From a virus, in IMG/VR virus record IMGVR_UViG_3300037516_001783, positions 43,936-107,935 of that record: DNA of 64,000 nt; one strand, given 5' to 3'. A program made the translations under genes and the position numbers. The stretch's first letter is position 1. Each line of letters begins with the position of its first letter. Below are positions 1-64,000 of the stretch, in pieces. The notes below the pieces were generated by a model. The model was not told where the DNA came from. It ran no database searches and worked only from the letters and a program-made list of their open reading frames with translations.

Positions 1-898
1 TACTTTTAACAACATATCTGATGAAATTTTCTCTCATCCTTTTAACGTCACTTTCTGAAGCTGAGAAACCCCAATTCCCCCAAACAGACACACCTGTAAG
101 CACTTCACTTTGTGTTTGTGAATTTGCTTGTACTGAAATTTTCTTAACTCCTAACTCCTTGTATTTGTCATAAAAGTTAGACATTAACTTTCTAGCAAAG
201 TCAGTATTTCTAAGTGTTTCAGAACAACCAAAACTTGAGTGGTAAACAGAACCATCTGGTCTAATTACTCTTGAAATCTGAAAATGTTTTGGTTGGCTAA
301 AACCAAACTCATCAGTTGAAGCAGAATCCTCAGACATGTGAACTCTTATTGTTCCGTCAGAATCACAAAAGAACCTTTTGTCAGAAACATTTCTTCCATT
401 AGTGTTAGGAATGTAACTATCTATCAATTCATTACAACCTTTATAAAGGTCTGCTATATCATGACCTTCCCAATGTTTGTTAAAATTGTTAATAGAAGTT
501 TGGTCTGATTCAACCCTTACATTTTTTAACTTCTCTAATGTAAGTTCTGGTTTTTTAACACCGTAAGCTTCATCTGTAATTCTATCAACTTGCTTTAACA
601 CTTCTTCCTTTTTAAATTGGAAGCTGTTACCTTTCTCAACCTGTTTTAATGAATGTGATATTACAGATTGCTGGTGAAAATATTCAGCTTTTTTCAATAA
701 CTTTTTAGCCAATTCTTTTTCAGTTGAAGATAACATTTTATCTTCATTTACAGCATTAATATCTCTAATTTTTACATAAATTATGTGAGAATTTTTATCA
801 AGTTTTTGTTGATATTCAGGATTCCCCTTCTTATGTATATTTTGTAATCCACCTTTGACAATTACACTGTCAAAGGCTTTTTTCAATTCATCTTGCAT
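1..898 (-). CDS. Unrecognised protein, 3' end beyond the window
   Basis: About 299 codons are visible and the stop lies beyond the left edge. The ATG ends at 898, one base from the stop of the preceding gene (900-902), so the two genes are tightly coupled. I do not recognise the family. The first two thirds is charged and probably helical. The visible C-terminal part runs from ISRVIRPDGSVYHSSFG through a likely helix to GVSVWGNWGF; a DG..xH..F stretch followed by a G.xW..xGF motif resembles accessory domains I associate with phage head polyproteins (inference). Its position after the portal and a P-loop ATPase suggests a virion-assembly or injected protein rather than metabolism. Confidence 0.75.
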   Translation of the reverse strand, partial: MQDELKKAFDSVIVKGGLQNIHKKGNPEYQQKLDKNSHIIYVKIRDINAVNEDKMLSSTEKELAKKLLKKAEYFHQQSVISHSLKQVEKGNSFQFKKEEVLKQVDRITDEAYGVKKPELTLEKLKNVRVESDQTSINNFNKHWEGHDIADLYKGCNELIDSYIPNTNGRNVSDKRFFCDSDGTIRVHMSEDSASTDEFGFSQPKHFQISRVIRPDGSVYHSSFGCSETLRNTDFARKLMSNFYDKYKELGVKKISVQANSQTQSEVLTGVSVWGNWGFSASESDVKRMRENFIRYVVKS

Positions 899-899
899 A

Positions 900-3122
900 T
901 TATAATATTAATGAGTTAAATGCTTTTTCTATATCAACGTCTACAATGAATAAACTTCCCGAATCCAATGATTTCATTAATTTTTTAACAACATTTTCTT
1001 CGTTACCATTTTCACTCCTAAAGAAGTGCATACATTTAATAACACCTTCTTCGTTCTTGTAAGAATTCTTAATTTTGTCTATGTTTTTAGCCATAAAATT
1101 AAGAGCATCTTTGTATTCACTGTAAGTGTAGTTCTGTCCTTTTAGGTTTGTAAATCCAATACCTAATTGTTCTCTTTTATTTATAAGATATTTAGAACGC
1201 TCTATAAAGGTATCAGGAGTTTCCTTTATATTTGCTAACATACTTCTTGATTGAATTGGCTGTGGAGCATTATCTAATGAAGAAGTGATAAAAACACACT
1301 TACCTTTGAATTGGAATTTTTCTGGTAAGTCGTTTGGGTGAGTTATGCTTTTTGGGTCAACCTTTCCAGACTCTTCGTCAGTTTCATATTTCCAACCACC
1401 TTGTCTAAGAGCGTCACCATAAGCACCGTTATCTTCAAAGTCAGAAGGTTTAAAATCAGGTTTATAACGACCTGTATTAACACTTGTCAACCAAGCAACT
1501 TCACCATCACCAGATGTATCTAATGCTCCTTTTAACAAACCTTGACCAAGATTGCTTTCTAAAACCTTATCAGCAGAGTTGTCAAAAACAATTGTCTTAA
1601 AGTTATGTTTAAACAAAGTTTCGTATAATGATTTCTCTGTTAAACCACCTCCTGCTGAGGAAATAACAACATATTGATTACTTACAGGTTCCTCACCATC
1701 TTCAGGTTCGTATTCTAAGTTTTGTTGTTTCTGTAATGTACAAACTTCATGAGAATTTTGCATACCTTTTTGTTTTAAGTAGGTAGTAACATTATTCGCA
1801 TTTGTATCAGCAACAACAGCACATTTAACTTGGTTTCCTGTTACCATATCTAAAGAGTTGTAAAACGAATCAAAGTTTTCAACTATAGACATTTCAGGCT
1901 TATCTTTCAATAAAATCTTATCAGCTTCAACCTCCCATTTCATCCCCTTTTTAGAGAAGAAATCTCTGATAGCATTACACTTTGTTAAAGTTCTACCACT
2001 TAACTCCTCTAAATTTCTCCAATTTTTAGCAAAGTAATTAGCAATACTTTCTTTCTCCTCATCTGTAACTTCTACTTTATTACCTAATGCGTCTTGGAAT
2101 TTTAGAGAACTGTTAATCTTACCATAATTAGGATTCTCGATTCCGTTAATCATTTTCCTACCATCATGTAAGATTTTATCATTTAACAGGTCCCAAGTTT
2201 CCTTTTTAGTTAATCGTAAGTTTAAGTTATCAGAATTTGTTAAAATCCTTTGGAAATTTTCAGCTTTTGGTCCATGTTTTTCAGCTTGTTTATCTAAATT
2301 CACATTAGATATTAACATAACACTACCATCGAAGTCAAATCTTGGAGGAACACCATCAGAAGTTTTCTCATGTACATTACCACTTTTAGGGTTTGTAAGA
2401 GTTACACTTCCTGTGTTAGAAGATATTGAGGTTAAAATATTCAACATGGCTGGGTCATCAAAAACCATATCAAAATCATCCAAAATAATCTTCTTATCTT
2501 TATTGTTATAAAGCATTTCAAAGAAACCTCCGGGAGTTGTACCACCTGTGAACTTTACAACATCACCATTTTCAAGACCTTCTTTGATTTTTGTATTTTG
2601 TAATACAGTAAAAGTTTTACCAACACCACCTGAACCTGAAGCAATAGAAAGTCTAAGAGATTTATCATCAGCAAAATTTGATACCATTTTCTCCCACTCA
2701 ATCATCCTTTCAGCTGGAGAGCCATAAATATCATAATCTAAACCACCTTCATCTTCATCAGAAACAACTTTTTTCTCACTTGGTTTAACTTCACCTTCTG
2801 GTGTAATTGGTGCACTACCTTCACCGTCATGAGGGAATACTAATTTGTTAGGTGATTTGTCATGACGTCTTCCTGTTTGGTCTTTCAACTTAACATATCC
2901 GTCATCTTTAACACCAACAATTGTATGTTCTTCACCGTTGTATAAAGCAACATCACCTTCTTTAACATGTAAATGTTCGTCAGTAACTTCATCCTTTTTT
3001 ACCCAAGTTAATCTCTTGTGGATTCCATGAGCACCATGAACAAGTATAAATTTTGGAACCAACTTACCACCGTGTGATAAGTCTGCAGCCTTCTCTATGT
3101 CTGTTTCTAAATTATTTAACAT
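900..3122 (-). CDS. Double P-loop (AAA-like) ATPase with an N-terminal beta-rich module
   Basis: 740 aa. Residues 53-96 form a beta-rich module (GD.xxxNGEEHTI.GVK.DGY..LKD...RHDKSP) that recurs in the gene cut by the right edge of the window. Residues 162-170 are a clean Walker A (SGSGGVGKT), followed by a Walker B-like IILDDFD (212-218) and a sensor-like SVMLISN (267-273). A second, degenerate copy appears in the C-terminal half: SSAGGGLTEKSL in place of Walker A, KTIVFDNSAD, then CVFITSS and an RSR motif. This reads as two tandem AAA-type ATPase domains, the second possibly inactive. It lies immediately downstream of the portal gene, so a role in head assembly, DNA handling or a virion-carried ATPase is plausible, but no specific function can be assigned. 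Confidence 0.8.
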   Translation of the reverse strand: MLNNLETDIEKAADLSHGGKLVPKFILVHGAHGIHKRLTWVKKDEVTDEHLHVKEGDVALYNGEEHTIVGVKDDGYVKLKDQTGRRHDKSPNKLVFPHDGEGSAPITPEGEVKPSEKKVVSDEDEGGLDYDIYGSPAERMIEWEKMVSNFADDKSLRLSIASGSGGVGKTFTVLQNTKIKEGLENGDVVKFTGGTTPGGFFEMLYNNKDKKIILDDFDMVFDDPAMLNILTSISSNTGSVTLTNPKSGNVHEKTSDGVPPRFDFDGSVMLISNVNLDKQAEKHGPKAENFQRILTNSDNLNLRLTKKETWDLLNDKILHDGRKMINGIENPNYGKINSSLKFQDALGNKVEVTDEEKESIANYFAKNWRNLEELSGRTLTKCNAIRDFFSKKGMKWEVEADKILLKDKPEMSIVENFDSFYNSLDMVTGNQVKCAVVADTNANNVTTYLKQKGMQNSHEVCTLQKQQNLEYEPEDGEEPVSNQYVVISSAGGGLTEKSLYETLFKHNFKTIVFDNSADKVLESNLGQGLLKGALDTSGDGEVAWLTSVNTGRYKPDFKPSDFEDNGAYGDALRQGGWKYETDEESGKVDPKSITHPNDLPEKFQFKGKCVFITSSLDNAPQPIQSRSMLANIKETPDTFIERSKYLINKREQLGIGFTNLKGQNYTYSEYKDALNFMAKNIDKIKNSYKNEEGVIKCMHFFRSENGNEENVVKKLMKSLDSGSLFIVDVDIEKAFNSLIL

Positions 3123-3136
3123 TACCTTATATTTTA

Positions 3137-4702
3137 TTATTCAAACGGATTCTCACTATCATCTGTTGGCATATCAGAATAATCTTCTTCACCATCTTCA
3201 GGTTGTACTTCACCACCTTCTTGTTCACCACCCATACCCATTTGTTGTGCAGCCATTTTGAATTGTGAGTAAGTACTTGACATAACATTATCTGCAGCTG
3301 GGTCTTTAATTTTTGGATAACCAAGTTCTTCTCTAACTTCATTTAAAGTTGCAAAGTTGGTTACTTTCTTAACTGCCATATCCAATTCCTCTGACTGACT
3401 TAATGCATCTATTCCAACGAACGATAAATAATAATCCTTATCTAATTGGTTTACCACATATTTATTTAGTCTGGAAGCTATGAATTTTAAAAGTGGGTAT
3501 AAACCTTTGTCCTTACTATGTTTTAATTTACCTTCATTATTACTTTCAAATAATGCTCTGTTTTCAGCTCCACCACTTTGTGAGAAACCTATTTCTTCTG
3601 GAGATATACAGTAAATTGCACAAGCTGTTTTGATAAGGTAATCTTGCCAAGCCTTAAACTCCATGTCTTTATTGGCAGTTTGAAGGTTGATGAATTCCAT
3701 CTTTCCAGCTTCCATAACAGGAGTCTTCCAAGCATTATGAACTCCAGAAACCATTGCTTGCCACTGTTGTTTAAATTCTTGGATTTTTGCTGGTGAAACT
3801 GAACCGTCTACACGAATAATACCTTTAGGTGCTGAACCTTGTGAGAAGAATCTTCTGTTATACTCATCTGACCATAACATAGAAGTTATTGTTGTTACAA
3901 GTTCTTCAAGTTCTGAAACTCCGTAACCAAAATTATGAATATCACTTTCTGGATTTCTAACACCAAAACATAATTCCCAAGGATAAAAATCTGCTACAAC
4001 CTGACCATTGTCTACTTGACAAAATGACGGATAATAACCTTTGATTTTTTCTTTGTTTTGGTTTTGATAACTATCATCATCAACACTATCAGATATCCTA
4101 AAAGTAGATGCGTCTGTGGCAATGAATTCTATTGGTAAACCTTTTCTGTTGTAAATAACCTCAAAAGTCAATTGGTCAAAAACTAATGAATCTCTTGTTA
4201 CTTTTCTTATGAAACTGTCAAAATCATCTGCTTCCCAAGAGTTGTTTGTACCACAATTCAAAATAAATTGCGTTATTTCATCAACCCTAGCTTGTTCTGC
4301 TTTTGTTAATTTTGAGTTTTCCTTACCTCTTTTTAAAATCTTAAATCCTGTACTGAATTTATCCTTCTGAGGTTCAGCAAATGCGGCAACTTGATTTACC
4401 CTTGTCTTAATAATAGCACTAATAACAGGAACTCTTGCCATACGTTTTAAATTGTCGTATGACATCCCCATAGCTTTATCCTTGTAACCTAAAGAAGTTG
4501 CAAAATCTAATGGGTCAATTAATATAGATTTTCTATCAGAAAGTTCTCTGTTCTCTATGTATTTACTTGCGATTGCTTGTGCTTTTACTAACTCATTTGG
4601 GTCTGTAGAAGATAGTGCACTGCCAACCAAAGACATTTTCTTAGCTAATATCTTTTCCTCTAAAGTATTTAAGATGTTTATTTTTTCTATTCTACCCATC
4701 AC
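3137..4702 (-). CDS. Portal protein
   Basis: 521 aa, a usual size for portals. The portal forms the ring at one capsid vertex through which the terminase pumps DNA and to which the tail attaches. Supporting features: RMARVPVISAIIKTRVNQ (87-104), the conserved N-terminal helix of PBSX/SPO1-type portals; GYGVSELEEL (259-268); FFSQGSAPKG (285-294); and CISPEEIGF (365-373), followed by a glycine-rich loop. The last 40 residues are strongly acidic. The ATG at 4702 is followed about 15 nt downstream of the stop by the ATPase gene. Large terminase lies far away (38632-40320), so the packaging genes are not clustered here. Confidence 0.88.
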   Translation of the reverse strand: MMGRIEKINILNTLEEKILAKKMSLVGSALSSTDPNELVKAQAIASKYIENRELSDRKSILIDPLDFATSLGYKDKAMGMSYDNLKRMARVPVISAIIKTRVNQVAAFAEPQKDKFSTGFKILKRGKENSKLTKAEQARVDEITQFILNCGTNNSWEADDFDSFIRKVTRDSLVFDQLTFEVIYNRKGLPIEFIATDASTFRISDSVDDDSYQNQNKEKIKGYYPSFCQVDNGQVVADFYPWELCFGVRNPESDIHNFGYGVSELEELVTTITSMLWSDEYNRRFFSQGSAPKGIIRVDGSVSPAKIQEFKQQWQAMVSGVHNAWKTPVMEAGKMEFINLQTANKDMEFKAWQDYLIKTACAIYCISPEEIGFSQSGGAENRALFESNNEGKLKHSKDKGLYPLLKFIASRLNKYVVNQLDKDYYLSFVGIDALSQSEELDMAVKKVTNFATLNEVREELGYPKIKDPAADNVMSSTYSQFKMAAQQMGMGGEQEGGEVQPEDGEEDYSDMPTDDSENPFE

Positions 4703-4773
4703 AGTTAATTAAAAACAAAACACAGTAAAATTCACCTGTTTTAAAAAATATAACTGTTTGTATGGAAACAATT

Positions 4774-4805
4774 ATTAAGGGATGTTAATAACAACACCCC
4801 TTAAT
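4774..4805 (-). terminator. Hairpin between a small gene and the portal gene
   Basis: Inverted repeat 4774-4786 / 4793-4805: 13 pairs with a single G-U in the minus-strand RNA and a 6-nt loop. It lies just after the stop of the 163-aa gene (4820) and about 70 nt before the portal start. The following sequence is T-rich but has no perfect T-run, so it may be a weak terminator or an RNA-processing or stability hairpin. Confidence 0.55.
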
Positions 4806-4819
4806 TTAAAATAATTTGA

Positions 4820-5311
4820 CTATTGGATTGTAACTTTTAACATTTCAATAATGTCTTCCATCTCCTTAATTTTAAGATTGACAGTATTTACTCTACATTC
4901 GTCGTCAGCAACTAATTGGTATTTTTTCACACCACCTTTTAACCTATCCTCAACACTTTTAGCTTCACCTGTGATGATGTAACCGTATTGGTCTAAAAAT
5001 GCAATTTTTGTTAATAAATCCTCTTTTGATTCTGAACACTTTTTCAGTAAATCTTTTACTTCAAACCATTCATTACCAACAATATTGTGTAAGTTGTAAA
5101 ATAAAGCAAAAGCTTTCGATTTATTATCTCTAAGGTATTCCATGTGTGAATACTTAGCTACAGAATCTTCAACAACTTCTAAAACATCAGCAAAATTTCT
5201 AATAACTTCTACAGGTGATAAACCTGTAGACTTTAATTCAGGAAGTTCTGGAGAGGTCATTAAAAACTCACCTGATTCTTGCTTTTCAATACTTAAATTA
5301 ATTTTGTTCAT
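4820..5311 (-). CDS. HicB-like N-terminus plus possible winged-helix region
   Basis: 163 aa, not firmly recognised. Residues 1-50 resemble the HicB/UPF0150 fold: a strand with ESGEFLMTSPELPEL, then GLSPVEVIRNFADVLE, the usual small-residue turn and helix. Residues 60-140 look like a winged helix (EWFEVKDLLKKC, then a hydrophobic FLDQYGYIITGE wing), and the end is a short coiled coil (KIKEMEDIIEMLK). A DNA-binding regulator is a reasonable guess. Its start overlaps the stop of the preceding nuclease gene by 14 nt, so the pair is probably translated together. Confidence 0.7.
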   Translation of the reverse strand: MNKINLSIEKQESGEFLMTSPELPELKSTGLSPVEVIRNFADVLEVVEDSVAKYSHMEYLRDNKSKAFALFYNLHNIVGNEWFEVKDLLKKCSESKEDLLTKIAFLDQYGYIITGEAKSVEDRLKGGVKKYQLVADDECRVNTVNLKIKEMEDIIEMLKVTIQ

Positions 5312-6260
5312 CTTTTAATATATTAGACAATGTGAATTCACCTTTGTAAGTGAATGTATTTAATTTTGACTTAAATTCCTCCTGTAATTGTAATTGATGT
5401 TGTTCTGATAACCAACAAGTTTTCAATTGCATTAATTTAGCATTCCTATAAACTTTTTCAGCAAGAGCAACTTCATCTTTCTTAAATTTGAAGTGTGCAT
5501 TTATCAATAAAGCAATGAACTCAATATATCCACTATCCCAGAATTCACAACCCAATAGTGAATTTTCATTCGCTTTTTGTACAATTCCTTCTGCCGTTTT
5601 ATCACCCATTCCTGTACAGATATTCGGGACATTATCACCACCATCACCAACTAATATTTTCTTTAATGTGAACTCGTTGTTATTAACTTCTATGTATTTA
5701 ACCTTATCTGAATTTTTAAGTTGTACCATCTTACCTTTAGCATGATACAATTTCAAATTAGAGCTGTTATTACAATAAACAAAATTGTTACCTGTAACAG
5801 ACTGAACCATATCAGCGTCTCCAGTAACAATTATTTGTGAATCACTTTTACTGTTCTTAGCGAGTTGTTCAACCCAATAAACTAACAGGTCATCACCTTC
5901 TAAACCTTCTATGCTTGAAATGATAAATCCTCTGGTTGACATAAACCTTTTGAATTTATCCATTATAGCATAAAAGTTCTTCCAACCTTCTTCATCTGAA
6001 GGGTCTTTTATTTTATTTTTGTATTCTGGGTAGTACTCTTTTCTCCAAGATTTACCTAAGTCAAAAACAATTACAATCCTACCTATTTCTGTAAAATTAT
6101 TGATTGCGTAACAACAATCAGTGATACATTTTCTGAAGAAAATACCTTGTTGTTCTTTTGTTTGAAGTGCATCTGTTAAGGTAGCATCTTGTCCCCAACC
6201 CTTTAATACACTAACACTTTTATGGAATAAATAATTCCCATCAATAATTATATTGTTCAT
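5298..6260 (-). CDS. 5'-3' exonuclease / flap endonuclease (T4 RNase H type)
   Basis: 320 aa, close to T4 RNase H in length. These PIN/FEN-fold enzymes remove RNA primers and 5' flaps during lagging-strand synthesis, using two divalent metals. Metal-binding acidic residues are visible in order: D7 (IIIDGNYLF), D67 (IVIVFDLG), E118/E121/D123/D124 (IEGLEGDDLL), D148/D150 (VTGDADMVQ) and D206/D209 (VGDGGDNVP), the last inside a helix-hairpin-helix-type region that ends GMGDKTAEGIV. Together with the ligase at 8468-9589 it supplies the Okazaki-fragment maturation pair. It ends 14 nt inside the next gene. Confidence 0.88.
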   Translation of the reverse strand: MNNIIIDGNYLFHKSVSVLKGWGQDATLTDALQTKEQQGIFFRKCITDCCYAINNFTEIGRIVIVFDLGKSWRKEYYPEYKNKIKDPSDEEGWKNFYAIMDKFKRFMSTRGFIISSIEGLEGDDLLVYWVEQLAKNSKSDSQIIVTGDADMVQSVTGNNFVYCNNSSNLKLYHAKGKMVQLKNSDKVKYIEVNNNEFTLKKILVGDGGDNVPNICTGMGDKTAEGIVQKANENSLLGCEFWDSGYIEFIALLINAHFKFKKDEVALAEKVYRNAKLMQLKTCWLSEQHQLQLQEEFKSKLNTFTYKGEFTLSNILKDEQN

Positions 6261-6272
6261 TAAATGATTAAA

Positions 6273-7310
6273 TTAATAAAGTAAGAATGAGTTGTCTCTT
6301 TCACCAACATTTATTTTTGACCTTTGTTTACCAACACCAACTTTCATTTTCCAATACTTTTGGTATTCACATAACATCATTTCTATATTGTGTAATGTAA
6401 GTTCACCTGTTTCAGAAACTTCATATACCTTTTTAACCTTGTTCCAAGTTGTATATTTAAAATCTTCAACTTGTTCGTTAAACATGTCTCTTAGTAAACC
6501 TATGCCACCAATTATTTCCTTTTCTTGTAAGCTTGGAAAAATTAATCTCAACCCAACTTTACATCCTGGACCGACATTGGTGAAATCATTTTGGTCAAAT
6601 TTGAACTTGAAATTCTTACAGTAAATTGTTATGTAAGTTAAGTCTTGATATAATTCATGACTAACAAAATGTGAAACAGAAGATATCGTTTCAAAACATT
6701 TTATCAATGGTTTTACATCATTTCCTTTAGCAAGAGTTTCTATTTTACTTAACAACGAAATCATCTTTGGGATAACCTTATTACAGAAATGCCAATCTCT
6801 TGTATGACCTATAGAACCTACGCTGTTTGTACAGTATGCATTTGTAAAAGGATTCCCACCAGACATCCTAAATTCCTTCAAAAGTTCTTCAAAAACAATT
6901 GGGTCATATTCTTCTGGTGTTGGGATACCTCTGTATGGAGAGTTCTTAATTAACCAAGAAAACAACAAATTGTTGTTAAAGAATTTAAAGAAGAACATGT
7001 AATAATACAACAACTTTATATCATCATTTGCATACGTAATTGCAGAACCTTTTAAATTTTTAGTATCAAAAGGTATCATTATTTTACTAATCAAGAATTG
7101 ACTTTCCCTGTCTAATTCCCTGTAAACATTTGTGAATTTGTTGTTTAATAGAATTTGGTCTTTAGTCCAAGGTTTTGGTTCTTTTAAAAACCTTTTGAAC
7201 CAAATATCTTGCCTCTCTTTAACTACGTAGAAAAATTCTTCTAAATTCTCTTGACAGACATCTAAATCTTCTGAAGGCAAGAACTTCTCAAATGTATGAG
7301 GTTTTTTCAT
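6273..7310 (-). CDS. Thymine-hypermodification family protein (HMUDK-helical / aGPT-Pplase-like)
   Basis: 345 aa. Several signatures match the family described as the helical domain of 5-hydroxymethyl-dU DNA kinase and alpha-glutamyl/putrescinyl-thymine pyrophosphorylase: KPWTKDQILL (46-55), FTNVYRELDR (59-68), SHELYQDLTY (217-226), GPGCKVGL (247-254) and the C-terminal LHNIEMMLCEYQKYW (306-320) followed by a basic G.GKQRSK. In phages that carry it, this family acts on 5-hydroxymethyluracil in DNA after replication. Assignment is from motif memory, not a search; the exact reaction (kinase-like or pyrophosphorylase-like) cannot be read from the sequence. Linked in function, if correct, to the thymidylate-synthase-family gene at 59913-61046 and the glycosyltransferase at 9803-10972. 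Confidence 0.7.
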   Translation of the reverse strand: MKKPHTFEKFLPSEDLDVCQENLEEFFYVVKERQDIWFKRFLKEPKPWTKDQILLNNKFTNVYRELDRESQFLISKIMIPFDTKNLKGSAITYANDDIKLLYYYMFFFKFFNNNLLFSWLIKNSPYRGIPTPEEYDPIVFEELLKEFRMSGGNPFTNAYCTNSVGSIGHTRDWHFCNKVIPKMISLLSKIETLAKGNDVKPLIKCFETISSVSHFVSHELYQDLTYITIYCKNFKFKFDQNDFTNVGPGCKVGLRLIFPSLQEKEIIGGIGLLRDMFNEQVEDFKYTTWNKVKKVYEVSETGELTLHNIEMMLCEYQKYWKMKVGVGKQRSKINVGERDNSFLLY

Positions 7311-7648
7311 TATTTCAAAATAAATTTAATCCTTTTATCAGAAGATTTCATTTTATCTTCTACAAATTTTTGAACTGCTAAAACAGATTCATAACTAAGG
7401 AATGTGTTTGTATTCACACCAGAATAAGTTTCTGGTAATTCACTATCGTCTACATAAAGTTTCTTATGTGACAATGAACAAACAACAGGTTGTTTTAATT
7501 TGTTTACTTTACTAACAACTTGTATTGGATAGTAAGAATGAACTAAATGTAAAACGAATTTAAGCGATTTACTATCTTCGTATTTCTTATGTAATTCTGA
7601 AACTAATCTTTCAACCTCTTCAACTTTATCAACTTCTTCTTGAAACAT
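7310..7648 (-). CDS. Unrecognised 112-aa protein
   Basis: Residues 1-35 are a charged helix, followed by a mixed alpha/beta region with PVVCSLSHKKLYVDDSE and a basic C-terminus. No motif is recognised. Its stop shares one base with the start of the next gene (TAATG junction), so it is likely translated with the hypermodification-family protein downstream. Confidence 0.7.
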   Translation of the reverse strand: MFQEEVDKVEEVERLVSELHKKYEDSKSLKFVLHLVHSYYPIQVVSKVNKLKQPVVCSLSHKKLYVDDSELPETYSGVNTNTFLSYESVLAVQKFVEDKMKSSDKRIKFILK

Positions 7649-7675
7649 ATCATTGTTTTTTCACAAAAATACCTG

Positions 7676-7807
7676 TTATTTAAAGTAAATCAACTCACAA
7701 ACAGTAACACCTTTGATGTGCATTACCTTCAGAACTGCGTTACTTAATCTATGGACGTTGTTATTTTCTACCTTAACAACGTCCTTCTTTTTTACTATTT
7801 TAGACAT
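7676..7807 (-). CDS. Small basic protein, 43 aa
   Basis: ATG at 7805-7807, TAA at 7676-7678. The product starts MSKIVKKKDVVKVENNN and ends VTVCELIYFK. It overlaps the stop of the upstream 85-aa gene by 8 nt, the spacing seen at many junctions here, and it fills an otherwise empty 150-nt gap, which are the reasons to accept it. No function is suggested. Confidence 0.55.
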   Translation of the reverse strand: MSKIVKKKDVVKVENNNVHRLSNAVLKVMHIKGVTVCELIYFK

Positions 7808-8057
7808 CTTTACAATTTTCTCTGAAGACTCTACCTTCAAGTTCACAAACTTTAAATTTATAAGCTTGTTTGTTTCCTACAATCACCTTACCACTTTCCA
7901 AAATATGTGATTCTTGTTTTTTATGTAAGATAATGGTATCATTCAAGCTTAGACTTTTAAAATTCACAGTAAGATTTAGTGATTTATAAAACGTCAACCA
8001 ATTAACATATTCTTTAGGACATTCAATTGGTAAATCAACATAAACAACTTTACTCAC
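7800..8057 (-). CDS. Unrecognised 85-aa protein
   Basis: A mostly beta small protein (SKVVYVDLPIECPKEYVNW at the start, then alternating hydrophobic strands with LHKKQESHILESGK). Its start lies 8 nt inside the preceding gene. No family recognised. Confidence 0.65.
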   Translation of the reverse strand: MSKVVYVDLPIECPKEYVNWLTFYKSLNLTVNFKSLSLNDTIILHKKQESHILESGKVIVGNKQAYKFKVCELEGRVFRENCKDV

Positions 8058-8475
8058 TTTTTTCCTTTTTAACTCTTTTGGTTTTGTTTACTTCTTTGTC
8101 TAAAATCTTCATTTGATTTTCATCAACGAACCTTACATTACCATTTTGGATTTCATCTAAACATAATTGAAACATGTCTTTTATGTTAAAAAGTTCCTCC
8201 TCCATATCCTTGATTTTGATGAACCTATTAAGTTTATTCCTCATCATCAAGTATTTCCTATTGAGTTCAATGAAGTCCTTTTTTATGTCTTTCAATTCCT
8301 TTGATTTGAAATCCTGTTGTAAGGCAACTGCTAAATGTTCTAAACCGTATTCAACACAAACAGCAGAATTAATGAAGTTCATTCTATTCTTAGAAATAGA
8401 CTCATTAATTTCTTCTAAATTAGAATTCTTGTTTTCTAAAATAGTTTTTATTTTTGAACCTAAATTACTACTCAT
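8050..8475 (-). CDS. Unrecognised 141-aa coiled-coil protein
   Basis: Almost entirely helical and charged (KELKDIKKDFIELNRKYL and RFIKIKDMEEELFNIKDMF), ending in a lysine-rich tail. It overlaps the ligase stop by 8 nt and is therefore in the same transcript. Possible oligomerising partner protein; nothing more specific can be said. Confidence 0.65.
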   Translation of the reverse strand: MSSNLGSKIKTILENKNSNLEEINESISKNRMNFINSAVCVEYGLEHLAVALQQDFKSKELKDIKKDFIELNRKYLMMRNKLNRFIKIKDMEEELFNIKDMFQLCLDEIQNGNVRFVDENQMKILDKEVNKTKRVKKEKSE

Positions 8476-9589
8476 ATTCCTCTCTGTTTATATTGATGAT
8501 TACAGGGAATCTTGGAATTCCATCAGGAGTTAAGTTCTGATATTTACAAGTAGCAGATTTACCAATGAAATCTTTTTTCTTTAACAACAACATTTTGTAA
8601 TATTCTCTATCACCTTTAATGTTGGAGTTGAAAACCTTTCCAGTCACCCTATCCTTTAAAACGATACCTCCAGCCATTCCTGCTCTTTCACCGTTACCTT
8701 CTTCTACATCAACAATTTCGAACTCCTCAGTAATCATTTCCTTTCTTTTTAACAAAGACTTACTTCTGTTATTTTCGTAGGCTGATAATGACGCTCTAAC
8801 CATTTGACCTTCATAACCTTCTTCCAAGAATTTACCGTAAAGTTCATCAAGATGTTCGTCTGATTCAACTTCAATGGTTTCAACCAACTTTAAATATTTG
8901 AAATCGTGTTTTTCAAATATCATTTCTAACAGCTGGAATCTTTCAACAAAAGAAACGTGTTTATGTTCTGGTAATTGTATGTCGTAGATGTGGTATTCTA
9001 AAAATTCTTCTGAGATTTGTAAGTCAGATTCAGAAGGTTTTGTTTTCTTAGCGTAAGAAATGATTTTGTTAAAATCTTCTTTTAAAATGTGGTTGTAAAT
9101 TTCACCGTCGATAACACAAGGTAAATTAATTTCCTCCTCCAGGATAGCAAGTTCTTTATCAAAATGAGGAACAGAAATTACAGGTTTACCACCTCTACTG
9201 AATTTACCGTTTTCATTTTTCACCATCCTCATACCATCCAATTTAGGCTGGCAGTGTCTTCTTTTACCTATTAGAGAACCTTTCATTTTCTCATATTCGA
9301 AGGCTAACATAGGAGCAACCATTTCTAATTTAGCAACGTCAATTAAGCTTAAACTGTGGGTGTAACCATTGTCTAACTTCTTAACTTGTTTTGCTCTTGC
9401 TTCCAATTGGGCTTGTTCTTCTGGTGAAGTTTCATTGCTTCTACCGATATTTTTACCTTTACAAACTGTCCAAGCAGAAGTGGTTCTAACACCTTCAATC
9501 TGACCTTCTACAGTTCTGTATTTATTACCTTCTACGATAATTTCCCAAACTTGGATGGCTCCAGTTTTAGTTCTTTTATATAACTCCAT
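8468..9589 (-). CDS. ATP-dependent DNA ligase
   Basis: 373 aa, T7/T4-sized. It seals nicks through an enzyme-AMP intermediate. The adenylated lysine is K116 in motif I (QPKLDGMR, 114-121); a later EGYEGQMVR matches motif IV and SKSLLKRK motif V. An OB-like C-terminal domain follows (VVDVEEG... GKVFNSNIKGD). The first 75 residues form a small extra domain (VWEIIVEGNKYRTVEGQIEG) as in other phage ligases. The start is preceded by an A/T leader and, 31 nt further up, by AACAGCGTT. Confidence 0.9.
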   Translation of the reverse strand: MELYKRTKTGAIQVWEIIVEGNKYRTVEGQIEGVRTTSAWTVCKGKNIGRSNETSPEEQAQLEARAKQVKKLDNGYTHSLSLIDVAKLEMVAPMLAFEYEKMKGSLIGKRRHCQPKLDGMRMVKNENGKFSRGGKPVISVPHFDKELAILEEEINLPCVIDGEIYNHILKEDFNKIISYAKKTKPSESDLQISEEFLEYHIYDIQLPEHKHVSFVERFQLLEMIFEKHDFKYLKLVETIEVESDEHLDELYGKFLEEGYEGQMVRASLSAYENNRSKSLLKRKEMITEEFEIVDVEEGNGERAGMAGGIVLKDRVTGKVFNSNIKGDREYYKMLLLKKKDFIGKSATCKYQNLTPDGIPRFPVIININREEYE

Positions 9590-9620
9590 GATTAAATAAT
9601 TGATTAATTGAATTTTTTAA

Positions 9621-9629
9621 AACGCTGTT
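9621..9629 (-). promoter_or_regulatory. AACAGCGTT copy ahead of the ligase
   Basis: Minus-strand AACAGCGTT ending 31 nt before the ligase ATG, overlapping the stop codon of the 30-aa membrane peptide gene by one base. Confidence 0.4.
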
Positions 9630-9721
9630 TAATACAGTAAAATGTCTAACAGATTAATGAAATTAAATGCAAGACAAACAACGCTTACGAAGAGAGTACC
9701 TATTACAAATATAATGTTCAT
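9629..9721 (-). CDS. Tiny membrane peptide, 30 aa
   Basis: ATG at 9719-9721 and TAA at 9629-9631; the product (starts MNIIFVIGTLFVSVV, ends NLLDILLY) is a single hydrophobic helix. It sits directly behind a good TAnnTTTG promoter (9746-9753) and ahead of the ligase, so it would be the first product of that transcript. Short enough that chance cannot be excluded. Confidence 0.45.
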   Translation of the reverse strand: MNIIFVIGTLFVSVVCLAFNFINLLDILLY

Positions 9722-9745
9722 AATTTTCTAACTGATTTAACACTA

Positions 9746-9753
9746 CAAAAATA
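9746..9753 (-). promoter_or_regulatory. TAnnTTTG promoter (TATTTTTG)
   Basis: On the minus strand TATTTTTG matches the Bacteroidota -7 consensus TAnnTTTG. It lies about 25 nt upstream of the 30-aa membrane peptide and downstream of the glycosyltransferase stop (9803). The upstream hairpin present in the other cassettes is decayed here. Confidence 0.55.
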
Positions 9754-9802
9754 GTGGTTTTAAAATCAATTAGAAAATTATGTTTAATTAGAAAAGACCG
9801 TT

Positions 9803-10972
9803 TTATAGGTTTTTCAATGCATTTATCAACCTTAAAGCTACTTTTGTTGTATCCATTTTTCTGGCGAATTTCTGACCATTGTCTTGAATCTGTTTCAATT
9901 CTAAACTGTCTTTTTCACCTTTGAACCAATTTATGTATTCTGCTACATTTTCTAACTCAAACTGAACACAACAATCTTCTGGGATAACATTATCAGGGTC
10001 TTCAAAGACATTTCTTTCTATCATAGAAATTGTCCTGTAACATAATGGTTCAAAGTGAGTATAATTAGTATATCCACGAGTACTTAAATCTATACTGAAT
10101 AAACTCTTAGCATAATACTTTTGAAGCAGTTCGAACGGCACATGACCGTACATATTATGAATAGCATTAGGATTATGAACAATGATTTCACTTTTGTCAA
10201 AATTAGGGTCATCTTGAAAGTTAATCTTACTCATACGCCAATCTTCTTTTATGTTATTAAGAAACTCATCTGTTTTCTTAATGTAATGGTATTCAATACC
10301 AACACCAAACATATTGATAGGAACTTCTACTTTGTCAATTTGTTTGAATAACTTATCATGATTTTTCCAACCAATCCATTGAGTTGCTAACATACCAATT
10401 TCTTGTTTTCTGTTAAGCTTCAATTTATCAATAGGTTCAAAATCTATAGGAAAGTAATCCCAATACTTAACACAATCTGCTGGGAATCTTTCTACTGAAT
10501 GACTGAATTTCTTTTGAGAAGAAACACAAATGTCAATGTAATCAGCTACATCTGCTGCCCAAGGATTTGTCTTTTCCCAATTTGCGTCATGATAGATAAC
10601 AACTTTAGGAGGAGTTGGTTCTGTGTATAACAATTTCCAGTTTTCAATGTCTGCTCTACCAAGATTATCTTTAGTAGGGTGAGGAGAATTCTTACAGAAA
10701 ATTATAGCGTCAAATTTATTAAGAGTTTCAATAGAATCTGCTATGTTTTGCATTGTATAACTCAGGTGATGTCCAGCTAACTGATAATCATCTAATTTCT
10801 TCACATCATTTTCACTATCACAAGTGAATCTGTTGGTTGGAGTTGCATAAAAGAATGTAGGTTCTACACCGTTTCTTCTTAAACCCTTTTGAATTTCTTT
10901 ATTCCACGTAACAATACCTCCTGCATTGTTTATAGGAAAGAAAATCATTGCTACTTTTTCTATTTTCCTCAT
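9803..10972 (-). CDS. GT-B glycosyltransferase
   Basis: 389 aa, the size of GT4-like enzymes. The N-terminal Rossmann domain begins VAMIFFPINNAGGIVTWN (8-25), with the glycine turn and a following helix; the second domain starts near IGMLATQWIGWKNHDKL and carries the donor-binding acidic motif THFEPLCYRTISMIE near the C-terminus. Such phage enzymes transfer sugars to modified bases in DNA or to virion or host glycans. The presence of a thymine-hypermodification-like gene nearby favours DNA glycosylation, but this is inference. It overlaps no gene and starts two bases after the preceding stop. Confidence 0.78.
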   Translation of the reverse strand: MRKIEKVAMIFFPINNAGGIVTWNKEIQKGLRRNGVEPTFFYATPTNRFTCDSENDVKKLDDYQLAGHHLSYTMQNIADSIETLNKFDAIIFCKNSPHPTKDNLGRADIENWKLLYTEPTPPKVVIYHDANWEKTNPWAADVADYIDICVSSQKKFSHSVERFPADCVKYWDYFPIDFEPIDKLKLNRKQEIGMLATQWIGWKNHDKLFKQIDKVEVPINMFGVGIEYHYIKKTDEFLNNIKEDWRMSKINFQDDPNFDKSEIIVHNPNAIHNMYGHVPFELLQKYYAKSLFSIDLSTRGYTNYTHFEPLCYRTISMIERNVFEDPDNVIPEDCCVQFELENVAEYINWFKGEKDSLELKQIQDNGQKFARKMDTTKVALRLINALKNL

Positions 10973-10973
10973 C

Positions 10974-11405
10974 TTAATTAAAGAATTGTTTTACTTCTCT
11001 CACTTTTCTATTTAACATTGCTATCTCTAACAATTTAATTGACTTTGTTAAGTCCATTTTACCTTCAGTATCTGTTACCAGAACTAATTCTTCAGAAGTG
11101 TAGTTAGAAAGGAAATCTATTGATTCTACCCAAGACTTAAGAATATCAATTTCTATTGTTCTGTAACCTGATAACAAATCTTTATCTGAAGTTGTAAGCT
11201 TTATAAAGTGTTTTAACCTTACATCTGCGTAGAACTTCGTTATGATGTCAGTAGCTTTAATTGCAACCTCTTTTTCACAACCTTTATCACATTCAGGACA
11301 TAATTTATCGTACTGTAAACTTAGTTCCTTGAAGTGCGAATCAACAGTTTCTGATATCACCTTGATATCAAATAAGAACTTGTAATATAACATTGAAAAT
11401 GCCAT
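10974..11405 (-). CDS. Cysteine-containing 143-aa protein, paralogue of part of 26504-27451
   Basis: Helical protein with a CPECDKGC cluster at about residue 36, followed by EKEVAIKATDIITKFYADV. The same arrangement (YCGDGCSEKVAKEAF) occurs near the N-terminus of the 315-aa protein at 26504-27451, so this is a stand-alone version of that domain. The cysteines could bind a metal. Function unknown. Confidence 0.68.
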   Translation of the reverse strand: MAFSMLYYKFLFDIKVISETVDSHFKELSLQYDKLCPECDKGCEKEVAIKATDIITKFYADVRLKHFIKLTTSDKDLLSGYRTIEIDILKSWVESIDFLSNYTSEELVLVTDTEGKMDLTKSIKLLEIAMLNRKVREVKQFFN

Positions 11406-11429
11406 GATTTTTATTTTTTTATGGTTAAA

Positions 11430-11474
11430 AAGTGTGGATTAACTTCAAAAAACTCTGTTAGTTAATCCACACTT
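11430..11474 (-). terminator. Strong hairpin terminator
   Basis: Perfect 14-bp inverted repeat, 11430-11443 with 11461-11474, starting four bases after the stop of the 520-aa gene; in the minus-strand RNA the stem is followed directly by a run of five T. It ends the transcript of the zinc/OB-fold gene. Confidence 0.8.
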
Positions 11475-11477
11475 AAA

Positions 11478-13040
11478 TTATTTACTCAATCTACCAAGAG
11501 CAGTTCGTTTTACTCCGTTGAACTCTTTATGTTCTTTAATTTCAAAAGTAGCTTTTATAACACTACCAACTTTCACTTCTTCAGAATCACTGAATTTAGG
11601 ATTAACAGTACCGAATTTTGTGAAATTATTACCTTCTTCATCAACAAATGAAAATAGAGTCCAAGTACCGAATTGTCCATTCCCAGTTTTGATATCTGTG
11701 ACAGTTAAGGTTAATTTTTCTTTCTGACCAACAGTACCTACAAATTTTGTTTCTGGTGTAGATTTGAACTTCAAGAACGAAGCATATCCAGCAGATAAAA
11801 CAGATAAATCTTTGTTCATTATCATTTTCTGGTTAGCAACTTTTTGAAGTTTATAATTGAAATCTTCAACGGTTCCAGAAACTTGAATTTCTTTAGTTTT
11901 GAAAGTACAAGTTACAGCACCACCAGCAAACTGTTTATCAAATTTACAACATTCAGTTATAGTGATAGAATTATGACCAACGTAAAAACCAGAAACTGTT
12001 AGTGTACGAATACTCCCTCCGTAATTTCTTTGAATATCTTGTAATGAAGAATCAAAACCATTATGATATTCAACTTTTTCAAAAACACCGTCTTGAATGT
12101 ATTGCTTAATTTCTGCTAACCAATTATCTTGACTTAATTCAACCCTTTCAGTTACAGTTTCTGTATAAGAATACGTATTCAACTTCAGGTTGTTAACATA
12201 CTCAATGAATTCAGAAAAATCAACTTGTTTATAATCTTCAGAAACTTTCTTCAAAGATTGGTACAACTTGTTAATTGTAGCAGTTTCTTTATTAAGTTGC
12301 ATGCTTAAATCATTCTCATATTGAATATCACCATTATGGTCATAAACATAAGCACCTCTGTAATTTGTAACAGGTTTTTGAGCGAACTTTTGTTTTTCAT
12401 AACCAAATTCAGAAACTTCTGGTATAAGAACAGACATCACCTTTTCCATTTCAATGCCACTGTATTTGTTCAACCAAGACCTATCTCTACCTGACCTTCT
12501 ACTATAATCATCCCAATCCTCACCATCACCGTTGAAGTTAAAAACAAGGACTTCTGTGAACATTACTTGTAAGTTGGTGATATTAGTCTCTGACATTCCT
12601 AAAAATTCCTTAGAGCATGTAGAACCAACCTGTTTGAATGTAGTACCGTTTTTAACAATAAATGATTTCCTACGAGCATTATGATTTCCTCCACAGTGGT
12701 CACATTTATTGTAATCTAAACCTAACTCTACAGGAGGAACTGTATTCACATCTATAGGTAAAACTATTTGGTCTTGAAATAAAACAACTGAAACTAAATC
12801 CCAACCATTCAATTTATAAGAACTGTCAATGTCTAAAATAACATCAACAACTTCTAACATTACAATTCTGGTATATTTCTCACCCTCACAATCCTCGTAA
12901 ATAGTTTTTTCTCTGTTGTATGTATCACCATATTTAAAAGTAGGCTTCTCCAAACCCATTTTACCAACTTTCTTAGCAAAAAGATTGAATTTAGTTTCGA
13001 AGTTATGTTTAGAACAAGTTTCTATTTGAATAGTTCTCAT
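11478..13040 (-). CDS. Zinc-ribbon protein with C-terminal OB fold
   Basis: 520 aa. A treble-clef/ribbon-like motif, CDHCGGNHNARR (residues 113-124), is followed by a second cysteine in QVGSTCSKEFLG, about 20 residues on. The last 85 residues look like an OB fold of the kind seen in single-strand-binding proteins: KFVGTVGQKEKLTLTV, a GQFGTWTLFSFVDEEGN strand pair and KEHKEFNGVKRT. Nucleic-acid binding is therefore likely. Related proteins occur in other phages and plasmids as conserved hypotheticals (recollection). It is the sole gene between a promoter (13082-13089) and a strong terminator, so it is a monocistronic unit that may be highly expressed. Confidence 0.72.
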   Translation of the reverse strand: MRTIQIETCSKHNFETKFNLFAKKVGKMGLEKPTFKYGDTYNREKTIYEDCEGEKYTRIVMLEVVDVILDIDSSYKLNGWDLVSVVLFQDQIVLPIDVNTVPPVELGLDYNKCDHCGGNHNARRKSFIVKNGTTFKQVGSTCSKEFLGMSETNITNLQVMFTEVLVFNFNGDGEDWDDYSRRSGRDRSWLNKYSGIEMEKVMSVLIPEVSEFGYEKQKFAQKPVTNYRGAYVYDHNGDIQYENDLSMQLNKETATINKLYQSLKKVSEDYKQVDFSEFIEYVNNLKLNTYSYTETVTERVELSQDNWLAEIKQYIQDGVFEKVEYHNGFDSSLQDIQRNYGGSIRTLTVSGFYVGHNSITITECCKFDKQFAGGAVTCTFKTKEIQVSGTVEDFNYKLQKVANQKMIMNKDLSVLSAGYASFLKFKSTPETKFVGTVGQKEKLTLTVTDIKTGNGQFGTWTLFSFVDEEGNNFTKFGTVNPKFSDSEEVKVGSVIKATFEIKEHKEFNGVKRTALGRLSK

Positions 13041-13081
13041 GATTAAATAATTAAATGTTCAAGCTTCATTGCTTAACATTA

Positions 13082-13089
13082 CAAAGGTA
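13082..13089 (-). promoter_or_regulatory. TAnnTTTG promoter (TACCTTTG)
   Basis: Drives the 520-aa gene, whose ATG is about 42 nt downstream behind an AT-rich leader ending TTATTTAATC. It directly follows the terminator at 13110-13140, the standard cassette arrangement in this genome. Confidence 0.75.
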
Positions 13090-13109
13090 GTAATAAAAAA
13101 ATTAAAAAG

Positions 13110-13140
13110 AAAACAGTCTTTAAAAGGAAAAGACTGTTTT
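13110..13140 (-). terminator. Cassette terminator AAAACAGTCTTT
   Basis: Perfect 12-bp stem, 13110-13121 with 13129-13140, 7-nt loop, followed on the minus strand by a long T-rich stretch. It ends the accessory transcript whose last gene stops at 13151. Confidence 0.82.
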
Positions 13141-13150
13141 GATTAAAATG

Positions 13151-13357
13151 TTATGCAGAACCATAACGAAAACTTATCCAACATTCACTACCAGAGTTCC
13201 AGTGAAAACCAAGTTCATTTAATTTAACTTTGTCTTCTTCTGAAACCTCTTCTTCTGTAATACCCATAATCATAAGTTCATCATGTTCACAATGAGTTGG
13301 GTAATCTTCATTTTTGTACTTTAAGAAGATTTGTAAAGCTTCGATTAATTTTTCCAT
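13151..13357 (-). CDS. Conserved small phage protein, 68 aa
   Basis: Contains YPTHCEHDELMIMGI and LNELGFHWNSG, ending in ISFRYGSA. I recognise this as a small family that recurs in phages of Bacteroidota and elsewhere without an assigned function; the invariant HCEHD and the aromatic C-terminus suggest a folded, possibly metal-binding protein. Last gene before the cassette terminator. Confidence 0.72.
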   Translation of the reverse strand: MEKLIEALQIFLKYKNEDYPTHCEHDELMIMGITEEEVSEEDKVKLNELGFHWNSGSECWISFRYGSA

Positions 13358-13360
13358 AAC

Positions 13361-13663
13361 TTAATTTTCAAAAGATTCTGGTTTGATTATCACAATGTAT
13401 TTTGGATTTAAACATGCTAACTCTTTATGATAAACAACAATTTCATCCTTAAAATGATTCGGATTTACTATGATACCATGTATATGGGTTATGTTTGAAA
13501 TTACTGTTGTTGTGATATTATTTACACTATTTAAATATTGACGAACTTCATCTTCAATGAATTCTTTTAAACGTGGAGAATAACAAATCATTAAATCTTT
13601 GTCTGCACAACCCTTGCTATTCAACATTAAAATAGCTTCTTTTATTTTGTCATTTACTTTCAT
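13361..13663 (-). CDS. Unrecognised 100-aa protein
   Basis: The ATG at 13661-13663 is preferred to a TTG one codon upstream. It overlaps the stop of the AP2-like gene by 14 nt. An N-terminal helix is followed by alternating hydrophobic strands (THIHGIIVNPNHFKDEIVVYH). No family recognised. Confidence 0.65.
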   Translation of the reverse strand: MKVNDKIKEAILMLNSKGCADKDLMICYSPRLKEFIEDEVRQYLNSVNNITTTVISNITHIHGIIVNPNHFKDEIVVYHKELACLNPKYIVIIKPESFEN

Positions 13664-13934
13664 CAACTTTTTTCTTTAAAGTGTTATTTGGTGGGACTTT
13701 CCCATCCTTAATGAATCTCAAGTCAACTGCTTTTGCCGCTTCTTTTTCACCTTCATTACCTACAACTGATTCTGGGAATAACCTTACAAATTGATAATTT
13801 GGGATTCTAGCTTTCCAAATTATCTCACCTGTTCTTATATCTTGGTATTTGTAGACATATTTGTACTTTTTAGACTTCGCTATTTTCTCAAGTTGAGTTT
13901 TTATCGTACCTATGTTATGAGTTGGTCTAATCAT
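13650..13934 (-). CDS. AP2/ERF-like DNA-binding domain protein
   Basis: 94 aa. After a basic N-terminal helix (IKTQLEKIAKSKKYKY) comes a three-strand-plus-helix pattern: YKYQDIRTGEIIWKARI, RLFPESVVG, then a helix EGEKEAAKAVDLRFIKDG. The W-[KR]-A-R-I strand and the E-A-A-K-A-[VY]-D helix are the signature of AP2-like domains, also found in phage homing endonucleases. Here it stands alone with no nuclease domain, so a DNA-binding regulator or a homing-endonuclease remnant are both possible. Confidence 0.6.
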   Translation of the reverse strand: MIRPTHNIGTIKTQLEKIAKSKKYKYVYKYQDIRTGEIIWKARIPNYQFVRLFPESVVGNEGEKEAAKAVDLRFIKDGKVPPNNTLKKKVDESK

Positions 13935-14389
13935 CTCTTCTTTTTCTTCAATTCTCTTTGCATTTTCCTTCTAACTGCTCTACCAGAAAGGTAATGCTGA
14001 GAACCATCTGGTTTGGTAACTATATGGTCTTCATAAGATAATAAAGGTCTGTCGTAAAATGATTTGTTAAAAATATCTGGAACAGGTTCAATCTTAAACT
14101 TACTCAATACAGGCTCTTGTAACTCAGAAATTTTTGGGTCGTAAGGTATTAATTCAAAATCCTTTTCAAGTGCTGTGTGGATTTGTGCCATACCTGAACC
14201 TGCAATACCACAACCTACAATGTAAAGTGCTTTTTTCTTGGGTCCTTCAAACAACTTAACATCTTTAGCAGTAATTTCTTTTTCAACATTATCTGTAGTG
14301 TCTAAAACTTTGATAACAGATTCTCCATTTTCAATCTCATCTCTCAACTTTTGAAAGTGATTTTCCCATTTATCCTCTTGGTGTGGCAT
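13931..14389 (-). CDS. Unrecognised 152-aa protein
   Basis: Acidic N-terminal helix, then KALYIVGCGIAGSGMAQI (about 52-69), which looks like a strand-glycine-turn-helix of a Rossmann type, and a strongly basic C-terminus (LSGRAVRRKMQRELKKKKR). No cofactor-binding family could be assigned. Overlaps the next gene by 4 nt (ATGA-type). Confidence 0.62.
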   Translation of the reverse strand: MPHQEDKWENHFQKLRDEIENGESVIKVLDTTDNVEKEITAKDVKLFEGPKKKALYIVGCGIAGSGMAQIHTALEKDFELIPYDPKISELQEPVLSKFKIEPVPDIFNKSFYDRPLLSYEDHIVTKPDGSQHYLSGRAVRRKMQRELKKKKR

Positions 14390-14735
14390 TTTGAATTATG
14401 TTGTGAAGTTCTAATTTTAGATTGGCAATTTTCACATCTGCTTCCAGTAACTTACCTTCCAATTCAGATAATTGTCTCCTCAAAGATATTTCTTCATCTG
14501 TTGGTTTTACTGTCTCTTCATTTGTATTTATCAAACCTTCCTCTTTAATAAAATCATTGTAGTCCTTTAAAATTGATACATTTGACCGATGGTCATATTC
14601 ACCATTTTTTGTAAATGTGATAAAACATTTAGGTTCCTCACATACTGACAGAGTAAGAGGATAATCAGTGCCATGATTTTTGTTGTTTTCTAGAACTCCT
14701 ACAATTACTACTTTTTGACCTAATTTGAATTCCAT
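14370..14735 (-). CDS. SH3-like N-terminus plus coiled coil, 121 aa
   Basis: Residues 1-55 are beta-rich (MEFKLGQKVVIVGVLENN; later CFITFTKNGEYDHRSN); residues 75-112 are a coiled coil (SLRRQLSELEGKLLEADVKI). No known family. Overlaps the following gene by 20 nt. Confidence 0.65.
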   Translation of the reverse strand: MEFKLGQKVVIVGVLENNKNHGTDYPLTLSVCEEPKCFITFTKNGEYDHRSNVSILKDYNDFIKEEGLINTNEETVKPTDEEISLRRQLSELEGKLLEADVKIANLKLELHNIIQNATPRG

Positions 14736-14755
14736 GATTTCTCTAATTTATTTTG

Positions 14756-14998
14756 TTAAATTGTTAAATTGTTAATTAATAGTTTTAATTCATCAATTGA
14801 CGAAATTAAATGTCCCCAAGGATGAGTATCAGCATGCCATTTTTTACTTGACAATCCCATAAAAGTATCAGGAATTGGATAGAAATATTGAGGGATAACT
14901 GATTTTATGATTTTATAAATTTGTTGTTGATTTTCTTCAGTAACATTTATACACCAATCAGTTGTTAATTGTCCATCTCTAATGACTTCTTTTTCCAC
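14756..14998 (-). CDS. Small WCI-VTE family protein, 80 aa
   Basis: GTG start at 14996-14998, inside the preceding gene. The motif DWCINVTEENQQQIYKI matches NNWCIWVTENQIFDVF in the 315-aa protein at 26504-27451, so the two share a domain. The rest (HADTHPWGHLISSIDELKLL) looks like a small alpha/beta fold. I have seen this type of short phage protein repeatedly without function. Confidence 0.65.
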   Translation of the reverse strand: MEKEVIRDGQLTTDWCINVTEENQQQIYKIIKSVIPQYFYPIPDTFMGLSSKKWHADTHPWGHLISSIDELKLLINNLTI

Positions 14999-15309
14999 GA
15001 TTCCTCTAATTTATTTTGTCCATTCCAGCTTACTAATTTTTCATCCTCTGTGAGGTCAACCATTTCAAAATAACCTAACTCTTGAACGAGGATTAACTTT
15101 TCATTTAAATCCTTAAAAGCTTCAAAAAATTTACTACAACAAATATCCTCACCTTGAATTGAAGCTTTATGGCATGTGAAGTGTGTAGGATATGAATTGT
15201 CTTTTGGGTTGTTACAATTTTCAATAATCTCTTTTGCTCTTTCTACAGATACAATTCTGTCTTTGGTTAGTAAGCAATTTTTACAAGGTTTATTGTAGAC
15301 TTTTAACAT
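14965..15309 (-). CDS. Cysteine-rich small phage protein, 114 aa
   Basis: KPCKNCLLTKDRIVSVERAK at the start, then CNNPKDNSYPTHFTCHKAS and DICCSKFF: a set of six or more cysteines that probably binds zinc or iron. A recurrent phage family of unknown role. A copy of AACAGCGTT sits 30 nt before its ATG. Confidence 0.7.
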   Translation of the reverse strand: MLKVYNKPCKNCLLTKDRIVSVERAKEIIENCNNPKDNSYPTHFTCHKASIQGEDICCSKFFEAFKDLNEKLILVQELGYFEMVDLTEDEKLVSWNGQNKLEESWKKKSLEMDN

Positions 15310-15324
15310 GATTGATTAAAATTG

Positions 15325-15486
15325 TTAAGCAACAACATCAACGCTGTTTTGTTTTATAGATTGAAGTGCTTCTAAAATGTTTTTAACAACAATTTCTTTC
15401 TGAGATAACCAATCTTCGAGTTGTTTTATAGTAGGAACAGCAACTAAAGAAGTTAATCTACCACCTTGCTCTATATAAACCAACAC
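15325..15486 (-). CDS. Small prot with GTG start, 53 aa
   Basis: GTG at 15484-15486, just after an in-frame TGA and inside the end of the upstream gene; TAA at 15325-15327. Product MLVYIEQGGRLTSLVAV... with a helix KQLEDWLSQKEIVVKNILEA, a normal soluble composition. It fills a 150-nt gap and keeps the usual overlapping-gene style. Unknown function. Confidence 0.5.
   Translation of the reverse strand: MLVYIEQGGRLTSLVAVPTIKQLEDWLSQKEIVVKNILEALQSIKQNSVDVVA
15340..15348 (-). promoter_or_regulatory. AACAGCGTT copy ahead of the cysteine-rich gene
   Basis: Ends 30 nt before the ATG at 15309; lies within the last codons of the 53-aa gene. Confidence 0.4.
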
Positions 15487-15754
15487 TCACTTCAATATGT
15501 TCAGCAGTTCTCTCTTCTTTGATTTTGAACTTCTCAAGTTCCTCCATAGCCTTTTCAATAAAAGAAACCTTATCTTCAACAGTTCCGTCAATATTTAACA
15601 GAATATCATGAACTAAATTCAAACTCCTTAATGAATGTGCTTTAGCTAAATCTAAATCTTCTTTGTTTCTGAATACTCCAAAACCATGTTCTTGTAACAA
15701 GAAATTTGCTAAAGTTATAGGGGCTAAATCTTTGATGTTTTTGTTATCACTCAT
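15458..15754 (-). CDS. Unrecognised 98-aa protein
   Basis: Helical, acidic: LAPITLANFLLQEHGFGVF, KAHSLRSLNLVHDILLNI and FIEKAMEELEKFKI. The stop is TAG, overlapping the GTG start of the next small gene by 29 nt. No family. Confidence 0.6.
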   Translation of the reverse strand: MSDNKNIKDLAPITLANFLLQEHGFGVFRNKEDLDLAKAHSLRSLNLVHDILLNIDGTVEDKVSFIEKAMEELEKFKIKEERTAEHIEVSVGLYRARW

Positions 15755-15826
15755 TAGAATTTTGTTTTAGTGAAGTAATTTAACAATTTAGAAAACCATG
15801 TTTGCTTGGGTCTATGCACTAATGGT

Positions 15827-16027
15827 TTACTCTTCATCTGCGTTTTCTAAGTATGCACAACTTTGTGATTCTTGTGCTCTTATTTTGAAAAGAACATTAC
15901 CTTCTTTGTCAACCACAATACAGTAATTACAATCAGCTTTGTTTATGAACAACCTTAAACCTCTAACTTCTTTAACAAGTTCAAAGGACATATCTTTGTA
16001 CCTTATTTCTGTTGAAATCTTATCCAT
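15827..16027 (-). CDS. Unrecognised 66-aa protein
   Basis: ATG at 16025-16027 chosen because the codons upstream lead only to a TTG and overlap the preceding stop. Beta-rich (CNYCIVVDKEGNVLFKIRA) with a CNYC pair. Unknown. Confidence 0.6.
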   Translation of the reverse strand: MDKISTEIRYKDMSFELVKEVRGLRLFINKADCNYCIVVDKEGNVLFKIRAQESQSCAYLENADEE

Positions 16028-16028
16028 T

Positions 16029-16199
16029 TTATTTAACAACTAAAATTAACATTTCATTTATATTAGTATCAAGCAAACACTTTTCAACTTTATATTCAAA
16101 ACCGTAATGTAATACAACATCACCTTTAGACATTGTTATAGGGAAATCATATTCTGCTAAAATCTCCCAACCTTTCATTAAAATTACTTTTGTTTTCAT
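16029..16199 (-). CDS. Unrecognised 56-aa protein
   Basis: ATG at 16197-16199, TAA at 16029-16031, one base before the next ATG. Product MKTKVILMKGWEILAEYDF..., beta-rich, ending MLILVVK. Composition and tight spacing support a real gene. Confidence 0.6.
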   Translation of the reverse strand: MKTKVILMKGWEILAEYDFPITMSKGDVVLHYGFEYKVEKCLLDTNINEMLILVVK

Positions 16200-16206
16200 A
16201 AAGTAT

Positions 16207-16659
16207 TTACATTTTATGACCTGATTTCATTAACAATACAGTAAAAGTTTTAACATTGTTTTGATTTGACATACTTCTAAAAACCCTTTCTATGTTGTAT
16301 TCTGTAATGAATTTGTAAAACCTTTCTTGTACTTTTATAACTTTAGAAGATAAAACATGAGGAACATTTTCCATGAGTGCTTTTAAGTAGTAAAAATCAT
16401 CCTCATCTAAAACTAATACTGTGTAACAAGGCTTTATTGCTTTACGTAAATGTGACAAATCAAGTGGGACATCCATAATCACTTTGTTTTTAGAAGTTAA
16501 ATCCAAATCAACAGTTGGTGTTGAAGGGTTTTCTCCTGTAATTAATTTGCCATGTGGGTCTCTACCATGAATCCTTTTGTCAACATAACCAGAATTCATA
16601 TTCATTTGGCTTTTTACAGTAATTTCTTCCTTATATTCCCAAGGTCTTTTATTTTCCAT
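16207..16659 (-). CDS. Unrecognised 150-aa protein
   Basis: The N-terminal 60 residues look unstructured (RPWEYKEEITVKSQ, DKRIHGRDPHGK, ENPSTPTVDLDL), followed by an alpha/beta part with CYTVLVLDEDDFYYLKALM and a terminal strand TFTVLLMKSGHKM. No known family. Confidence 0.65.
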   Translation of the reverse strand: MENKRPWEYKEEITVKSQMNMNSGYVDKRIHGRDPHGKLITGENPSTPTVDLDLTSKNKVIMDVPLDLSHLRKAIKPCYTVLVLDEDDFYYLKALMENVPHVLSSKVIKVQERFYKFITEYNIERVFRSMSNQNNVKTFTVLLMKSGHKM

Positions 16660-16670
16660 ATCGTTAAAAA

Positions 16671-17243
16671 TTAATCGTCCGAACCTCCACTATCACTTGA
16701 ACCTCCACCGTCATAACTTGAACCAGAATCGCTGGGAGAGTAATCATTATCAGAACTTGAATCGTTATTCCATATAGAAAAAGGACTCATTGGGTTTAAC
16801 GGATTGCATGGGTCAAGTATATCATCACCACTTTGATTACCATTGGTTGCAGGACGAGAATAAGTTCTTGATTCTTGTTCCCACTTTTTAAGGTTTCTAA
16901 CACGAGTTGATTCTTCCCTTTGTTTTTGCCATGCCTGACCTTCTTTTGTTCTTAGGAATTGTTCGTGTTCCCTATCCTTCTCAATTCTTTGTTTTACTTC
17001 AAAGTGTCTTCTGATTTTATCACTCCTCAAATCCTGTTTCTCTTTTGTAGTTGGTATTCTTCCATACCACCCTACAAACTTATCCTTAGCACTGAAACCT
17101 TTTTCACCTGTTATTGTTTCTACATTAAAGTCAGCTGATTTCTCATCTTCATTTGTTTCAGGTCTGTTTCTGTGATAATCTTTGAACTTGAGAAACAAGC
17201 AACCACAGATTATTGTTACGATAATTATTAACAGGATTTCCAT
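16671..17243 (-). CDS. Membrane-anchored protein with Ser/Gly/Asp-rich tail
   Basis: 190 aa. One N-terminal membrane helix (residues 2-20, EILLIIIVTIICGCLFL), then a highly charged, probably helical section (90-130) and a C-terminal tail of about 30 residues composed almost only of S, G and D. Such tails are flexible; the protein would sit in the inner membrane facing either side. Unknown role; first of a run of membrane proteins (16671-18430). Confidence 0.68.
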   Translation of the reverse strand: MEILLIIIVTIICGCLFLKFKDYHRNRPETNEDEKSADFNVETITGEKGFSAKDKFVGWYGRIPTTKEKQDLRSDKIRRHFEVKQRIEKDREHEQFLRTKEGQAWQKQREESTRVRNLKKWEQESRTYSRPATNGNQSGDDILDPCNPLNPMSPFSIWNNDSSSDNDYSPSDSGSSYDGGGSSDSGGSDD

Positions 17244-17244
17244 A

Positions 17245-17529
17245 TTAACTTAAAATTTGGAATTTATCTTTAATTATATCTTCCAAATCAACTTCTTTAG
17301 GTATGTTTTGAAAGTTCTTTTTAACATCTTCAGAAATTACTTTTATAACTTCATCTTCTGCTTCGTTGTTGTTATGGTCTTTATACCAATCGTACTCATT
17401 TTCATAATCTTCATCATCTTCCTCCCAATCAGACCACTCTAAAATTTCTTCATCTAACATTCCTGTTACACGCTCTTCAGGATAATTCTTTTCAATGAAT
17501 TCAGCAATTGATTTTACAATACTTTCCAT
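17245..17529 (-). CDS. Very acidic 94-aa protein
   Basis: Contains EWSDWEEDDEDYENEYDWY and is rich in D/E throughout, which could mark a DNA mimic; without a recognised family this is only a possibility. Shares one base with the start of the next gene upstream. Confidence 0.62.
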   Translation of the reverse strand: MESIVKSIAEFIEKNYPEERVTGMLDEEILEWSDWEEDDEDYENEYDWYKDHNNNEAEDEVIKVISEDVKKNFQNIPKEVDLEDIIKDKFQILS

Positions 17530-17789
17530 TACACTTCTTTTAAATTATTTAACAAGAATTTGTAGAACTTCTTTTCAGCGTTAATTTTTAACCTTGTATA
17601 ACAAGAATAAGTTTTGATATTTCCATTTCCATCCTTGTAATTGAAGTGAAATTCTTCAGCACCTTTAGGACATTTCTTGAAGTTTCCTGGAGTGTTAACT
17701 TCATGTTCTCCTCTACTTTCTGAAGTTGAAGACATTGCTGTTATCATACCAAACATAGCAGATAACATTCCTATTTTCTTTAAAGACAT
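17529..17789 (-). CDS. Small protein with hydrophobic leader, 86 aa
   Basis: Residues 6-22 (IGMLSAMFGMITAMSST) resemble a signal sequence, followed by KKCPKGAEEFHFNYKDGNG, a KCPKG-[x]-EF motif I know from small phage proteins of unknown function, with a second cysteine pair site SCYT. Possibly exported. Confidence 0.62.
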   Translation of the reverse strand: MSLKKIGMLSAMFGMITAMSSTSESRGEHEVNTPGNFKKCPKGAEEFHFNYKDGNGNIKTYSCYTRLKINAEKKFYKFLLNNLKEV

Positions 17790-18430
17790 AATAATTCAGA
17801 TTTTTCTATTTCTCTATAATGATGTTCTTTAAAACCGTTTTCATTAAAACCACCATAGGTCAATCTTAAATCGTTGTCAATAAAAAATGCTGTAGCTTCT
17901 GTATTCTTAACACACAATTCTTTTGGGCTGTTACCTACTTGCCAATAACAACCTAAATCTATTAACAACCTTTGAATTTTTACATTATCTTCAATATTGT
18001 CACCAACCCATATTTTACATCTATGTAAAAGTATTGGATTCTGGTCTAAATACCTTTTGATAGCTTTTTCTATAAAAACCCTCTCCATGAAGTTACTTGT
18101 ACGGTGAAGGTGCATTTCACCCATATCTCTTAATTTAACAAGCCTTATATAAGTTTCTCTTGGGATAATCTTAAATTTATCTGTAAAGTACCATCCCCAA
18201 ATAACTTTGATTTGTGTTTTTACTTTAAACCAATACCAAAATCCGACAATACCTACATACAGAATTATTGAACCGAATAATATGGCACCAAACAATGATA
18301 AACCTATGAATATAGAAGCTTGTAACAACAAATTTTTCCTTCTTAAAGATTTGTCATCAAAGACATACATTACTGACATACCGTTCAAAACAAAGTATGT
18401 ACATAACAACACTAATAAAATAATTTCCAT
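17780..18430 (-). CDS. Two-helix membrane protein with cytosolic domain
   Basis: 216 aa. Hydrophobic helices at about residues 2-25 and 38-65 (SIFIGLSLFGAILFGSIILY), then a soluble domain containing HRCKIWVGDNIEDNV, LLIDLGCYWQVG and TAFFIDNDLRLTYG. The soluble part resembles short phage proteins whose role is not known. Overlaps the next gene by 10 nt. Confidence 0.66.
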   Translation of the reverse strand: MEIILLVLLCTYFVLNGMSVMYVFDDKSLRRKNLLLQASIFIGLSLFGAILFGSIILYVGIVGFWYWFKVKTQIKVIWGWYFTDKFKIIPRETYIRLVKLRDMGEMHLHRTSNFMERVFIEKAIKRYLDQNPILLHRCKIWVGDNIEDNVKIQRLLIDLGCYWQVGNSPKELCVKNTEATAFFIDNDLRLTYGGFNENGFKEHHYREIEKSELLCL

Positions 18431-18439
18431 TTTTGTTTT

Positions 18440-18790
18440 TTATTTATACCAATCAATATTTAACCAACCTCCTTCTGTACCGTCAGAATTCCACTGTATA
18501 AAGTAAGATTTCATTTTAGGTAACTTTCTGTTTTCATTGTAATAAGAAACAATGAATTCATAATCATTTTCTAAGATTTTAACCTTCCTGTAGTTCAACT
18601 CTAATTGTGAAACCAAAGGTCTGTAAGAATCTTCACCAATTTCTTCGTAGATTACAAAGTAAACGTCATTTCCTCTTGGGATATCACCTTCATTCCTTAA
18701 AAACAAATCTTTGGTATCTTCATACCTACCAAGTTTTGTAGGTGGTTTTGCTACACAATCTTGTAATGTTAAAATATAAACCTTATCCAT
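18440..18790 (-). CDS. Unrecognised 116-aa protein
   Basis: ATG at 18788-18790, overlapping the end of the preceding gene by 8 nt, preferred to the GTG three codons upstream. Alpha/beta protein (DKVYILTLQDCVAKPPTK, DVYFVIYEEIGEDSY) ending MKSYFIQWNSDGTEGGW. No family. Confidence 0.62.
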   Translation of the reverse strand: MDKVYILTLQDCVAKPPTKLGRYEDTKDLFLRNEGDIPRGNDVYFVIYEEIGEDSYRPLVSQLELNYRKVKILENDYEFIVSYYNENRKLPKMKSYFIQWNSDGTEGGWLNIDWYK

Positions 18791-19334
18791 TTTTAACACC
18801 TTTTGATTTGTCTAAAACTTGATTCATTTTCCTTAATGACTGTAGATAACCAGCATAATTCCCCCAATGAAAACTTCCTGCACTTGCTCTTTCAAATTTC
18901 TTAAGGTTTGCTAATTTCACTAAATCAATAGCGTCTTTCATAGCCTTGTTATAAGAAGTAAAAGTCCCAGACATTTCACAATCACCTGTGAATTCTGACC
19001 AACCTAAACTTGTTCCAGAACTAACTTTCATTATTTGCCAAAGGAATCCGGAAGCATTTGTATAAACAGAAACAAGGACGTCATATTCCCTCATGATTTT
19101 ATGATGTTCTTCTGTCAAACGAATTAACTCTTCTACATCATCTTTTAACTTAACAATGTAACTACTGCTACCACTTGCTATGTACAAACCGTTTGTTATT
19201 GACAAACAATTAACTTGAAATACACTGTCTAAGTGAAAATCGTTGTTTTTAATTTCTTCTGAAACTGGAATCAAGCTTAATCCGTCTCCAGTTATTTTAG
19301 AAATGAATTCTAAATCCTTACCTTTCCTTACCAT
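18783..19334 (-). CDS. Unrecognised 183-aa protein
   Basis: Mixed alpha/beta protein with SSSYIVKLKDDVEEL, VYTNASGFLWQIMKV and a helical C-terminus (NQVLDKSKGVKNG). Overlaps the next gene upstream by 7 nt. No family recognised. Confidence 0.62.
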   Translation of the reverse strand: MVRKGKDLEFISKITGDGLSLIPVSEEIKNNDFHLDSVFQVNCLSITNGLYIASGSSSYIVKLKDDVEELIRLTEEHHKIMREYDVLVSVYTNASGFLWQIMKVSSGTSLGWSEFTGDCEMSGTFTSYNKAMKDAIDLVKLANLKKFERASAGSFHWGNYAGYLQSLRKMNQVLDKSKGVKNG

Positions 19335-19705
19335 TTCTTTCTGAATTTTCTAAGCTTTACTTGCATTTCTAATAACTCACCTCTTATCTGGTGAGCATCT
19401 TCTACATAAACGTCTGAACATTGCATTTTAGCAAGTTCCTCACCGATACATTTAACAAATCTATCAATCTCTTCCTCTATCTTTATAGAAGACATTGTAG
19501 TTGAAACTACCATTTTGATTTTTAGTAATTGAGGTGTAACTCCAGGACTTGAGAAAATAACAATATCAGATTGGTTTAATAATCCAAAAGCTTCACTTTT
19601 AAGGTCTTTACATTTTACGTTGTGTAAATCGAAACCTTTTTCTTTGTGGTTACAATCGTTGATGTCTAAAATTAAGACTTTAGGATTGTCTATTTGATTT
19701 GCCAT
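19328..19705 (-). CDS. Unrecognised 125-aa protein
   Basis: The ATG at 19703-19705 is chosen; the frame stays open further up but runs into the 3' end of the tRNA-like element. KVLILDINDCNHKEKG and SDIVIFSSPGVTPQLLK look like alternate strands and helices of a Rossmann-like fold, and the C-terminus is basic (KLRKFRKKW). Function unknown. Confidence 0.62.
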   Translation of the reverse strand: MANQIDNPKVLILDINDCNHKEKGFDLHNVKCKDLKSEAFGLLNQSDIVIFSSPGVTPQLLKIKMVVSTTMSSIKIEEEIDRFVKCIGEELAKMQCSDVYVEDAHQIRGELLEMQVKLRKFRKKW

Positions 19706-19722
19706 ATAATAATTAAATTTTG

Positions 19723-19791
19723 CCACCCCAATAGGTCTCGAACCTACATCTCTCTGCTCAGAGTATTCTCACCGAATTAAACTACAGGGTG
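19723..19791 (-). tRNA. tRNA-like element with shortened anticodon arm
   Basis: The 3' half is a good tRNA: T arm GTAGG-TTCGAGA-CCTAT, 7-bp acceptor stem CACCCTG/TGGGGTG, discriminator G and no encoded CCA. The D arm is also plausible (GTTT/GAAT with AATTCGGTGA loop). Between the D and T arms only 17 nt remain, where a standard tRNA needs 22-23, and that stretch folds as a short perfect hairpin (CTCTG/CAGAG) with no 7-nt anticodon loop. It may be a decayed tRNA or a tRNA-like RNA; no anticodon is assigned. Confidence 0.5.
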
Positions 19792-19926
19792 GTCAATTAA
19801 AAGTTTAACAGTTTCCTCGGTTTAGACGTCGTTCCCCTCCCACTGTATTTGTTCTACTTGTGACTTTCCCAACCCTTAGGGAATTCACTTTCTTTCAGTT
19901 AATTACTCTGAAGATTTCAAATCAAA
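19792..19926 (-). ncRNA. Structured spacer upstream of the tRNA-like element
   Basis: 135 nt without a plausible ORF and less A/T-rich than usual intergenic DNA here. A hairpin GTGA-A-TTCCC / GGGAA-AG-TCAC is formed by about 19852-19880. In composition and position (just upstream of a tRNA-like element) it resembles the spacers of the 36-37 kb region. Transcription as part of one precursor RNA is inferred. Confidence 0.35.
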
Positions 19927-20106
19927 TTAACTTTTAATTTCTTCGATTGTATAAGTACAACCTTTTTCGTCACAATCAGAAATTACTTTAAATTTCCTCC
20001 CTCTTGATTCAATAACTTCTTGACCTTTAATAACAGCAAGACTTGTGAATTCAAATATTTCTGATATCGTTAAATCAGATTTTGTTTTAATGTTCAAATT
20101 AATCAT
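19927..20106 (-). CDS. Small protein, 59 aa
   Basis: ATG at 20104-20106 and TAA at 19927-19929. Product MINLNIKTKSDLTISEIFEF..., with GQEVIESRGRKFKVISDCD and a CDEKGC pair, beta-rich. AACAGCGTT lies 12 nt before the ATG. The ordered composition supports a real gene; function unknown. Confidence 0.6.
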   Translation of the reverse strand: MINLNIKTKSDLTISEIFEFTSLAVIKGQEVIESRGRKFKVISDCDEKGCTYTIEEIKS

Positions 20107-20118
20107 CTTGAACTATTA

Positions 20119-20127
20119 AACGCTGTT
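20119..20127 (-). promoter_or_regulatory. AACAGCGTT copy between 67-aa lipoprotein and 59-aa gene
   Basis: Begins inside the TAA stop of the lipoprotein gene and ends 12 nt before the next ATG (20106). Confidence 0.4.
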
Positions 20128-20329
20128 ATTTGTTAGATTTTACTGTAGTGGTTTCACCTACCTTGGCAGATTCATATTCATGCTGAGTAACTTCTAAGTC
20201 AACAACTTTCCCTCCAACCTTCATTGCTAAATGAGGTTTACCTTTAACCTTGTATTTACCTGTTACAACTCCTGTTTGTAACTTCATTGAACATGAAACA
20301 AGTAAAGCTAATAATATGAATTTGTACAT
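20126..20329 (-). CDS. Small lipoprotein, 67 aa
   Basis: A short hydrophobic leader (MYKFILLALLVSC) ends in a lipobox LVSC with the acylated cysteine at residue 13. The mature 55 residues are beta-rich and basic (GVVTGKYKVKGKPHLAMKVG). Expected in the outer or inner membrane; superinfection exclusion or lysis-related roles are common for phage lipoproteins, but nothing shows which. Confidence 0.68.
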   Translation of the reverse strand: MYKFILLALLVSCSMKLQTGVVTGKYKVKGKPHLAMKVGGKVVDLEVTQHEYESAKVGETTTVKSNK

Positions 20330-20331
20330 GA

Positions 20332-20820
20332 TTATACTTTTATTTTAGTAAAACGACTTGACATAACTTCCCAAGTATCTTCTCCATCTGTAACCCTGAA
20401 GAACATTCCTTTTGGTGATATCTCCGTTATTTTTACCTTATGTCTGTTATCAAGAATAACAAATTCGCCAACTTTAAATAAAGGTTCTGTAAATAAAGTG
20501 CAATACTTATGTACAGCTTTGAAAACAACTTTAATCAACGGTTCACCTTCAGAAGCTATTTCTATAGTATCAAACTCACCAACTGTTAATGAGTGAATTC
20601 TACATGAATCAGCAAATATTGTAACCCAATCTCTCTTATTTATTTTCTCAACTACAGGCATCAAATCATTCCACTCATTGTAATATGGTAATGGCTCGTA
20701 ATCTTTTGCTTTTGGACAATTGTAGAAATAAAATTTCTTACCTGTAGAAGCTGCAACACCTTCCTTTGGCTCCAAACCCATGTATCTTGCTATACATAAA
20801 ATCTCTTCTGTGTATTCCAT
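20332..20820 (-). CDS. Conserved phage protein of unknown function, 162 aa
   Basis: ATG at 20818-20820 chosen: it follows the previous stop (20822) by one base, whereas the longer frame overlaps that gene by 60 nt. Contains YYNEWNDLMPVVEKI, a motif recurrent in small phage proteins, and a C-terminal SH3-like stretch (FKVGEFVILDNRHKVKI). Function unknown. Confidence 0.66.
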   Translation of the reverse strand: MEYTEEILCIARYMGLEPKEGVAASTGKKFYFYNCPKAKDYEPLPYYNEWNDLMPVVEKINKRDWVTIFADSCRIHSLTVGEFDTIEIASEGEPLIKVVFKAVHKYCTLFTEPLFKVGEFVILDNRHKVKITEISPKGMFFRVTDGEDTWEVMSSRFTKIKV

Positions 20821-20821
20821 G

Positions 20822-21079
20822 TTACCTATTGTCAAGATTCTTAAGTTGTTTAAGATATTCAGAAAGAGATTGTTCAGCTTCATTTTTAGAAGATGATATT
20901 ATTGTACAAATAAATATACCTTTGTAAAAGAAAGTATATTTACTCAAAAAATTATCTATCTTCTCCACTTCAATTGTAATCTGTTTTGTTGAACACCATT
21001 TGATTACAGTCAAAACACACAATGAAATTGAAACTAACAGAATGCTAATTTGAATTGGTTCTGGAATTGTACACCACAT
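20822..21079 (-). CDS. Small membrane protein, 85 aa
   Basis: One strong hydrophobic helix at residues 8-27 (PIQISILLVSISLCVLTVI), then a soluble tail with KNEAEQSLSEYLKQLK. No family. Confidence 0.6.
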   Translation of the reverse strand: MWCTIPEPIQISILLVSISLCVLTVIKWCSTKQITIEVEKIDNFLSKYTFFYKGIFICTIISSSKNEAEQSLSEYLKQLKNLDNR

Positions 21080-21080
21080 A

Positions 21081-21371
21081 TTACTTATTGTTTAAAGATA
21101 TAAACCTTTCAATGTCTTGTCTGTATTCTTCGTCAGAAACTAAAACAGAAGTATCTTTGACAGGAAACCTCTTAGTTCTTTTATCAGACCAGCATGAATG
21201 TTTTGTATGAAGAGAATCAAGCTTAAATTGAATCTTAGCTTTTTCTAAACTTATAGCAGTAGAATCCTTAATCTTCTCTATTTGTTTGTCTCTTAAGGCT
21301 TTTTCATAACCTTGATTGTAGCAGAAAACAATAAGTAAAGTTGAAAATGATAAAATAATTAAATACTTCAT
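21081..21371 (-). CDS. Signal-anchored 96-aa protein
   Basis: N-terminal hydrophobic segment (YLIILSFSTLLIVFCY) followed by a charged helix (EKALRDKQIEKIKD) and a C-terminal region with one SCW. The layout (membrane anchor plus periplasmic coiled coil) is like that of spanin-type proteins, but no partner is evident, so this is only one possibility. Confidence 0.6.
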   Translation of the reverse strand: MKYLIILSFSTLLIVFCYNQGYEKALRDKQIEKIKDSTAISLEKAKIQFKLDSLHTKHSCWSDKRTKRFPVKDTSVLVSDEEYRQDIERFISLNNK

Positions 21372-21373
21372 TG

Positions 21374-21724
21374 TTATGAAACAGATTTTGGTTTATGTTT
21401 TTCAACTAATTCGTCAACTTCTACTCCTAACTGCCCAAGTTCCATGATTTCAGAAGTTTCAACACCTTCTACAGTTGTTACTTTCTTCATCTTCAATGTT
21501 TCATCAGATTTTTTAGGGAATACTAACTTGTAAATACAGTTTTCCTCAATGGCTTTTATCATCACCTTGCAATAGGTAACCATTTCTCTTTTGTTCCACT
21601 GATTTGGAAAAAGGTCTATTGATTTATTCCAGGAATTTGAAGTATTTCCTGTTCTTAATACTTCATCTAATCTCCTTGTCCAAGTTTGTAATGGAGTTTC
21701 TTCTTCGATAACAAATTTCTTCAT
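21374..21724 (-). CDS. Unrecognised 116-aa protein
   Basis: Helical protein: EEETPLQTWTRRLDEVLRTG and WNKREMVTYCKVMIKAIEEN, with an acidic C-terminus (GVEVDELVEKHKPKS). AACAGCGTT ends 9 nt before the ATG. No family. Confidence 0.62.
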   Translation of the reverse strand: MKKFVIEEETPLQTWTRRLDEVLRTGNTSNSWNKSIDLFPNQWNKREMVTYCKVMIKAIEENCIYKLVFPKKSDETLKMKKVTTVEGVETSEIMELGQLGVEVDELVEKHKPKSVS

Positions 21725-21733
21725 AGTTTTTAA

Positions 21734-21742
21734 AACGCTGTT
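21734..21742 (-). promoter_or_regulatory. AACAGCGTT copy at a stop-start junction
   Basis: Overlaps the TAA of the 87-aa gene (21741-21743) and ends 9 nt before the ATG at 21724; occupies almost the whole intergenic gap. Confidence 0.42.
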
Positions 21743-22004
21743 ATTTACACAGCTTCAATGTGGTAAATTTTAAATGTTCTTCCAAAATATCTTCAATACT
21801 ATTCACATTAAAGACTCTTGATTTTAGTGTACAAACATCTACAGCAAAACATTTAGAAACATAACAATGGTCTTTAAGAATATCATAACAAATCCTTACT
21901 CCATCTTTTATCATGTGAACCTCATTTTGAGATGTAAAGGTTTCTGTAAATCCTGTGCTGTTGTTAAGCACTATCTTACGGAACTTATCTTCTCTACTAT
22001 CCAT
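21741..22004 (-). CDS. Unrecognised 87-aa protein
   Basis: Mixed alpha/beta, with HMIKDGVRICYDILKDHCYV and CTLKSRVFNVNSIEDILEE; three or four cysteines but no clear metal motif. Confidence 0.6.
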   Translation of the reverse strand: MDSREDKFRKIVLNNSTGFTETFTSQNEVHMIKDGVRICYDILKDHCYVSKCFAVDVCTLKSRVFNVNSIEDILEEHLKFTTLKLCK

Positions 22005-22006
22005 AA

Positions 22007-22411
22007 TTATGCTCTGTAATTACTTAACAATCTAACATACCAAGGCAATCCTTTTGCCACTCTTTTTCTTATAGCATCGAATTCCTTTTCTAAATCATAA
22101 ATTGACATATTTGTAACATCAAATGAATCAAAAATGTAGTGCTGGAATTGGTAAGTACACTGTCCTAAAGTATTATCTGTTATCTCACCTCCAGAATCTA
22201 TATTGTAGAAATGAATACAAGGTGAATCATTGTACATGTAAAATCCGGCAACTATTTTCTTCTGACCTTTCTTCTTAGCGTCATTGAAAGCATTGATATG
22301 GCAGACATAATTGTACCTACATTTTCCTGCTATTGGGTAGATTTGTTTCAACTGAGATTTTATATTCTCACAGATGATTTCCTTAGCTTTGTTATTTAAA
22401 ATACTAAACAT
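22007..22411 (-). CDS. Small phage protein with PWYxRLL tail, 134 aa
   Basis: ATG at 22409-22411, overlapping the upstream TAG (TATGTTTAG), chosen over a TTG. Contains CRYNYVCHINAFNDAKK and an IHFYNIDSGGEITDNTLG stretch typical of a recurrent phage family of unknown role. The C-terminus GLPWYVRLLS resembles KQPWYLRLLL in the 82-aa protein at 27998-28246. Confidence 0.66.
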   Translation of the reverse strand: MFSILNNKAKEIICENIKSQLKQIYPIAGKCRYNYVCHINAFNDAKKKGQKKIVAGFYMYNDSPCIHFYNIDSGGEITDNTLGQCTYQFQHYIFDSFDVTNMSIYDLEKEFDAIRKRVAKGLPWYVRLLSNYRA

Positions 22412-22757
22412 ATTTCTCAATTAATGAATTTTGAACTTCTAAAACTTGTTCGTAAGTAAGTCTTTTTAACAACTCTGTTATGCTGTCAATAACTTTAGGT
22501 TTCAAATTCATTTTCTCATAATCCCACCTTGAATTATACAAAACATAATCTGTAGAATAGTTTGTTACTTGTGTCAAATCTTCTACATGAAACTTCTCTT
22601 TAAACCAAGGTCTTTCCTCAACCTTAAGAGTAAAATATTTCCTACCTACCTTGTCAACTACAGCTTCAAAACCACCATCTTTGTTATGTCTAGCTAAATT
22701 TCCTGTTAATTTGACATAGAACTTTTGTCCCTCATGTATGTTACTTTGAAAAACCAT
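22404..22757 (-). CDS. Unrecognised 117-aa protein
   Basis: The first 55 residues are SH3-like (GQKFYVKLTGNLARHN, FEAVVDKVGRKYFTLKVE); the last 30 are helical (DSITELLKRLTYEQVLEV). No known family. Confidence 0.62.
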   Translation of the reverse strand: MVFQSNIHEGQKFYVKLTGNLARHNKDGGFEAVVDKVGRKYFTLKVEERPWFKEKFHVEDLTQVTNYSTDYVLYNSRWDYEKMNLKPKVIDSITELLKRLTYEQVLEVQNSLIEKYV

Positions 22758-22758
22758 C

Positions 22759-23130
22759 CTAATTGATTTTAATGATTATCACATTTGGTGAAGTTGTTCC
22801 CCACTTCTTACAAATCTCAGCTTGTTCTGTAAAGAACCTGTTCAAACGGTCGTCGAATCCAAGACTCGTATTATCATCATTACTTTTAATGATTTTAACC
22901 AACGGTGAGATATTTTCTACAATTGGTCGTACATATACACCATTATTGAAAATTAAACCTCCAATGACCTCAATTTTATCAGTTTTCTTTACAACTAAAG
23001 GTCTTATGTAATGTCCACCATCAAAATGACGATGATAAGAAAGGAACTGTTCACCCTTGTCGTCTTTTGCAATTGACATACCGTGGGCTCCACCATTTTC
23101 TAACTGAATGTACTGAAATTTATTTTCCAT
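22759..23130 (-). CDS. Unrecognised 123-aa protein
   Basis: ATG at 23128-23130, overlapping the upstream stop by 11 nt, preferred to the TTG seven codons earlier. Glycine/histidine-rich beta region (LENGGAHGMSIAKD, SYHRHFDGGHYIRPLVV). No family. Confidence 0.6.
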   Translation of the reverse strand: MENKFQYIQLENGGAHGMSIAKDDKGEQFLSYHRHFDGGHYIRPLVVKKTDKIEVIGGLIFNNGVYVRPIVENISPLVKIIKSNDDNTSLGFDDRLNRFFTEQAEICKKWGTTSPNVIIIKIN

Positions 23131-23773
23131 CTCTAATGTGACCAAGTTCAAATCCTAAATAAAACCTTGCATTGTCAAGTTCTGAAAGGCAGTTCGAACA
23201 ATGAATAAATAGATTAAAAGTTTCTCTATCACCTTGTGTAGAATGTTTTTGATTTATCTCGTCAATAACATCGTCACATTCTTTTCTGGTCTTACCAACC
23301 TCTTCTCTCAACCAATCAATTTTCGCAATGTAAGGTATTGTCTCAGCATAACGATGTGATGATAGAGTTGCTTTATCACTTGCTGGTTCGATATCTGCAA
23401 CTGTTTCTCTTTTACCGTCATTCTGGTATGGGGTTGCTTCACCTAACAAACCTAAGATTTTTCCCAATCTTGCTTTTGCTAATCTTAAGGAATTTGAACA
23501 CAGTTGAAGTTCAGAAGTGTTTTGTATAAAACCAACTTCAGTGTCAAGAGGGATAAACAATTCACCATTTGAATTCCTAAACATTTCCTCCATCTCAGAA
23601 ATTGTTGGTGGTAAATCCTTTCCCACTTCTGTATTTAACCATTCTGAAACACCTTTTTCGTGTAATTCATTAATTGTTATCTTACCAGAAGGTTTTGGTT
23701 GTTGCCATAACTCATCTACCAATTGGTTCAAGGTATCAATTTTCAACCTTAACTCTATTATCTTAGTTTCCAT
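23120..23773 (-). CDS. Unrecognised 217-aa helical protein
   Basis: Predominantly helical: IELRLKIDTLNQLVDELW at the start, SEMEEMFRNSNG, KARLGKILGLLGEA, and two cysteines near the end (FIHCSNCLSELD). No family recognised. Confidence 0.62.
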   Translation of the reverse strand: METKIIELRLKIDTLNQLVDELWQQPKPSGKITINELHEKGVSEWLNTEVGKDLPPTISEMEEMFRNSNGELFIPLDTEVGFIQNTSELQLCSNSLRLAKARLGKILGLLGEATPYQNDGKRETVADIEPASDKATLSSHRYAETIPYIAKIDWLREEVGKTRKECDDVIDEINQKHSTQGDRETFNLFIHCSNCLSELDNARFYLGFELGHIRDGK

Positions 23774-23960
23774 TGTTATTATTTTTATAATTTTGAATTT
23801 GATATTTACGAGCCATAATCCTGTTCTGAATATTATGTATATCTCTTGATGTCTCTAAATTGTCTGAACTGTGAATAATATCAAGTTTTAAAATTTCACC
23901 CCATAATTCAGAAGTTAATTTTAAAACCTTTTCAACTTGTTCATCTTCATTAACTCCCAT
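23763..23960 (-). CDS. Unrecognised 65-aa protein
   Basis: ATG at 23958-23960 rather than an upstream TTG. Short helical protein (KVLKLTSELWGEILKLD) with an asparagine-rich tail; its end overlaps the next gene by 11 nt. Confidence 0.58.
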   Translation of the reverse strand: MGVNEDEQVEKVLKLTSELWGEILKLDIIHSSDNLETSRDIHNIQNRIMARKYQIQNYKNNNNGN

Positions 23961-23976
23961 AAACAATCTAACTCTG

Positions 23977-25959
23977 TTACTGTTTTATAATTCTGTAGTG
24001 GGATTTTGGGTCTGGGTTCACCTCATGTTTGATGACATTCTTTTCCTCGTCTACCAACAAATAATTACCTTTATTGATTTTCTTAGCACACCAACCACAG
24101 TAGCTAAAAGTCAGGTAAATCCCATTTGAATAATCCTTACTCATTGGGTCTGTTATGTTGTACAAAGGGTTTGTATCTTGTAAAAGTGTATTCCCTTTGT
24201 AAGGAATTAAACCGTAGTAATGGTAATTCTGGTAACCGTATGGAAGGTCATCTCTTTCACAATCTAAAATGTAACAAAGGTCGGACCATTTCTTTATGTG
24301 AAAGTAAGTGTAAAAGTGCGAACTTTGTGTTTTATTACAACATTGACAAGTTAATGAATGTTCATCATAAAAACTTCTTTTCCTTTGCCTTTCTCTTTTC
24401 AAATTTGGAGCGTCTATAGGAATTGTCGAATAAATCCCTTCTTTTCTACCTTTGACATTGTACTTCAACTTGTCGAATCTTGTTTGACATCCTCTACTTC
24501 CGAACTGTTCTATTTCAAAATTGTTCTTAACATAAATTTCATCAAAATTAAAAACAAGTTCTTTAACCCTTTCGAATTTCTGACTTAACATGTCACTCAA
24601 GATTTCTCTATCCCTGTCTCTGTTATAGTTCTTCTGTATATGTTCTCTTACTGAATCAGCCTTTTTATTTAACAAATACCAACGTGTAAGTTTCTCAATC
24701 CTATCTACAGTCCCTACCCAGTTCTCGTCGTAATAACGGTCATTTTTAACAACGTCTTTATTGACAACTGTAAGTTCAGAAGATTTAACTCCTTTCAAGG
24801 CTGTACCTATCAGGTCTTGGTAAAATTCATCTACACCTTTGTAATTAACAAAGTCATCAGATTTAACCTCACCATTATCTTGTTGCCCTATTAAGAATTT
24901 AGGATTGTCAATGAAACCTTTCAAACTTATTGTTTGTCCATAATCACCTTTGTATTCGTCTATGTTATCTAACAAGAATTTAGCATAGTGATAGAAGTAA
25001 AAAGGATATGAAGGATGTACATTTTGCCAATCCTCAAAGTAATATTCAGCACTGTACTTTGAATTCCTTAGGCTACCTTGTTTTCTGTGTTCTGTTACAT
25101 CATCAAGTAAAAACCAAGGAAGTTCCAAACCACCTTCTCTGTCGAATGGGATTTCTTTGTCTGTATATCGGTATTTCTTTTCATTGTACCTCCCAGCAAT
25201 CACTCCCTTTCCATATGGGTTGTTAAAATCTCCTCCTATTTGTTGAACCCAGACATTACCTTTATAGGAAATCAGTAACATGAACTGTGAGAAGTCTAAC
25301 TCAACTCTATCAATTCTTAAGAATAATGAAACAACTAATTTGTCGTGTGTTTTGAATGAAAAGTTTTTCTGGAAATCAAACCATTCGTTTACATCGTCAG
25401 ACATAATTATCTTAGGATACAAATACAGAGGTTTGTTAAATAACCTTTCTGTTATGACTTCACCTTCTAATAGCTTGTGAGTTGTTTTAAGATTTATAAC
25501 ATTCCCAACAGCCTGTTTTGCTTCTATTATGTTTCTTGGTGATAGGTAGTTTGCTTTTAACTTGTCCTCACTTATGTATTTAAACTCAATAAAAGTGTCC
25601 AAGTACATTTGATACTCAGAATTCAACCAAAGTTTATAAGTAAATTTTGTTTCTCTGATTAATGAGAGAATTACGAAGGTCTGTTGAAGGTTTTCATCTG
25701 ATTCAAATACATCATCCCTCAAATCTAAGAGCCTTGTGTAGTCTCTTATTCTTCGGTATAAATAAGAGTTGAGAATTTCTAATGCAAAACCGTGGTAATT
25801 CAAATTCATGAACAACTTACAATTAAAAAGTGCACTTTCTATTCCTGAAAGGTCTACTCTTCTGGAAGTCCATTTAGTATCTAAAAATTTAGATTCATCT
25901 ATTGAAAAGAACTTCATGTACCTGTCATAAAGTTGTTCAGTTGTTTCTTTGAAGTTCAC
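23977..25959 (-). CDS. Large zinc-binding protein of unknown function, 660 aa
   Basis: Starts with GTG (25957-25959), in a GTGA overlap with the frameshifted gene before it. The largest gene of the accessory block and not recognised. The N-terminal 150 residues are helical; residues 200-330 are rich in aromatic and charged residues (DFNNPYGKGVIAGRYN). Two C..C pairs, LTCQCCNKTQ and SYCGWCAKKI, lie about 95 residues apart near the C-terminus and probably bind one zinc together with flanking histidines; a basic stretch (RKRSFYDEH) precedes the first pair. The zinc knuckle suggests nucleic-acid binding or a nuclease-like module, but no catalytic motif was found. Confidence 0.7.
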   Translation of the reverse strand: MNFKETTEQLYDRYMKFFSIDESKFLDTKWTSRRVDLSGIESALFNCKLFMNLNYHGFALEILNSYLYRRIRDYTRLLDLRDDVFESDENLQQTFVILSLIRETKFTYKLWLNSEYQMYLDTFIEFKYISEDKLKANYLSPRNIIEAKQAVGNVINLKTTHKLLEGEVITERLFNKPLYLYPKIIMSDDVNEWFDFQKNFSFKTHDKLVVSLFLRIDRVELDFSQFMLLISYKGNVWVQQIGGDFNNPYGKGVIAGRYNEKKYRYTDKEIPFDREGGLELPWFLLDDVTEHRKQGSLRNSKYSAEYYFEDWQNVHPSYPFYFYHYAKFLLDNIDEYKGDYGQTISLKGFIDNPKFLIGQQDNGEVKSDDFVNYKGVDEFYQDLIGTALKGVKSSELTVVNKDVVKNDRYYDENWVGTVDRIEKLTRWYLLNKKADSVREHIQKNYNRDRDREILSDMLSQKFERVKELVFNFDEIYVKNNFEIEQFGSRGCQTRFDKLKYNVKGRKEGIYSTIPIDAPNLKRERQRKRSFYDEHSLTCQCCNKTQSSHFYTYFHIKKWSDLCYILDCERDDLPYGYQNYHYYGLIPYKGNTLLQDTNPLYNITDPMSKDYSNGIYLTFSYCGWCAKKINKGNYLLVDEEKNVIKHEVNPDPKSHYRIIKQ

Positions 25960-26173
25960 AGTTTTAACTTTTTACAATGATTTACAATCTTTAAGTAATA
26001 TTCACAATCAACTTTGTTGTTTGTTGGTTCTGCTGAACTGTATGAACCATGACCTTCATAACCAGCACTATCCCCAGCCAAATCTTGACCACACAAAGCA
26101 ACGTCAGCCGATGATACACCTGTAAAATGTACTACCTTAAAACCATCTTCAAATGTTTGAACTTGCTTTTCAT
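25956..26173 (-). pseudogene. Small conserved phage protein with a frameshift after codon 2
   Basis: A 71-codon frame ending TGA at 25956-25958 encodes FKVVHFTGVSS, then LCGQDLAGDSAGYEGHG and CEYYLKIVNHCK, a small phage family I recognise (H-F-T-G, then LCG-D--GD, and a closing C..xx-V-HC). The frame has no start codon. The only nearby ATG (26171-26173) is one frame off, in the context ATGAAAAGC; one extra A in that run would give a normal start. Either a real disruption, a sequencing homopolymer error, or frameshifting. The GTGA overlap with the next gene argues that the reading frame is, or was until recently, translated. Confidence 0.6.
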
Positions 26174-26178
26174 GTTAC

Positions 26179-26493
26179 CTATTTTTGTATAGAGTTTCCT
26201 GTTTTAACTAAAGCTTGGTAAAACTTAACATTAGTCTTTGTAGAAACTTTCTGTATGCCATTTACATTAGTTTCTGATTCAACAACATTCTCAACTACAG
26301 TAGCAACTCCACCTTGTAGTTTCCAATTAAAAAACTTCCTTAGAAAATAATCAACATCATCAACAGGAAGAACAACATAAACCTTATGTTCATCAATAGA
26401 ATTCATTTCTTCTTCCCTTAATTTAATCTGTTTTTCGATGTACCTGTTGTAATCTTCTTCACTAAGATTCTCAAGACTTTCTCTGTAGTTCAT
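26179..26493 (-). CDS. Unrecognised 104-aa protein
   Basis: ATG at 26491-26493, 10 nt after the upstream stop, preferred to a longer TTG-initiated form. Helical start (YRESLENLSEEDYNRYIEK) then VYVVLPVDDVDYFLRKFF and FYQALVKTGNSIQK. No family. Confidence 0.6.
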   Translation of the reverse strand: MNYRESLENLSEEDYNRYIEKQIKLREEEMNSIDEHKVYVVLPVDDVDYFLRKFFNWKLQGGVATVVENVVESETNVNGIQKVSTKTNVKFYQALVKTGNSIQK

Positions 26494-26503
26494 AACCTGA
26501 TTA

Positions 26504-27451
26504 TTATAGATATTCGTTGTATTCTTCAATCCACTCTTGCTTCAGAGGTAAGTTTGCTTCAACATACCTGATGATTGTGTTTCTCACATCTGTATGTCGC
26601 TTTTCATTGTGAATTTTCAAAGGAATTAAACCTAATGGTGGTCTGTTTGCACCAATTTGTTTGGTATCTTCCTTCACAGGTTGAACAATGAAAGGTAACT
26701 CTAACAATGAAATAGTTTTAGCAGTGAAAGCAGTCTCTTTCATTGTCCATTCACCATTCAACTTACCAATAAAGTGTTGACTCTTGATATCTGGGAAGTT
26801 TGTAGGTAAGTGTTGTGATACATGGCTAAATACATCAAAAATCTGATTTTCAGTAACCCAAATACACCAATTATTTCTATCATAAATTTCACCTTTTTGT
26901 GTATTTATGTTACACTTGTTTTCATCTTCAATTTTAAATTGTTCTGCTAAAGTGTTATACTGAATATCCTGTTCATAGGAAGTTGTAGAAATAATATCAT
27001 CTGGTGAAAGGACTAACTGCAAGTTCATGAATTTCTTACGACGTAGGTCTAAAACACCATAAAAGTTGAATTTTATAATGTAATCAGAACCACACTCTTT
27101 TCTTTTGACAAAGTAAAGTGTTCCGTCTTTTAATTCTGAATGTTGTAAACCAAATAACTGTACTGTTCTACTAGTCTTCTCACTATGCTCTATTTGTGAC
27201 ATTTGGTTATAGTATTGCTCAATTAAAGCAAAAGCTTCCTTTGCTACTTTTTCACTACAACCGTCTCCGCAATATGGGACTAAACTTTGATACTTTACAG
27301 CCAATCTATACCTACTTGATTCTTTGTAATCTGCAGATAATCTTGATTCTGTATTGTTGTGAGTATCCATTATCTGACGAATCTCCTCTCTAAATTGGAA
27401 ATAGATTTTCCCAAAGTTTTTGAACAATATTTCTACTTTGTTGTTAGTCAT
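26504..27451 (-). CDS. Composite accessory protein, 315 aa
   Basis: Residues 1-95 contain YCGDGCSEKVAKEAF and match the stand-alone 143-aa protein at 10974-11405; residues near 195-215 (NNWCIWVTENQIFDVF) match the stand-alone 80-aa protein at 14756-14998. Between them is a strand-rich middle with VKRKECGSDYIIKF. The C-terminus is basic then acidic (HTDVRNTIIRYVEAN). It is thus a fusion of domains that elsewhere in this genome are separate genes. Function unknown. Confidence 0.66.
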   Translation of the reverse strand: MTNNKVEILFKNFGKIYFQFREEIRQIMDTHNNTESRLSADYKESSRYRLAVKYQSLVPYCGDGCSEKVAKEAFALIEQYYNQMSQIEHSEKTSRTVQLFGLQHSELKDGTLYFVKRKECGSDYIIKFNFYGVLDLRRKKFMNLQLVLSPDDIISTTSYEQDIQYNTLAEQFKIEDENKCNINTQKGEIYDRNNWCIWVTENQIFDVFSHVSQHLPTNFPDIKSQHFIGKLNGEWTMKETAFTAKTISLLELPFIVQPVKEDTKQIGANRPPLGLIPLKIHNEKRHTDVRNTIIRYVEANLPLKQEWIEEYNEYL

Positions 27452-27480
27452 GGTGAAATTTATATTTTATAATTCTAATG

Positions 27481-27696
27481 TTACTCATCTTTACATAAAT
27501 CAGGGAATCTCCTTTGAAATTCATCGTAGGCTTCCACTACAGTTTTGTTATTATAGAAAGCACCAATCCTAATCATTCCTGTGAAATTTCTATGTTTCCT
27601 AACATCATGGATATTAAGGATTCTTTTGAATTGGCTTTTAGGAGAAACATTAAGTTCCTCAAAATGCACTTGGTTGTGACAAAATACAGCAATCAT
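27481..27696 (-). CDS. Small phage protein, 71 aa
   Basis: ATG overlaps the upstream TGA (ATGA). Contains FKRILNIHDVRKHRNF and VVEAYDEFQRRFPDL, a layout known from small phage proteins without function. Confidence 0.62.
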   Translation of the reverse strand: MIAVFCHNQVHFEELNVSPKSQFKRILNIHDVRKHRNFTGMIRIGAFYNNKTVVEAYDEFQRRFPDLCKDE

Positions 27697-27998
27697 ACCT
27701 TTCTCTCTTCGTATTTTTGTTCTTCAAGTTTCACAGGTTCAAAACCGTAATCAGTACGAATAAGATTAATCCTCTCATTGATTAATTTGTCTATCACCTG
27801 TAGATTTTGTATTTGACTTGCTGAATAAGTTCTATGTGTAGATAGAAGATTACCAGAAGCGTCCATTACAGCACTAACAGCTCCTTGCTCTATTATCCTA
27901 ACTTTCTTGTTAAAAAGGAGTCTGTGAAGTTTGTCTTCTATGATAGTCCTTTGACAAAGTTCAGCAAGATTGTTATTTTCTTGGATATTACTTTCCAT
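27693..27998 (-). CDS. Unrecognised 101-aa protein
   Basis: Short N-terminal helices, then VRIIEQGAVSAVMDASGN (strand-turn-strand) and a C-terminal helix with basic end. Shares one base with the start of the 82-aa gene's stop region. No family. Confidence 0.6.
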   Translation of the reverse strand: MESNIQENNNLAELCQRTIIEDKLHRLLFNKKVRIIEQGAVSAVMDASGNLLSTHRTYSASQIQNLQVIDKLINERINLIRTDYGFEPVKLEEQKYEERKV

Positions 27999-28246
27999 TA
28001 CACTGACAATTTGAAATACAGGTTTTCTATGAAGCTGTATTGGTTAAACTTTAACAGTAATCTTAAATACCAAGGTTGTTTACTCATTATACTTTTGATA
28101 GCATTCACCCTAATATACTCTGCTTTTGAAATAAACACTGCTGGCTTGGATTTATCTTTAAATACTTCCATGTACAGACCGTGTTTTGATTTGAAGAATG
28201 CAGAATTGTCTTTTCCTTCTAAGTTGATTTTATTCGGTAATTTCAT
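27998..28246 (-). CDS. Small protein with PWYLRLL motif, 82 aa
   Basis: KSIMSKQPWYLRLLLKFN near the C-terminus resembles the tail of the 134-aa protein at 22007-22411; the first half is beta-rich and lysine-rich. Possible short amphipathic C-terminal helix. Unknown role. Confidence 0.62.
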   Translation of the reverse strand: MKLPNKINLEGKDNSAFFKSKHGLYMEVFKDKSKPAVFISKAEYIRVNAIKSIMSKQPWYLRLLLKFNQYSFIENLYFKLSV

Positions 28247-28397
28247 TGCTATAAATTTTATCTAAGAACCTGTTTGACTTTGCTTTGAGTTTTCTCTTAA
28301 CTCTTTTTCTAACTGAAGTGTTAGAACTTCCTTTTTTGAACATATAATCACTATCCCATTTGAACTTCATGATTCTGTGGTAGATGTTACTTTTCAT
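28230..28397 (-). CDS. Small basic protein, 55 aa
   Basis: ATG at 28395-28397 and TAA at 28230-28232, overlapping the next ATG by 17 nt. Very basic (KKGSSNTSVRKRVKRKLKAK). First gene after the promoter at 28420-28427, about 23 nt from it, which supports its reality. DNA or RNA binding possible. Confidence 0.62.
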   Translation of the reverse strand: MKSNIYHRIMKFKWDSDYMFKKGSSNTSVRKRVKRKLKAKSNRFLDKIYSNEITE

Positions 28398-28419
28398 GAT
28401 TAACAAATTTTTAACATTA

Positions 28420-28427
28420 CAAAGGTA
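28420..28427 (-). promoter_or_regulatory. TAnnTTTG promoter (TACCTTTG)
   Basis: Cassette promoter; the first ATG downstream is at 28397, giving a leader of about 15-20 nt, shorter than at the other cassettes. Confidence 0.75.
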
Positions 28428-28447
28428 GTACTTTTAATTTTACAAAG

Positions 28448-28478
28448 AAAACAGTCTTAAGTTAGAAAAGGCTGTTTT
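28448..28478 (-). terminator. Cassette terminator
   Basis: Stem 28448-28458 with 28468-28478: 11 pairs, one of them G-U in RNA, followed by a T-rich tail. It overlaps the stop codon of the 80-aa gene. Confidence 0.75.
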
Positions 28479-28719
28479 AATTGTAATTGATTTCAAAATC
28501 CTTATCGTAATAAGTTGTTTTCACTGTTGAAAACTCAAACTTAACTGTTAAAGTTTTTGGTGTTTTCTTGATTACAGTCCCCTTACCTTTATCTGGACAA
28601 TTTACTTCTTGACCTTTACTTATTTCTGACAGTTTCATTTTTATAAGTTGTTTAAGTTTCTCGTAGAATTGTGAAGTGAAATCATTTTCAAACATAATCT
28701 CACTTGTTTTAGGATGCAT
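28477..28719 (-). CDS. Unrecognised 80-aa protein
   Basis: Helical half (FTSQFYEKLKQLIKMKLSEI) followed by an SH3-like strand set (GTVIKKTPKTLTVKFEF). Stop lies inside the terminator hairpin. No family. Confidence 0.6.
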   Translation of the reverse strand: MHPKTSEIMFENDFTSQFYEKLKQLIKMKLSEISKGQEVNCPDKGKGTVIKKTPKTLTVKFEFSTVKTTYYDKDFEINYN

Positions 28720-28855
28720 TTTGTAAAATCCTTTCTGTTCCGTAAAAATCTTTCTTTAACATTATTGTCACAGTTCTATCTGGTTCTGTAGAAGCTAAAT
28801 CAACTCCCATAACAATATTGTCAAAGAAGTGAGGTTCAAATAACCTTCCTCCCAC
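28709..28855 (-). CDS. Small phage protein with GVDLA motif, 48 aa
   Basis: GTG at 28853-28855 is taken as start (an ATG at GVDLA is the alternative); TAA at 28709-28711 overlaps the next ATG. Contains FFDNIVMGVDLASTEPDRTV, like short phage proteins carrying an R-NaseH-like first strand but nothing else. The frame is open back to the TAG of the DenV gene and is the same frame, so readthrough would join the two. Confidence 0.55.
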   Translation of the reverse strand: MGGRLFEPHFFDNIVMGVDLASTEPDRTVTIMLKKDFYGTERILQNAS

Positions 28856-28894
28856 TATCCTCGGTTCTTCACATATAGCAATGAACTTTGAATT

Positions 28895-29440
28895 CTACTC
28901 CTTTTGAAACTTCTGGAGGTTTATTAACCTCTCTACACCTTTTCCTACTTTAGGAAATTGGTAGTCAACATACGGCAGTAAACTCATCTTAAATATTGAA
29001 TTTTCAATTTGCTCTTTCTTATCTTCTACAGATTCCTGTTCTGAAGTTTTCTTACTTGAAGATTCTACAGATTTTCCACTCAACCTTTCCTCAATCCTTT
29101 CTCTGATAATCATACGGTCTCTTTCTGTTGGTATGTAATCATTAGCGAATTCTGGAAAGCTTTTAATTGCTTCTAAATAAGTTCCGGAGTAATCAGTAGC
29201 ATTAATTCCTCTGTTAAGACATTCCTTATACAGTTCGTCATTTCTATTCTTCAAGTAAAGAAGTTTGTCATAGAAAAACTTCACATGACCTGTACCTAAA
29301 GTAAATTCTTTTGGTTGGTTATCCAGATTAAACCTACCTTTCAAAATACAATTGGGAATTCTTTTCATTTCCCTTAGTTCAGCAAATAAATGTTTGCTAT
29401 TTAATTCCTGAGGAGGAATACCACAATTAATCCTTGTCAT
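28895..29440 (-). CDS. denV: Pyrimidine-dimer DNA glycosylase/AP lyase (T4 endonuclease V type)
   Basis: 181 aa; T4 DenV is 138 aa. The enzyme recognises cyclobutane pyrimidine dimers, cuts the 5' glycosyl bond with the N-terminal alpha-amino group and then nicks the DNA. The start MTRIN is the same as in T4, with T2 as nucleophile after Met removal, R3, and the catalytic glutamate corresponding to T4 E23 at E24 (AELREMKR); TLGTGHVKFFYDKL matches the T4 central motif and NDYIPTERD its C-terminal helix. The last 45 residues are an extra charged tail. UV-repair genes fit a phage of a sunlit habitat (inference). Confidence 0.9.
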   Translation of the reverse strand: MTRINCGIPPQELNSKHLFAELREMKRIPNCILKGRFNLDNQPKEFTLGTGHVKFFYDKLLYLKNRNDELYKECLNRGINATDYSGTYLEAIKSFPEFANDYIPTERDRMIIRERIEERLSGKSVESSSKKTSEQESVEDKKEQIENSIFKMSLLPYVDYQFPKVGKGVERLINLQKFQKE

Positions 29441-29951
29441 ACCAAGTTGGGAAAGTTAATTCTGTGTTTTTATTTCTTGCTACCCAACTAACAACCCTGT
29501 CGGTTAAATCAATATAAGTTTGTAGTTCACCACCTGTGAAAGTACAAGCAGAATCTTGACAAATAACATCTGCTACATTCTGAGTAAGTTCTTCTGTTTC
29601 TGGTATTACTTCGTTGATTAAACGTAAAAAGCTTTCGTAAAACTTGTTTAAGCTGATATCAACACACTCCTCTTCTCCTTCTTCCTCACCTTGTACTTCC
29701 TCTTCTAATTCTTCATCCCAATAGGTTTCATATGTTCCTGTACCTACCCACTCCCACTTTTCATCCTTAGCATTACAATTACCATTGTTACAGTAATCGT
29801 AGTACAACCTTCCAACTGCCCTAATTAATTCACCTTGAACTGTAACTGGTGAACCTGAACTTGGAACCAATTCTTTGTTCAGCTTGTTATAAATATTTTG
29901 ATACCTACCTTTGTTATTCCAGTAGCATCTTTGAATGGCAGAATTTCCCAT
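29427..29951 (-). CDS. Conserved acidic phage protein, 174 aa
   Basis: Contains SPVTVQGELIRAVGRLYYDY and NNGNCNAKDEK, the hallmark of a small family common in phages with no known function, then an acidic linker (EELEEEVQGEEEGEEE) and two cysteines (CQDSAC). Overlaps DenV start by 14 nt, so probably co-translated with it. Confidence 0.68.
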   Translation of the reverse strand: MGNSAIQRCYWNNKGRYQNIYNKLNKELVPSSGSPVTVQGELIRAVGRLYYDYCNNGNCNAKDEKWEWVGTGTYETYWDEELEEEVQGEEEGEEECVDISLNKFYESFLRLINEVIPETEELTQNVADVICQDSACTFTGGELQTYIDLTDRVVSWVARNKNTELTFPTWYDKD

Positions 29952-29955
29952 GAGA

Positions 29956-30180
29956 TTAAAGTGTTAATTTTATTACACCAAATTTAATTAAAGTGAGTAT
30001 CTCTTCTAATGAGATATAGATTTTTGTATTAGAGATAGCTTCTCCAGTTGCATATCCATCTTTTACTCCGAAAAAAGCTTTCTTCCAAAACGGACCTGTA
30101 CAAACAAGTACGCTGAAGAGTAAATAATTATTCACTTTGATTTGAGATGTTATGTAGTTTATCTCTTCTTGGGTTGCCAT
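29956..30180 (-). CDS. Unrecognised 74-aa protein
   Basis: First gene behind the cassette promoter at 30224-30231. A hydrophobic central part (NYLLFSVLVCTGPFW) could be a short membrane helix or a buried strand pair. No family. Confidence 0.6.
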   Translation of the reverse strand: MATQEEINYITSQIKVNNYLLFSVLVCTGPFWKKAFFGVKDGYATGEAISNTKIYISLEEILTLIKFGVIKLTL

Positions 30181-30223
30181 AAGATTAAATGATTAAATGT
30201 TTAAGCTTTGTTACTTAACATTA

Positions 30224-30231
30224 CAAAGGTA
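30224..30231 (-). promoter_or_regulatory. TAnnTTTG promoter (TACCTTTG)
   Basis: Cassette promoter, about 44 nt upstream of the ATG at 30180, with an AT-rich leader containing two near-identical AATTAATC-type repeats. Confidence 0.75.
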
Positions 30232-30251
30232 ACTCTTTTCTTTTAAACAAC

Positions 30252-30282
30252 AAAACAGCCTTTTATAGGAAAAGGCTGTTTT
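30252..30282 (-). terminator. Cassette terminator, perfect 13-bp stem
   Basis: 30252-30264 pairs with 30270-30282 (loop of 5 nt). It ends the transcript whose last gene stops at 30332. Confidence 0.82.
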
Positions 30283-30331
30283 TTATTATTTTATTTCCTT
30301 TCAGTGTTAATCAAGGATACACCAATCTTCA

Positions 30332-30466
30332 TTAGAAATCGTTTTCTATAACCTTCTTAATTTCATTAGGGTCGTGTTTCACCCAGATTCCTTTTACAGC
30401 ATTGTACTTTAACAGTTCGCCATTCTCGAACTTAACTGTTCCATCTTTAATTTTCTCTTTAGACAT
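30332..30466 (-). CDS. Small protein, 44 aa
   Basis: ATG at 30464-30466, TAA at 30332-30334. Product MSKEKIKDGTVKFENGELLK..., two strands and a helix with IWVKHDPNEIKK. Ends 50 nt before the terminator. Accepted on composition and spacing (its ATG lies one base past the next gene's stop). Confidence 0.58.
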   Translation of the reverse strand: MSKEKIKDGTVKFENGELLKYNAVKGIWVKHDPNEIKKVIENDF

Positions 30467-30467
30467 T

Positions 30468-30647
30468 TTATTTGTTGTTATTAAGGGTTGCTAATATTTC
30501 AAGTTGTTTTACTCTGGTATGTGACCTGTCTATGTGAACATCTAAAAGTTTCAACCTTGCGTCTGAAAATTTATCCATCTTCTGAAGACATTCCATAATC
30601 ACAATTTGATTCTTCATGATTATAGTTAAATCTAATTCTATTGACAT
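30468..30647 (-). CDS. Small coiled-coil protein, 59 aa
   Basis: ATG at 30645-30647, TAA at 30468-30470. Fully helical: IVIMECLQKMDKFSDARLKL and HTRVKQLEILATL. Adjacent to both neighbours with one-base gaps. Confidence 0.58.
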   Translation of the reverse strand: MSIELDLTIIMKNQIVIMECLQKMDKFSDARLKLLDVHIDRSHTRVKQLEILATLNNNK

Positions 30648-30648
30648 A

Positions 30649-30780
30649 CTAAAATTCTAAACCAAGTAATTGTACAACTGTTATGACTGCTAGAAATGAC
30701 AAATATGCCAAAATAAATGTGATTCCTAATTTCTCCAATATTGAGGAATCCTTTTCCTTATTGTAATCTTTGAAGTTCAT
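30649..30780 (-). CDS. Small membrane protein, 43 aa
   Basis: ATG at 30778-30780, TAG at 30649-30651. A charged N-terminus followed by one hydrophobic helix (GITFILAYLSFLAVITVV). AACAGCGTT lies 28 nt upstream of the ATG. Likely inner-membrane peptide. Confidence 0.58.
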   Translation of the reverse strand: MNFKDYNKEKDSSILEKLGITFILAYLSFLAVITVVQLLGLEF

Positions 30781-30781
30781 G

Positions 30782-31042
30782 TTATGAATTGTTATTGTTA
30801 CCTTTAACAACGCTGTTTTCTAATTTTAATTTTTCTTTTATCAGTTCATCAAGTTCTGATTGAGTTCCTATTCTAAAATGAAAACCCAATTCTCTCTTTA
30901 AACGAATTTTTAAATCTAACAACTTTATTTTATCAGCTTTTGATTTTCGTTTCTTATTCTCAAGAGTTATAATTTTCTCTTTAGCTTTTTCATAAGAATT
31001 AACAACATCAATATGTGTACCTTTTGGTAATGAAAATTCCAT
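30782..31042 (-). CDS. Unrecognised 86-aa protein
   Basis: Highly charged and helical (KKRKSKADKIKLLDLKIRLK), ending in an asparagine tail. No family. Confidence 0.58.
   Translation of the reverse strand: MEFSLPKGTHIDVVNSYEKAKEKIITLENKKRKSKADKIKLLDLKIRLKRELGFHFRIGTQSELDELIKEKLKLENSVVKGNNNNS
30809..30817 (-). promoter_or_regulatory. AACAGCGTT copy ahead of the 43-aa membrane gene
   Basis: Lies within the last codons of the 86-aa gene and ends 28 nt before the ATG at 30780. Confidence 0.38.
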
Positions 31043-31046
31043 ATTT

Positions 31047-31409
31047 CTATTGTAGATTATGAATCCACTTTTCTACCTTAACAACTCCATCTTGAAGACT
31101 GTCATAAACTAACTCCTCTTCCAGAATCCCTTTCTCCTTTAACAGTTCAAGAAGTTCTTCCTGTGATTTCTCACCTACTTCAAACATCTCAAAGAATTTC
31201 TCTATTTCTTCTACAGGAATAGCAAATCTGTTTACCCTGTAACCTCCATATGGAGCGTCAGGTTTTACTTCTTCTAATTGGTAGTATTGTACACCTGTCA
31301 ACTTATTCTTCATAAGTTTAGCAACAGTATATTCAACACCTTTCTTAATCCAATTTGTTGACCTCACTTCTTCTGGCTTGTGAGTATCGTCTATACAAAC
31401 AACTTTCAT
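31047..31409 (-). CDS. Conserved phage protein, 120 aa
   Basis: Begins MKVVCIDDTHKPEEVRS and continues WIKKGVEYTVAKLMKNK, a beta-rich N-terminal domain found in many phages of Bacteroidota (recollection), function unknown; the second half is a helical tail (EKFFEMFEVGEKSQEELLEL). Confidence 0.68.
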   Translation of the reverse strand: MKVVCIDDTHKPEEVRSTNWIKKGVEYTVAKLMKNKLTGVQYYQLEEVKPDAPYGGYRVNRFAIPVEEIEKFFEMFEVGEKSQEELLELLKEKGILEEELVYDSLQDGVVKVEKWIHNLQ

Positions 31410-31411
31410 AC

Positions 31412-31744
31412 TTAGAAATTTTGTAATGAAACTGACTTCAATATTTCTTCAAACATTGCTTTTGCAATAATATGTTCAACTTCCTTAGAGAACAACATTT
31501 CTGAATGTGAAACTGAAAATCGAACTTGTTTTGTTTTACCATTAATTTTGAACTGCAACATATACCTTTCTTCTGGATTTATGCCTGCTAACTTGTACAT
31601 AACAACATCTTGTAACATGTTGTTAGTAACACCTACAGATTCATTTCTTAATTTCTCAACTGCAGTTTCGATTAAAATTTGCTCCTGAGTTTCTTCAAGC
31701 TGTTTTTGTAATTCTACAGCTTTTACTTTCAGTTCACTAACCAT
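31412..31744 (-). CDS. Unrecognised 110-aa protein
   Basis: N-terminal coiled coil (ELQKQLEETQEQILIETAVE) followed by a small beta domain (YMLQFKINGKTKQVRFSV). No family. Confidence 0.6.
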   Translation of the reverse strand: MVSELKVKAVELQKQLEETQEQILIETAVEKLRNESVGVTNNMLQDVVMYKLAGINPEERYMLQFKINGKTKQVRFSVSHSEMLFSKEVEHIIAKAMFEEILKSVSLQNF

Positions 31745-32063
31745 TAGATTGTTCTTTTTCTGAGAAATACAATTCTACATCATCCCACTCGAAACCCATT
31801 TCATCATTGAAATAATCTTCCCAACCATATGGTTGTTTTGTTTCTTCGTCAATTTCTTCATTATACATTTCAACCAAGATTATGTTTGAGTAATCTGGTA
31901 TGAACTTGTTTTCGTATAGAAACAGGTGTTGATTTGCTAAAGTGTTAAGAACCAAGTAAGCTTCTCTCTCACTTTTCACTTCTACAGCGAAATTCTTACT
32001 TACTCCAACCTGAGGAAAGTGTACAACTCTCAGTTTGTTCTTTATTTGTTTGAAATCTTCCAT
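31737..32063 (-). CDS. Unrecognised 108-aa protein
   Basis: Alpha/beta with AYLVLNTLANQHLFLYEN and an acidic aromatic C-terminus (GWEDYFNDEMGFEWDD). Overlaps the next gene by 8 nt. Confidence 0.6.
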   Translation of the reverse strand: MEDFKQIKNKLRVVHFPQVGVSKNFAVEVKSEREAYLVLNTLANQHLFLYENKFIPDYSNIILVEMYNEEIDEETKQPYGWEDYFNDEMGFEWDDVELYFSEKEQSNG

Positions 32064-32066
32064 TTG

Positions 32067-32261
32067 TTATTCTTTAGGAGGTGCTAGTCTGAAATAATTT
32101 GATTGTAAGGTTGTTTCGTAATATGAGAATCTGTAAGGCAAACTAGAATCCATAAACCAACTTTTCATTATCGGTTTATCTGTTTCAAATCGTTTTTGTT
32201 GTTGTTTAGATTCCTTACTACGTGTGAAAACTCTAACTCTTATTCTGGGATTCTCATCCAT
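32067..32261 (-). CDS. Unrecognised 64-aa protein
   Basis: Basic N-terminal half (RIRVRVFTRSKESKQQQKRF) then aromatic-rich (SSLPYRFSYYETTLQ). Overlaps the upstream DUF551-like gene by 22 nt. Confidence 0.56.
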   Translation of the reverse strand: MDENPRIRVRVFTRSKESKQQQKRFETDKPIMKSWFMDSSLPYRFSYYETTLQSNYFRLAPPKE

Positions 32262-32452
32262 CTTCTTACAGTTGAATATTGTTGTGAATCACTTCTAAAG
32301 AACCATCTTCTTGGTAAATGTCTTCCGTTTGTTATATCCCTATCTGAGAATCTTGAAACTTTGAAACTCCCATGGCTTGTTTCTATTAAAACATATTCCC
32401 CAGCTTCTGGTAATTGACAATCAGGTTCTATTGTTATCCAAGGACTTTTCAT
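32240..32452 (-). CDS. DUF551-like protein, 70 aa
   Basis: PWITIEPDCQLPEAGEYVLI at the start and RRWFFRSDSQQ to the closing RRWMRIPE match the W-I--.-LP-.G-.VL and C-terminal W-x-x-[IL]-P-E pattern of DUF551, a small domain widespread in phages with no known role. Confidence 0.62.
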   Translation of the reverse strand: MKSPWITIEPDCQLPEAGEYVLIETSHGSFKVSRFSDRDITNGRHLPRRWFFRSDSQQYSTVRRWMRIPE

Positions 32453-32469
32453 ATTGTTATTTTGACGAT

Positions 32470-32513
32470 TTATAAATTTTCTCGATGGATTTCACCATCA
32501 GAGGACTTTTTAC
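32470..32513 (-). repeat. Intergenic repeat, copy 1
   Basis: 44 nt sharing its two ends (TAAAAAGTCCTC at one side and CATCGAGAAAATTT at the other) with 32717-32759; the middle differs. On the minus strand the middle can fold as GATGG/CCATC. It begins at the stop codon of the 67-aa gene and leads to the DUF551-like gene. Confidence 0.6.
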
Positions 32514-32713
32514 TTTATTTCTGACAGAATTGAATTTATAACTTCATCAATTTGTTTACCCATACCTAAATTCTCTTTAAGCATAGGGATAAACATCATT
32601 TTGTAAACCTCATCTGTTATTATAGACTCTGTTGTTACATATTCATACCCAAATTCCTTCAAGTTTCTAACACCAGCATTTAAAAGATGTTGCTTTATAT
32701 CTTCGTTTGTCAT
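32510..32713 (-). CDS. Conserved small phage protein, 67 aa
   Basis: MTNEDIKQHLLNAGVRNLK, then EFGYEYVTTESIITDEVY and a final helix. The GV-NLKEFGY-xV and I-TD-VY pattern is a recurrent phage family of unknown function. Preceded by copy 2 of the intergenic repeat and followed by copy 1. Confidence 0.68.
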   Translation of the reverse strand: MTNEDIKQHLLNAGVRNLKEFGYEYVTTESIITDEVYKMMFIPMLKENLGMGKQIDEVINSILSEIK

Positions 32714-32716
32714 GAT

Positions 32717-32759
32717 TTACAAATTTTCTCGATGTATCTGCCGTGGGAGGACTTTTTAC
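32717..32759 (-). repeat. Intergenic repeat, copy 2
   Basis: 43 nt, the whole gap between the stop at 32756 and the ATG at 32713 apart from two bases. Matches 32470-32513 at both ends; no other copies were noticed in the window. Confidence 0.6.
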
Positions 32760-32953
32760 ATCATGTTATCCTCAAAATATATCCCTTCATCAACAACTTC
32801 TATGCCTAAGATTTCAGAAATAGATTGAAAAGCTTCTGCTTTCTTGTTATTCTGTTCCATACTGTAAACATAATCCCTAGTAACGTGTAACGGCATATCA
32901 CTGTCAACTTCTAAAGTTATTATGACGTCAATCTTTTTTCTTTTACCACCCAT
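32756..32953 (-). CDS. Unrecognised 65-aa protein
   Basis: A strand KKIDVIITLEVDSDMPLHV, a helix and an acidic end (EVVDEGIYFEDNMM). First gene after the tRNA at 33070-33141 and the ~115 nt spacer 32954-33069, in which I see nothing else. Confidence 0.58.
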   Translation of the reverse strand: MGGKRKKIDVIITLEVDSDMPLHVTRDYVYSMEQNNKKAEAFQSISEILGIEVVDEGIYFEDNMM

Positions 32954-33069
32954 GACTATATGAATAATCTATTGTTTTCACTTATTTTATCGTACTCCAC
33001 AAGCTTCTATATTAAATTTCATACACTTATATGAATTGGAACTTTTGAAGCTTTAAATGACGATATTTG

Positions 33070-33141
33070 CCCTGAACCCAAGAATCGAACTTGGACACCT
33101 CGAACAATAGGACGAGTACTCTACCATTAAGATAATTCAGG
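33070..33141 (-). tRNA. tRNA-like gene, anticodon uncertain
   Basis: Acceptor CCTGAAT/GTTCAGG (7 pairs, last G-U), T arm CCAAG-TTCGATT-CTTGG, D loop with A-A-T-G-G-T-A, discriminator G, no CCA. Length (72 nt) is normal. The anticodon arm CTCG....CGAG leaves a 10-nt loop (TCCTATTGTT) instead of 7, with a T-T mismatch closing it, so the anticodon is not certain. Confidence 0.65.
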
Positions 33142-33150
33142 GTTTGTTTG

Positions 33151-33525
33151 TTAGGTATTTCTCTCTTTATACCTTTGTAATTCTATTTCTTTAACCTTGT
33201 TCTGGTAATATCCTATAACAAGTTCCTTTACTTCCTTCAGACATTTCAAATCCATAGCGTAAAGGTAAGGTGTGATTTGGTCTACTTCCTTACTCCTTTC
33301 CTGTATGCTCTCATAGAACTTGAAGTCTGCGTTTTTGGTTATGCTGGTAAGAAACCTATCCAAATGCTTTGTGGCTAAATTGAAATCCTTCTTCACATTA
33401 TTCCTTAGAGAACTATGCTCCTCGAAATCCTTCATAGAACAATACAGGTTATTGGTATGAGTTACCACCTGTAAGAAATGGAATTGCTTTTCACTTTCAC
33501 TTCTCTCCTTTACTTCACTACTCAT
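33151..33525 (-). CDS. Unrecognised 124-aa helical protein
   Basis: Helical throughout (EKQFHFLQVVTHTNN, NLATKHLDRFLTSITKN, KEVKELVIGYYQNK). Its ATG overlaps the stop of the DinG-like helicase by 8 nt, so it may be its partner. Confidence 0.62.
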   Translation of the reverse strand: MSSEVKERSESEKQFHFLQVVTHTNNLYCSMKDFEEHSSLRNNVKKDFNLATKHLDRFLTSITKNADFKFYESIQERSKEVDQITPYLYAMDLKCLKEVKELVIGYYQNKVKEIELQRYKERNT

Positions 33526-35113
33526 TTTCTATTGAATCCTTTATGTACTTTGGTAATTTGTTCCTATGGATAAGGTTGCTGAAATTGCTGTCTAATATGT
33601 GAGTTACACTCCAGTCGTCTTTACTTCTTGTACTTCTACCACATAGCTGTATAACATCACAAAGTGTCTTCCAACCATACCACGTCTCATTTGATTCCAT
33701 TCTCCTTTTGATTTGCTCATCAGCCATACTAGGATATGGTATCTTCATTAACACCTGAAATCTTGCTAAATCTCCCTTTAAATCTACACCGTTGACCATT
33801 GAGGGTGATACTAGCACTGTTTTCTTTTCAGACTCTATATGATTGTTTAACGCTGTTTCCCTATCTGTGGAGTCGTGGAAGATAAATTTGTCTTTTAAAT
33901 CTTCTATTTGTAACAGGTCTCTCTTAAGCCAATTAGAAACCTTATAGTTCCCTGTATGGATTATACCTTTATAGTCTATGTTCTCCCTTACTATCCTTAT
34001 GGTTTTCTTTAGTAGCTTGTGATAGTTTTCTTCTATACCTTCGAAGTTCATTTTCCCTATTGGCGAATACACTATCTTCCTTTTTTCTGCTTCGAATGGT
34101 GATTCTAAACTTAGGAAGCTGGATGTTGTTAGGTCTATGTTCATAATTTTACAGAACATTACTCTATCTAAAATAGTACCTGAAAGTAGAACTATGTGGT
34201 CGTATTTTTCCCATAGTTGTGGTAGATAATTGGTTCCCCAGATGACTTTTGCCTTAATTAAAACAGTTCCGTCCGTTGTTATCTCCTTATTTAGTATCCA
34301 ATTGTTACTCCAGTTTTCATTATCATCCAGGAATCTGTTTATTTTTAACTGTAGAAATGAGATGTTTTTTATTTTCTTTAGTAGGGTTTGTTTTTTATTC
34401 TTACCTACACAGATTTCTAGTTGTTGGTTTAATTTGCTGTTTTGTTGTCTTATTAATTCGTTTACTTCTTGTTCTATAAAGAGTGCGAATTGTTTTATTG
34501 TTGTTATTGTTTTTAATCTGTTTTCTGTTTCTTTTGTTACTTCCAAACCTAATGAAGCCAAGTAATTTGTTGAAATGAAACATTCTACATAGTGTGAGTA
34601 TGTTTCTTCGAATAAATGTGCTTCATCTATAAACAGTATCTTTGCATTTCTTTCATCTATGAATGCTGGGTTGTTACAATATAAACTTAGGAAAAGGTTG
34701 AAGTTCAATACTCCTACCGATGATTCCATGTATTCCTTCTTTGCTATCTTATATGGGCATGAGTAACATTGCACTTCTTCACCTGAAGCAATTAATTCTT
34801 GACCAACTGAACAGTTTTCTACTTCATGGTCTGTACATATGTAGTTTTCCTTACCTTTTAAGCTTCTTAGATAACTGAAATCTGATATGTATTGGTCTTG
34901 TAATATCTTGGTGTTTGTTAATATGTCGAATTTTGCACTTGGATTTAACTCCTGTACGTGTCTCGCCATCATTTGTATAGCATAAGATTTACCTACTCCT
35001 GTTGGCATTTCTGCTACTAAAAATTTCTTGTTTAGTTCTATTAACTTTATAAACTTACTTACAACCAATATTTGTTCTGCCCTCGGCTCCCAATTCAAAG
35101 TGATGTCTTCCAT
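33518..35113 (-). CDS. DinG/XPD-type SF2 helicase
   Basis: 531 aa. Walker A is MPTGVGKS at 36-43, DEAH box FIDEAHLFEE at 161-170, and the final motif VI is QLCGRSTRSKDDW. Four cysteines at 93, 101, 116 and 119 (YICTD, NCSVG, CYSCP) are spaced as in the iron-sulfur cluster domain of the DinG/XPD/FANCJ family, which unwind DNA 5' to 3' and resolve forks, R-loops or unusual structures. Helicase domains are complete and close to the shorter phage and archaeal members in length. Upstream of it are a hypothetical gene (35170) and a small noncoding gap of 56 nt. Confidence 0.87.
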   Translation of the reverse strand: MEDITLNWEPRAEQILVVSKFIKLIELNKKFLVAEMPTGVGKSYAIQMMARHVQELNPSAKFDILTNTKILQDQYISDFSYLRSLKGKENYICTDHEVENCSVGQELIASGEEVQCYSCPYKIAKKEYMESSVGVLNFNLFLSLYCNNPAFIDERNAKILFIDEAHLFEETYSHYVECFISTNYLASLGLEVTKETENRLKTITTIKQFALFIEQEVNELIRQQNSKLNQQLEICVGKNKKQTLLKKIKNISFLQLKINRFLDDNENWSNNWILNKEITTDGTVLIKAKVIWGTNYLPQLWEKYDHIVLLSGTILDRVMFCKIMNIDLTTSSFLSLESPFEAEKRKIVYSPIGKMNFEGIEENYHKLLKKTIRIVRENIDYKGIIHTGNYKVSNWLKRDLLQIEDLKDKFIFHDSTDRETALNNHIESEKKTVLVSPSMVNGVDLKGDLARFQVLMKIPYPSMADEQIKRRMESNETWYGWKTLCDVIQLCGRSTRSKDDWSVTHILDSNFSNLIHRNKLPKYIKDSIENE

Positions 35114-35169
35114 GATAAATTATAACTTTGTTTTGCAATTTATTCCTAATTTATCAAGTTCTTCTGTTG

Positions 35170-35706
35170 TTATAGAATTTCTAAATTTAACCTTCCTATC
35201 CCTTCCAGAAGCATTTCTAACATCTTCTTTGTATCTTTTAGAGTCTTTAAAACACCTCTTTCATAATCTGAAAGAAAGTCTCCTTCCGCAATTCCTTTTA
35301 ACCTTGAATCTATTCTGTTAAAAGCTTCCTGTAATCCTGTTACTTCCTCTGCAGTATCTTGTTGTTTTCCTGCTAAGTAAAGATTATTCCCACCTAAATG
35401 ATAATAACAATCCAGAAGTGAATCTTGTGCTTTTTGTTTTACCCAATCTATTTTCAGATGATGTACAAACAACTTTTCTGGTAAGATATCCCAAGTTTTA
35501 TTGTCATCGTAAACTTGTTTTGCGAAACGTCCCATTCCATCCCAAGACCTTGTTTGCTCATGTGACTTTAATTCATCAGCACTTCTTACAAGTAAATGTA
35601 AATCTACACCTATGTAGTGAGCAACTTGAAACATTTCAGATATCTCTTGGTGTATTTGAATACAATTACTTCTCATTGTATCGAAATCAATTTTTGGTAG
35701 TCCCAT
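35170..35706 (-). CDS. Unrecognised 178-aa protein
   Basis: Helical protein (EISEMFQVAHYIGVDLHLL, HHLKIDWVKQKAQDSL, GVLKTLKDTKKMLEMLL), lacking cysteines other than one. No family. Confidence 0.62.
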   Translation of the reverse strand: MGLPKIDFDTMRSNCIQIHQEISEMFQVAHYIGVDLHLLVRSADELKSHEQTRSWDGMGRFAKQVYDDNKTWDILPEKLFVHHLKIDWVKQKAQDSLLDCYYHLGGNNLYLAGKQQDTAEEVTGLQEAFNRIDSRLKGIAEGDFLSDYERGVLKTLKDTKKMLEMLLEGIGRLNLEIL

Positions 35707-35708
35707 TG

Positions 35709-35960
35709 TTACTTAAGATTATGTTTCTTTGACAAACGAGCGATTAATTTTTGTTTTGCTAATTTTTCAAGCTTTTTAGACCTCATGACTCTTGCAAAAC
35801 TGTTAATGTAATTTTCAAAAAAATATTGGTCTTTGTCTACGTGGTAAGCGTGGAAAAATGGTATTGAACGAACATTGTCTTTGTAAATAATACAAAAATA
35901 ACCTTTCTCAAAGAAGTATTTACACTTACTTCTTATTTCCCTTAACAGCTGAACTTTCAT
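35709..35960 (-). CDS. Unrecognised 83-aa basic protein
   Basis: ATG at 35958-35960; the preceding 33 nt are the A/T leader TTTAATCAATTTAATC shared with other genes, so the in-frame upstream start is not used. Contains KYFFEKGYFCIIYKD, and is basic (RSKKLEKLAKQKLIARL). AACAGCGTT lies 31 nt upstream. Confidence 0.6.
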   Translation of the reverse strand: MKVQLLREIRSKCKYFFEKGYFCIIYKDNVRSIPFFHAYHVDKDQYFFENYINSFARVMRSKKLEKLAKQKLIARLSKKHNLK

Positions 35961-35991
35961 GATTAAATTGATTAAATTTTTCAAAGTAATC

Positions 35992-36000
35992 AACGCTGTT
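35992..36000 (-). promoter_or_regulatory. AACAGCGTT copy ahead of the 83-aa gene
   Basis: Seven bases after the stop of the 95-aa gene and 31 nt before the ATG at 35960. Confidence 0.42.
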
Positions 36001-36007
36001 ATGTAAT

Positions 36008-36295
36008 TTACTTTGTTTTCTTTAACAACTCTAATTCCTCTATTCTAAGTTTTCTCTTTGGTGAGATTTTTGCTACAACAACACGGATACCAAACTCATC
36101 GTTCAATTTTTCCTTTAATTCATTGTACTTCTGAACATTTTTAACAATCTCTTCGTGATATGCTAAATTCATGTTTTTCAAAACCCTCATTTCTTCAATT
36201 ATTGGTCTTGTTACTTTACCATGAGGATATAACCTTTTGTCTGTTAAATCGAATAAATTTACATAAAAACCTTCTTCACACTTCCCTTGCTTCAT
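36008..36295 (-). CDS. Unrecognised 95-aa protein
   Basis: Helical, charged (EEMRVLKNMNLAYHEEIVK, KYNELKEKLNDEFGIRVV). First protein gene downstream of the tRNA-like element at 36314, so it may be co-transcribed with the noncoding region. Confidence 0.6.
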   Translation of the reverse strand: MKQGKCEEGFYVNLFDLTDKRLYPHGKVTRPIIEEMRVLKNMNLAYHEEIVKNVQKYNELKEKLNDEFGIRVVVAKISPKRKLRIEELELLKKTK

Positions 36296-36313
36296 AAAAT
36301 AATTAAATTTAAG

Positions 36314-36390
36314 TGATTCTGGTAGGAATCGAACCTACAACATTCCCTACTTGCTTACATGTTACATTTAACTACCTAGGATGTTGTTAT
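36314..36390 (-). tRNA. tRNA-like 3' domain (T arm and acceptor strand)
   Basis: A good T arm, GTAGG-TTCGATT-CCTAC, is followed by the acceptor strand CAGAATC and discriminator A. The matching 5' acceptor strand is not at the expected distance; GGTTCTG at 36449-36455 would pair with it, giving about 143 nt instead of 73, and GATTCT near 36409 is another partial match. A D-like hairpin GTTA/TAAC is present. This is either a broken tRNA or part of the larger structured RNA; the upstream boundary given is arbitrary. Confidence 0.4.
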
Positions 36391-36660
36391 TTGTGAACAA
36401 GAAACCATCAAGAATCCAATTTCGACGTTTAGAACCATTAAACGTCTACAGAACCATATTAAAAATAAACAAACTCCCTTACCTATCAATAATTACTATC
36501 AAGGTTCTGTACTCACATCTTCATCGTTACTCTTCTAAAGTTTACGACTTATAGCTTTTCTTTGAGGATACCTTTCCGTAATTTGTCGACTTGGACGGTA
36601 CACTTACAATCAGGACATTAAGTGTAGGCAAATAACTCCTACATTGTTTGTTTATTTTTG
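36391..36660 (-). ncRNA. Structured noncoding segment A (270 nt)
   Basis: No plausible ORF on either strand. Perfect stems: 36424-36431 with 36439-36446 (8 bp, 7-nt loop); 36447-36455 with 36503-36511 (9 bp), directly stacked on the first; 36599-36606 with 36619-36626 (8 bp); and 36624-36628 with 36638-36642 (5 bp), which competes with it. The density of perfect long stems in an AT-rich genome argues for a folded RNA. Strand is assumed to be minus because tRNA-like elements and neighbours are. Confidence 0.5.
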
Positions 36661-36730
36661 CTCTGGTGAGAGGATTCGAACCTCTGTCTCCCACTGAAAG
36701 GACGGCACTCGCCAACTATGCTACACCAGA
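36661..36730 (-). tRNA. tRNA-like gene, class I, odd anticodon arm
   Basis: Acceptor TCTGGTG/CACCAGA (7 perfect pairs), D arm GCAT/GTGC with AGTTGGCGA loop, T arm AGAGG-TTCGAAT-CCTCT. Only 19 nt separate the D and T arms, where 22-23 are normal. The best anticodon arm (CGTCC, loop TTTCAGT, GGGAG, with one mismatch) would expose UCA, but the variable region would then be only 2 nt. Anticodon left open. Confidence 0.6.
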
Positions 36731-37137
36731 ACCTTAACAACTTATGTAAATTGCTAAGTACAGTTCCAAGTCAGCTTCACTTGAATTTCAGACTACTGTA
36801 CACCTGTATCTTTAAATAAACCACTTTTTACATAAAAGTTTCAACTACATGTTTTGTTTATTTCAAGAACCTTAGACTTGTTTTCACATAGGTCTAAGAT
36901 TTTAGTTGTTAATCAGTTCAGACCATCTTTGTATAGTTACTAAGAACATTTCCACAAAGTCACATCAATCCCTGATAGGCTTAGATTCTTCCTAATTTAC
37001 CTGACACAGACATTTCTCTGCATTTTCGTCACTTGATTGTTATAGAACAGACAAGAACAAATAAATTAGGTTAACAACTAATTTTATTTCCTGTAACTCC
37101 AAGTTTGTTAATATTTACTTACTTCAAGTAGGAATTG
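36731..37137 (-). ncRNA. Structured noncoding segment B (407 nt)
   Basis: No ORF of note. Nested stems 36758-36764 with 36795-36801 (7 bp, perfect) enclosing 36765-36771 with 36779-36785 (7 bp with one G-U in RNA); also 36871-36877 with 36892-36898 (7 bp perfect). Sits between two tRNA-like elements, so it is presumably within the same precursor. Confidence 0.48.
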
Positions 37138-37232
37138 TAGCTTTCAAGAGATTCGAACTCCCATCCTTTACAGTTTTCGATTCCTGTATCCTCATTACGA
37201 AATGAGTGCTTTATCCATTAAGCTAGAAAGCT
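37138..37232 (-). tRNA. tRNA-like gene with long variable arm
   Basis: Acceptor AGCTTTC/GAAAGCT (7 perfect pairs), discriminator A, T arm GGGAG-TTCGAAT-CTCTT, D arm with AATGGATAA loop. A long variable arm (ACAG/CTGT) makes it class II (Leu, Ser or Tyr). The anticodon hairpin CTCAT-TTCGTA-ATGAG has a 6-nt loop, one base short, so the anticodon cannot be assigned. Confidence 0.6.
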
Positions 37233-37626
37233 GTTATAATTAGACATAACTCTTCTTTGGTTGAGTTCTTACCATTCTGGGTGGTGCTTACGAAGGTATT
37301 ACACCCTTTCTCCTCTCTAATTATTTTAATTTTCATAAATCAAAACAACCCTACTAACGGAGTCAAACCATTAACTAAAACATGAAATATTGAAAATTGC
37401 GACTTACAATATTTCATTAGTTTGTTAGTGATGTGACTTTCAAACTAATCTTTATGTTAAAGTTTCTTACACAAGAAGTACGGTTGTTTTGATATTATTT
37501 TGCAACTTATTTTATCTTTCGAAATACGTAGTTACCAAACGCCATGCCCCTACATGGTTTATATTTCCGATTGAAATATAGGTTGAACCTCAAACTTAGT
37601 TTCCTAGAGGTTTGAGATTTAGTGTC
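37233..37626 (-). ncRNA. Structured noncoding segment C (394 nt)
   Basis: A 12-bp perfect long-range stem, 37339-37350 with 37482-37493, encloses an 11-bp perfect hairpin, 37382-37392 with 37407-37417, whose stem continues outward with bulges. Further hairpins: 37542-37546/37553-37557 (5 bp), 37561-37567/37573-37579 (7 bp) and 37589-37595/37610-37616 (7 bp). On the minus strand this is the 5' end of the noncoding block, directly after the SPFH lipoprotein gene. No promoter of the TAnnTTTG type was seen inside. Confidence 0.55.
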
Positions 37627-38457
37627 TTATTTTTTGATATTTATCATATCGTAGAAACCTGATTGAGTTACATACTGAGGCATAGGGCATCCAGCTTTCG
37701 TCCAACCTTCTATAGCTTTTTCTTTTATAGCTATTTCTCTTTCTTGAAGTAATAACGCTGTTACACCTAATGACCTTGCTCTACTTGCTTCAGAGTTTAA
37801 ATTAGCAAGTTCAATTTCTTTCTTGGTGTTAGCTAACTTTTTATCTAATATCGCACTTTCACCTTCAACCTTGTTTCTTTCAGCAATTTTAGCTTTCATT
37901 TCTGGTGTGAACGACAGTTGTGAAGAGTATGTTAGTAATTCGAACCCAGCCTTGTCAAATATCTTTCTAAGAGAATCTGTACACATTTTCTCATATTTCA
38001 ACTTACCACCGTTGTTCATTAATTGTTCATCCGATAATGAGTTAGAAATCTCTCTGGAAATATCTTTGATTCTTGGGTCTAATATTTGGTCTTCAATCAT
38101 ATCGAGGTCTATATTATCTCCTAAATGTTTATAATTGAAAACAATATTTATACCTTGACCAACCTTCGCTCTATAAGTATAGATAGGACTAACAAAGAAA
38201 TCGGTATTATCTGTAGAACTTATTGTTAATTTATCACCATAATCACCTTTTTGTTCATAAAGTGGAACTTGAAATAATTCACTTCCAGCAGTCCAAGTGG
38301 CAACTTTTCCTGTTACTCTATGGAAATCAGATTTACCATCCTTACCATAATTTTCCATCATTACACCTTCGTGGTTAGGTTTTACCCAATCATTACAAGA
38401 GGATAACAACATGATTGCTCCTAAGAGCATGACCAAATTAAATGCTACTTTTTTCAT
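37627..38457 (-). CDS. SPFH/prohibitin-like lipoprotein
   Basis: 276 aa. A signal peptide with lipobox (LLSSC, acylated C21) is followed by a band-7/SPFH domain (about 25-160: EGVMMENYGKDGK, PIYTYRAKVGQG, NIVFNYKHLG) and a coiled coil (about 170-245: KIAERNKVEGESAILDK, ANTKKEIELANLNSEASRA), with a C-terminal TKAGCPMP. SPFH proteins form ring or cage oligomers on membranes. In phages such proteins have been proposed to act in membrane protection or exclusion of other phages; here that is inference. The lipid anchor replaces the usual membrane helix. Confidence 0.82.
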   Translation of the reverse strand: MKKVAFNLVMLLGAIMLLSSCNDWVKPNHEGVMMENYGKDGKSDFHRVTGKVATWTAGSELFQVPLYEQKGDYGDKLTISSTDNTDFFVSPIYTYRAKVGQGINIVFNYKHLGDNIDLDMIEDQILDPRIKDISREISNSLSDEQLMNNGGKLKYEKMCTDSLRKIFDKAGFELLTYSSQLSFTPEMKAKIAERNKVEGESAILDKKLANTKKEIELANLNSEASRARSLGVTALLLQEREIAIKEKAIEGWTKAGCPMPQYVTQSGFYDMINIKK

Positions 38458-38614
38458 TTGATTTTGACTTTGTTTGTCGTTTAATATATAAGTAAACTCC
38501 TGCTATTGTAATGCCCACAGGAATTAAGGCATAATATAAATTATAATGATTAAAAGTTGTAACAATAACTTGTAACATTATAAGTAATACGATTGTAAAT
38601 ATAACATCTTTCAT
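38438..38614 (-). CDS. Small membrane protein, 58 aa
   Basis: ATG at 38612-38614 and TAA at 38438-38440, overlapping the SPFH lipoprotein start by 20 nt. Two hydrophobic helices (VIFTIVLLIMLQVIVTT and YALIPVGITIAGVYLYI) and a basic tail. The overlap and shared membrane location make it a probable partner of the SPFH protein. AACAGCGTT lies 9 nt upstream. Confidence 0.68.
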   Translation of the reverse strand: MKDVIFTIVLLIMLQVIVTTFNHYNLYYALIPVGITIAGVYLYIKRQTKSKSNEKSSI

Positions 38615-38623
38615 AATGAATAT

Positions 38624-38632
38624 AACGCTGTT
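38624..38632 (-). promoter_or_regulatory. AACAGCGTT copy after the large terminase
   Basis: Starts in the TAA stop of terL (38632-38634) and ends 9 nt before the ATG of the 58-aa membrane gene. Confidence 0.42.
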
Positions 38633-40320
38633 TAAATCATTTCAACTCCGAAACCAGAGTTCATTAAGTAAATTCCTTTAATTGCTTGATGCATAGACAT
38701 TGCTGTATCGTCGTGCCCACTTGTTGCTGAAATACCTTTATTAGTATATGAAACAGAAGTAAGTTCGTTAAACAAGATATCTTTGATATTCCTACTGTAT
38801 TCACTTCCGATAGGGACTTTTATTTTACCCTTTTCAAATAGTAAAGACATTCCTGGAATCCCAGTTTTCAAGTCATTTTTGCTTTTTGCACTTGTAGCTT
38901 CATGTACAATTGGTAACCCTTCACTATCTGCTGCCTGACAGAACATTGCTTGAAATCCGTTACTTTCTATAACAATTATGTCTGGTTTGAAGTCTACATT
39001 TAAACCTCTCAACTTTCCTAATTGTTCTAAATAACTTTTACCATGCATCCTGTATTGGTTAATTAACCAAATATCACCTGAAGCGTCTAAACCTAAAACA
39101 GTATAAACAGTATAATCGGCTCCCACATTTGCAGAAATAGCTAAATCGACTCCTATAACAACTCTTTCAAAAGATATTGGGAAACTTTCTATGTTATGAC
39201 ACATTTCAAATTTATCCATACCAACCAACGATTTCTGTAAGATATTGTATGGGAATAAACTTGAATCATTTGAAACAGGTCTAACTAAGTGTTCTCTTGA
39301 GAAAGTTACAGAACCTTGTGATTCCTTTTTATTATAAAGTGTGTCAAAATTATACCTATTCCTCCATAATAATTTACCATCTGGAAAGATACTTGGGTAT
39401 TCAGCATAATAGAAAATTTTGTCTTTCTTTAACTGACCATATAAATCTTCAGCATGAAAAGGAGTCCCAACAACTTTTACATCACCTTGTGGGACAATCA
39501 TATTCATTATAACAGAATAGAAATAACTTGTGTATTTATTTCTTTGTTCTGCAGAATATAAATTTGATTCATGTAAAAAGTCATCTACTATTATAAAATG
39601 TGGATGGGCACCACGAGTAGATGCTCCGGCAGAAGAAGAAGTGATTGTTGAACCGTTCTTACATACAATCCTTGTTTCTGCCCAATTCCCATCACTTCTT
39701 GTTTCTGGTAATAACTTCTCTCTTAACAATTCATTTTCTTGAATTGTTGTTTTTAAAGTTCTAAGTAATTTTGTTGACTGACCTTTGGCGAAACTGAATA
39801 GATAACCTTCCTTTCCTACAGTACTTAACTCTCTTCGTTTTGAATCTTTTGTGTACCTATACAATTTCCATATAGGATATGCATTGGAGAAGAAGTGACT
39901 TTTACCATGGTCTCTGGCTGCCAGAATACACATATACTTAAAAGCTTGACAAGTTTCTGCCCATTCTATATGGTGCCAATTCATTTCAAATTCAGGCATA
40001 ACTGAACTTATGAAATATGTCAAACTTTCAACTCTTAAAGTTTCTTCAAATGAATCTGTTAATTTATCTAAATACAGATTTGTTATTGGGTTGTAACTTA
40101 ATTCAGAATTTGAGTGTTTGAAATTACCATAAACTGTACTGTATGTTTCAGTAACCAAATCCTGTAATAACCTGTCTACATCACCTTCAGAACCACCTAA
40201 TAATTGTGACAAACCTGAGTCGTCAAGATTTTCAATTATTTCCAAAGTAATTCTTAGACAGTCATCTAACTTATCGAACGGTATGGCACCTTGAACTATA
40301 TTCTTGTTAATTATATCCAT
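38632..40320 (-). CDS. terL: Terminase large subunit
   Basis: 562 aa. Packaging motor with N-terminal ATPase and C-terminal RNase H-like nuclease. Seen: Walker A-like AARDHGKS (134-141), Walker B HFIIVDDF (241-248), coupling motif VVGTPFHAEDLYG from about 283; nuclease acids D392 (IGVDLAIS), E452 (IIVIESNGF) and D537/D538 (SGHDDTAMS). The ~115-residue N-terminal helical extension before the ATPase is longer than in many TerLs. Downstream of it lie a DEDDh exonuclease and a possible small terminase (41768-42952). Confidence 0.93.
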   Translation of the reverse strand: MDIINKNIVQGAIPFDKLDDCLRITLEIIENLDDSGLSQLLGGSEGDVDRLLQDLVTETYSTVYGNFKHSNSELSYNPITNLYLDKLTDSFEETLRVESLTYFISSVMPEFEMNWHHIEWAETCQAFKYMCILAARDHGKSHFFSNAYPIWKLYRYTKDSKRRELSTVGKEGYLFSFAKGQSTKLLRTLKTTIQENELLREKLLPETRSDGNWAETRIVCKNGSTITSSSAGASTRGAHPHFIIVDDFLHESNLYSAEQRNKYTSYFYSVIMNMIVPQGDVKVVGTPFHAEDLYGQLKKDKIFYYAEYPSIFPDGKLLWRNRYNFDTLYNKKESQGSVTFSREHLVRPVSNDSSLFPYNILQKSLVGMDKFEMCHNIESFPISFERVVIGVDLAISANVGADYTVYTVLGLDASGDIWLINQYRMHGKSYLEQLGKLRGLNVDFKPDIIVIESNGFQAMFCQAADSEGLPIVHEATSAKSKNDLKTGIPGMSLLFEKGKIKVPIGSEYSRNIKDILFNELTSVSYTNKGISATSGHDDTAMSMHQAIKGIYLMNSGFGVEMI

Positions 40321-40321
40321 T

Positions 40322-40966
40322 TTAGAATTTGAAAAAATTTGCCACTTTCTCAGTTTTAACTTTAGAATCCTCTTGTGATTTATTATTCAAACCTTTTCTC
40401 TGTGTTTTTACCATGTAACAAAATAAGTCATAGTTGGCTCTTACATCAGCTATTGCTCCATGAGCACCAACTAATTTAACTCCTGCTCTTGAACAAGCGA
40501 TTGTCAAATTATGTTTATCTTCTTCTGGCCAAATCTCTTCAGACCTCGGTAATGTATCTATGAAAGTTCCAGAAATGTAATCATAAATATCATACCCATT
40601 TAATAAAAAAATGTACTCTAGGAATTCCCTATCAAAACCAACTATATTATGCCCAAGGAGGACAGTATTCCCTCTTTTCTTACCTTTTTGTGAATTATTC
40701 CTTTTGAAAAAGGCAATCATTTCTTCAACAACTTTCCAATGTTCTTTACCATTAGCAACATCTTGAGGTGTTACTGTTGTTTTCTCAAAAACAATTGGGT
40801 CTATTGTCAAACCACCATAAACTTTGATAAAACTTGAATACTCTTCTATTACAGATAAATTATCCAAATAAAAACTCAACATGGCAACCTGTGTTATAGG
40901 ATGTTCATCTTTGTCTAAACCTCCTGTTTCACAATCTACAACTGTTACTATTCTTCTATGAGCCAT
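40322..40966 (-). CDS. DnaQ-like 3'-5' exonuclease (DEDDh)
   Basis: 214 aa. Exo I motif VVDCETGG with D11 and E13, Exo II LLGHNIVGFDREFLEY, and Exo III HGAIADVRANYDLFC with the DEDDh histidine and aspartate. This family proofreads for family-C polymerases, which do not carry their own exonuclease, so it may serve the split polymerase III-like enzyme at 54930-59910. One base separates it from terL. Confidence 0.86.
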   Translation of the reverse strand: MAHRRIVTVVDCETGGLDKDEHPITQVAMLSFYLDNLSVIEEYSSFIKVYGGLTIDPIVFEKTTVTPQDVANGKEHWKVVEEMIAFFKRNNSQKGKKRGNTVLLGHNIVGFDREFLEYIFLLNGYDIYDYISGTFIDTLPRSEEIWPEEDKHNLTIACSRAGVKLVGAHGAIADVRANYDLFCYMVKTQRKGLNNKSQEDSKVKTEKVANFFKF

Positions 40967-40968
40967 AT

Positions 40969-41211
40969 CTACCTATTTAACCTCTTCACATTATTTTCAT
41001 GTACATAATGTTTATTACAAGTATGTTTCCTTGCTTCTTCAGATTTCACATCTATAAACCCAAGAATTGCTCTACAATGGTCACAATAAGCTGGAGAGTT
41101 CGATTGAACAAACCTGTTATGATTAAAATCTTTTGAAGCGTCAATAGGATATTTTACACCTGTCATTGGGATAAATTCCCTTATGTAACCGTCTACACAC
41201 CTAACTCTCAT
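40969..41211 (-). CDS. Putative zinc-binding 80-aa protein
   Basis: YCDHCRAILGFIDVKSEEAR, HTCNKHYVHENN: a C..C pair followed by an H-C--H group, likely one zinc site. The N-terminus holds VRCVDGYIREFIPMTG. First gene behind the terminator at 41222-41253. Function unknown. Confidence 0.66.
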   Translation of the reverse strand: MRVRCVDGYIREFIPMTGVKYPIDASKDFNHNRFVQSNSPAYCDHCRAILGFIDVKSEEARKHTCNKHYVHENNVKRLNR

Positions 41212-41221
41212 AAATGAAAAT

Positions 41222-41253
41222 AATGGTAGGAAATATCAAAACTTCCTACCATT
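41222..41253 (-). terminator. Strong hairpin after the Hc1-like gene
   Basis: Perfect 11-bp stem AATGGTAGGAA, 41222-41232 with 41243-41253, loop of 10 nt, followed on the minus strand by ATTATTTTC. It separates the Hc1-like gene (stop at 41265) from the 80-aa gene (start 41211). Confidence 0.8.
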
Positions 41254-41264
41254 TCTATTTTACG

Positions 41265-41450
41265 TTAAGCTTTTGTTTTCTCTTTTCGAGCTTCTAAAAC
41301 TGCAACTCTAATTTCATTAGCAAGGTTTTTTACCTTTTGCATAGAGTTACGAACTCTTGTTCCAGCAGCAACATTTCCTTTGCTATTCGCTTCAACGTCT
41401 TTTTCAACTGCTTCGATTTCGTCTTTTAAACTTTTGAACAATTCTGACAT
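41265..41450 (-). CDS. Histone H1/Hc1-like nucleoid protein
   Basis: 61 aa. The central AAGTRVRNSMQKVKNLANEI, preceded by SKGN, is the signature of the short Hc1-like proteins common in Bacteroidota (G-N-x-A-A-G-[TS]-R-[AV]-R-[KN]), which bind DNA through basic helices; the C-terminus is ARKEKTKA. It may help to organise phage or host DNA. Bounded by a terminator behind and a short leader with AACAGCGTT 40 nt ahead, it could be a separate, strongly expressed unit. Confidence 0.78.
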   Translation of the reverse strand: MSELFKSLKDEIEAVEKDVEANSKGNVAAGTRVRNSMQKVKNLANEIRVAVLEARKEKTKA

Positions 41451-41490
41451 AATAATTTAATTTATGGTTAATTTAACTTTCAATTTACTA

Positions 41491-41499
41491 AACGCTGTT
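41491..41499 (-). promoter_or_regulatory. AACAGCGTT copy ahead of the Hc1-like gene
   Basis: Overlaps the TAA stop of the 88-aa gene (41498-41500) and ends 40 nt before the ATG at 41450. Confidence 0.42.
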
Positions 41500-41764
41500 A
41501 AACGAATTCACAATTGTTTTCTACCATTTTAGATAGAAAATTTTCATGTTCAGCGTCTCTAACACTTTCTTCTTCAAAAGAAGCAACAATTTGTTCACCA
41601 TCTAAGTAATTCACAACTATCTGGTATAGAATTATGTCACACATAGTATCGTGTGTGTGTTGTTTCATTATACTCCTAATATTTTTAGGAGATATCTGGA
41701 AATCTACACCTCTTAAGTGAAAGAACTTTATGGATGGTTGTTGTTCACCGTCAAATGATTGCAT
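41498..41764 (-). CDS. Unrecognised 88-aa protein
   Basis: Alpha/beta protein: IKFFHLRGVDFQISPKNI, DTMCDIILYQIVVNYLDG and EESVRDAEHENFLSK. No family. Three bases after the preceding stop. Confidence 0.62.
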   Translation of the reverse strand: MQSFDGEQQPSIKFFHLRGVDFQISPKNIRSIMKQHTHDTMCDIILYQIVVNYLDGEQIVASFEEESVRDAEHENFLSKMVENNCEFV

Positions 41765-41767
41765 ATC

Positions 41768-42952
41768 TTAAATTGTTGAATTTCTACTATCTGACAGAAG
41801 TTTTGATTGCATTTCAATCTTCTTCATCAAAATATTCCTAAGGTTATTTTTTACAGTATCAGATGAAACAGAATCTCCTTCTTGTTGATTTTCTAAAGCT
41901 TTTTGTTTCATCTTCTCTTTAAATTCTATTTTCTCTCTTCTTAAAGTTTCCTCTGTAGCTAAATTTGCAGATTTGATTTTTTCAAAATCATAAACTTGTA
42001 AGCTTGGTAAAATAACCTCTTCGTAATCTACTTCTTCACCACCAGAAACTAATCTGTTGTATTTAGAATAGTACGAAGAATTTAATTCTGAGATGATATT
42101 TAAAGGGTTTATTCCAGAACGAGCTGATAACCTACCGATGATAATTTCTTTCAGTGGAACTCCTTTCATCATCTCTTGACGTACATGTAGAGATACTTCA
42201 GTTTGAATTTGAATTCCTAAGTTACCATTGATTGTCAATTTATCACCCTCAACTTCTTTTCTTATGGCATCTAAAGTCTGTATTAAAGCTTTATGGTCAT
42301 CCCTATGGTTTGACTTTTCATACTTGCTTTTTAATTTAACATAAAGAGTTGTTAATTCCTCAACCCTTGAAGTCTTTGAGGTTAATCTTAAATGTGTGTA
42401 GTCACTTTTATACTTTTCCTGTAATTTCCTGATTTCATCTATGTTATCAGTGTAAAAAGTTGAAACTAAATTCTCTGTTATATACTTAAATCCTAAATCT
42501 TTCAGTTTAATATAAACCTCTTTAACAGTATAAAGTTTAGAAAATAACTCTAAGATAATAGCTTTCTTTGCAATCATTATTGTAGAAGCAACCTTTTCAT
42601 TTCTTTGTTGTGTTGTTTCTACTTCTACGTTGCTTTTTTTGTTCACACTCAACTTTAATTTACGAACCCAAGAATTCCTTAAGACCATAAATTGTTTGTA
42701 TTTAGCAAGCAGTAATTCACTTTCTTCATCATTAAGGTCAGAAGATTGTGACATCACAACAGAAAAAGGAGCGTCTAATTTATATTTAGTACCATCAACA
42801 GCAACATAATGGTCATTTTCTTTTGCAAGTTTGAGGTCATTAACATACTCTAAGAACATTCGTACGTCAGTTATTTCAAACTCACAATCCTTAATTGCCT
42901 GTTTTTCTAAGTCTGTTAATTTATCGTTAGCAAGTAATTCATTATTATTCAT
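41768..42952 (-). CDS. Helix-rich protein, possible small terminase subunit
   Basis: 394 aa. An internal helix-turn-helix-like region (SKLYTVKEVYIKLKDLGFK) is followed by a long coiled region (SRVEELTTLYVKLKSKY, then ALIQTLDAIRKEVEGDK), the order in small terminase subunits that bind the packaging site and oligomerise through a coiled coil; EGDKLTINGN recalls the end of such domains. A C-terminal linker (NQQEGDSVSSDTVKNN) precedes a last helix. It lies four genes ahead of terL. Its length is well above typical TerS, so the assignment is tentative. Confidence 0.5.
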   Translation of the reverse strand: MNNNELLANDKLTDLEKQAIKDCEFEITDVRMFLEYVNDLKLAKENDHYVAVDGTKYKLDAPFSVVMSQSSDLNDEESELLLAKYKQFMVLRNSWVRKLKLSVNKKSNVEVETTQQRNEKVASTIMIAKKAIILELFSKLYTVKEVYIKLKDLGFKYITENLVSTFYTDNIDEIRKLQEKYKSDYTHLRLTSKTSRVEELTTLYVKLKSKYEKSNHRDDHKALIQTLDAIRKEVEGDKLTINGNLGIQIQTEVSLHVRQEMMKGVPLKEIIIGRLSARSGINPLNIISELNSSYYSKYNRLVSGGEEVDYEEVILPSLQVYDFEKIKSANLATEETLRREKIEFKEKMKQKALENQQEGDSVSSDTVKNNLRNILMKKIEMQSKLLSDSRNSTI

Positions 42953-42953
42953 A

Positions 42954-44399
42954 CTATTCTTTTGGTAAGGTTACAAAAACAAGTTCATCCATTGCTCTTG
43001 TATAACAAACATATTCTAAATTCTTTTCTTGTTGAATTTCCCAATCTGTAACAGCCTGTTTACTTGGCATAAGTTCTCTGTTAAGAACAAATACTCTTTT
43101 ACTTTCAAACCCTTTCGACCTGTGGATTGTTGATAGTGTAACTCTGTTACTTTCTACCTTTTCACTAAATAAATCCTCTATTATGTCTATAGTTTGTTTA
43201 ACTGTTGTTGTGTAATTAAACAACACATTAACAATTATATCAATTTTTTCTGAAAGGTTTTTGTAAACATTTGTTCTGCTTGGGTCTGGTATGCCAAAGT
43301 TCCTTAATCTATTTTCCAATTTAACAAGAGAATATTCTAATTTTATTTTGGCAGCAGACTTCATTATGGCTTTTGTTTCAACTAACATCTTCACCATTTC
43401 TTTCCCAAATTCATGTCCTTTTATAAAACTCTTTTTCCCATCTTCAAAAAGTAACATTGAAAGTTCGAACAAAGGTTTTGTATTTCTACAAAGAACAAGG
43501 TCTCCAGAAGTTAATTCACTAATACAACCATCCCTGATTATCCCTTCATCCAAATTAGAAAATGATTCTATTTCAGATACCAGAGGTTTTACATAATCAA
43601 CTATATTATTTTTACACCTATAACAAACTGAAAGTGGTAAGATTGTTGTATTAGGTAGATTTTTCAGGTTGTTGAAACTATTTACGTCTGCTCCTGCAAA
43701 GCCGTATATGGCTTGATTTACATCACCAACTGCTATATGTCTAGCACCGACCTTCTTTGTCTTAAGAAATAGAAGTTGTTGTAATTTAGATAAATCTTGA
43801 CATTCATCTATGTAAACGTAATCAAATTTCTTAACTTTCAAATTGAACTTTACAGGTAAGTAAATCATGTCTATAAAATCTACAGAACTAGCTCTTTCTG
43901 ATAATTCAAGTATTTCTATAGCACATTTAATTTCCTCTTCTGTGTATAAAGTTCCATGCATGAAACATGAATCAAATATCACCTCATGTTTATGTTCAAG
44001 AAAATTATTCCTAATGTAATCAACTAATTTAGCTATCTTGTAGATAAAACCGTTTTGAAGTTTCACAGGAATATTGTATTTCTTTATATTTTCTCTTACA
44101 AGATTTGGAATCTTATTTTCATCTACTTTTCTCCTCCCTAAAGACATCAAAGCTTGGAACCCTAACGAGTGTAAGGTTTTAACTTCAACACCTTCCATGA
44201 CCTTAGTTTTTAAACTATCAACATTAGATTTATTAAAAGCTAAGAAAAGAACATCATTTCCTTCAGGTATGAATTTTAGACTTTCTATGATAGTGGTAGT
44301 TTTACCACTTCCAGCAACAGCCTGTACAAGCAAATCTCCTGTACCGTTTGCAATAAAATCAAATATGTTTTTCTGATAAGAACTATACTCGTATTCCAT
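42954..44399 (-). CDS. UvrD/Dda-like SF1 helicase
   Basis: 481 aa. Walker A AVAGSGKTT (27-35), motif Ia LFLAFNKSN, motif II VYIDECQDLS, motif III VGDVNQAIYGFAGAD, motif V STIHRSKGFESKRV and motif VI YVCYTRAMDEL, all in order, so the enzyme should be active. Short SF1A helicases of this type remodel replication forks and remove proteins from DNA in phages. The start is three bases after the preceding stop. Confidence 0.9.
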   Translation of the reverse strand: MEYEYSSYQKNIFDFIANGTGDLLVQAVAGSGKTTTIIESLKFIPEGNDVLFLAFNKSNVDSLKTKVMEGVEVKTLHSLGFQALMSLGRRKVDENKIPNLVRENIKKYNIPVKLQNGFIYKIAKLVDYIRNNFLEHKHEVIFDSCFMHGTLYTEEEIKCAIEILELSERASSVDFIDMIYLPVKFNLKVKKFDYVYIDECQDLSKLQQLLFLKTKKVGARHIAVGDVNQAIYGFAGADVNSFNNLKNLPNTTILPLSVCYRCKNNIVDYVKPLVSEIESFSNLDEGIIRDGCISELTSGDLVLCRNTKPLFELSMLLFEDGKKSFIKGHEFGKEMVKMLVETKAIMKSAAKIKLEYSLVKLENRLRNFGIPDPSRTNVYKNLSEKIDIIVNVLFNYTTTVKQTIDIIEDLFSEKVESNRVTLSTIHRSKGFESKRVFVLNRELMPSKQAVTDWEIQQEKNLEYVCYTRAMDELVFVTLPKE

Positions 44400-44402
44400 A
44401 CT

Positions 44403-44798
44403 TTAGACTTCTAAAATATTAAACTCTTTTGAAGAAAATTTGTCAGTTTGATGTAAACTAACAACACAATCATGAACTTCTTCTTCTTTCAAACAAAACA
44501 TAACTTTAACTTCTGTAATGTCTAAAGACAAATCTGAAACTTTTAAAACCTCTCTAAATCCGTTGTTCAAATTCTTTAAGATAACATACTCAATATCAAA
44601 ACCTTCATTAATAAAAGTTTCTACTATTTCATAATGGTTGAATTGATAAGTATCTTGTTCGTATGGGATGAATTTTTTACCTTCTTCTTTTGAAATGATG
44701 AAAACCCCATTTCCAATTCTTCTTTCAGACCTAACAAAATTTAAAGGTGAAACTTTGATTACAGATTGACCTTCTTTTAGGATTATTGAACTTTTCAT
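44403..44798 (-). CDS. Unrecognised 131-aa protein
   Basis: ATG at 44796-44798; the upstream in-frame codons are the shared leader TTTAATCAATTTAATC. Beta-rich and charged (GVFIISKEEGKKFIPYEQ, FREVLKVSDLSLDITEVKV). First gene of the transcript from the promoter at 44841-44848. Confidence 0.6.
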   Translation of the reverse strand: MKSSIILKEGQSVIKVSPLNFVRSERRIGNGVFIISKEEGKKFIPYEQDTYQFNHYEIVETFINEGFDIEYVILKNLNNGFREVLKVSDLSLDITEVKVMFCLKEEEVHDCVVSLHQTDKFSSKEFNILEV

Positions 44799-44840
44799 GA
44801 TTAAATTGATTAAATGTTTAAGATTCATTTCTTAACAATA

Positions 44841-44848
44841 CAAAGGTA
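44841..44848 (-). promoter_or_regulatory. TAnnTTTG promoter (TACCTTTG)
   Basis: Cassette promoter 43 nt upstream of the ATG at 44798; it would drive the helicase and the packaging-gene block behind it. Confidence 0.76.
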
Positions 44849-44867
44849 GTTCTTTTATTTTAAATAA

Positions 44868-44900
44868 GAAAACAGTATTTATCAAGAAAAGACTGTTTTC
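44868..44900 (-). terminator. Cassette terminator
   Basis: Stem 44868-44876 with 44892-44900 (9 perfect pairs, extended by three more past one mismatch), followed by a T-rich tail. It ends seven bases after the stop of the 95-aa gene. Confidence 0.75.
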
Positions 44901-44906
44901 TTAAAT

Positions 44907-45194
44907 TTACCTTAAATTCGATGTCAATTTATATTGTATTGCCTTGCTGTATTTGGCTGTAATTGGCAATGCATTTGAATTTAAAAATGAATTGAAATTG
45001 TTCAAAGTTGGTTCGTTTATCTGTAACCAAGTTGTAATTTCAAAACCTGTAACTACATTAACAAACTGACTGCTAGTGTCATCGAATGAATTTACAATCC
45101 AATATTCAACTTCTGAATTTGGTAAAAATACTTCTAAAAATGAATAACCTATTTTAATTTCAGAAACGACTTTTGAAATATATATCCTTTTCAT
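44907..45194 (-). CDS. Unrecognised 95-aa protein
   Basis: ATG at 45192-45194 overlaps the TGA of the sigma-like gene (ATGA). Contains SYFLEVFLPNSEVEYWIV-like strands and a helical C-terminal region; the last residues are YKLTSNLR. No family. Confidence 0.6.
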   Translation of the reverse strand: MKRIYISKVVSEIKIGYSFLEVFLPNSEVEYWIVNSFDDTSSQFVNVVTGFEITTWLQINEPTLNNFNSFLNSNALPITAKYSKAIQYKLTSNLR

Positions 45195-45796
45195 ACACAA
45201 CCTTTATTTATTTTATCCTTGATGTTTGACAACATATTATTATACTCAACTTTTGAAATATTATTGTTTAAACAGAAGTCTTTCATACTTATTTGTTCAA
45301 CTCTGCTATTTATCAATAGAATTTCATTTTCTGAAAATGATAAATCTAATAATAAAGGATTGCTGGGTTGAAGTGTATGGACTTTATTACTTTTTCTGTT
45401 TAGTTCGGTAATACAAACATTTTCGTATCTACCATGGTAAGTTCTTTCTTGTATCCTGTATAATCCGGAACTCAAGGCTTTGTTATAATAAAAGTAAAAT
45501 TTGCTATCTTTTAAAGAAATGTCAAATTTTTCAATACACTTGTTTAAAATCAAATAACACTCTGAAACTATATCATCTTTTTCATGTATAATCAAACTGT
45601 TATCAACACCCTTAATTAAATTAAAGAAGTTGTTAACATTCTTAATGATTATACCAGACATAGATTTAAAAATGTATTCTCTGTGTTTATCAGAAACAGA
45701 ACCTTTAACATTTTTCACAATCAAAATGCTATTCCTTATCTTTGTGTCGTTATAAGGTTCTTTAAACTTAGATATTTGGTTGTATAGGTAATTCAT
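45191..45796 (-). CDS. Sigma-70-like factor (region 2 type)
   Basis: 201 aa from the ATG at 45794-45796 (a TTG lies upstream). DDIVSECYLILNKCIEKFD and FYFYYNKALSSGLYRIQER match regions 2.1-2.3 of divergent phage sigma factors (T4 gp55-like): acid-rich helix, a conserved KFD, then aromatic residues before a basic turn. The C-terminal VEQISMKDFCLNNN resembles a weak region 4. It would direct host RNA polymerase to phage late or middle promoters. Divergence makes this moderately sure only. Confidence 0.68.
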   Translation of the reverse strand: MNYLYNQISKFKEPYNDTKIRNSILIVKNVKGSVSDKHREYIFKSMSGIIIKNVNNFFNLIKGVDNSLIIHEKDDIVSECYLILNKCIEKFDISLKDSKFYFYYNKALSSGLYRIQERTYHGRYENVCITELNRKSNKVHTLQPSNPLLLDLSFSENEILLINSRVEQISMKDFCLNNNISKVEYNNMLSNIKDKINKGCV

Positions 45797-45797
45797 A

Positions 45798-46136
45798 TTA
45801 TTGCTTTTCAACCATGGTTTTCATCTCACCAACAGCTTGTGATTGTAATGACATTTTACGTTCTTCGATGTTCTTTTTATAATCATCTTTTGAACGTTCT
45901 TTTAATATTTTCTTCTTTTGGTCAGTTGTCATTGAACCGAAAGATAAAAATTGTGGTAAACTGTCTGGGTCAGAATAATCTTTTTCTATAGGGACTAATT
46001 CTAAAGGAGAATTATCTTTTTTACTTAGAATTTGATTACCACTTCCGTCTTTATAGACTTTGGTTTTTATATTGAAAGAATACCTATTTGTTTCAAATTC
46101 AATCTCACCACTATTAACATTTCTGAATTGTGCCAT
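45798..46136 (-). CDS. Unrecognised 112-aa protein
   Basis: N-terminal beta part (ETNRYSFNIKTKVYKDGSG), then a basic helical half (QKKKILKERSKDDYKKNIEE). It may be a small nucleic-acid-binding protein. The 60 nt before it (46137-46196) are A/T-rich with no clear signal. Confidence 0.6.
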   Translation of the reverse strand: MAQFRNVNSGEIEFETNRYSFNIKTKVYKDGSGNQILSKKDNSPLELVPIEKDYSDPDSLPQFLSFGSMTTDQKKKILKERSKDDYKKNIEERKMSLQSQAVGEMKTMVEKQ

Positions 46137-46196
46137 ACAATTTTAAAGCGTTTTATTTAAAATACAAATTTCTAAATATTAAATTAAAATAGCAAA

Positions 46197-46652
46197 TTAT
46201 TTCACCGTTCTTCTTCCGTATTCAGCTATCAACATAGCGTCAGAATTCCATAAGAATATTTTATGAGAAGGGAATAATTGTTGGCATTTTGCTTTTAAAA
46301 TGTTCTTCCATTCTGTAGGTGAAGAACATCTGCTTTTTGTAGTTCCTATTTGGTAAATCTTTTGCCATTTCTGAGGTGTAACAGTTTCAAAAGGTATGTT
46401 GTTAGCTAAAAGTGCCATTTCTAAATGACCATAACCCTTACCAAAATTAAAACTTGCACTAGAACCGTTTCCTGGAATACCACCTACCAACTCTAAATAC
46501 GCAAAAACTTCAGTACCTTTGTATTTTAAAAAGAAGTCGTTGATATCTTTTGGTGTTTCCATCATTTTTTCAATATCAACGAACATTTTTGTTTCAGAAT
46601 TTAGAACACAAATACTTCCGTTCTTTCCTGGGTCTATACCTATAATCAACAT
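46197..46652 (-). CDS. ruvC: RuvC-like Holliday-junction resolvase
   Basis: 151 aa. RNase H-fold nuclease cutting four-way junctions. Acidic residues: D7 (IIGIDPGKNG), a glutamate in FAYLELVGG and a C-terminal aspartate pair region SDAMLIAEYGRR; FNFGKGYGHLEMAL and TVTPQKWQKIY are typical of the RuvC/poxvirus A22 group. It overlaps the SbcC-like gene and is part of the recombination cluster. Confidence 0.86.
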   Translation of the reverse strand: MLIIGIDPGKNGSICVLNSETKMFVDIEKMMETPKDINDFFLKYKGTEVFAYLELVGGIPGNGSSASFNFGKGYGHLEMALLANNIPFETVTPQKWQKIYQIGTTKSRCSSPTEWKNILKAKCQQLFPSHKIFLWNSDAMLIAEYGRRTVK

Positions 46653-48523
46653 ACTTTCGATACTTTATCTTTCATTTTCACAGTAACCCTGTTAAAATCA
46701 TCAGAAGTATTTTCAACTTTACTGTGAGTTATGATTACAGTTGTAGCTTTAAACACTTTTAACATATCAAAAACAACTGATTGTCCAGAGGAATCAAGGT
46801 TATCAATACATTCATCTAAACAAAGTAAATCTAAACCTTTCCCATCTGATAAGCTGTTATTTATCAGTGTGTAGAAAGTTAGGATAGCACTTACATTTAC
46901 ACGTTCCTTTTGACCTCCGGAAAATTTGTCGAACTTACTACCTTCTGTTTCTCCAGAACGAATTATCGTTGTTTCAATCTTTTCTCTAACATCACCATTT
47001 GCTAAAACTTTGTAACCATTAATAACAACCTTCAAATTAGAACCCATTAATTCCATGAAATTGTTACAATAAGATTCAATTGTTTTTATAGATTTATTAG
47101 CTAAAAATGTCTGGAAACCTTTCTTACCTAAGTGGAAAATCCAGAAATTCTTGTCATCTAAAATTTCAAGTTTAGAGCTGTTTAAGTCTTCAAAATGAAT
47201 TTTCTGTTCTTTAAAGACTTCTATCTTGGATTCATATTCTGGTATTTTGGAATCTAATTTTACTTCCTCTTCTAAAATAGATTTTATCTTATTTGAGTTC
47301 TTAACATTTCTCTCTTCATAAGACGATATTTCAGAATTATCATCTTCAATAGAAGATTCTACTGTTTTAATCTTTTTGTTTAAAATCTTTCTGGCAGAAA
47401 GCAATTCTTCTGAAACCTTAATTTCATTTTCAACAAGTTCATATTCATCAGATGTTGCTTTTTTATTCAACTCGTCATCCTCTATTTTCTTGTTTATTTT
47501 TTCTATCTTTTCAGTAATCTCAAGTACAGACAATTCACTGTCTATAATGAAGTTGAACTTACAAGAAGGGCATTCAATTTTGTCACCTAATGAAGATTTC
47601 AAGGTTCTTAATTCACTTTTTTGTTTTGAAAGTACAGATGAAATCAAATTAACTTCGTTTTCAATTTGTCCTCTAAGTTCTCTCAAATCATTTAAATCTT
47701 CATCATTTAAGTCTTCTCCACTTTTCAATTCAAGCTTTAATGCTTTCAATGATTGTTTTTTCAGTTCTATTGATTTCTTTAAAGCTACGATTGAAGCTTT
47801 ATTTTCTTCAATTTTATCTTTAAAAGGTTTTATAAGAACTTGTTTGTCTACTTTTGGAGCATTTTTCTCCTCATCTATCAACCCTAAAAGAGTTTCTATA
47901 TTAGTTTCAGCTTTTACGATATTAGCATTATTTGAAGCTATCTCTTTCTCTATTACAGATTTCTCATCTTCTAAAGTTTTGATTACTGAATTAACAACTT
48001 TTGTGTCTATAAATCTTGAAATGATTTCTTTCTGTTTTGTATCAGAATTCTTAAAAAATGAAGAATAGTTACCTTGATTTATTATGAAAAAATTAAGCAA
48101 ATCTTCTTTTGAAATGCCAATTTTTTCTATAATAAATTTATTCGCTTCAGGTACTCCTGTAATCTCCTTAACATCTTGACCATTAATGTTGATAACTACT
48201 TCAGCAGAAGATTTTGTAATTCTTCTGGTAATGGTAAAATCTTCTTTTAAGAAATCATTTCTCAACAATAAGGTAACTGTAGAAGATTTAAACCCATCTC
48301 TAATTAAATCAACTTTATTTACGTCCTTATATGACTCACCTGTAAGAGCATAAGTGATTGCCTCAATGAAACTACTTTTACCAGAACCATTGCTGTCTGC
48401 ACCACTATCTATATCGTCTAAATTTAGACCACTTATCACAGTAACCTTACCACTTTTAAAATCTAAAGTGGAATTTTCATGTGAAATAAAATCTTTTATT
48501 GTTAATGAAATTGGTCTATACAT
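46646..48523 (-). CDS. sbcC: SbcC/Rad50-like ATPase (T4 gp46 type)
   Basis: 625 aa from the ATG at 48521-48523. Partner of SbcD in resecting DNA ends for recombination-dependent replication. Walker A is at about 41-51 (GADSNGSGKSS), the zinc hook CPSC near the middle of two long coiled coils, ABC signature FSGGQKERVN and Walker B LCLDECIDNLDSSG, followed by an ITHS switch. A short insert precedes Walker A (NLDDIDSGADS). Gene overlaps both neighbours. Confidence 0.9.
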   Translation of the reverse strand: MYRPISLTIKDFISHENSTLDFKSGKVTVISGLNLDDIDSGADSNGSGKSSFIEAITYALTGESYKDVNKVDLIRDGFKSSTVTLLLRNDFLKEDFTITRRITKSSAEVVININGQDVKEITGVPEANKFIIEKIGISKEDLLNFFIINQGNYSSFFKNSDTKQKEIISRFIDTKVVNSVIKTLEDEKSVIEKEIASNNANIVKAETNIETLLGLIDEEKNAPKVDKQVLIKPFKDKIEENKASIVALKKSIELKKQSLKALKLELKSGEDLNDEDLNDLRELRGQIENEVNLISSVLSKQKSELRTLKSSLGDKIECPSCKFNFIIDSELSVLEITEKIEKINKKIEDDELNKKATSDEYELVENEIKVSEELLSARKILNKKIKTVESSIEDDNSEISSYEERNVKNSNKIKSILEEEVKLDSKIPEYESKIEVFKEQKIHFEDLNSSKLEILDDKNFWIFHLGKKGFQTFLANKSIKTIESYCNNFMELMGSNLKVVINGYKVLANGDVREKIETTIIRSGETEGSKFDKFSGGQKERVNVSAILTFYTLINNSLSDGKGLDLLCLDECIDNLDSSGQSVVFDMLKVFKATTVIITHSKVENTSDDFNRVTVKMKDKVSKVC

Positions 48524-49178
48524 CTTCTTGTAATTTTTCTGGGTCAAATGAAATACCTGAATCTTTTAATCTCTCATACCAATCAACATTCTTTGTGAAT
48601 TCAGGTGTTTGTTTTTCAAGTTTAGAAATTTCTTGAAAGAAATTCAAATGCATTTTACTTCCTTGTGGTTGTGAAATTTTGTTATTGTATTTAGCATCAA
48701 CTTTTTTGTTGTAAGGGTTTATACAATAACCTTCTGTTGTTTGGAAGTAAACTTGACCAATTTTCATGTTAGGGTAAATGACTATTGGTTTTACACAAGT
48801 AACCTCTAAAGTGAAATATCCAGAATAACCTACGTCACCAAATCCTGCTGTAATGTGTACAAACAAACCTAATCTTGCCAAACTACTTTTACCCTCTATG
48901 ATAGGAACTAAATCAGATGAATCTATGAATTCATTTACACAAGCCAAATATAAATTGTTTGGGTATAATGTCAAACCACTTTCTGGAATAAGAAGTTCTT
49001 CTGTTTCATTTTCAACCTTACAGTCAAGCTTGTCATTTTTGTAAACAAGTAGTTTGTTACTTAAAGAAACATCATAACTATTGCTACCAAGATTTGATTC
49101 GCTGAATGGTACAATTGAAAAACTATCCTCATGATTTAATAATCTTTCGAGTATTTTTGAATCTGCTAAAATCGACAT
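48516..49178 (-). CDS. dcd: dCTP deaminase-like enzyme
   Basis: 220 aa. The trimeric dUTPase-fold family converts dCTP to dUTP (some members also to dUMP). Hallmarks: GKSSLARLGLFVHITAG and GYSGYFTLEVT, with the catalytic glutamate in the second; NSYDVSLSNKLLV near the start. The C-terminal 40 residues are an extra charged tail. In phages with altered pyrimidines it feeds the dUMP pool, fitting the thymidylate-synthase-family gene at 59913-61046. Confidence 0.88.
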   Translation of the reverse strand: MSILADSKILERLLNHEDSFSIVPFSESNLGSNSYDVSLSNKLLVYKNDKLDCKVENETEELLIPESGLTLYPNNLYLACVNEFIDSSDLVPIIEGKSSLARLGLFVHITAGFGDVGYSGYFTLEVTCVKPIVIYPNMKIGQVYFQTTEGYCINPYNKKVDAKYNNKISQPQGSKMHLNFFQEISKLEKQTPEFTKNVDWYERLKDSGISFDPEKLQEDV

Positions 49179-49182
49179 TGTT

Positions 49183-50220
49183 TTATAAATATTTGATTAT
49201 CTTATTTAACTTTGTTTCTTTAATTTTATTCTCTTTACAGTATAATTTCAACTCAGACATTAAAGATTCATTTGACAAATTAAGTGAGTGTTTAACTCCT
49301 TCCTCAATTTCTTCAAACATCTTAAGTGAAGATACTGTCTTCTTAGAAACTTTAAAACCTTTAGACTCTAAAACTTTAGAATCAATTTTTATCAAATCTT
49401 CATCTGAACCTACAAATTCAATTTGAATGTTTGAATCTTCTAATTGTAAAGCTAATTCATTTGAAATTTTTTCAACTTCATACCCTTCAAAGATGTCTAA
49501 TCTCACCTTTTTGTAAGTTTTAAACTTAAATTTATAGTTCTCTACTGAAAGGTCTGAATATAAGATTAGAGCTCCCTTTTTATCATCTTCTCCGAAGTTT
49601 CTTGGGTCTGTACTACCAATGTATGATATTTTCTTACTTACCTGTGTGGCGTTGTGGTAGTGACCAATTAAGACCTTATCAAATTGTTTAAAATCTGATT
49701 GTGTAATCTTATTTTCAACCTCAGAATTATTGTTGTTAAGTACACCATGAATCCCGATATGTGTTCCTAAAACATTGTGTAATTTAGGAGATAATATTTT
49801 AGAAGCTTTTAACAAATAATCCTTGTAAATATCTTCTGTAAAGAATGGGATTGATATCAACCTAACACCATTTAAATCTACAAATGAATATGAATTTGTA
49901 ACAATTAGATTTTCACTCCTATAAATATCTAAATAGCTATTTGTTGAAGATTGGTCAGTTTTATCGTGGTTTCCAGGAATCACATGCATTGTGATACCAT
50001 TATCCTCTAATAAAGTAATTATCCTCTGGAACGATAATAAAGTTGATAATTTTTGAGAAATTCTGGAGTTGAAGATATCTCCTAAATGGAAAAACTCTTC
50101 AACTCCTTTTTCTTTACATAAATCAACTGTTTGTTTGAAAATATTATAAACATTTTCACTATTCAATTCATCAAGATGTGTATCTGTAATGAAAATACCT
50201 GCAATACTTTTACTCTTCAT
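49183..50220 (-). CDS. sbcD: SbcD/Mre11-like nuclease (T4 gp47 type)
   Basis: 345 aa from the ATG at 50218-50220. Metallophosphoesterase motifs: FITDTHLDEL, FHLGDIFNSR, VIPGNHDKTD, GTHIGIHG and LIGHYHNAT, in order and complete. The C-terminal third is the SbcC-binding part. Forms with SbcC the end-processing complex. Confidence 0.9.
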   Translation of the reverse strand: MKSKSIAGIFITDTHLDELNSENVYNIFKQTVDLCKEKGVEEFFHLGDIFNSRISQKLSTLLSFQRIITLLEDNGITMHVIPGNHDKTDQSSTNSYLDIYRSENLIVTNSYSFVDLNGVRLISIPFFTEDIYKDYLLKASKILSPKLHNVLGTHIGIHGVLNNNNSEVENKITQSDFKQFDKVLIGHYHNATQVSKKISYIGSTDPRNFGEDDKKGALILYSDLSVENYKFKFKTYKKVRLDIFEGYEVEKISNELALQLEDSNIQIEFVGSDEDLIKIDSKVLESKGFKVSKKTVSSLKMFEEIEEGVKHSLNLSNESLMSELKLYCKENKIKETKLNKIIKYL

Positions 50221-51316
50221 CGTCAACAGTTGATTTACTATCTTGGTCTAATCTGTTTCTTAAAATTTCCTCATGATACTTTTTAGTAATCTTTCTTACT
50301 AAAACATTGTACATAGGATTACCTTCGTCAAAAATATCATAAAGTTGTCCTCTTGACAACCATTCTAATTTACCATCTAAAAATGAATATCCATTTTTAC
50401 CCTTTCTTTGTAAAATGTTATGTTCAACGGCAAATTCTAATTCTTCCTGTGTTAAGATGAAACCACTACCAAATGAAATTTCAACTTTCAATTTGTCAAG
50501 GTTTGAAGTGAAATCTGATTTAACAATTTCAATACAAGATTCTTGACCTCTTTTAATGTCTTTGTGTTTTACAAAATTGGTTCTTGAAATACTTAATCTC
50601 AAGTTTGGCATGAATTCAATACCTTTTCCACCGTAAGATTTAACACCAGCACCACCAAAACCATTTACAGAATCATAAACGTGGTTAATTGCTATAAAGA
50701 AAATATCTTTGTCAAATACTTCTCCTTGTAAATACCTTAAACCTCGTTTCAATGCTCTGGCTGCTGAACCCATTGCTGCTTTGAATTGGTCATCACCTTC
50801 ATCATTGTCAGCAGATTCCTTCATTTTGTTAAGTTCTTGACCTGAAATTGAAGCACCAATAGAATCCCAAACAAACATAAATTTAGGCTTTTCTTTTATA
50901 CCTTCAGATTTAAAAGTATCCTCAGTTTGTTTTATAATTTGTTGAGTTTTAACAAACACATCCTCAATGGTTTTACATTGAGCAATGATAAGATTGTCAA
51001 CGTCTATACCTATCTTTTTGGCATACGGTTTATTATCTCTTCTTTCTGTAGAAAGTATAACAGGAACACCTATTTCTGGAAACATCCTTTGAAAGTTCCT
51101 AAGAAGTTGTAATGATAGTGTTGTTTTACCACCTCTAGACTCACCTCTTATTTCTATAATACCTACAGGAATTCCTATTGTATTCAAGTGGGCATCTAAT
51201 TTTGGTATCCCTGTAGATATCCAACAAGATTGGTCTTTAAATAAATCAACTTCACCAAGTGGTTTGATTTGTGCGTTTTTATCAAAACCTTTAAGAATTT
51301 TATTTATAATACTCAT
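50210..51316 (-). CDS. recA: RecA/UvsX-like recombinase
   Basis: 368 aa. Walker A GESRGGKTT (58-66), Walker B-like FMFVWDSIGA, loop L1/L2 region with DIFFIAINHVYD and GGKGIEFMPNLRLSI. Drives strand exchange for recombination and for replication restart. The C-terminal 70 residues form a lid-like domain (SFLDGKLEWLSRGQLYD). The gene is preceded by a terminator and a 70-nt gap. Confidence 0.92.
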   Translation of the reverse strand: MSIINKILKGFDKNAQIKPLGEVDLFKDQSCWISTGIPKLDAHLNTIGIPVGIIEIRGESRGGKTTLSLQLLRNFQRMFPEIGVPVILSTERRDNKPYAKKIGIDVDNLIIAQCKTIEDVFVKTQQIIKQTEDTFKSEGIKEKPKFMFVWDSIGASISGQELNKMKESADNDEGDDQFKAAMGSAARALKRGLRYLQGEVFDKDIFFIAINHVYDSVNGFGGAGVKSYGGKGIEFMPNLRLSISRTNFVKHKDIKRGQESCIEIVKSDFTSNLDKLKVEISFGSGFILTQEELEFAVEHNILQRKGKNGYSFLDGKLEWLSRGQLYDIFDEGNPMYNVLVRKITKKYHEEILRNRLDQDSKSTVDDEE

Positions 51317-51335
51317 AACTTTAGAAATTAAAAGA

Positions 51336-51363
51336 AAAAAGATAGGTTTTACCCTATCTTTTT
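51336..51363 (-). terminator. Strong hairpin between the SSB-like and recA genes
   Basis: Perfect 11-bp stem AAAAAGATAGG, 51336-51346 with 51353-51363, 6-nt loop, flanked by T-runs on the minus strand. Reduces readthrough from the SSB-like gene into recA. Confidence 0.85.
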
Positions 51364-51386
51364 ATATTATCAAATATTATTTTAAA

Positions 51387-52799
51387 TTAAGCTTTTTTGC
51401 TTTTAAGGAATTTGGCTCTAAGGTCAGCGATAGACATTTTTGGCTTAGATTCAGTTGGTTTTTCTTCTTCCTCTTCCTCCTCTTCTTCGTCTTTAACAAC
51501 CTTTTTAGTAGATTTAGCAGGAGTTTTTACAGGCTTTTCTTCCTCTTCTTCCTCGTCATCTTCAACCTCCACTTTAGGTATTTTCTTAGTAGTTTTAGCA
51601 ACAGGCTTTGTTTCTTCTTCCTCTTCTTCATCCTCCTCTTCCTCTTCTACAACTTCAACTTTTGCAGGTTTTTTAACTACCTTTTTAACAGGTTTTTCTT
51701 CCTCTTCCTCCTCTTCTTCCTCTTCTTCAACTACTTTAGAAGGTTTTGTAGTTTTGGTAACAGGTTTTTCAACTTCTCTGATTTTATTTCTAATAATTTC
51801 ATCAGAGTCAAGTTTCTTAACTAAAACATCTAAATCGTTATCTTCAATATACTCTTTCAACTCATCTCTGTCTAATTTAGACAGGTGGTCTTTAATGGCT
51901 TTTTTAACAGGTTTTTCTTCTTCCTCATCCTCTTCTTCAACTGAAGGTTTAGAAGATTTTTTTGCTGGAAGTTTAGAGTACTGTGCTTTTACAGTTTTGA
52001 CGATAGATAAGAACTCAGCTTCATCGAAAATTTCAAATTCATTTTCAATATCAAAGTTTCTTAAAGCTTCTAAACCTTTTTCAAAATCTGAGATTGTATA
52101 AACATCTCTCATGATTTCAGATAATGGTTGTTTTGAAACAAGTTCGTCAAACATTTCATCAGTCAGAGGTGTAGCAACACTTGATAATTGAACTGTATAT
52201 TTCTTGTTCTTATCTTTACTTTTCGAATCGAACTTGATGATAATAGACCTTCCTGTTTCTGGGTCTGTGAATGGGTCGCACTCAATAGCTTCATCATCAT
52301 CTTCAATGATAGATAAGCTGTTAATTGAATCCCTAACATTTCTCTTAAATTCTAAGATACCAAATTTAGGGTCTACGTCTTTCTTAATTGCCCAACCATA
52401 TGCCCACCAAGAAACTGATGAAGCCACTCCTGTTTTCCAGTCAGTTAAGATTTTAATTTTTTCAACATCAGAAGCATACATTTTCTTCGCAAAAGCAATA
52501 TACTCCTCAAAGATGTCCATAGCAGTACCACCATGAATCCTAGAGTTTAGGATTGGAACTCTGGCTAAAGTTCCGTCGTTTTTAGTTATAGAACCCCAAT
52601 GAGTCATTCTCATAAGGTAAAAATCCTTCTCTCCAGGAAATTTAGGTGCTAATCTGATTTTATTAGAACCTTCGTTGATTTCAATGAACTCTTTTGAGTT
52701 GTTAGAAACACCTAACTGCTTATCCTCCGTGTCTTTTAACTTTTTTAAGTCTGTGACATTCGTAGGTTTAAATTGGTCTCTACTGAATTTTGTTGACAT
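51387..52799 (-). CDS. Single-strand DNA-binding protein-like (gp32 role)
   Basis: 470 aa. The first 290 residues form a globular region whose start (EGSNKIRLAPKFPGEKDFY) and MTHWGSITKNDG, WWAYGWAIKKD resemble the SSB of large myophages, with YTVQLSSVATPLTDEM later. Next comes a SAP-like helical repeat near 315-350 (HLSKLDRDELKEYIEDND) and then about five blocks of poly-Glu followed by KPVKK, a very acidic tail that commonly recruits partners. It is first in a unit ended by a strong terminator, and adjacent to recA and the UvsY-like gene. DNA binding is inferred from context and composition. Confidence 0.7.
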   Translation of the reverse strand: MSTKFSRDQFKPTNVTDLKKLKDTEDKQLGVSNNSKEFIEINEGSNKIRLAPKFPGEKDFYLMRMTHWGSITKNDGTLARVPILNSRIHGGTAMDIFEEYIAFAKKMYASDVEKIKILTDWKTGVASSVSWWAYGWAIKKDVDPKFGILEFKRNVRDSINSLSIIEDDDEAIECDPFTDPETGRSIIIKFDSKSKDKNKKYTVQLSSVATPLTDEMFDELVSKQPLSEIMRDVYTISDFEKGLEALRNFDIENEFEIFDEAEFLSIVKTVKAQYSKLPAKKSSKPSVEEEDEEEEKPVKKAIKDHLSKLDRDELKEYIEDNDLDVLVKKLDSDEIIRNKIREVEKPVTKTTKPSKVVEEEEEEEEEEEKPVKKVVKKPAKVEVVEEEEEDEEEEEETKPVAKTTKKIPKVEVEDDEEEEEEKPVKTPAKSTKKVVKDEEEEEEEEEKPTESKPKMSIADLRAKFLKSKKA

Positions 52800-52838
52800 A
52801 CAAAATGTGATTTAATTTTTACTAATTACAAATTAATT

Positions 52839-52847
52839 AACGCTGTT
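52839..52847 (-). promoter_or_regulatory. AACAGCGTT copy ahead of the SSB-like gene
   Basis: Immediately follows a tandem TAA-TAA stop of the 183-aa gene and ends 39 nt before the ATG at 52799. Confidence 0.42.
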
Positions 52848-52848
52848 A

Positions 52849-53400
52849 TTAGTCTTCTTCAACAACACGTTTTTTGATAACAATTTTAACACCATTCACA
52901 ACAGAAGTTTTCATGTTATGAATATCATCTTTTGTTATAGTTAAAGACAATTTATCTAATTTGTTAGATTTGTCTTTCAATGACCAGAAAATAGAATTAA
53001 CTATATCTACAGCACTCTCAGCTTCGATTAATTGAGTTTTCTTTTTTAAATACTCATCATTCAGAAGTAAAGAAGTTTCAACCTCATCTATTGTCATTTT
53101 CTTAACAGCTGTAGATGAGTCTCTAATTTCACTTTTTGTTTTAGCACACCAAATTTCAAAGTCAAGTTTTTTCTTACTAAACTCCTTTTGTGTTTGTGCT
53201 AAAATATTCCCCCATTTGTTAGTTATAACAGGTGCTGTGATAATTTCACCAATTAGATTATTTAAATCTAATTTCATAAGTGAATTAATATCAACTTCAT
53301 CTGATATCTTTTCAAATGATAATTTAATCAAATTACCACCGTAATTTACTACAACAATATCAGCTTCTGAATTGCTTGCAGTTTCATAAACTTTAGCCAT
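52849..53400 (-). CDS. Possible recombination mediator (UvsY-like)
   Basis: 183 aa. N-terminal beta part (IVVVNYGGNLIKLSFEKI), then helices ILAQTQKEFSKKKLDFEIW, VETSLLLNDEYLKKKT and AESAVDIVNSIFWSLKDK, a pattern of a tryptophan/aromatic and lysine-rich helices like that of T4 UvsY. Position between the SSB-like gene and a membrane protein gene, next to recA, supports this; sequence alone does not prove it. Confidence 0.5.
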   Translation of the reverse strand: MAKVYETASNSEADIVVVNYGGNLIKLSFEKISDEVDINSLMKLDLNNLIGEIITAPVITNKWGNILAQTQKEFSKKKLDFEIWCAKTKSEIRDSSTAVKKMTIDEVETSLLLNDEYLKKKTQLIEAESAVDIVNSIFWSLKDKSNKLDKLSLTITKDDIHNMKTSVVNGVKIVIKKRVVEED

Positions 53401-53569
53401 GTATAATGAATTTAAGTGAAAATATCAAACAAACACCAAATGAAATTCCCTGTAATGTGGCAGAAGATACAATTACAACTTTATTACCATATGGATATTC
53501 ACCATTCCCTATGTTTTTAATAACAATTAATGCACCAATTATAGGAATGAAAGGTATTATTTTCTTCAT
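53393..53569 (-). CDS. Small membrane protein, 58 aa
   Basis: ATG at 53567-53569; TAA at 53393-53395 overlaps the next ATG. Two hydrophobic stretches (IIPFIPIIGALIVI and GISFGVCLIFSLKFII). Unknown role; typical inner-membrane phage peptide. Confidence 0.6.
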   Translation of the reverse strand: MKKIIPFIPIIGALIVIKNIGNGEYPYGNKVVIVSSATLQGISFGVCLIFSLKFIIHG

Positions 53570-53574
53570 CACAA

Positions 53575-53934
53575 TTAATCTACTATGTCAGTGTTTCTAG
53601 CATTACCAATTCTGTTTTGTCTAACAGCATCGAATAAAGCATAATGACAAATTTTAAATAAATCAACTTTGTTCTCACCCTTCTTATATTTAGGGTCTGC
53701 CACATATCTTTGAAGATATCTTGACATCTGGTAAGGGTTGATTGCTTTACCTAAATCACTGTGATACAACTGTTCTTTAGTGTCAATTAGGTTTTTAGAA
53801 CCTTCGTACTTATCTTTGTAAGTTCCATGTAAATGTCCTACTAATTCAATTACAACTGAACCGAATTCTGGTTCTAATTTTGAAATCTCTGCTATTTTAG
53901 CAAAACAATCTTTCAATTCTTGGTCTTGAGTCAT
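53575..53934 (-). CDS. DUF3310-like protein, 119 aa
   Basis: Central INPYQMSRYLQRYVAD followed by KVDLFKICHYALFDAV resembles the DUF3310/nucleotide-metabolism-linked phage family (G-N--KYL-RY, then DL-KA--Y). Sits among replication and nucleotide genes. Function not established. Confidence 0.58.
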   Translation of the reverse strand: MTQDQELKDCFAKIAEISKLEPEFGSVVIELVGHLHGTYKDKYEGSKNLIDTKEQLYHSDLGKAINPYQMSRYLQRYVADPKYKKGENKVDLFKICHYALFDAVRQNRIGNARNTDIVD

Positions 53935-53936
53935 AC

Positions 53937-54359
53937 TTATTTGTGTTTATTCTTGAAAATTCTAATATCTAAGTGTTTGAATTTATTCTCTATCAATTCG
54001 TTAGTTAATTGTAAAGCTTCATCTTTGTCTAAACCTAATCTAACACATTCATTAAAGTGAATTGATATTTCATTAAGAGCGTCTGAAATTTTCGGATTAA
54101 ACCTTTCTATCCTTTGTGATAGATAATCCTCTTCTTCTTTAATTAAACTCTTTATTTTACATTGTATTTGCTCTTGAGGCATGTTTGTTACAAAAATTAA
54201 TAATTCATTAACATTCATTGTATAAACTTCATTACTTTCAATATCATAACACAAAACTGTATTCCCTTCTTTTGTTTTATAAATATTTGAAAGTATCTCA
54301 ACAACAATGAAATTAGGTTTAATACTAAAATCTTTTATAATGAATCTGTAACCAACCAT
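53937..54359 (-). CDS. Unrecognised 140-aa protein
   Basis: ATG at 54357-54359, preferred to a TTG two codons upstream. N-terminal half beta-rich (FIIKDFSIKPNFIVVEIL), C-terminal half helical (SDALNEISIHFNECVRLG, EALQLTNELIENKF). No family. Confidence 0.6.
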   Translation of the reverse strand: MVGYRFIIKDFSIKPNFIVVEILSNIYKTKEGNTVLCYDIESNEVYTMNVNELLIFVTNMPQEQIQCKIKSLIKEEEDYLSQRIERFNPKISDALNEISIHFNECVRLGLDKDEALQLTNELIENKFKHLDIRIFKNKHK

Positions 54360-54373
54360 ACACAAACCTCTCT

Positions 54374-54940
54374 TTAAATATCCCTTAAATCTAACATCAA
54401 TTTGAATTCACTTTCTAAATTATTGATACAATAAATTTGAGTTTTTAACAATTTATCAGATTTATTACCTAATGAAATTTCATTGTTAATAAATTTATTA
54501 AAACTCATCCAATCTGAAAGTTTGACAATTGTTTTAATCAACGGTGTTACATTCTGTACCATATGTTGTACCGAATACAAATCATGTTCTTTTAACTTAT
54601 CATCTAATCTTGAACCACAGAATTTTGACAATAAAGTTCTCATTTCTGAACCGTTGACTTCATCATTCTTAACTTGATGTGGAATGTCACCTGAGAAGAC
54701 TTCTTCTACGTCATGCATTAATGAATATGTTAAAACTTCAAATTTGAATTGAGAGTCATACCCATAAAAAAAGTTTTCTAAAATGTACAAGCAATAAAAT
54801 GAAACCCAAAATGAATGTTCAGAAAGGTTCTCATTTTTATTTGTTTGTAATAATGTCCATCTTTTTATTGAGTCCATTGAACTTAAATCACTGTCGTTGA
54901 TTAAGTTGTTAATCTTACTTAATTGTTTATTATAACTCAT
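54374..54940 (-). CDS. YfbR-like HD-domain 5'-deoxynucleotidase
   Basis: 188 aa. HD residues: SEHSFWV (first histidine), SLMHDVEEVFSGDIPH (HD dyad and the EvfsGDiPh motif of the YfbR group) and a distal aspartate in VKLSDWMSF. Such enzymes dephosphorylate dNMPs; phage versions can remove a nucleotide the phage does not want, for example dTMP when thymine is replaced (inference). Overlaps the polymerase C-terminal gene by 11 nt. Confidence 0.84.
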   Translation of the reverse strand: MSYNKQLSKINNLINDSDLSSMDSIKRWTLLQTNKNENLSEHSFWVSFYCLYILENFFYGYDSQFKFEVLTYSLMHDVEEVFSGDIPHQVKNDEVNGSEMRTLLSKFCGSRLDDKLKEHDLYSVQHMVQNVTPLIKTIVKLSDWMSFNKFINNEISLGNKSDKLLKTQIYCINNLESEFKLMLDLRDI

Positions 54941-57401
54941 AAAATACGCTATCGCTGTTTATATATACATTGTTTTTATTTCTGAAATCGTCGAATCCAA
55001 TCTTACCTGTGATAAACATTAATTTACCTTTCCAAGTTGCTATTTTGTCTTTTATCAAACTGTACTCATCAGCCCAAGCAATACACTCTATTTGATAATT
55101 ATTAGCAGAAATTTCCATTTTACAGAACACACCTTTCTTAGATTCAAATTCTCTAAAATTCATTAAGAAACCAATAACACCGTAAGTTTTACCATTATTG
55201 TAGAACTTCTTGATTTCAACTTTCTTACTAAGAACATCTTTGATTTCCATATAATCGTAGTCAGCAGAAATGTTATGTTTGTGTTCGTTTAACAACTCTT
55301 TAAACTTAACATCGCCATTACCTATCAGTTCTTTTTGATTCAACATCCAGAAGTAATTTTTGTTGGAAGCTGGGTCGTTTAAAACCTTACATTCTTTTAA
55401 TTCTTTTGGGAATTTAAGTTCATATAACTCTTGTAACAATTCTCTTCTTGCTTTTACATCCCTTATTCCACAAAGACTGTCAAAAGCACCACATTGAATT
55501 AAAATTCTAATTACTTTCTTATTAACTCCTGAAGGTATATTATTACAAAAGTGTACAAAGTCCTTAAATTTACCGACTTTTTCTCTCGCTTGGATTATCT
55601 TTTCTGCAGTTGCTACACCTATTCCCTTGATTTTATTTAGAGACCAAAATATCCTACCTTCTTCCCTATCACAACAGAATTCAAAAGAAGATTTATTGAT
55701 ATCTGGCTTGTCAACAACAATATCTAAATTAGCTTCTTGAACTTCTCTTAGAATTAATGGTATGTCAACATCTTCCTTACCAAAATTCATTGCTGTTGTA
55801 TAGAACTCTAAAGGGTGATTTGCTTTTAACCATTGACATTGATAAGCCATAATTGCATAGCAAGCACTGTGTGAATTGTGACTAACTATATCATCACACA
55901 CGAAATTATGGTGAACAGGCATTTCGATATCGTATGTATCTTCTTCACCAACAAATTTAATTGAATTTGCTTTTGAACTTGATAACATCATAAAATCAAC
56001 TGTTATAATGTTATCACCTTCTTTTAAACACTTTAGTTCAACATAACCTCTTTTTGTTAAAAGTCTGTGATTGTCAGTGACTTTTATTTTCTTACCATCT
56101 TCAAGTTCTAACTCATACACTTTTTGTTTACCTTGATAAAAAACTTTAGACAAATCCTGTTCTATAATTTCATTATCATTGTTTACAGAATATAGTGTAT
56201 GATTAATACCTTTTAAGAAATCATTATGTAAGTCAACAACATTAATATCACCTTTTGTAGTTTTAATAACAGAATCCTTGCTTAAACACTTGTTAAAACC
56301 GTATCCTGCAAATGATAATAATTTCTTCCAAATAGCTTTTGCTTCCTCTATACTACAACCCTGTTCTTCCATCCCAAGTAAGAATTTCACCTCGAATTTA
56401 CCCATCAAAGCTGTATCTTTTTTCTTGATAGCAGTTCTCATTTGGTCACTTTCAAGTAAAGTTAAACCACCAACTACAACAGCTTGCATAACCTGTTCTT
56501 GATAAATATAAATTCCTTGAGTATCTTTAGTAACAGTTTCCATATTGAAATCAAAAACAGGTTTTTTCTTACCATTTTTGAAGTCTATGAAATCTTTATG
56601 AGCACCAATTTCCATTGTAGCTGGACGATACAAAGCATTCATAGCAATTAAATCGGAAAGTGAATCAGGTTTAACTTGTTTGCTGAAATTCTTTAGTCCG
56701 AAAGAACCGAATTGAAACACATCTTCATTATGACCTTCCCTGAATAATTTGAAAACTTTTTCATCGTTGAAATCAATTTCTTGTAAATTAATTTCTTGTC
56801 CTGTATTTTCTTTGATTAAGTTCAAACAATAGGTGTATTTATCCAACTGTTTGATTCCTAAAATATCTTCTTTTAAAACACCAAAAATATCTGTATATTT
56901 ACCCTCCCATTCAGAAACAATCATGCCGTCAATTTCCCTAATTGGCATCCAAGTTTCCAATGTCCTTCTAACACCTTTCTTATCAACTTTAGGTAAAACA
57001 ACAATTGCTGAAGGATGAATAGACATAGATTTTGGATTATTCAAAATAACCTTCAAATCTAAAATCAGTTGAGGATTTTTCTGTATGAAATCATAAAGTT
57101 TAACACTCTTTCTGGCAAATAAAAAGATGTCCTTCCAAGAATATTCTAATTGGTCATCCATTACCTTAGTTAATTCATTAGCTTCCTTAAAATCTACACC
57201 TGCAACTCTACATAAGTCCTTGAAAGCTTGTCTTAGTTTTAACCTACCATAACTACCAAGAGAACATACTTGGTCTTCAGTAAATTTGTCTGTTATGTAA
57301 GCTTTAATGTCATCTCTGTTCTTGGAAGTGAAATCTATGTCGATATCCGGAAACACGTCCGACCTGTTTTGCTTCTTCTTTTCTATCTTAATTACCTTCA
57401 T
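54930..57401 (-). CDS. dnaE: Family-C DNA polymerase (DnaE) C-terminal part with mini-intein
   Basis: 823 aa from the ATG at 57399-57401, just inside the end of the GIY-YIG gene (a GTG further up is possible). It begins KKKQNRSDVFPDIDIDF: the catalytic aspartates D19 and D21 of the polymerase come only 18 residues from the start, so the enzyme is split inside its palm, the preceding half being 58222-59910. Then come the fingers (SLGSYGRLKLRQAF, SIHPSAIVVL), the GFNK-SHSACYA site holding a 138-aa intein, a helix-hairpin-helix (KIKGIGVATAEKIIQ) and a C-terminal OB fold. Non-covalent assembly or protein trans-splicing is required for a complete polymerase. Confidence 0.88.
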   Translation of the reverse strand: MKVIKIEKKKQNRSDVFPDIDIDFTSKNRDDIKAYITDKFTEDQVCSLGSYGRLKLRQAFKDLCRVAGVDFKEANELTKVMDDQLEYSWKDIFLFARKSVKLYDFIQKNPQLILDLKVILNNPKSMSIHPSAIVVLPKVDKKGVRRTLETWMPIREIDGMIVSEWEGKYTDIFGVLKEDILGIKQLDKYTYCLNLIKENTGQEINLQEIDFNDEKVFKLFREGHNEDVFQFGSFGLKNFSKQVKPDSLSDLIAMNALYRPATMEIGAHKDFIDFKNGKKKPVFDFNMETVTKDTQGIYIYQEQVMQAVVVGGLTLLESDQMRTAIKKKDTALMGKFEVKFLLGMEEQGCSIEEAKAIWKKLLSFAGYGFNKCLSKDSVIKTTKGDINVVDLHNDFLKGINHTLYSVNNDNEIIEQDLSKVFYQGKQKVYELELEDGKKIKVTDNHRLLTKRGYVELKCLKEGDNIITVDFMMLSSSKANSIKFVGEEDTYDIEMPVHHNFVCDDIVSHNSHSACYAIMAYQCQWLKANHPLEFYTTAMNFGKEDVDIPLILREVQEANLDIVVDKPDINKSSFEFCCDREEGRIFWSLNKIKGIGVATAEKIIQAREKVGKFKDFVHFCNNIPSGVNKKVIRILIQCGAFDSLCGIRDVKARRELLQELYELKFPKELKECKVLNDPASNKNYFWMLNQKELIGNGDVKFKELLNEHKHNISADYDYMEIKDVLSKKVEIKKFYNNGKTYGVIGFLMNFREFESKKGVFCKMEISANNYQIECIAWADEYSLIKDKIATWKGKLMFITGKIGFDDFRNKNNVYINSDSVFYEL
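55875..56288 (-). other. Mini-intein (protein-splicing element) in dnaE
   Basis: 138 codons, residues 372-509 of the C-terminal polymerase protein. N-terminal splice cysteine in CLSKDSVIKTTKGD; block B KVTDNHRLLTKRGY with the T..H motif; LKEGDNI; C-terminal YDIEMPVHHNFV and closing SHN, followed by serine (SHSACY). It interrupts the highly conserved GFNKSHAAAY-type motif, the classic DnaE intein site. There is no endonuclease domain. All splice-junction residues (C1, block-B His, penultimate His, terminal Asn, +1 Ser) are intact, so it should splice. Confidence 0.9.
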
Positions 57402-58185
57402 ATAAATATCTCCATCTAAAACCTCCTGCTGACCTGTTATCTTTATTCGCAGCACACGTAATTGAACCTCTGTTGATACCTAAAACCTTTGAAGCTTCTA
57501 CTGAACTCTTAAACGTTGCTATGGTTTCTCCTGTATCTTTGTTAATTTGAACAATCCTTATAGACTTCTTATTTGACATGTTCTGCTTCTGAGTTTCATC
57601 CCAAAATTTACCATAATTCGGGTTCTTTTCACCGTCATATCTACCTATAAATTTTTCACTCAATTGTTTCTTTTTATCTTCAGACCATTTTCTACCATAG
57701 TTTGGATTCCTCTCACCAACTTGATTTAAAGCTTTAACAGAATCAGATATCTTCTTCCTTACTTCTGGGTTGTCTATGTAGAATTGTTTCTTTGTTTGTG
57801 AAAACTTCTTCATATTCTCAATACCAACATCACTTTTAAAAAATTTACGTATAGAAATTGTAAATTTTCCAACAACCTCTGGAAGTAACATTGGCGAACC
57901 AGAACCGAATTTATTTGAAGTTCCTATTAATATGTTATAACCACAAACCCTATTTGTAGAACTGTATAGTTCAATGAACAATTCTTCGTATCCATCCAAT
58001 TCTTCTTGTGTTTTTAACCCTTCAATTAAAATCTCTTTTGAGAAATTACACTTACCATGTTTTTTAATTGAATTCACTATTAATGTTCCAGAACCAAAAT
58101 AATTTTTAGAATGTTGTTTACATTGAGTACTTTGACCAATATAAACTTTACCATTTCTAATGTCAGTTGTTTTGTAAATATACAT
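57388..58185 (-). CDS. GIY-YIG homing endonuclease between the two halves of dnaE
   Basis: 265 aa. N-terminal nuclease domain MYIYKTTDIRNGKVYIGQST (GIY-YIG as YIY and YIG), with a later glutamate in GYEELFIELYSS. The second half holds NUMOD3-like repeats (RNPNYGRKWSEDKKKQLSE, KNPNYGKFWDETQKQN) and a terminal NUMOD1-like helix-turn-helix (SSVEASKVLGINRGSITC). Such genes insert in introns, inteins or between gene fragments and spread by cutting intron-less copies. It overlaps the second dnaE fragment by 14 nt. Confidence 0.88.
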   Translation of the reverse strand: MYIYKTTDIRNGKVYIGQSTQCKQHSKNYFGSGTLIVNSIKKHGKCNFSKEILIEGLKTQEELDGYEELFIELYSSTNRVCGYNILIGTSNKFGSGSPMLLPEVVGKFTISIRKFFKSDVGIENMKKFSQTKKQFYIDNPEVRKKISDSVKALNQVGERNPNYGRKWSEDKKKQLSEKFIGRYDGEKNPNYGKFWDETQKQNMSNKKSIRIVQINKDTGETIATFKSSVEASKVLGINRGSITCAANKDNRSAGGFRWRYLYEGN

Positions 58186-58221
58186 ACCAGATATAGAGTT
58201 AGATTTTAATAAACATAACTG

Positions 58222-59910
58222 CTAAACACTGTATGTACTTGAAACTTCATCACCTTCAACTAACTTATTAGATTCTATTTTAGAACCATCTTCCATTTTA
58301 ACAAGCTCACCTTCAGTAAATGATAGAACCGTGTTATTTTCTAAAGTCACTGTATAATTAAATGACTCTTTAAAACGAGATTCATTTAAGAACCTTTCAA
58401 ATAACAAGCCATATTCAATTGGGTCTACAAGCGTAACTCCTATCACATAAGCTAATAATGAACCAGCAGCAGAACCACGTCCTGGACCAACAAATACTTT
58501 ATTAGAATTAGCAAAATCAACTACATCTGCTAGAATCAAGAAATAATCACTAAACCCAGCACCAGAAATAATGTCAAATTCATGTTTTAACCTTTTTTCA
58601 TAAATATGGTGTTTACTTTTTGGTATTTTCTTGTAGATTATATTTTCCATACCAATTTGACATAAATCCCAAAGTAAATTATCACTTTCAGATTTTGTTA
58701 ATTCTACACCGTCAATTTCAAACATCGGTAATTTTGGTTCACCGATAGGTATGTTGTAATTACAAATTTCAACTAACTTGTTAGCAGATTCAAGACCTTC
58801 ATTTATTAGATTTTGAAATTTATCATAATCGTCAAAATATTCACCTATCACTTGTAAAGTTTCTTCTGAAGTTTTCATAAATTGATTTGGTGAGTAATGT
58901 CTTGTGAAACCACCAATCTTATTCAAAATATCTTTACAATGAGCATGAGATTCTTCTAAATAATAAACGTCGTCCAACAGAATAATTTTAACTCCTGTAT
59001 CGTGGAAATTGTCTAAAAAGAATTTCAAAGAATTTAAACATTTCAAATAAACCCTATCGTCTGAAAATATAGCAGATGATAACTGGAAATACAGGTTTTC
59101 ACCAAAATTTTCTATGTAGCTGTTGAGGATTGATTTGTAATGTTTTAAATCAGTAATGTCTTGAAAAACATTTGATGAAAAATCTATAACACAAACGAGT
59201 CCTTCTGAATGGTCTAACACATCTATGTTGTGTACAAAACCTTTATTATGAACATTTATTTGTTTATTGATTGAAAGTAATGAATCCCAACCTTTTTCAT
59301 TAATAACATACATTTTCAGATTGTAAGTTATTTGTTTACTCAAAGATTCGTCGTAATCATAACAAACACTTATTTCCTCACCAACTATAAATTTCAAGCC
59401 ATATGAAACTGCTTTCTGTTGAAACCCTAAAGTTCCAGCTAAAGTGTTATGGTCACAAATTCCTATTGATTTATGTTTTAAGAATTTAGCTTTTTTACAA
59501 GCGTTTGTAAAATTTAGTGCAGAATTAAGAAGTTCATATTCAGAATGTACTGCTAAACATTGGTGAAATGATTCTTTTGGACTTTCACCTAAATACAAAA
59601 AGTCATTAAAATCTATTTTTATGTATTCGTCATTAAACTCGTCCTTAAACATCTTAATTTCCGAATAAAAGAAATTACTACCAAATTCAAAAAGTATCTT
59701 TAGACCTTTGTATTCCTTAGCTAAATCAAGAATTAATTCTTGTTCTTCACTTGAAATATTAAACACAATTTCTTTCTTAACATCTTCTAAGAATAGATTT
59801 TGGTCTCCTCCTAATATGTAAAAATACATATCTGTATTCTCTACTTTTAACAGAGACTCAGATATGTATTCTACAGATAAATTATTTACTTTTATCCAAT
59901 TTTCTAACAT
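58222..59910 (-). CDS. dnaE: Family-C DNA polymerase N-terminal part with HINT-like tail
   Basis: 562 aa. PHP domain (HSEYELL 122-128, CDHNTLAG 152-159, IVGEEI 175-180), followed by the palm: GPGRGSAAGS at 475-484 and LFERFLNESR at 503-512. In normal DnaE this last motif is followed within a few residues by PDIDIDF; here it runs into a 50-residue tail with NYTVTLENN and IESNKLVEGDEVSS that looks like the beta-rich part of a HINT/intein domain (V-x-LE-N, L-x-GDxV). The tail lacks the expected Cys at the splice site, and no matching C-terminal intein half is seen ahead of PDIDIDF in the next fragment. Confidence 0.88.
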   Translation of the reverse strand: MLENWIKVNNLSVEYISESLLKVENTDMYFYILGGDQNLFLEDVKKEIVFNISSEEQELILDLAKEYKGLKILFEFGSNFFYSEIKMFKDEFNDEYIKIDFNDFLYLGESPKESFHQCLAVHSEYELLNSALNFTNACKKAKFLKHKSIGICDHNTLAGTLGFQQKAVSYGLKFIVGEEISVCYDYDESLSKQITYNLKMYVINEKGWDSLLSINKQINVHNKGFVHNIDVLDHSEGLVCVIDFSSNVFQDITDLKHYKSILNSYIENFGENLYFQLSSAIFSDDRVYLKCLNSLKFFLDNFHDTGVKIILLDDVYYLEESHAHCKDILNKIGGFTRHYSPNQFMKTSEETLQVIGEYFDDYDKFQNLINEGLESANKLVEICNYNIPIGEPKLPMFEIDGVELTKSESDNLLWDLCQIGMENIIYKKIPKSKHHIYEKRLKHEFDIISGAGFSDYFLILADVVDFANSNKVFVGPGRGSAAGSLLAYVIGVTLVDPIEYGLLFERFLNESRFKESFNYTVTLENNTVLSFTEGELVKMEDGSKIESNKLVEGDEVSSTYSV

Positions 59911-59912
59911 TT

Positions 59913-61046
59913 CTAAAGGTTTTCTGGTGTGATAACTCCATACACTTCCTTTAACCTTGTTGTGAAGAAATTCTTCATCATAGCGAATTCAATTGAACTT
60001 TTGAAATCAGTATCAAGAACTTCTTCTAATTTTTTGATAGAACTAAGCCTATCACCTTCTGTTCTTGAAGAATTTACATATTTTAGGTAAATGTCACAAC
60101 CTTTAAACATGTTATCTAAATACCTAAATGAATGATTACCGTGGTTATCAACAGGAGGATTTTCATCTTCTAAACCTTTTTCAAATATTTCCAACCTTTC
60201 TGTTAGGTATTTGTCAATTTCTTGTAGACGTCCAACAGGTGTATCAGCTTTAAAGTTCAGTTTGAAGTTTGCTCTTGGATATTTATGAATACCATTTCCA
60301 GAATTCAGTGAATTTAAAACTTTCAAAGTTAATGGATTTGAAAGGTATAAATGTAAACTCTGGCTGTTATGAGTCTGTGTTCCTACTGAAATGTTTAAAA
60401 TACTTGAAATTAACTTTGAAACGAAGTTGAATTGATACAAGTTGGTTGGAAGTCCCCAATGAACATCGTTGCTCCTGTTTTGTATGGTAGTATGTAAAGA
60501 ATTGTTTCTTATTTTAAACATAACCATATCATTACAAGGAATATCTTTTGAATTAACATCCAAATCAAGGTTTGGATTCCAAATAGAAATTACAGCTCTT
60601 CTGTCTTCCTTGTTCTTAGCCAACATTTTGATAACTTTAGCAATCTGGTCAATTTCTTGACCTTCAATGCTATTCGTTTCAACATTATCACAACTTTTTT
60701 CGTTGTATTTTCTCATTCTGAAACCATATGGTGCATGAAAATTAACACCATCGTCAGAATATTCACCCATTTGAGAGTTTAATTTTTTCAGAATTTCAAC
60801 GTCTTTACGACCATTCCAAATCCAAACAGCTTCAATGAATAAGAAGAAAACATTGATATTTCTACCATGACCATAAACTATACAATTGTTTGGGTCAGTA
60901 AAGGTTGATTTAAAATTTAACAGTTCTAAGGTATCTCCATTCCTAGATTTTTGAAGTTCACCTTTTTCTAACAAACCTTTAATCAACTCTGGGTAGTCAT
61001 GTGAGAAACTCTCTGTTTTCATCACATTCAATTCCAAATTAACCAT
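59913..61046 (-). CDS. Thymidylate-synthase-family enzyme (TS or dUMP hydroxymethylase)
   Basis: 377 aa, about 100 longer than most TS. Uses methylene-tetrahydrofolate on dUMP. Catalytic cysteine C171 in DIPCNDMVMF, phosphate-binding RR at 149-150 (EDRRAVISIW), then QNRSNDVHWGLPTN with N202 (E. coli N177, specific for the uracil ring, changed to Asp in dCMP hydroxymethylases) and SLHLYLSN. The His after the Cys of normal PCH is Asn here. N202 keeps dUMP specificity, while the length and neighbouring hypermodification genes favour hydroxymethyl-dUMP formation over plain TMP synthesis (inference). Confidence 0.8.
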   Translation of the reverse strand: MVNLELNVMKTESFSHDYPELIKGLLEKGELQKSRNGDTLELLNFKSTFTDPNNCIVYGHGRNINVFFLFIEAVWIWNGRKDVEILKKLNSQMGEYSDDGVNFHAPYGFRMRKYNEKSCDNVETNSIEGQEIDQIAKVIKMLAKNKEDRRAVISIWNPNLDLDVNSKDIPCNDMVMFKIRNNSLHTTIQNRSNDVHWGLPTNLYQFNFVSKLISSILNISVGTQTHNSQSLHLYLSNPLTLKVLNSLNSGNGIHKYPRANFKLNFKADTPVGRLQEIDKYLTERLEIFEKGLEDENPPVDNHGNHSFRYLDNMFKGCDIYLKYVNSSRTEGDRLSSIKKLEEVLDTDFKSSIEFAMMKNFFTTRLKEVYGVITPENL

Positions 61047-61049
61047 ACC

Positions 61050-62075
61050 TTAGATATTGTTATTTTGCTCTACAGATTCAATGATTTTTTTTCTATTAGA
61101 CTCTAACTTTGAATCTAATCTTAAAATCTTTTGAGACAAAATTTCAAGGTATTCTAATTTAACAAATTCACCGAAATTTTCGAAGAAAACATTTTTAAAG
61201 TGAGGGTACAACACTTTAGTTGTTCTTGTAGAAAGAGTATCAATAAAGTCATCACTACCAAACATTCCTAAGAATACAGCATGAATATCTTCAAGACTTT
61301 TACACAAATTCAAACTTTTGAAGTGAATATTTGCTCTTACTCTACCATCAATAAATCTTATGTCTACGAAAGTAATGATAGTTCTAGCACTAACAGAACC
61401 GTTCAATCTGATATTGATAGAAGTTGGTTGGAAAGAAACTAAATACTTACCACTATCAATAATTTCCTGGAAATAAGGTGTTAAAACTTTAACGTGGTCT
61501 GGATTATTACCACTGTAATGTTCAATTGTACTTTTGGCAACTTTTGGCTCTTTTTTAGTTTTAGCAGAAACTTTGGCAGCAACTTTTAAATTACTATCAA
61601 TTTCTTCAATAGCTTCGTCAGCAAGTTCTTTGATAACTTTTTCGTTAGCACCTCTAACAGCTTTTTTCTTTGCAGGTTTTTTTGGCGTTTCTTCTACAAC
61701 ATCACTTTCTTCAACTTCAAGAAGAGCTTCCTCTTCTTCAGTAATTACTTCAACAACTTTAGCAGTTTTTTTCTTAGCTGATTTTTTAGGCTTAGGAGTT
61801 TCTTCTTCAGCTTCAAAATCAGTTTCAATTTCTTCTGGCTCAGTTTTAGAAACTTCTTTAACAGTTTCTTCAGCTTTTACAGTTTCTTCGTTTTCATCAA
61901 TTTCTCTGAAAGCTTGTAAGATTGTTACTAAGTCATCTAATGGTTCTGAATCCATATCTTCAATACCGAACTTTTCAAGTTCTTTAAGGATTGCAGCAGT
62001 AGAAGTTTCTAAATCTGTAGAAACAATTCCTAATTCATTTAGGACTTTAATTTGTTTTTTGGTTAAATTAGCCAT
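61050..62075 (-). CDS. Unrecognised 341-aa protein with disordered acidic/lysine linker
   Basis: An N-terminal small helical domain (KKQIKVLNELGIVSTDLE) is followed by a disordered linker (75-165) of alternating Glu-rich and KKPAKKK stretches like those in the SSB-like protein. The C-terminal 160 residues are a globular beta-rich domain (KYLVSFQPTSINIRLNG, ITFVDIRFIDGRV, ANIHFKSLNLCKS). Possibly a DNA-bound accessory protein of the replisome; no family recognised. AACAGCGTT is 49 nt upstream of its ATG. Confidence 0.62.
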   Translation of the reverse strand: MANLTKKQIKVLNELGIVSTDLETSTAAILKELEKFGIEDMDSEPLDDLVTILQAFREIDENEETVKAEETVKEVSKTEPEEIETDFEAEEETPKPKKSAKKKTAKVVEVITEEEEALLEVEESDVVEETPKKPAKKKAVRGANEKVIKELADEAIEEIDSNLKVAAKVSAKTKKEPKVAKSTIEHYSGNNPDHVKVLTPYFQEIIDSGKYLVSFQPTSINIRLNGSVSARTIITFVDIRFIDGRVRANIHFKSLNLCKSLEDIHAVFLGMFGSDDFIDTLSTRTTKVLYPHFKNVFFENFGEFVKLEYLEILSQKILRLDSKLESNRKKIIESVEQNNNI

Positions 62076-62111
62076 GATAATATATGATTTAATGATTTAA
62101 TAATCCTGTTA

Positions 62112-62729
62112 TTACGATTCTTGTAACGCTGTTATGTGAACCAATTGTTTTGATTTTTCTTCAAATAACAAACAATCTTTTTTACTTTTCATGAATTCAA
62201 CCCTTTGTTTGATAAAAGATTTAACATTCATTACGTCACCAAAAGTTTTGTGTAATTTATTTATTTCCATACCTTTTAAATACAGAGAATAAACCCTTTT
62301 TTCTATTGTATTCAAACCTTGAAAAATGTCGTAGCCATTAATTTCTACAGTAAGGTTTTCAAAATCAACATTGATAATATTTTCATTACTAACAGAATAG
62401 TCTATGTTGTAATTTGGTGAATAATCTATTGTTGTATTTTGTTTATAAGAAGAACCTGAATTTGTGATACTTGAAATATAATCTATCTTAAATCTTTTTA
62501 AACAGGTTTGTAGATAAATTTCTATTGGTAAATGAGTAGTAACTCCTCTTTCAACTTCTTTTCTAACAGACTCTTTATATGAAATAATAGAGGTGAATAA
62601 TTTTATTCTGAATTCTTGAATTAGGTCTTGAACTTCTAAACCTATTTTGTGAGAGTCAAATAAACTCTTAGCATAAACTTTTGCTAAACCTTGGTGCTTT
62701 TCAAAAAGCAATTCATTTTCACTTTTCAT
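62112..62729 (-). CDS. Sigma-70-like factor, divergent
   Basis: 205 aa. GLEVQDLIQEFRIKLFTSI and IYLQTCLKRFKIDYIS match region 2 of sigma-70-like proteins (E--DLIQE, F--Y, R-xIxDY), and GLNTIEKRVYSLYLKGM with the basic turn after it resembles region 4. It differs from the 45191 gene product, giving two phage factors in one genome. First gene of the long replication transcript, from the promoter at 62771-62778. Confidence 0.68.
   Translation of the reverse strand: MKSENELLFEKHQGLAKVYAKSLFDSHKIGLEVQDLIQEFRIKLFTSIISYKESVRKEVERGVTTHLPIEIYLQTCLKRFKIDYISSITNSGSSYKQNTTIDYSPNYNIDYSVSNENIINVDFENLTVEINGYDIFQGLNTIEKRVYSLYLKGMEINKLHKTFGDVMNVKSFIKQRVEFMKSKKDCLLFEEKSKQLVHITALQES
62125..62133 (-). promoter_or_regulatory. 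AACAGCGTT copy ahead of the 341-aa gene
   Basis: Lies in the last codons of the sigma-like gene and ends 49 nt before the ATG at 62075, the longest spacing of the set. Confidence 0.36.
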
Positions 62730-62770
62730 AATTTAATAATTAAATGTCTAAGACTTATTTCTTAACAATA

Positions 62771-62778
62771 CAAAGGTA
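62771..62778 (-). promoter_or_regulatory. TAnnTTTG promoter (TACCTTTG), copy 1 of a tandem pair
   Basis: Drives the sigma-like gene (ATG at 62729, 42 nt away). Its terminator partner at 62799-62829 is decayed. Confidence 0.75.
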
Positions 62779-62798
62779 GTAATTTTATTTTAAACAAC

Positions 62799-62829
62799 AA
62801 AACAACATTTAAAATGAAAAGATTGTTTT
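62799..62829 (-). terminator. Decayed cassette terminator
   Basis: Positions 62799-62810 pair with 62818-62829 in 10 of 12 places; the two mismatches fall inside the stem. Weaker than the other cassette stems, so transcription from 62867 may read through. Confidence 0.55.
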
Positions 62830-62843
62830 TGTTATTTTTAATT

Positions 62844-62862
62844 GTTATCTCTTTTTGATAAC
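62844..62862 (-). other. Hairpin between tandem promoters
   Basis: GTTATC (62844-62849) pairs with GATAAC (62857-62862), 7-nt loop, in the ~45 nt between the promoter at 62867-62874 and the terminator at 62799-62829. Could be an operator or part of a very short RNA. Confidence 0.4.
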
Positions 62863-62866
62863 ATTA

Positions 62867-62874
62867 CAAAGGTA
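62867..62874 (-). promoter_or_regulatory. TAnnTTTG promoter (TACCTTTG), copy 2 of a tandem pair
   Basis: Lies 96 nt upstream of the other copy; no ORF of note between them. Confidence 0.72.
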
Positions 62875-62893
62875 GTAATTAAAAAATTAAAAA

Positions 62894-62926
62894 GAAAACA
62901 GTCTTTAAAAAGAAAAGACTGTTTTC
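62894..62926 (-). terminator. Cassette terminator, perfect 13-bp stem
   Basis: 62894-62906 pairs with 62914-62926 (loop of 7 nt), 17 nt after the stop of the preceding gene (62943), followed by a T-rich tail. Confidence 0.83.
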
Positions 62927-62942
62927 ATTATTTTATTGTATA

Positions 62943-64000
62943 TTAATCTAATCTTCCAGATGTCTTTTGGTAATTAAACTCTACAGGTTCAGTATGTTTT
63001 AATTCACCTGTTTCTATTGCGTCTAATAATGATTTATTTTCATTTTTTAAATTAGCAATTTTGTTTTTCTTAGATTCTATCTTATAATCTACTTCTCCGT
63101 TATGTTCAAAATTCTCATCTCTGTTGGTTGACATAAAATTATGAGTGTAATTTTTACCTTGAGGTGAAATAAATTCTTCTTTGTGATTTTCGATTTCAGA
63201 AGTTAATTTTTCAATTTCACTTTCATTTTCTTTTATTTTGTTTGACCAAATATTTTTGTTTTTTGACCAATTTTTCATGTTCTCCCTGTATTTCTGTAAT
63301 TTTTCAGAAGCTAATTTATCTTCTAAAGGTTTACTCTCTTCCTTTTGTTTCAGGTTATCTTCTTGTTTTGATTTGGCTCTTCTCAAATCATTCATTTGTA
63401 ATTCTGTAGCCTTTTGGTTGTATTTGTTACCCATACTGTGAAATTGGTCTACTTGTTTTTGATTACCACCACTTTCTTTTAATTTCCTAGCATCCTCATG
63501 ATATTTTTTACTTAAATTTTCATATTTAGTAATTTCATCTTGAATTTGTTCAACTTCTGATTTTTCTTCTGGTATTTGCTTATTAACTTCACTACCATCG
63601 ACATGTGTTAGAACTCCATTATTTTTATGAAGTTTTTCTATGATTTCCTTGTACTTACTTATATCGTGGGTAGTATTTACAGGTCGAACTATTTTGAGTG
63701 GTCCAGCTTCTCTTTTTGTAGATTCAATATTTATTTTATCCTTACCAACCTTAAATTTTAAGGTATTTGTAGAACCATCTTCAGCTGTTAAAACATAAGT
63801 AAAATTATTACCAAGTTTTGTATCATGAAAATCTTCTGGTTGGTGAAATTCAACTTTTAAAGGTGATTTATCATGCCTTTTACCATTCTTATCTTTGAGT
63901 TGTAGATAACCGTCGTATTTAACTCCTGTAATTGTGTGTTCTTCACCATTATGGGTGACTTTGTCTCCTGCAGAAACTTGTCTATGGCTTTTTATTTCAT
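62943..64000 (-). CDS. C-terminal part of a long coiled-coil protein, start beyond the window
   Basis: At least 352 codons are open to the right edge; the stop is TAA at 62943. An ATG at 63432-63434 is internal, since the same frame continues upstream with clearly coding residues. The visible start holds the module AGDKVTHNGEEHTITGVK, DGYLQLKDKNGKRHDKSP, the same as in the 740-aa protein at 900-3122. Next is a strand-rich region (FTYVLTAEDGSTNT) and then about 230 residues of coiled coil (VEQIQDEITKYENLSKKY and others), ending in QKTSGRLD. Possibly a virion or scaffold protein, but function is unknown. Confidence 0.78.
   Translation of the reverse strand, partial: EIKSHRQVSAGDKVTHNGEEHTITGVKYDGYLQLKDKNGKRHDKSPLKVEFHQPEDFHDTKLGNNFTYVLTAEDGSTNTLKFKVGKDKINIESTKREAGPLKIVRPVNTTHDISKYKEIIEKLHKNNGVLTHVDGSEVNKQIPEEKSEVEQIQDEITKYENLSKKYHEDARKLKESGGNQKQVDQFHSMGNKYNQKATELQMNDLRRAKSKQEDNLKQKEESKPLEDKLASEKLQKYRENMKNWSKNKNIWSNKIKENESEIEKLTSEIENHKEEFISPQGKNYTHNFMSTNRDENFEHNGEVDYKIESKKNKIANLKNENKSLLDAIETGELKHTEPVEFNYQKTSGRLD

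Follow-up and report, generated by a model that had tools for sequence, protein, structure and literature searches.

Results

Genomic setting of the gene-free block

The stretch of 64,000 nt analysed here, referred to as the window, comprises bases 43,936-107,935 of a phage record of 107,935 bp (G000). Long ORFs amount to 70.5 kb on the minus versus 2.0 kb on the plus strand, which identifies the former as the gene strand. Between a small ORF and the gene of an SPFH-type lipoprotein lies a block (Table 1) in which a sequence-only reading had recognised no credible protein gene. This is borne out, as between the flanking genes merely chance ORFs of 30-57 aa are found. A hidden protein gene was also considered and rejected: on neither strand does an ORF exceed 57 aa, and the longer ones overlap tRNAs or stems. 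The second gap in the list of non-coding intervals (57456, 518 nt) arises artificially from the ORF filter, as it falls within an ORF at 57388-58185.

The terminase encoded close to the block has its closest relatives in Bacteroides phages (39% identity) and in metagenomic phages (43-47%). In these relatives further genes follow close behind the terminase gene without a comparable gap; with no such block nearby, they (L001-L004, DAC19) were dismissed as a source of homologues. Since, in addition, the portal gene is far removed from the terminase gene in the window, we regard the block as lying in an accessory stretch particular to the window's phage. A full Bacteroidota-type promoter was found neither in the block nor in the lipoprotein gene.

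The lipoprotein is most similar to proteins from two phage contigs, L008 (83% identity) and L009 (75%), while the next best homologue found in IMG/VR does not exceed 44%. In both contigs the gene of the small hydrophobic protein has an equally placed homologue (53% and 30% identity, respectively). Besides this gene pair, the proteins of G000 have a single partner (51%) in L008, a contig which at only 15.9 kb is too short for a good measure of its relatedness to the window. In the 126-kb contig L009 they have four partners of 26-47% identity, a count which leaves out the opposite-strand reading of the lipoprotein gene. Beyond the pair, these phages thus have hardly any proteins in common, and those at 25-51% identity, compared with 75-83% for the lipoprotein.

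Table 1. Positions of the block, its elements and neighbouring genes in the window.
Feature	Position	Strand	Remarks
Portal gene	3137-4702		about 34 kb away from the terminase gene
Small ORF	36008-36295	(-)	family unassigned; neighbour of the block on its downstream side
Non-coding block	36296-37626	(-)	1,331 nt; largest gene-free interval of the record
tRNA fragment	36321-36375	(-)	intact T arm, no acceptor stem; 18.5 bits
Spacer C	36376-36660	(-)	z -0.06 on gene strand
tRNA, opal anticodon UCA	36661-36730	(-)	discriminator G; Rfam 42.7 bits
Spacer B	36731-37137	(-)	z -2.6; 1/100 shuffles as stable
Hairpin copy B	36868-36901	(-)	CUA/A internal loop, GAAA loop; R1 52.1 bits
P4 long-range helix	37071-37081 (5') with 36902-36912 (3')	(-)	11 bp
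P1-P3, 3' side	37088-37104	(-)	ACTT G GAGT TAC AGGAA; common to L008:3877-3893
P1-P3, 5' side	37121-37134	(-)	TTCCT ACTT G AAGT; common to L008:3697-3710
tRNA, long variable arm	37138-37232	(-)	Rfam 43.6 bits; ARAGORN: Tyr(GTA)
Spacer A	37233-37626	(-)	z -5.0; 0/100 dinucleotide shuffles as stable
12-bp long-range stem in spacer A	37339-37350 with 37482-37493	(-)	within a 17-nt, 94% inverted repeat
Hairpin copy A	37586-37619	(-)	CUC/A internal loop, GAAA loop; R1 50.5 bits
SPFH-type lipoprotein gene	37627-38457	(-)	phrog_200; SPFH/band-7 per relatives' annotation
Small hydrophobic protein gene	38438-38614	(-)	homologues equally placed in L008 and L009
Large terminase gene	38632-40320		just upstream of the lipoprotein/small-protein region

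tRNA genes and folding of the spacers

Three tRNA-like elements had been proposed for the block. Two of them are tRNA genes which pass the Rfam cut-off of 29 bits used as cloverleaf test, while the element near 36314 is reduced to a fragment scoring well below it. Inspected by eye, the anticodon arm of the tRNA with the long variable arm reads CUCAU-UUCGUA-AUGAG and thus encloses a loop of 6 nt. A reassigned UGA code behind the opal tRNA can be ruled out as a genome-wide code, as UGA ends 7 of 100 long ORFs. All four tRNA genes of the window (19723-19791, 33070-33141 and the two within the block, each on the minus strand) look irregular at the anticodon arm; three have loops of 4-10 nt as judged by eye, and the fourth carries the anticodon UCA. 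ARAGORN calls only two of the four. They may be either decaying or altered tRNA-like RNAs.

The strong stems formerly described for the three spacers are all present, including an 11-bp hairpin (37383-37416) enclosed by the 12-bp stem of spacer A. Yet, while spacers A and B fold more stably than their shuffled counterparts, the stems of spacer C (36424-36446 and 36447-36455/36503-36511) do not surpass chance stability. The plus strand of spacer A likewise reaches a z score of -4.4, and because stability alone does not tell the two strands apart, conservation was examined. A perfect complement of 12 nt links spacer A (37429-37440) to spacer B (36956-36967), with about 0.05 such matches expected by chance.

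A hairpin motif in three copies

Spacers A and B both contain a hairpin of 34 nt composed of a 10-bp stem, an internal loop with CUN on the 5' and A on the 3' side, three further base pairs and a GNRA tetraloop. Copy A forms the start of spacer A, 7 nt past the lipoprotein stop codon, and a third copy occurs in L008 (L008:3998-4031). In the alignment of the three copies 97% of the pair cells are paired and 4 of the 13 pairs have changed on both sides, one of them appearing as three different Watson-Crick pairs. In slid registers of the same alignment no pair is changed on both sides. The strict definition of the hairpin yields no hit on either strand when 3.84 Mb of random sequence with matching composition are searched.

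When a covariance model of the hairpin (R1) was run on the complete record of the window and on 70 other phage records, solely the three copies matched at 48-52 bits; the runner-up (20.8 bits in G002) lies antisense within a gene and was discarded. In pattern scans the hairpin consensus occurred in a further 18 viral stretches and in 66 genomic ones, most of them coding where checked. Look-alikes are, as expected, present in GTDB genomes. The best of all look-alikes, on a Vibrio contig (41.5 bits), was rejected as it is located between convergent genes and resembles a terminator; by our own estimate about 0.1-0.2 such matches are expected by chance. The hairpin motif alone is not diagnostic, its context is. 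Intrinsic terminators on the gene strand were dismissed, as a U run is missing behind all three hairpins; on the opposite strand copy B looks terminator-like.

A helical architecture shared with L008

The non-coding stretch of L008 is situated downstream of its lipoprotein gene, with one ORF between. Three of its patches have counterparts in spacer B, arranged in the same order, namely TTCCYRCTTGAAGTAARTAAATA, AAC(A)AACTTGGAGTTAMAGG and the hairpin. The helices P1-P3 are paired in the minimum free energy folds of both the window and L008. One pair is compensated, TTCCT/AGGAA in the window corresponding to TCCCT/AGGGA in L008; the remaining pairings are those of ACTT or GCTT with GAGT and of AAGT with ACTT. 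P1-P3 enclose a loop of 16 nt in the window versus about 165 nt in L008, where the interior holds a 13-bp tRNA-like stem (L008:3804-3871).

In both phages the long-range helix P4 begins 0-6 nt past P1 and ends flush against the hairpin, which is the last element of the series, while its sequence is unrelated between the two. The length of P4 in the window is reached by 8 of 5000 shuffles, and that in L008 (12 bp) by none of 5000, counts which are somewhat optimistic as the shuffled box was picked after the helices had been seen. In spacer B the hairpin copy is followed by more hairpins, including that at 36758-36801. P1-P4 and the hairpin are placed on the gene strand of both phages and keep one orientation with respect to the lipoprotein gene. 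At the level of nucleotide comparison, the two phages show the hairpin, P1-P3 and P4 to be kept by compensatory change.

The covarying elements are carried by these two genomes only, and no third convincing homologue emerged when IMG/VR was scanned four times and GTDB genomes once with sequence patterns. Of the 55 other stretches that contain the pattern ACTTGGAGTTANAGGRA, not one combines the P1-P3 partner with the hairpin, and the partner is likewise missing from the 23 others that contain CTTGAAGTAARTAAATA. When the block and the L008 RNA were compared by BLAST with 50,697 phage records, the matches were no better than chance. L009 contains a structured gap (z -3.4) in the corresponding place, without the hairpin. 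Further observations on this contig comprise two odd tRNAs (L009:7931-8048 and 8677-8762), one of them Leu-like and oversized in its variable region, a direct repeat TTTCTACTG..CTTAAATGG.TAAGTTGTTGTA which opens each of two structured gaps, and a stretch of 15 nt, TTAAATGGTAAGTTG, matching the L008 RNA.

Comparison with known RNA families

GOLLD and ROOL are large ornate phage RNAs which can form RNA-only cages and for which, to our knowledge, no function is known. Their setting and size range had led to the suggestion that the block might belong to one of them. The model searches contradict this suggestion: with all Rfam families, neither GOLLD nor ROOL matches the block at E ≤ 5, and a single-family search of the whole record with the GOLLD model (RF02032) finds nothing at E ≤ 10, while the positive control, contig L079, scores 306 bits. 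No ROOL reaches the gathering score within the window, and the conserved 3' domain of GOLLD, for which the Rfam model was required to score at least 150 bits, is absent from the block. The tmRNA model RF00023 has no match in G000, and the best match of the permuted form (RF04321; 12.8 bits, E 0.1, cut-off 47) falls on the tRNA fragment and is at chance level. Membership among tmRNAs or permuted tmRNAs was rejected, as the model searches reveal no tRNA-like domain together with a tag piece.

As to general features, the block resembles GOLLD in being a large structured element, phage-encoded and near tRNAs. It differs by its own P1-P4 and CUN/GNRA hairpin and by the lack of the GOLLD 3' domain. 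The linker of GOLLD sometimes includes tRNAs, and GOLLD rises during lysis; ROOL is a phage RNA found near tRNA islands (PMC12286853). With ROOL the block has the tRNA-linked phage setting in common, though it produces no Rfam match. The most abundant transcript of phage ICP1 is a non-coding RNA of about 0.8 kb from an ORF-less space of about 1 kb, which parallels the block as a large RNA that is not reported to belong to a family (PMC7567579). It differs in that ICP1 has no tRNAs, and the likeness, as with GOLLD and its rise during lysis, is an analogy drawn from descriptions.

The site downstream of SPFH lipoproteins in other phages

A downstream gap of at least 300 nt is often seen among 80 wider lipoprotein loci. 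In the 68 of them with enough flank, tRNA or tmRNA genes within 2 kb are located downstream in 17 and upstream in 7 cases (one-sided P 0.02). Rfam places a tmRNA downstream of the lipoprotein in L013, L045, L051, L055 and L058 and upstream in L047, and a permuted tmRNA downstream at L024:6495-6755, L038:6021-6282 and L050:5434-5699. In each of the latter three a tRNA-Met gene follows 32-34 nt after the permuted tmRNA. L079 carries a full-length GOLLD (8493-8907) downstream of a homologous lipoprotein.

The position downstream of the lipoprotein is therefore a recurrent RNA site of which the window's RNA is a different occupant; with phage tmRNAs and permuted tmRNAs the block shares this site, and it differs from them in lacking a match above chance. 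This suggests the region downstream of phage SPFH lipoproteins as a place to seek more such RNAs. Behind the lipoprotein gene of L079 (segment 5808-9394), GOLLD shares a gene-free stretch of 2.4 kb with a stop-anticodon tRNA, a group I intron (7239-7426) and a weak tRNA (7705-7798), the latter two upstream of GOLLD. In L033, 975 nt behind an SPFH lipoprotein (5936-6910) are gene-free and without Rfam match.

Discussion

We assign a probability of roughly 55% to the reading that the block encodes a structured non-coding RNA which lies downstream of the SPFH-lipoprotein gene and is made from its strand. The evidence for structure, drawn from sequence comparison, is good, and the RNA would probably be a working one of an uncatalogued kind whose shape rather than letters is kept in L008. 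The best reading appears to be a rapidly evolving structured phage RNA which falls into the class of large tRNA-linked phage RNAs and into no known family. As far as the class is concerned, the sequence-only reading is upheld by elements which recur and covary in L008; its tentative link to GOLLD and ROOL is not. With two genomes and three hairpin copies the RNA can be put forward as a candidate new family.

Given the tRNAs, several RNAs of about 0.3-0.4 kb are more likely than a single one of 1.3 kb. A transcript would be co-transcribed with the lipoprotein gene and run through the tRNAs, at the two of which RNase P and 3' endonucleases of the host would cut, freeing spacer RNAs of about 0.4 kb. 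At least spacer B would then be a stably folded RNA working by its structure. Since tertiary or RNA-RNA contacts are commonly built from GNRA loops and from helices that abut one another, the hairpin would most likely provide contacts for packing or assembly.

Alternatively, the block could be a decaying tRNA/tmRNA island, left from a formerly normal tRNA array, with eroding tRNAs and with spacers which are debris, the hairpins stabilising or ending mRNAs. The fragmentary tRNA, the irregular anticodon arms of the others, the broken or unusual tRNA-like pieces in L008 and L009, the intact tRNAs or tmRNAs occupying the same site in other phages and the chance-level folding of spacer C are all consistent with such erosion. 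Decay would, however, neither preserve helices through compensatory change in two phages nor retain one motif in two hairpin copies that lie 700 nt apart and have unrelated flanks, and we consider this explanation doubtful, if worth keeping in mind. It is unlikely that the hairpins are mere cis elements of the flanking mRNAs, protecting the 3' end of the lipoprotein mRNA or forming the leader of the next gene, with no separate RNA involved. The closeness of copy A to the lipoprotein stop codon would fit this function, as would the L008 hairpin, which ends about 20 nt ahead of the next possible ORF, and the terminator-like appearance of copy B on the opposite strand. Copy B, however, lies mid-spacer between two tRNAs, connected with P1-P3 and P4 as its L008 counterpart is, and on the gene strand the hairpins lack a U run. 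A divergent member of GOLLD or ROOL, finally, would agree with setting and size, with the tRNAs possible in GOLLD linkers (PMC12286853) and with the true GOLLD of L079, but in view of the failed model searches with a working control and of the missing 3' domain it is highly improbable.

Returning to a structured RNA of its own kind, this RNA would travel between phages with the gene pair of small membrane protein and lipoprotein. A lipoprotein gene of 75-83% identity in a dissimilar background suggests, at the sequence level, horizontal transfer of the pair together with its RNA neighbourhood; unusually strong constraint on the lipoprotein is a possible alternative. That SPFH lipoprotein, small membrane protein and structured RNA act together as a mobile phage cassette is a speculative and rather improbable extension. 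If true, the RNA might for instance be a scaffold which during infection is held at a membrane microdomain or regulates it, and it would be the part for which GOLLD, tmRNA or another ornate RNA could be substituted. As an RNA unrelated to GOLLD and ROOL in a like setting, it would provide a further test case for ornate phage RNAs, with the neighbouring membrane-protein gene pair as the first candidate for a protein partner.

In another part of the window (54930-59910), the translations indicate a DNA polymerase III alpha-like gene which is seemingly split by an intein-like sequence and also by a GIY-YIG homing endonuclease-like gene, the latter corresponding to the above-mentioned ORF at 57388-58185.
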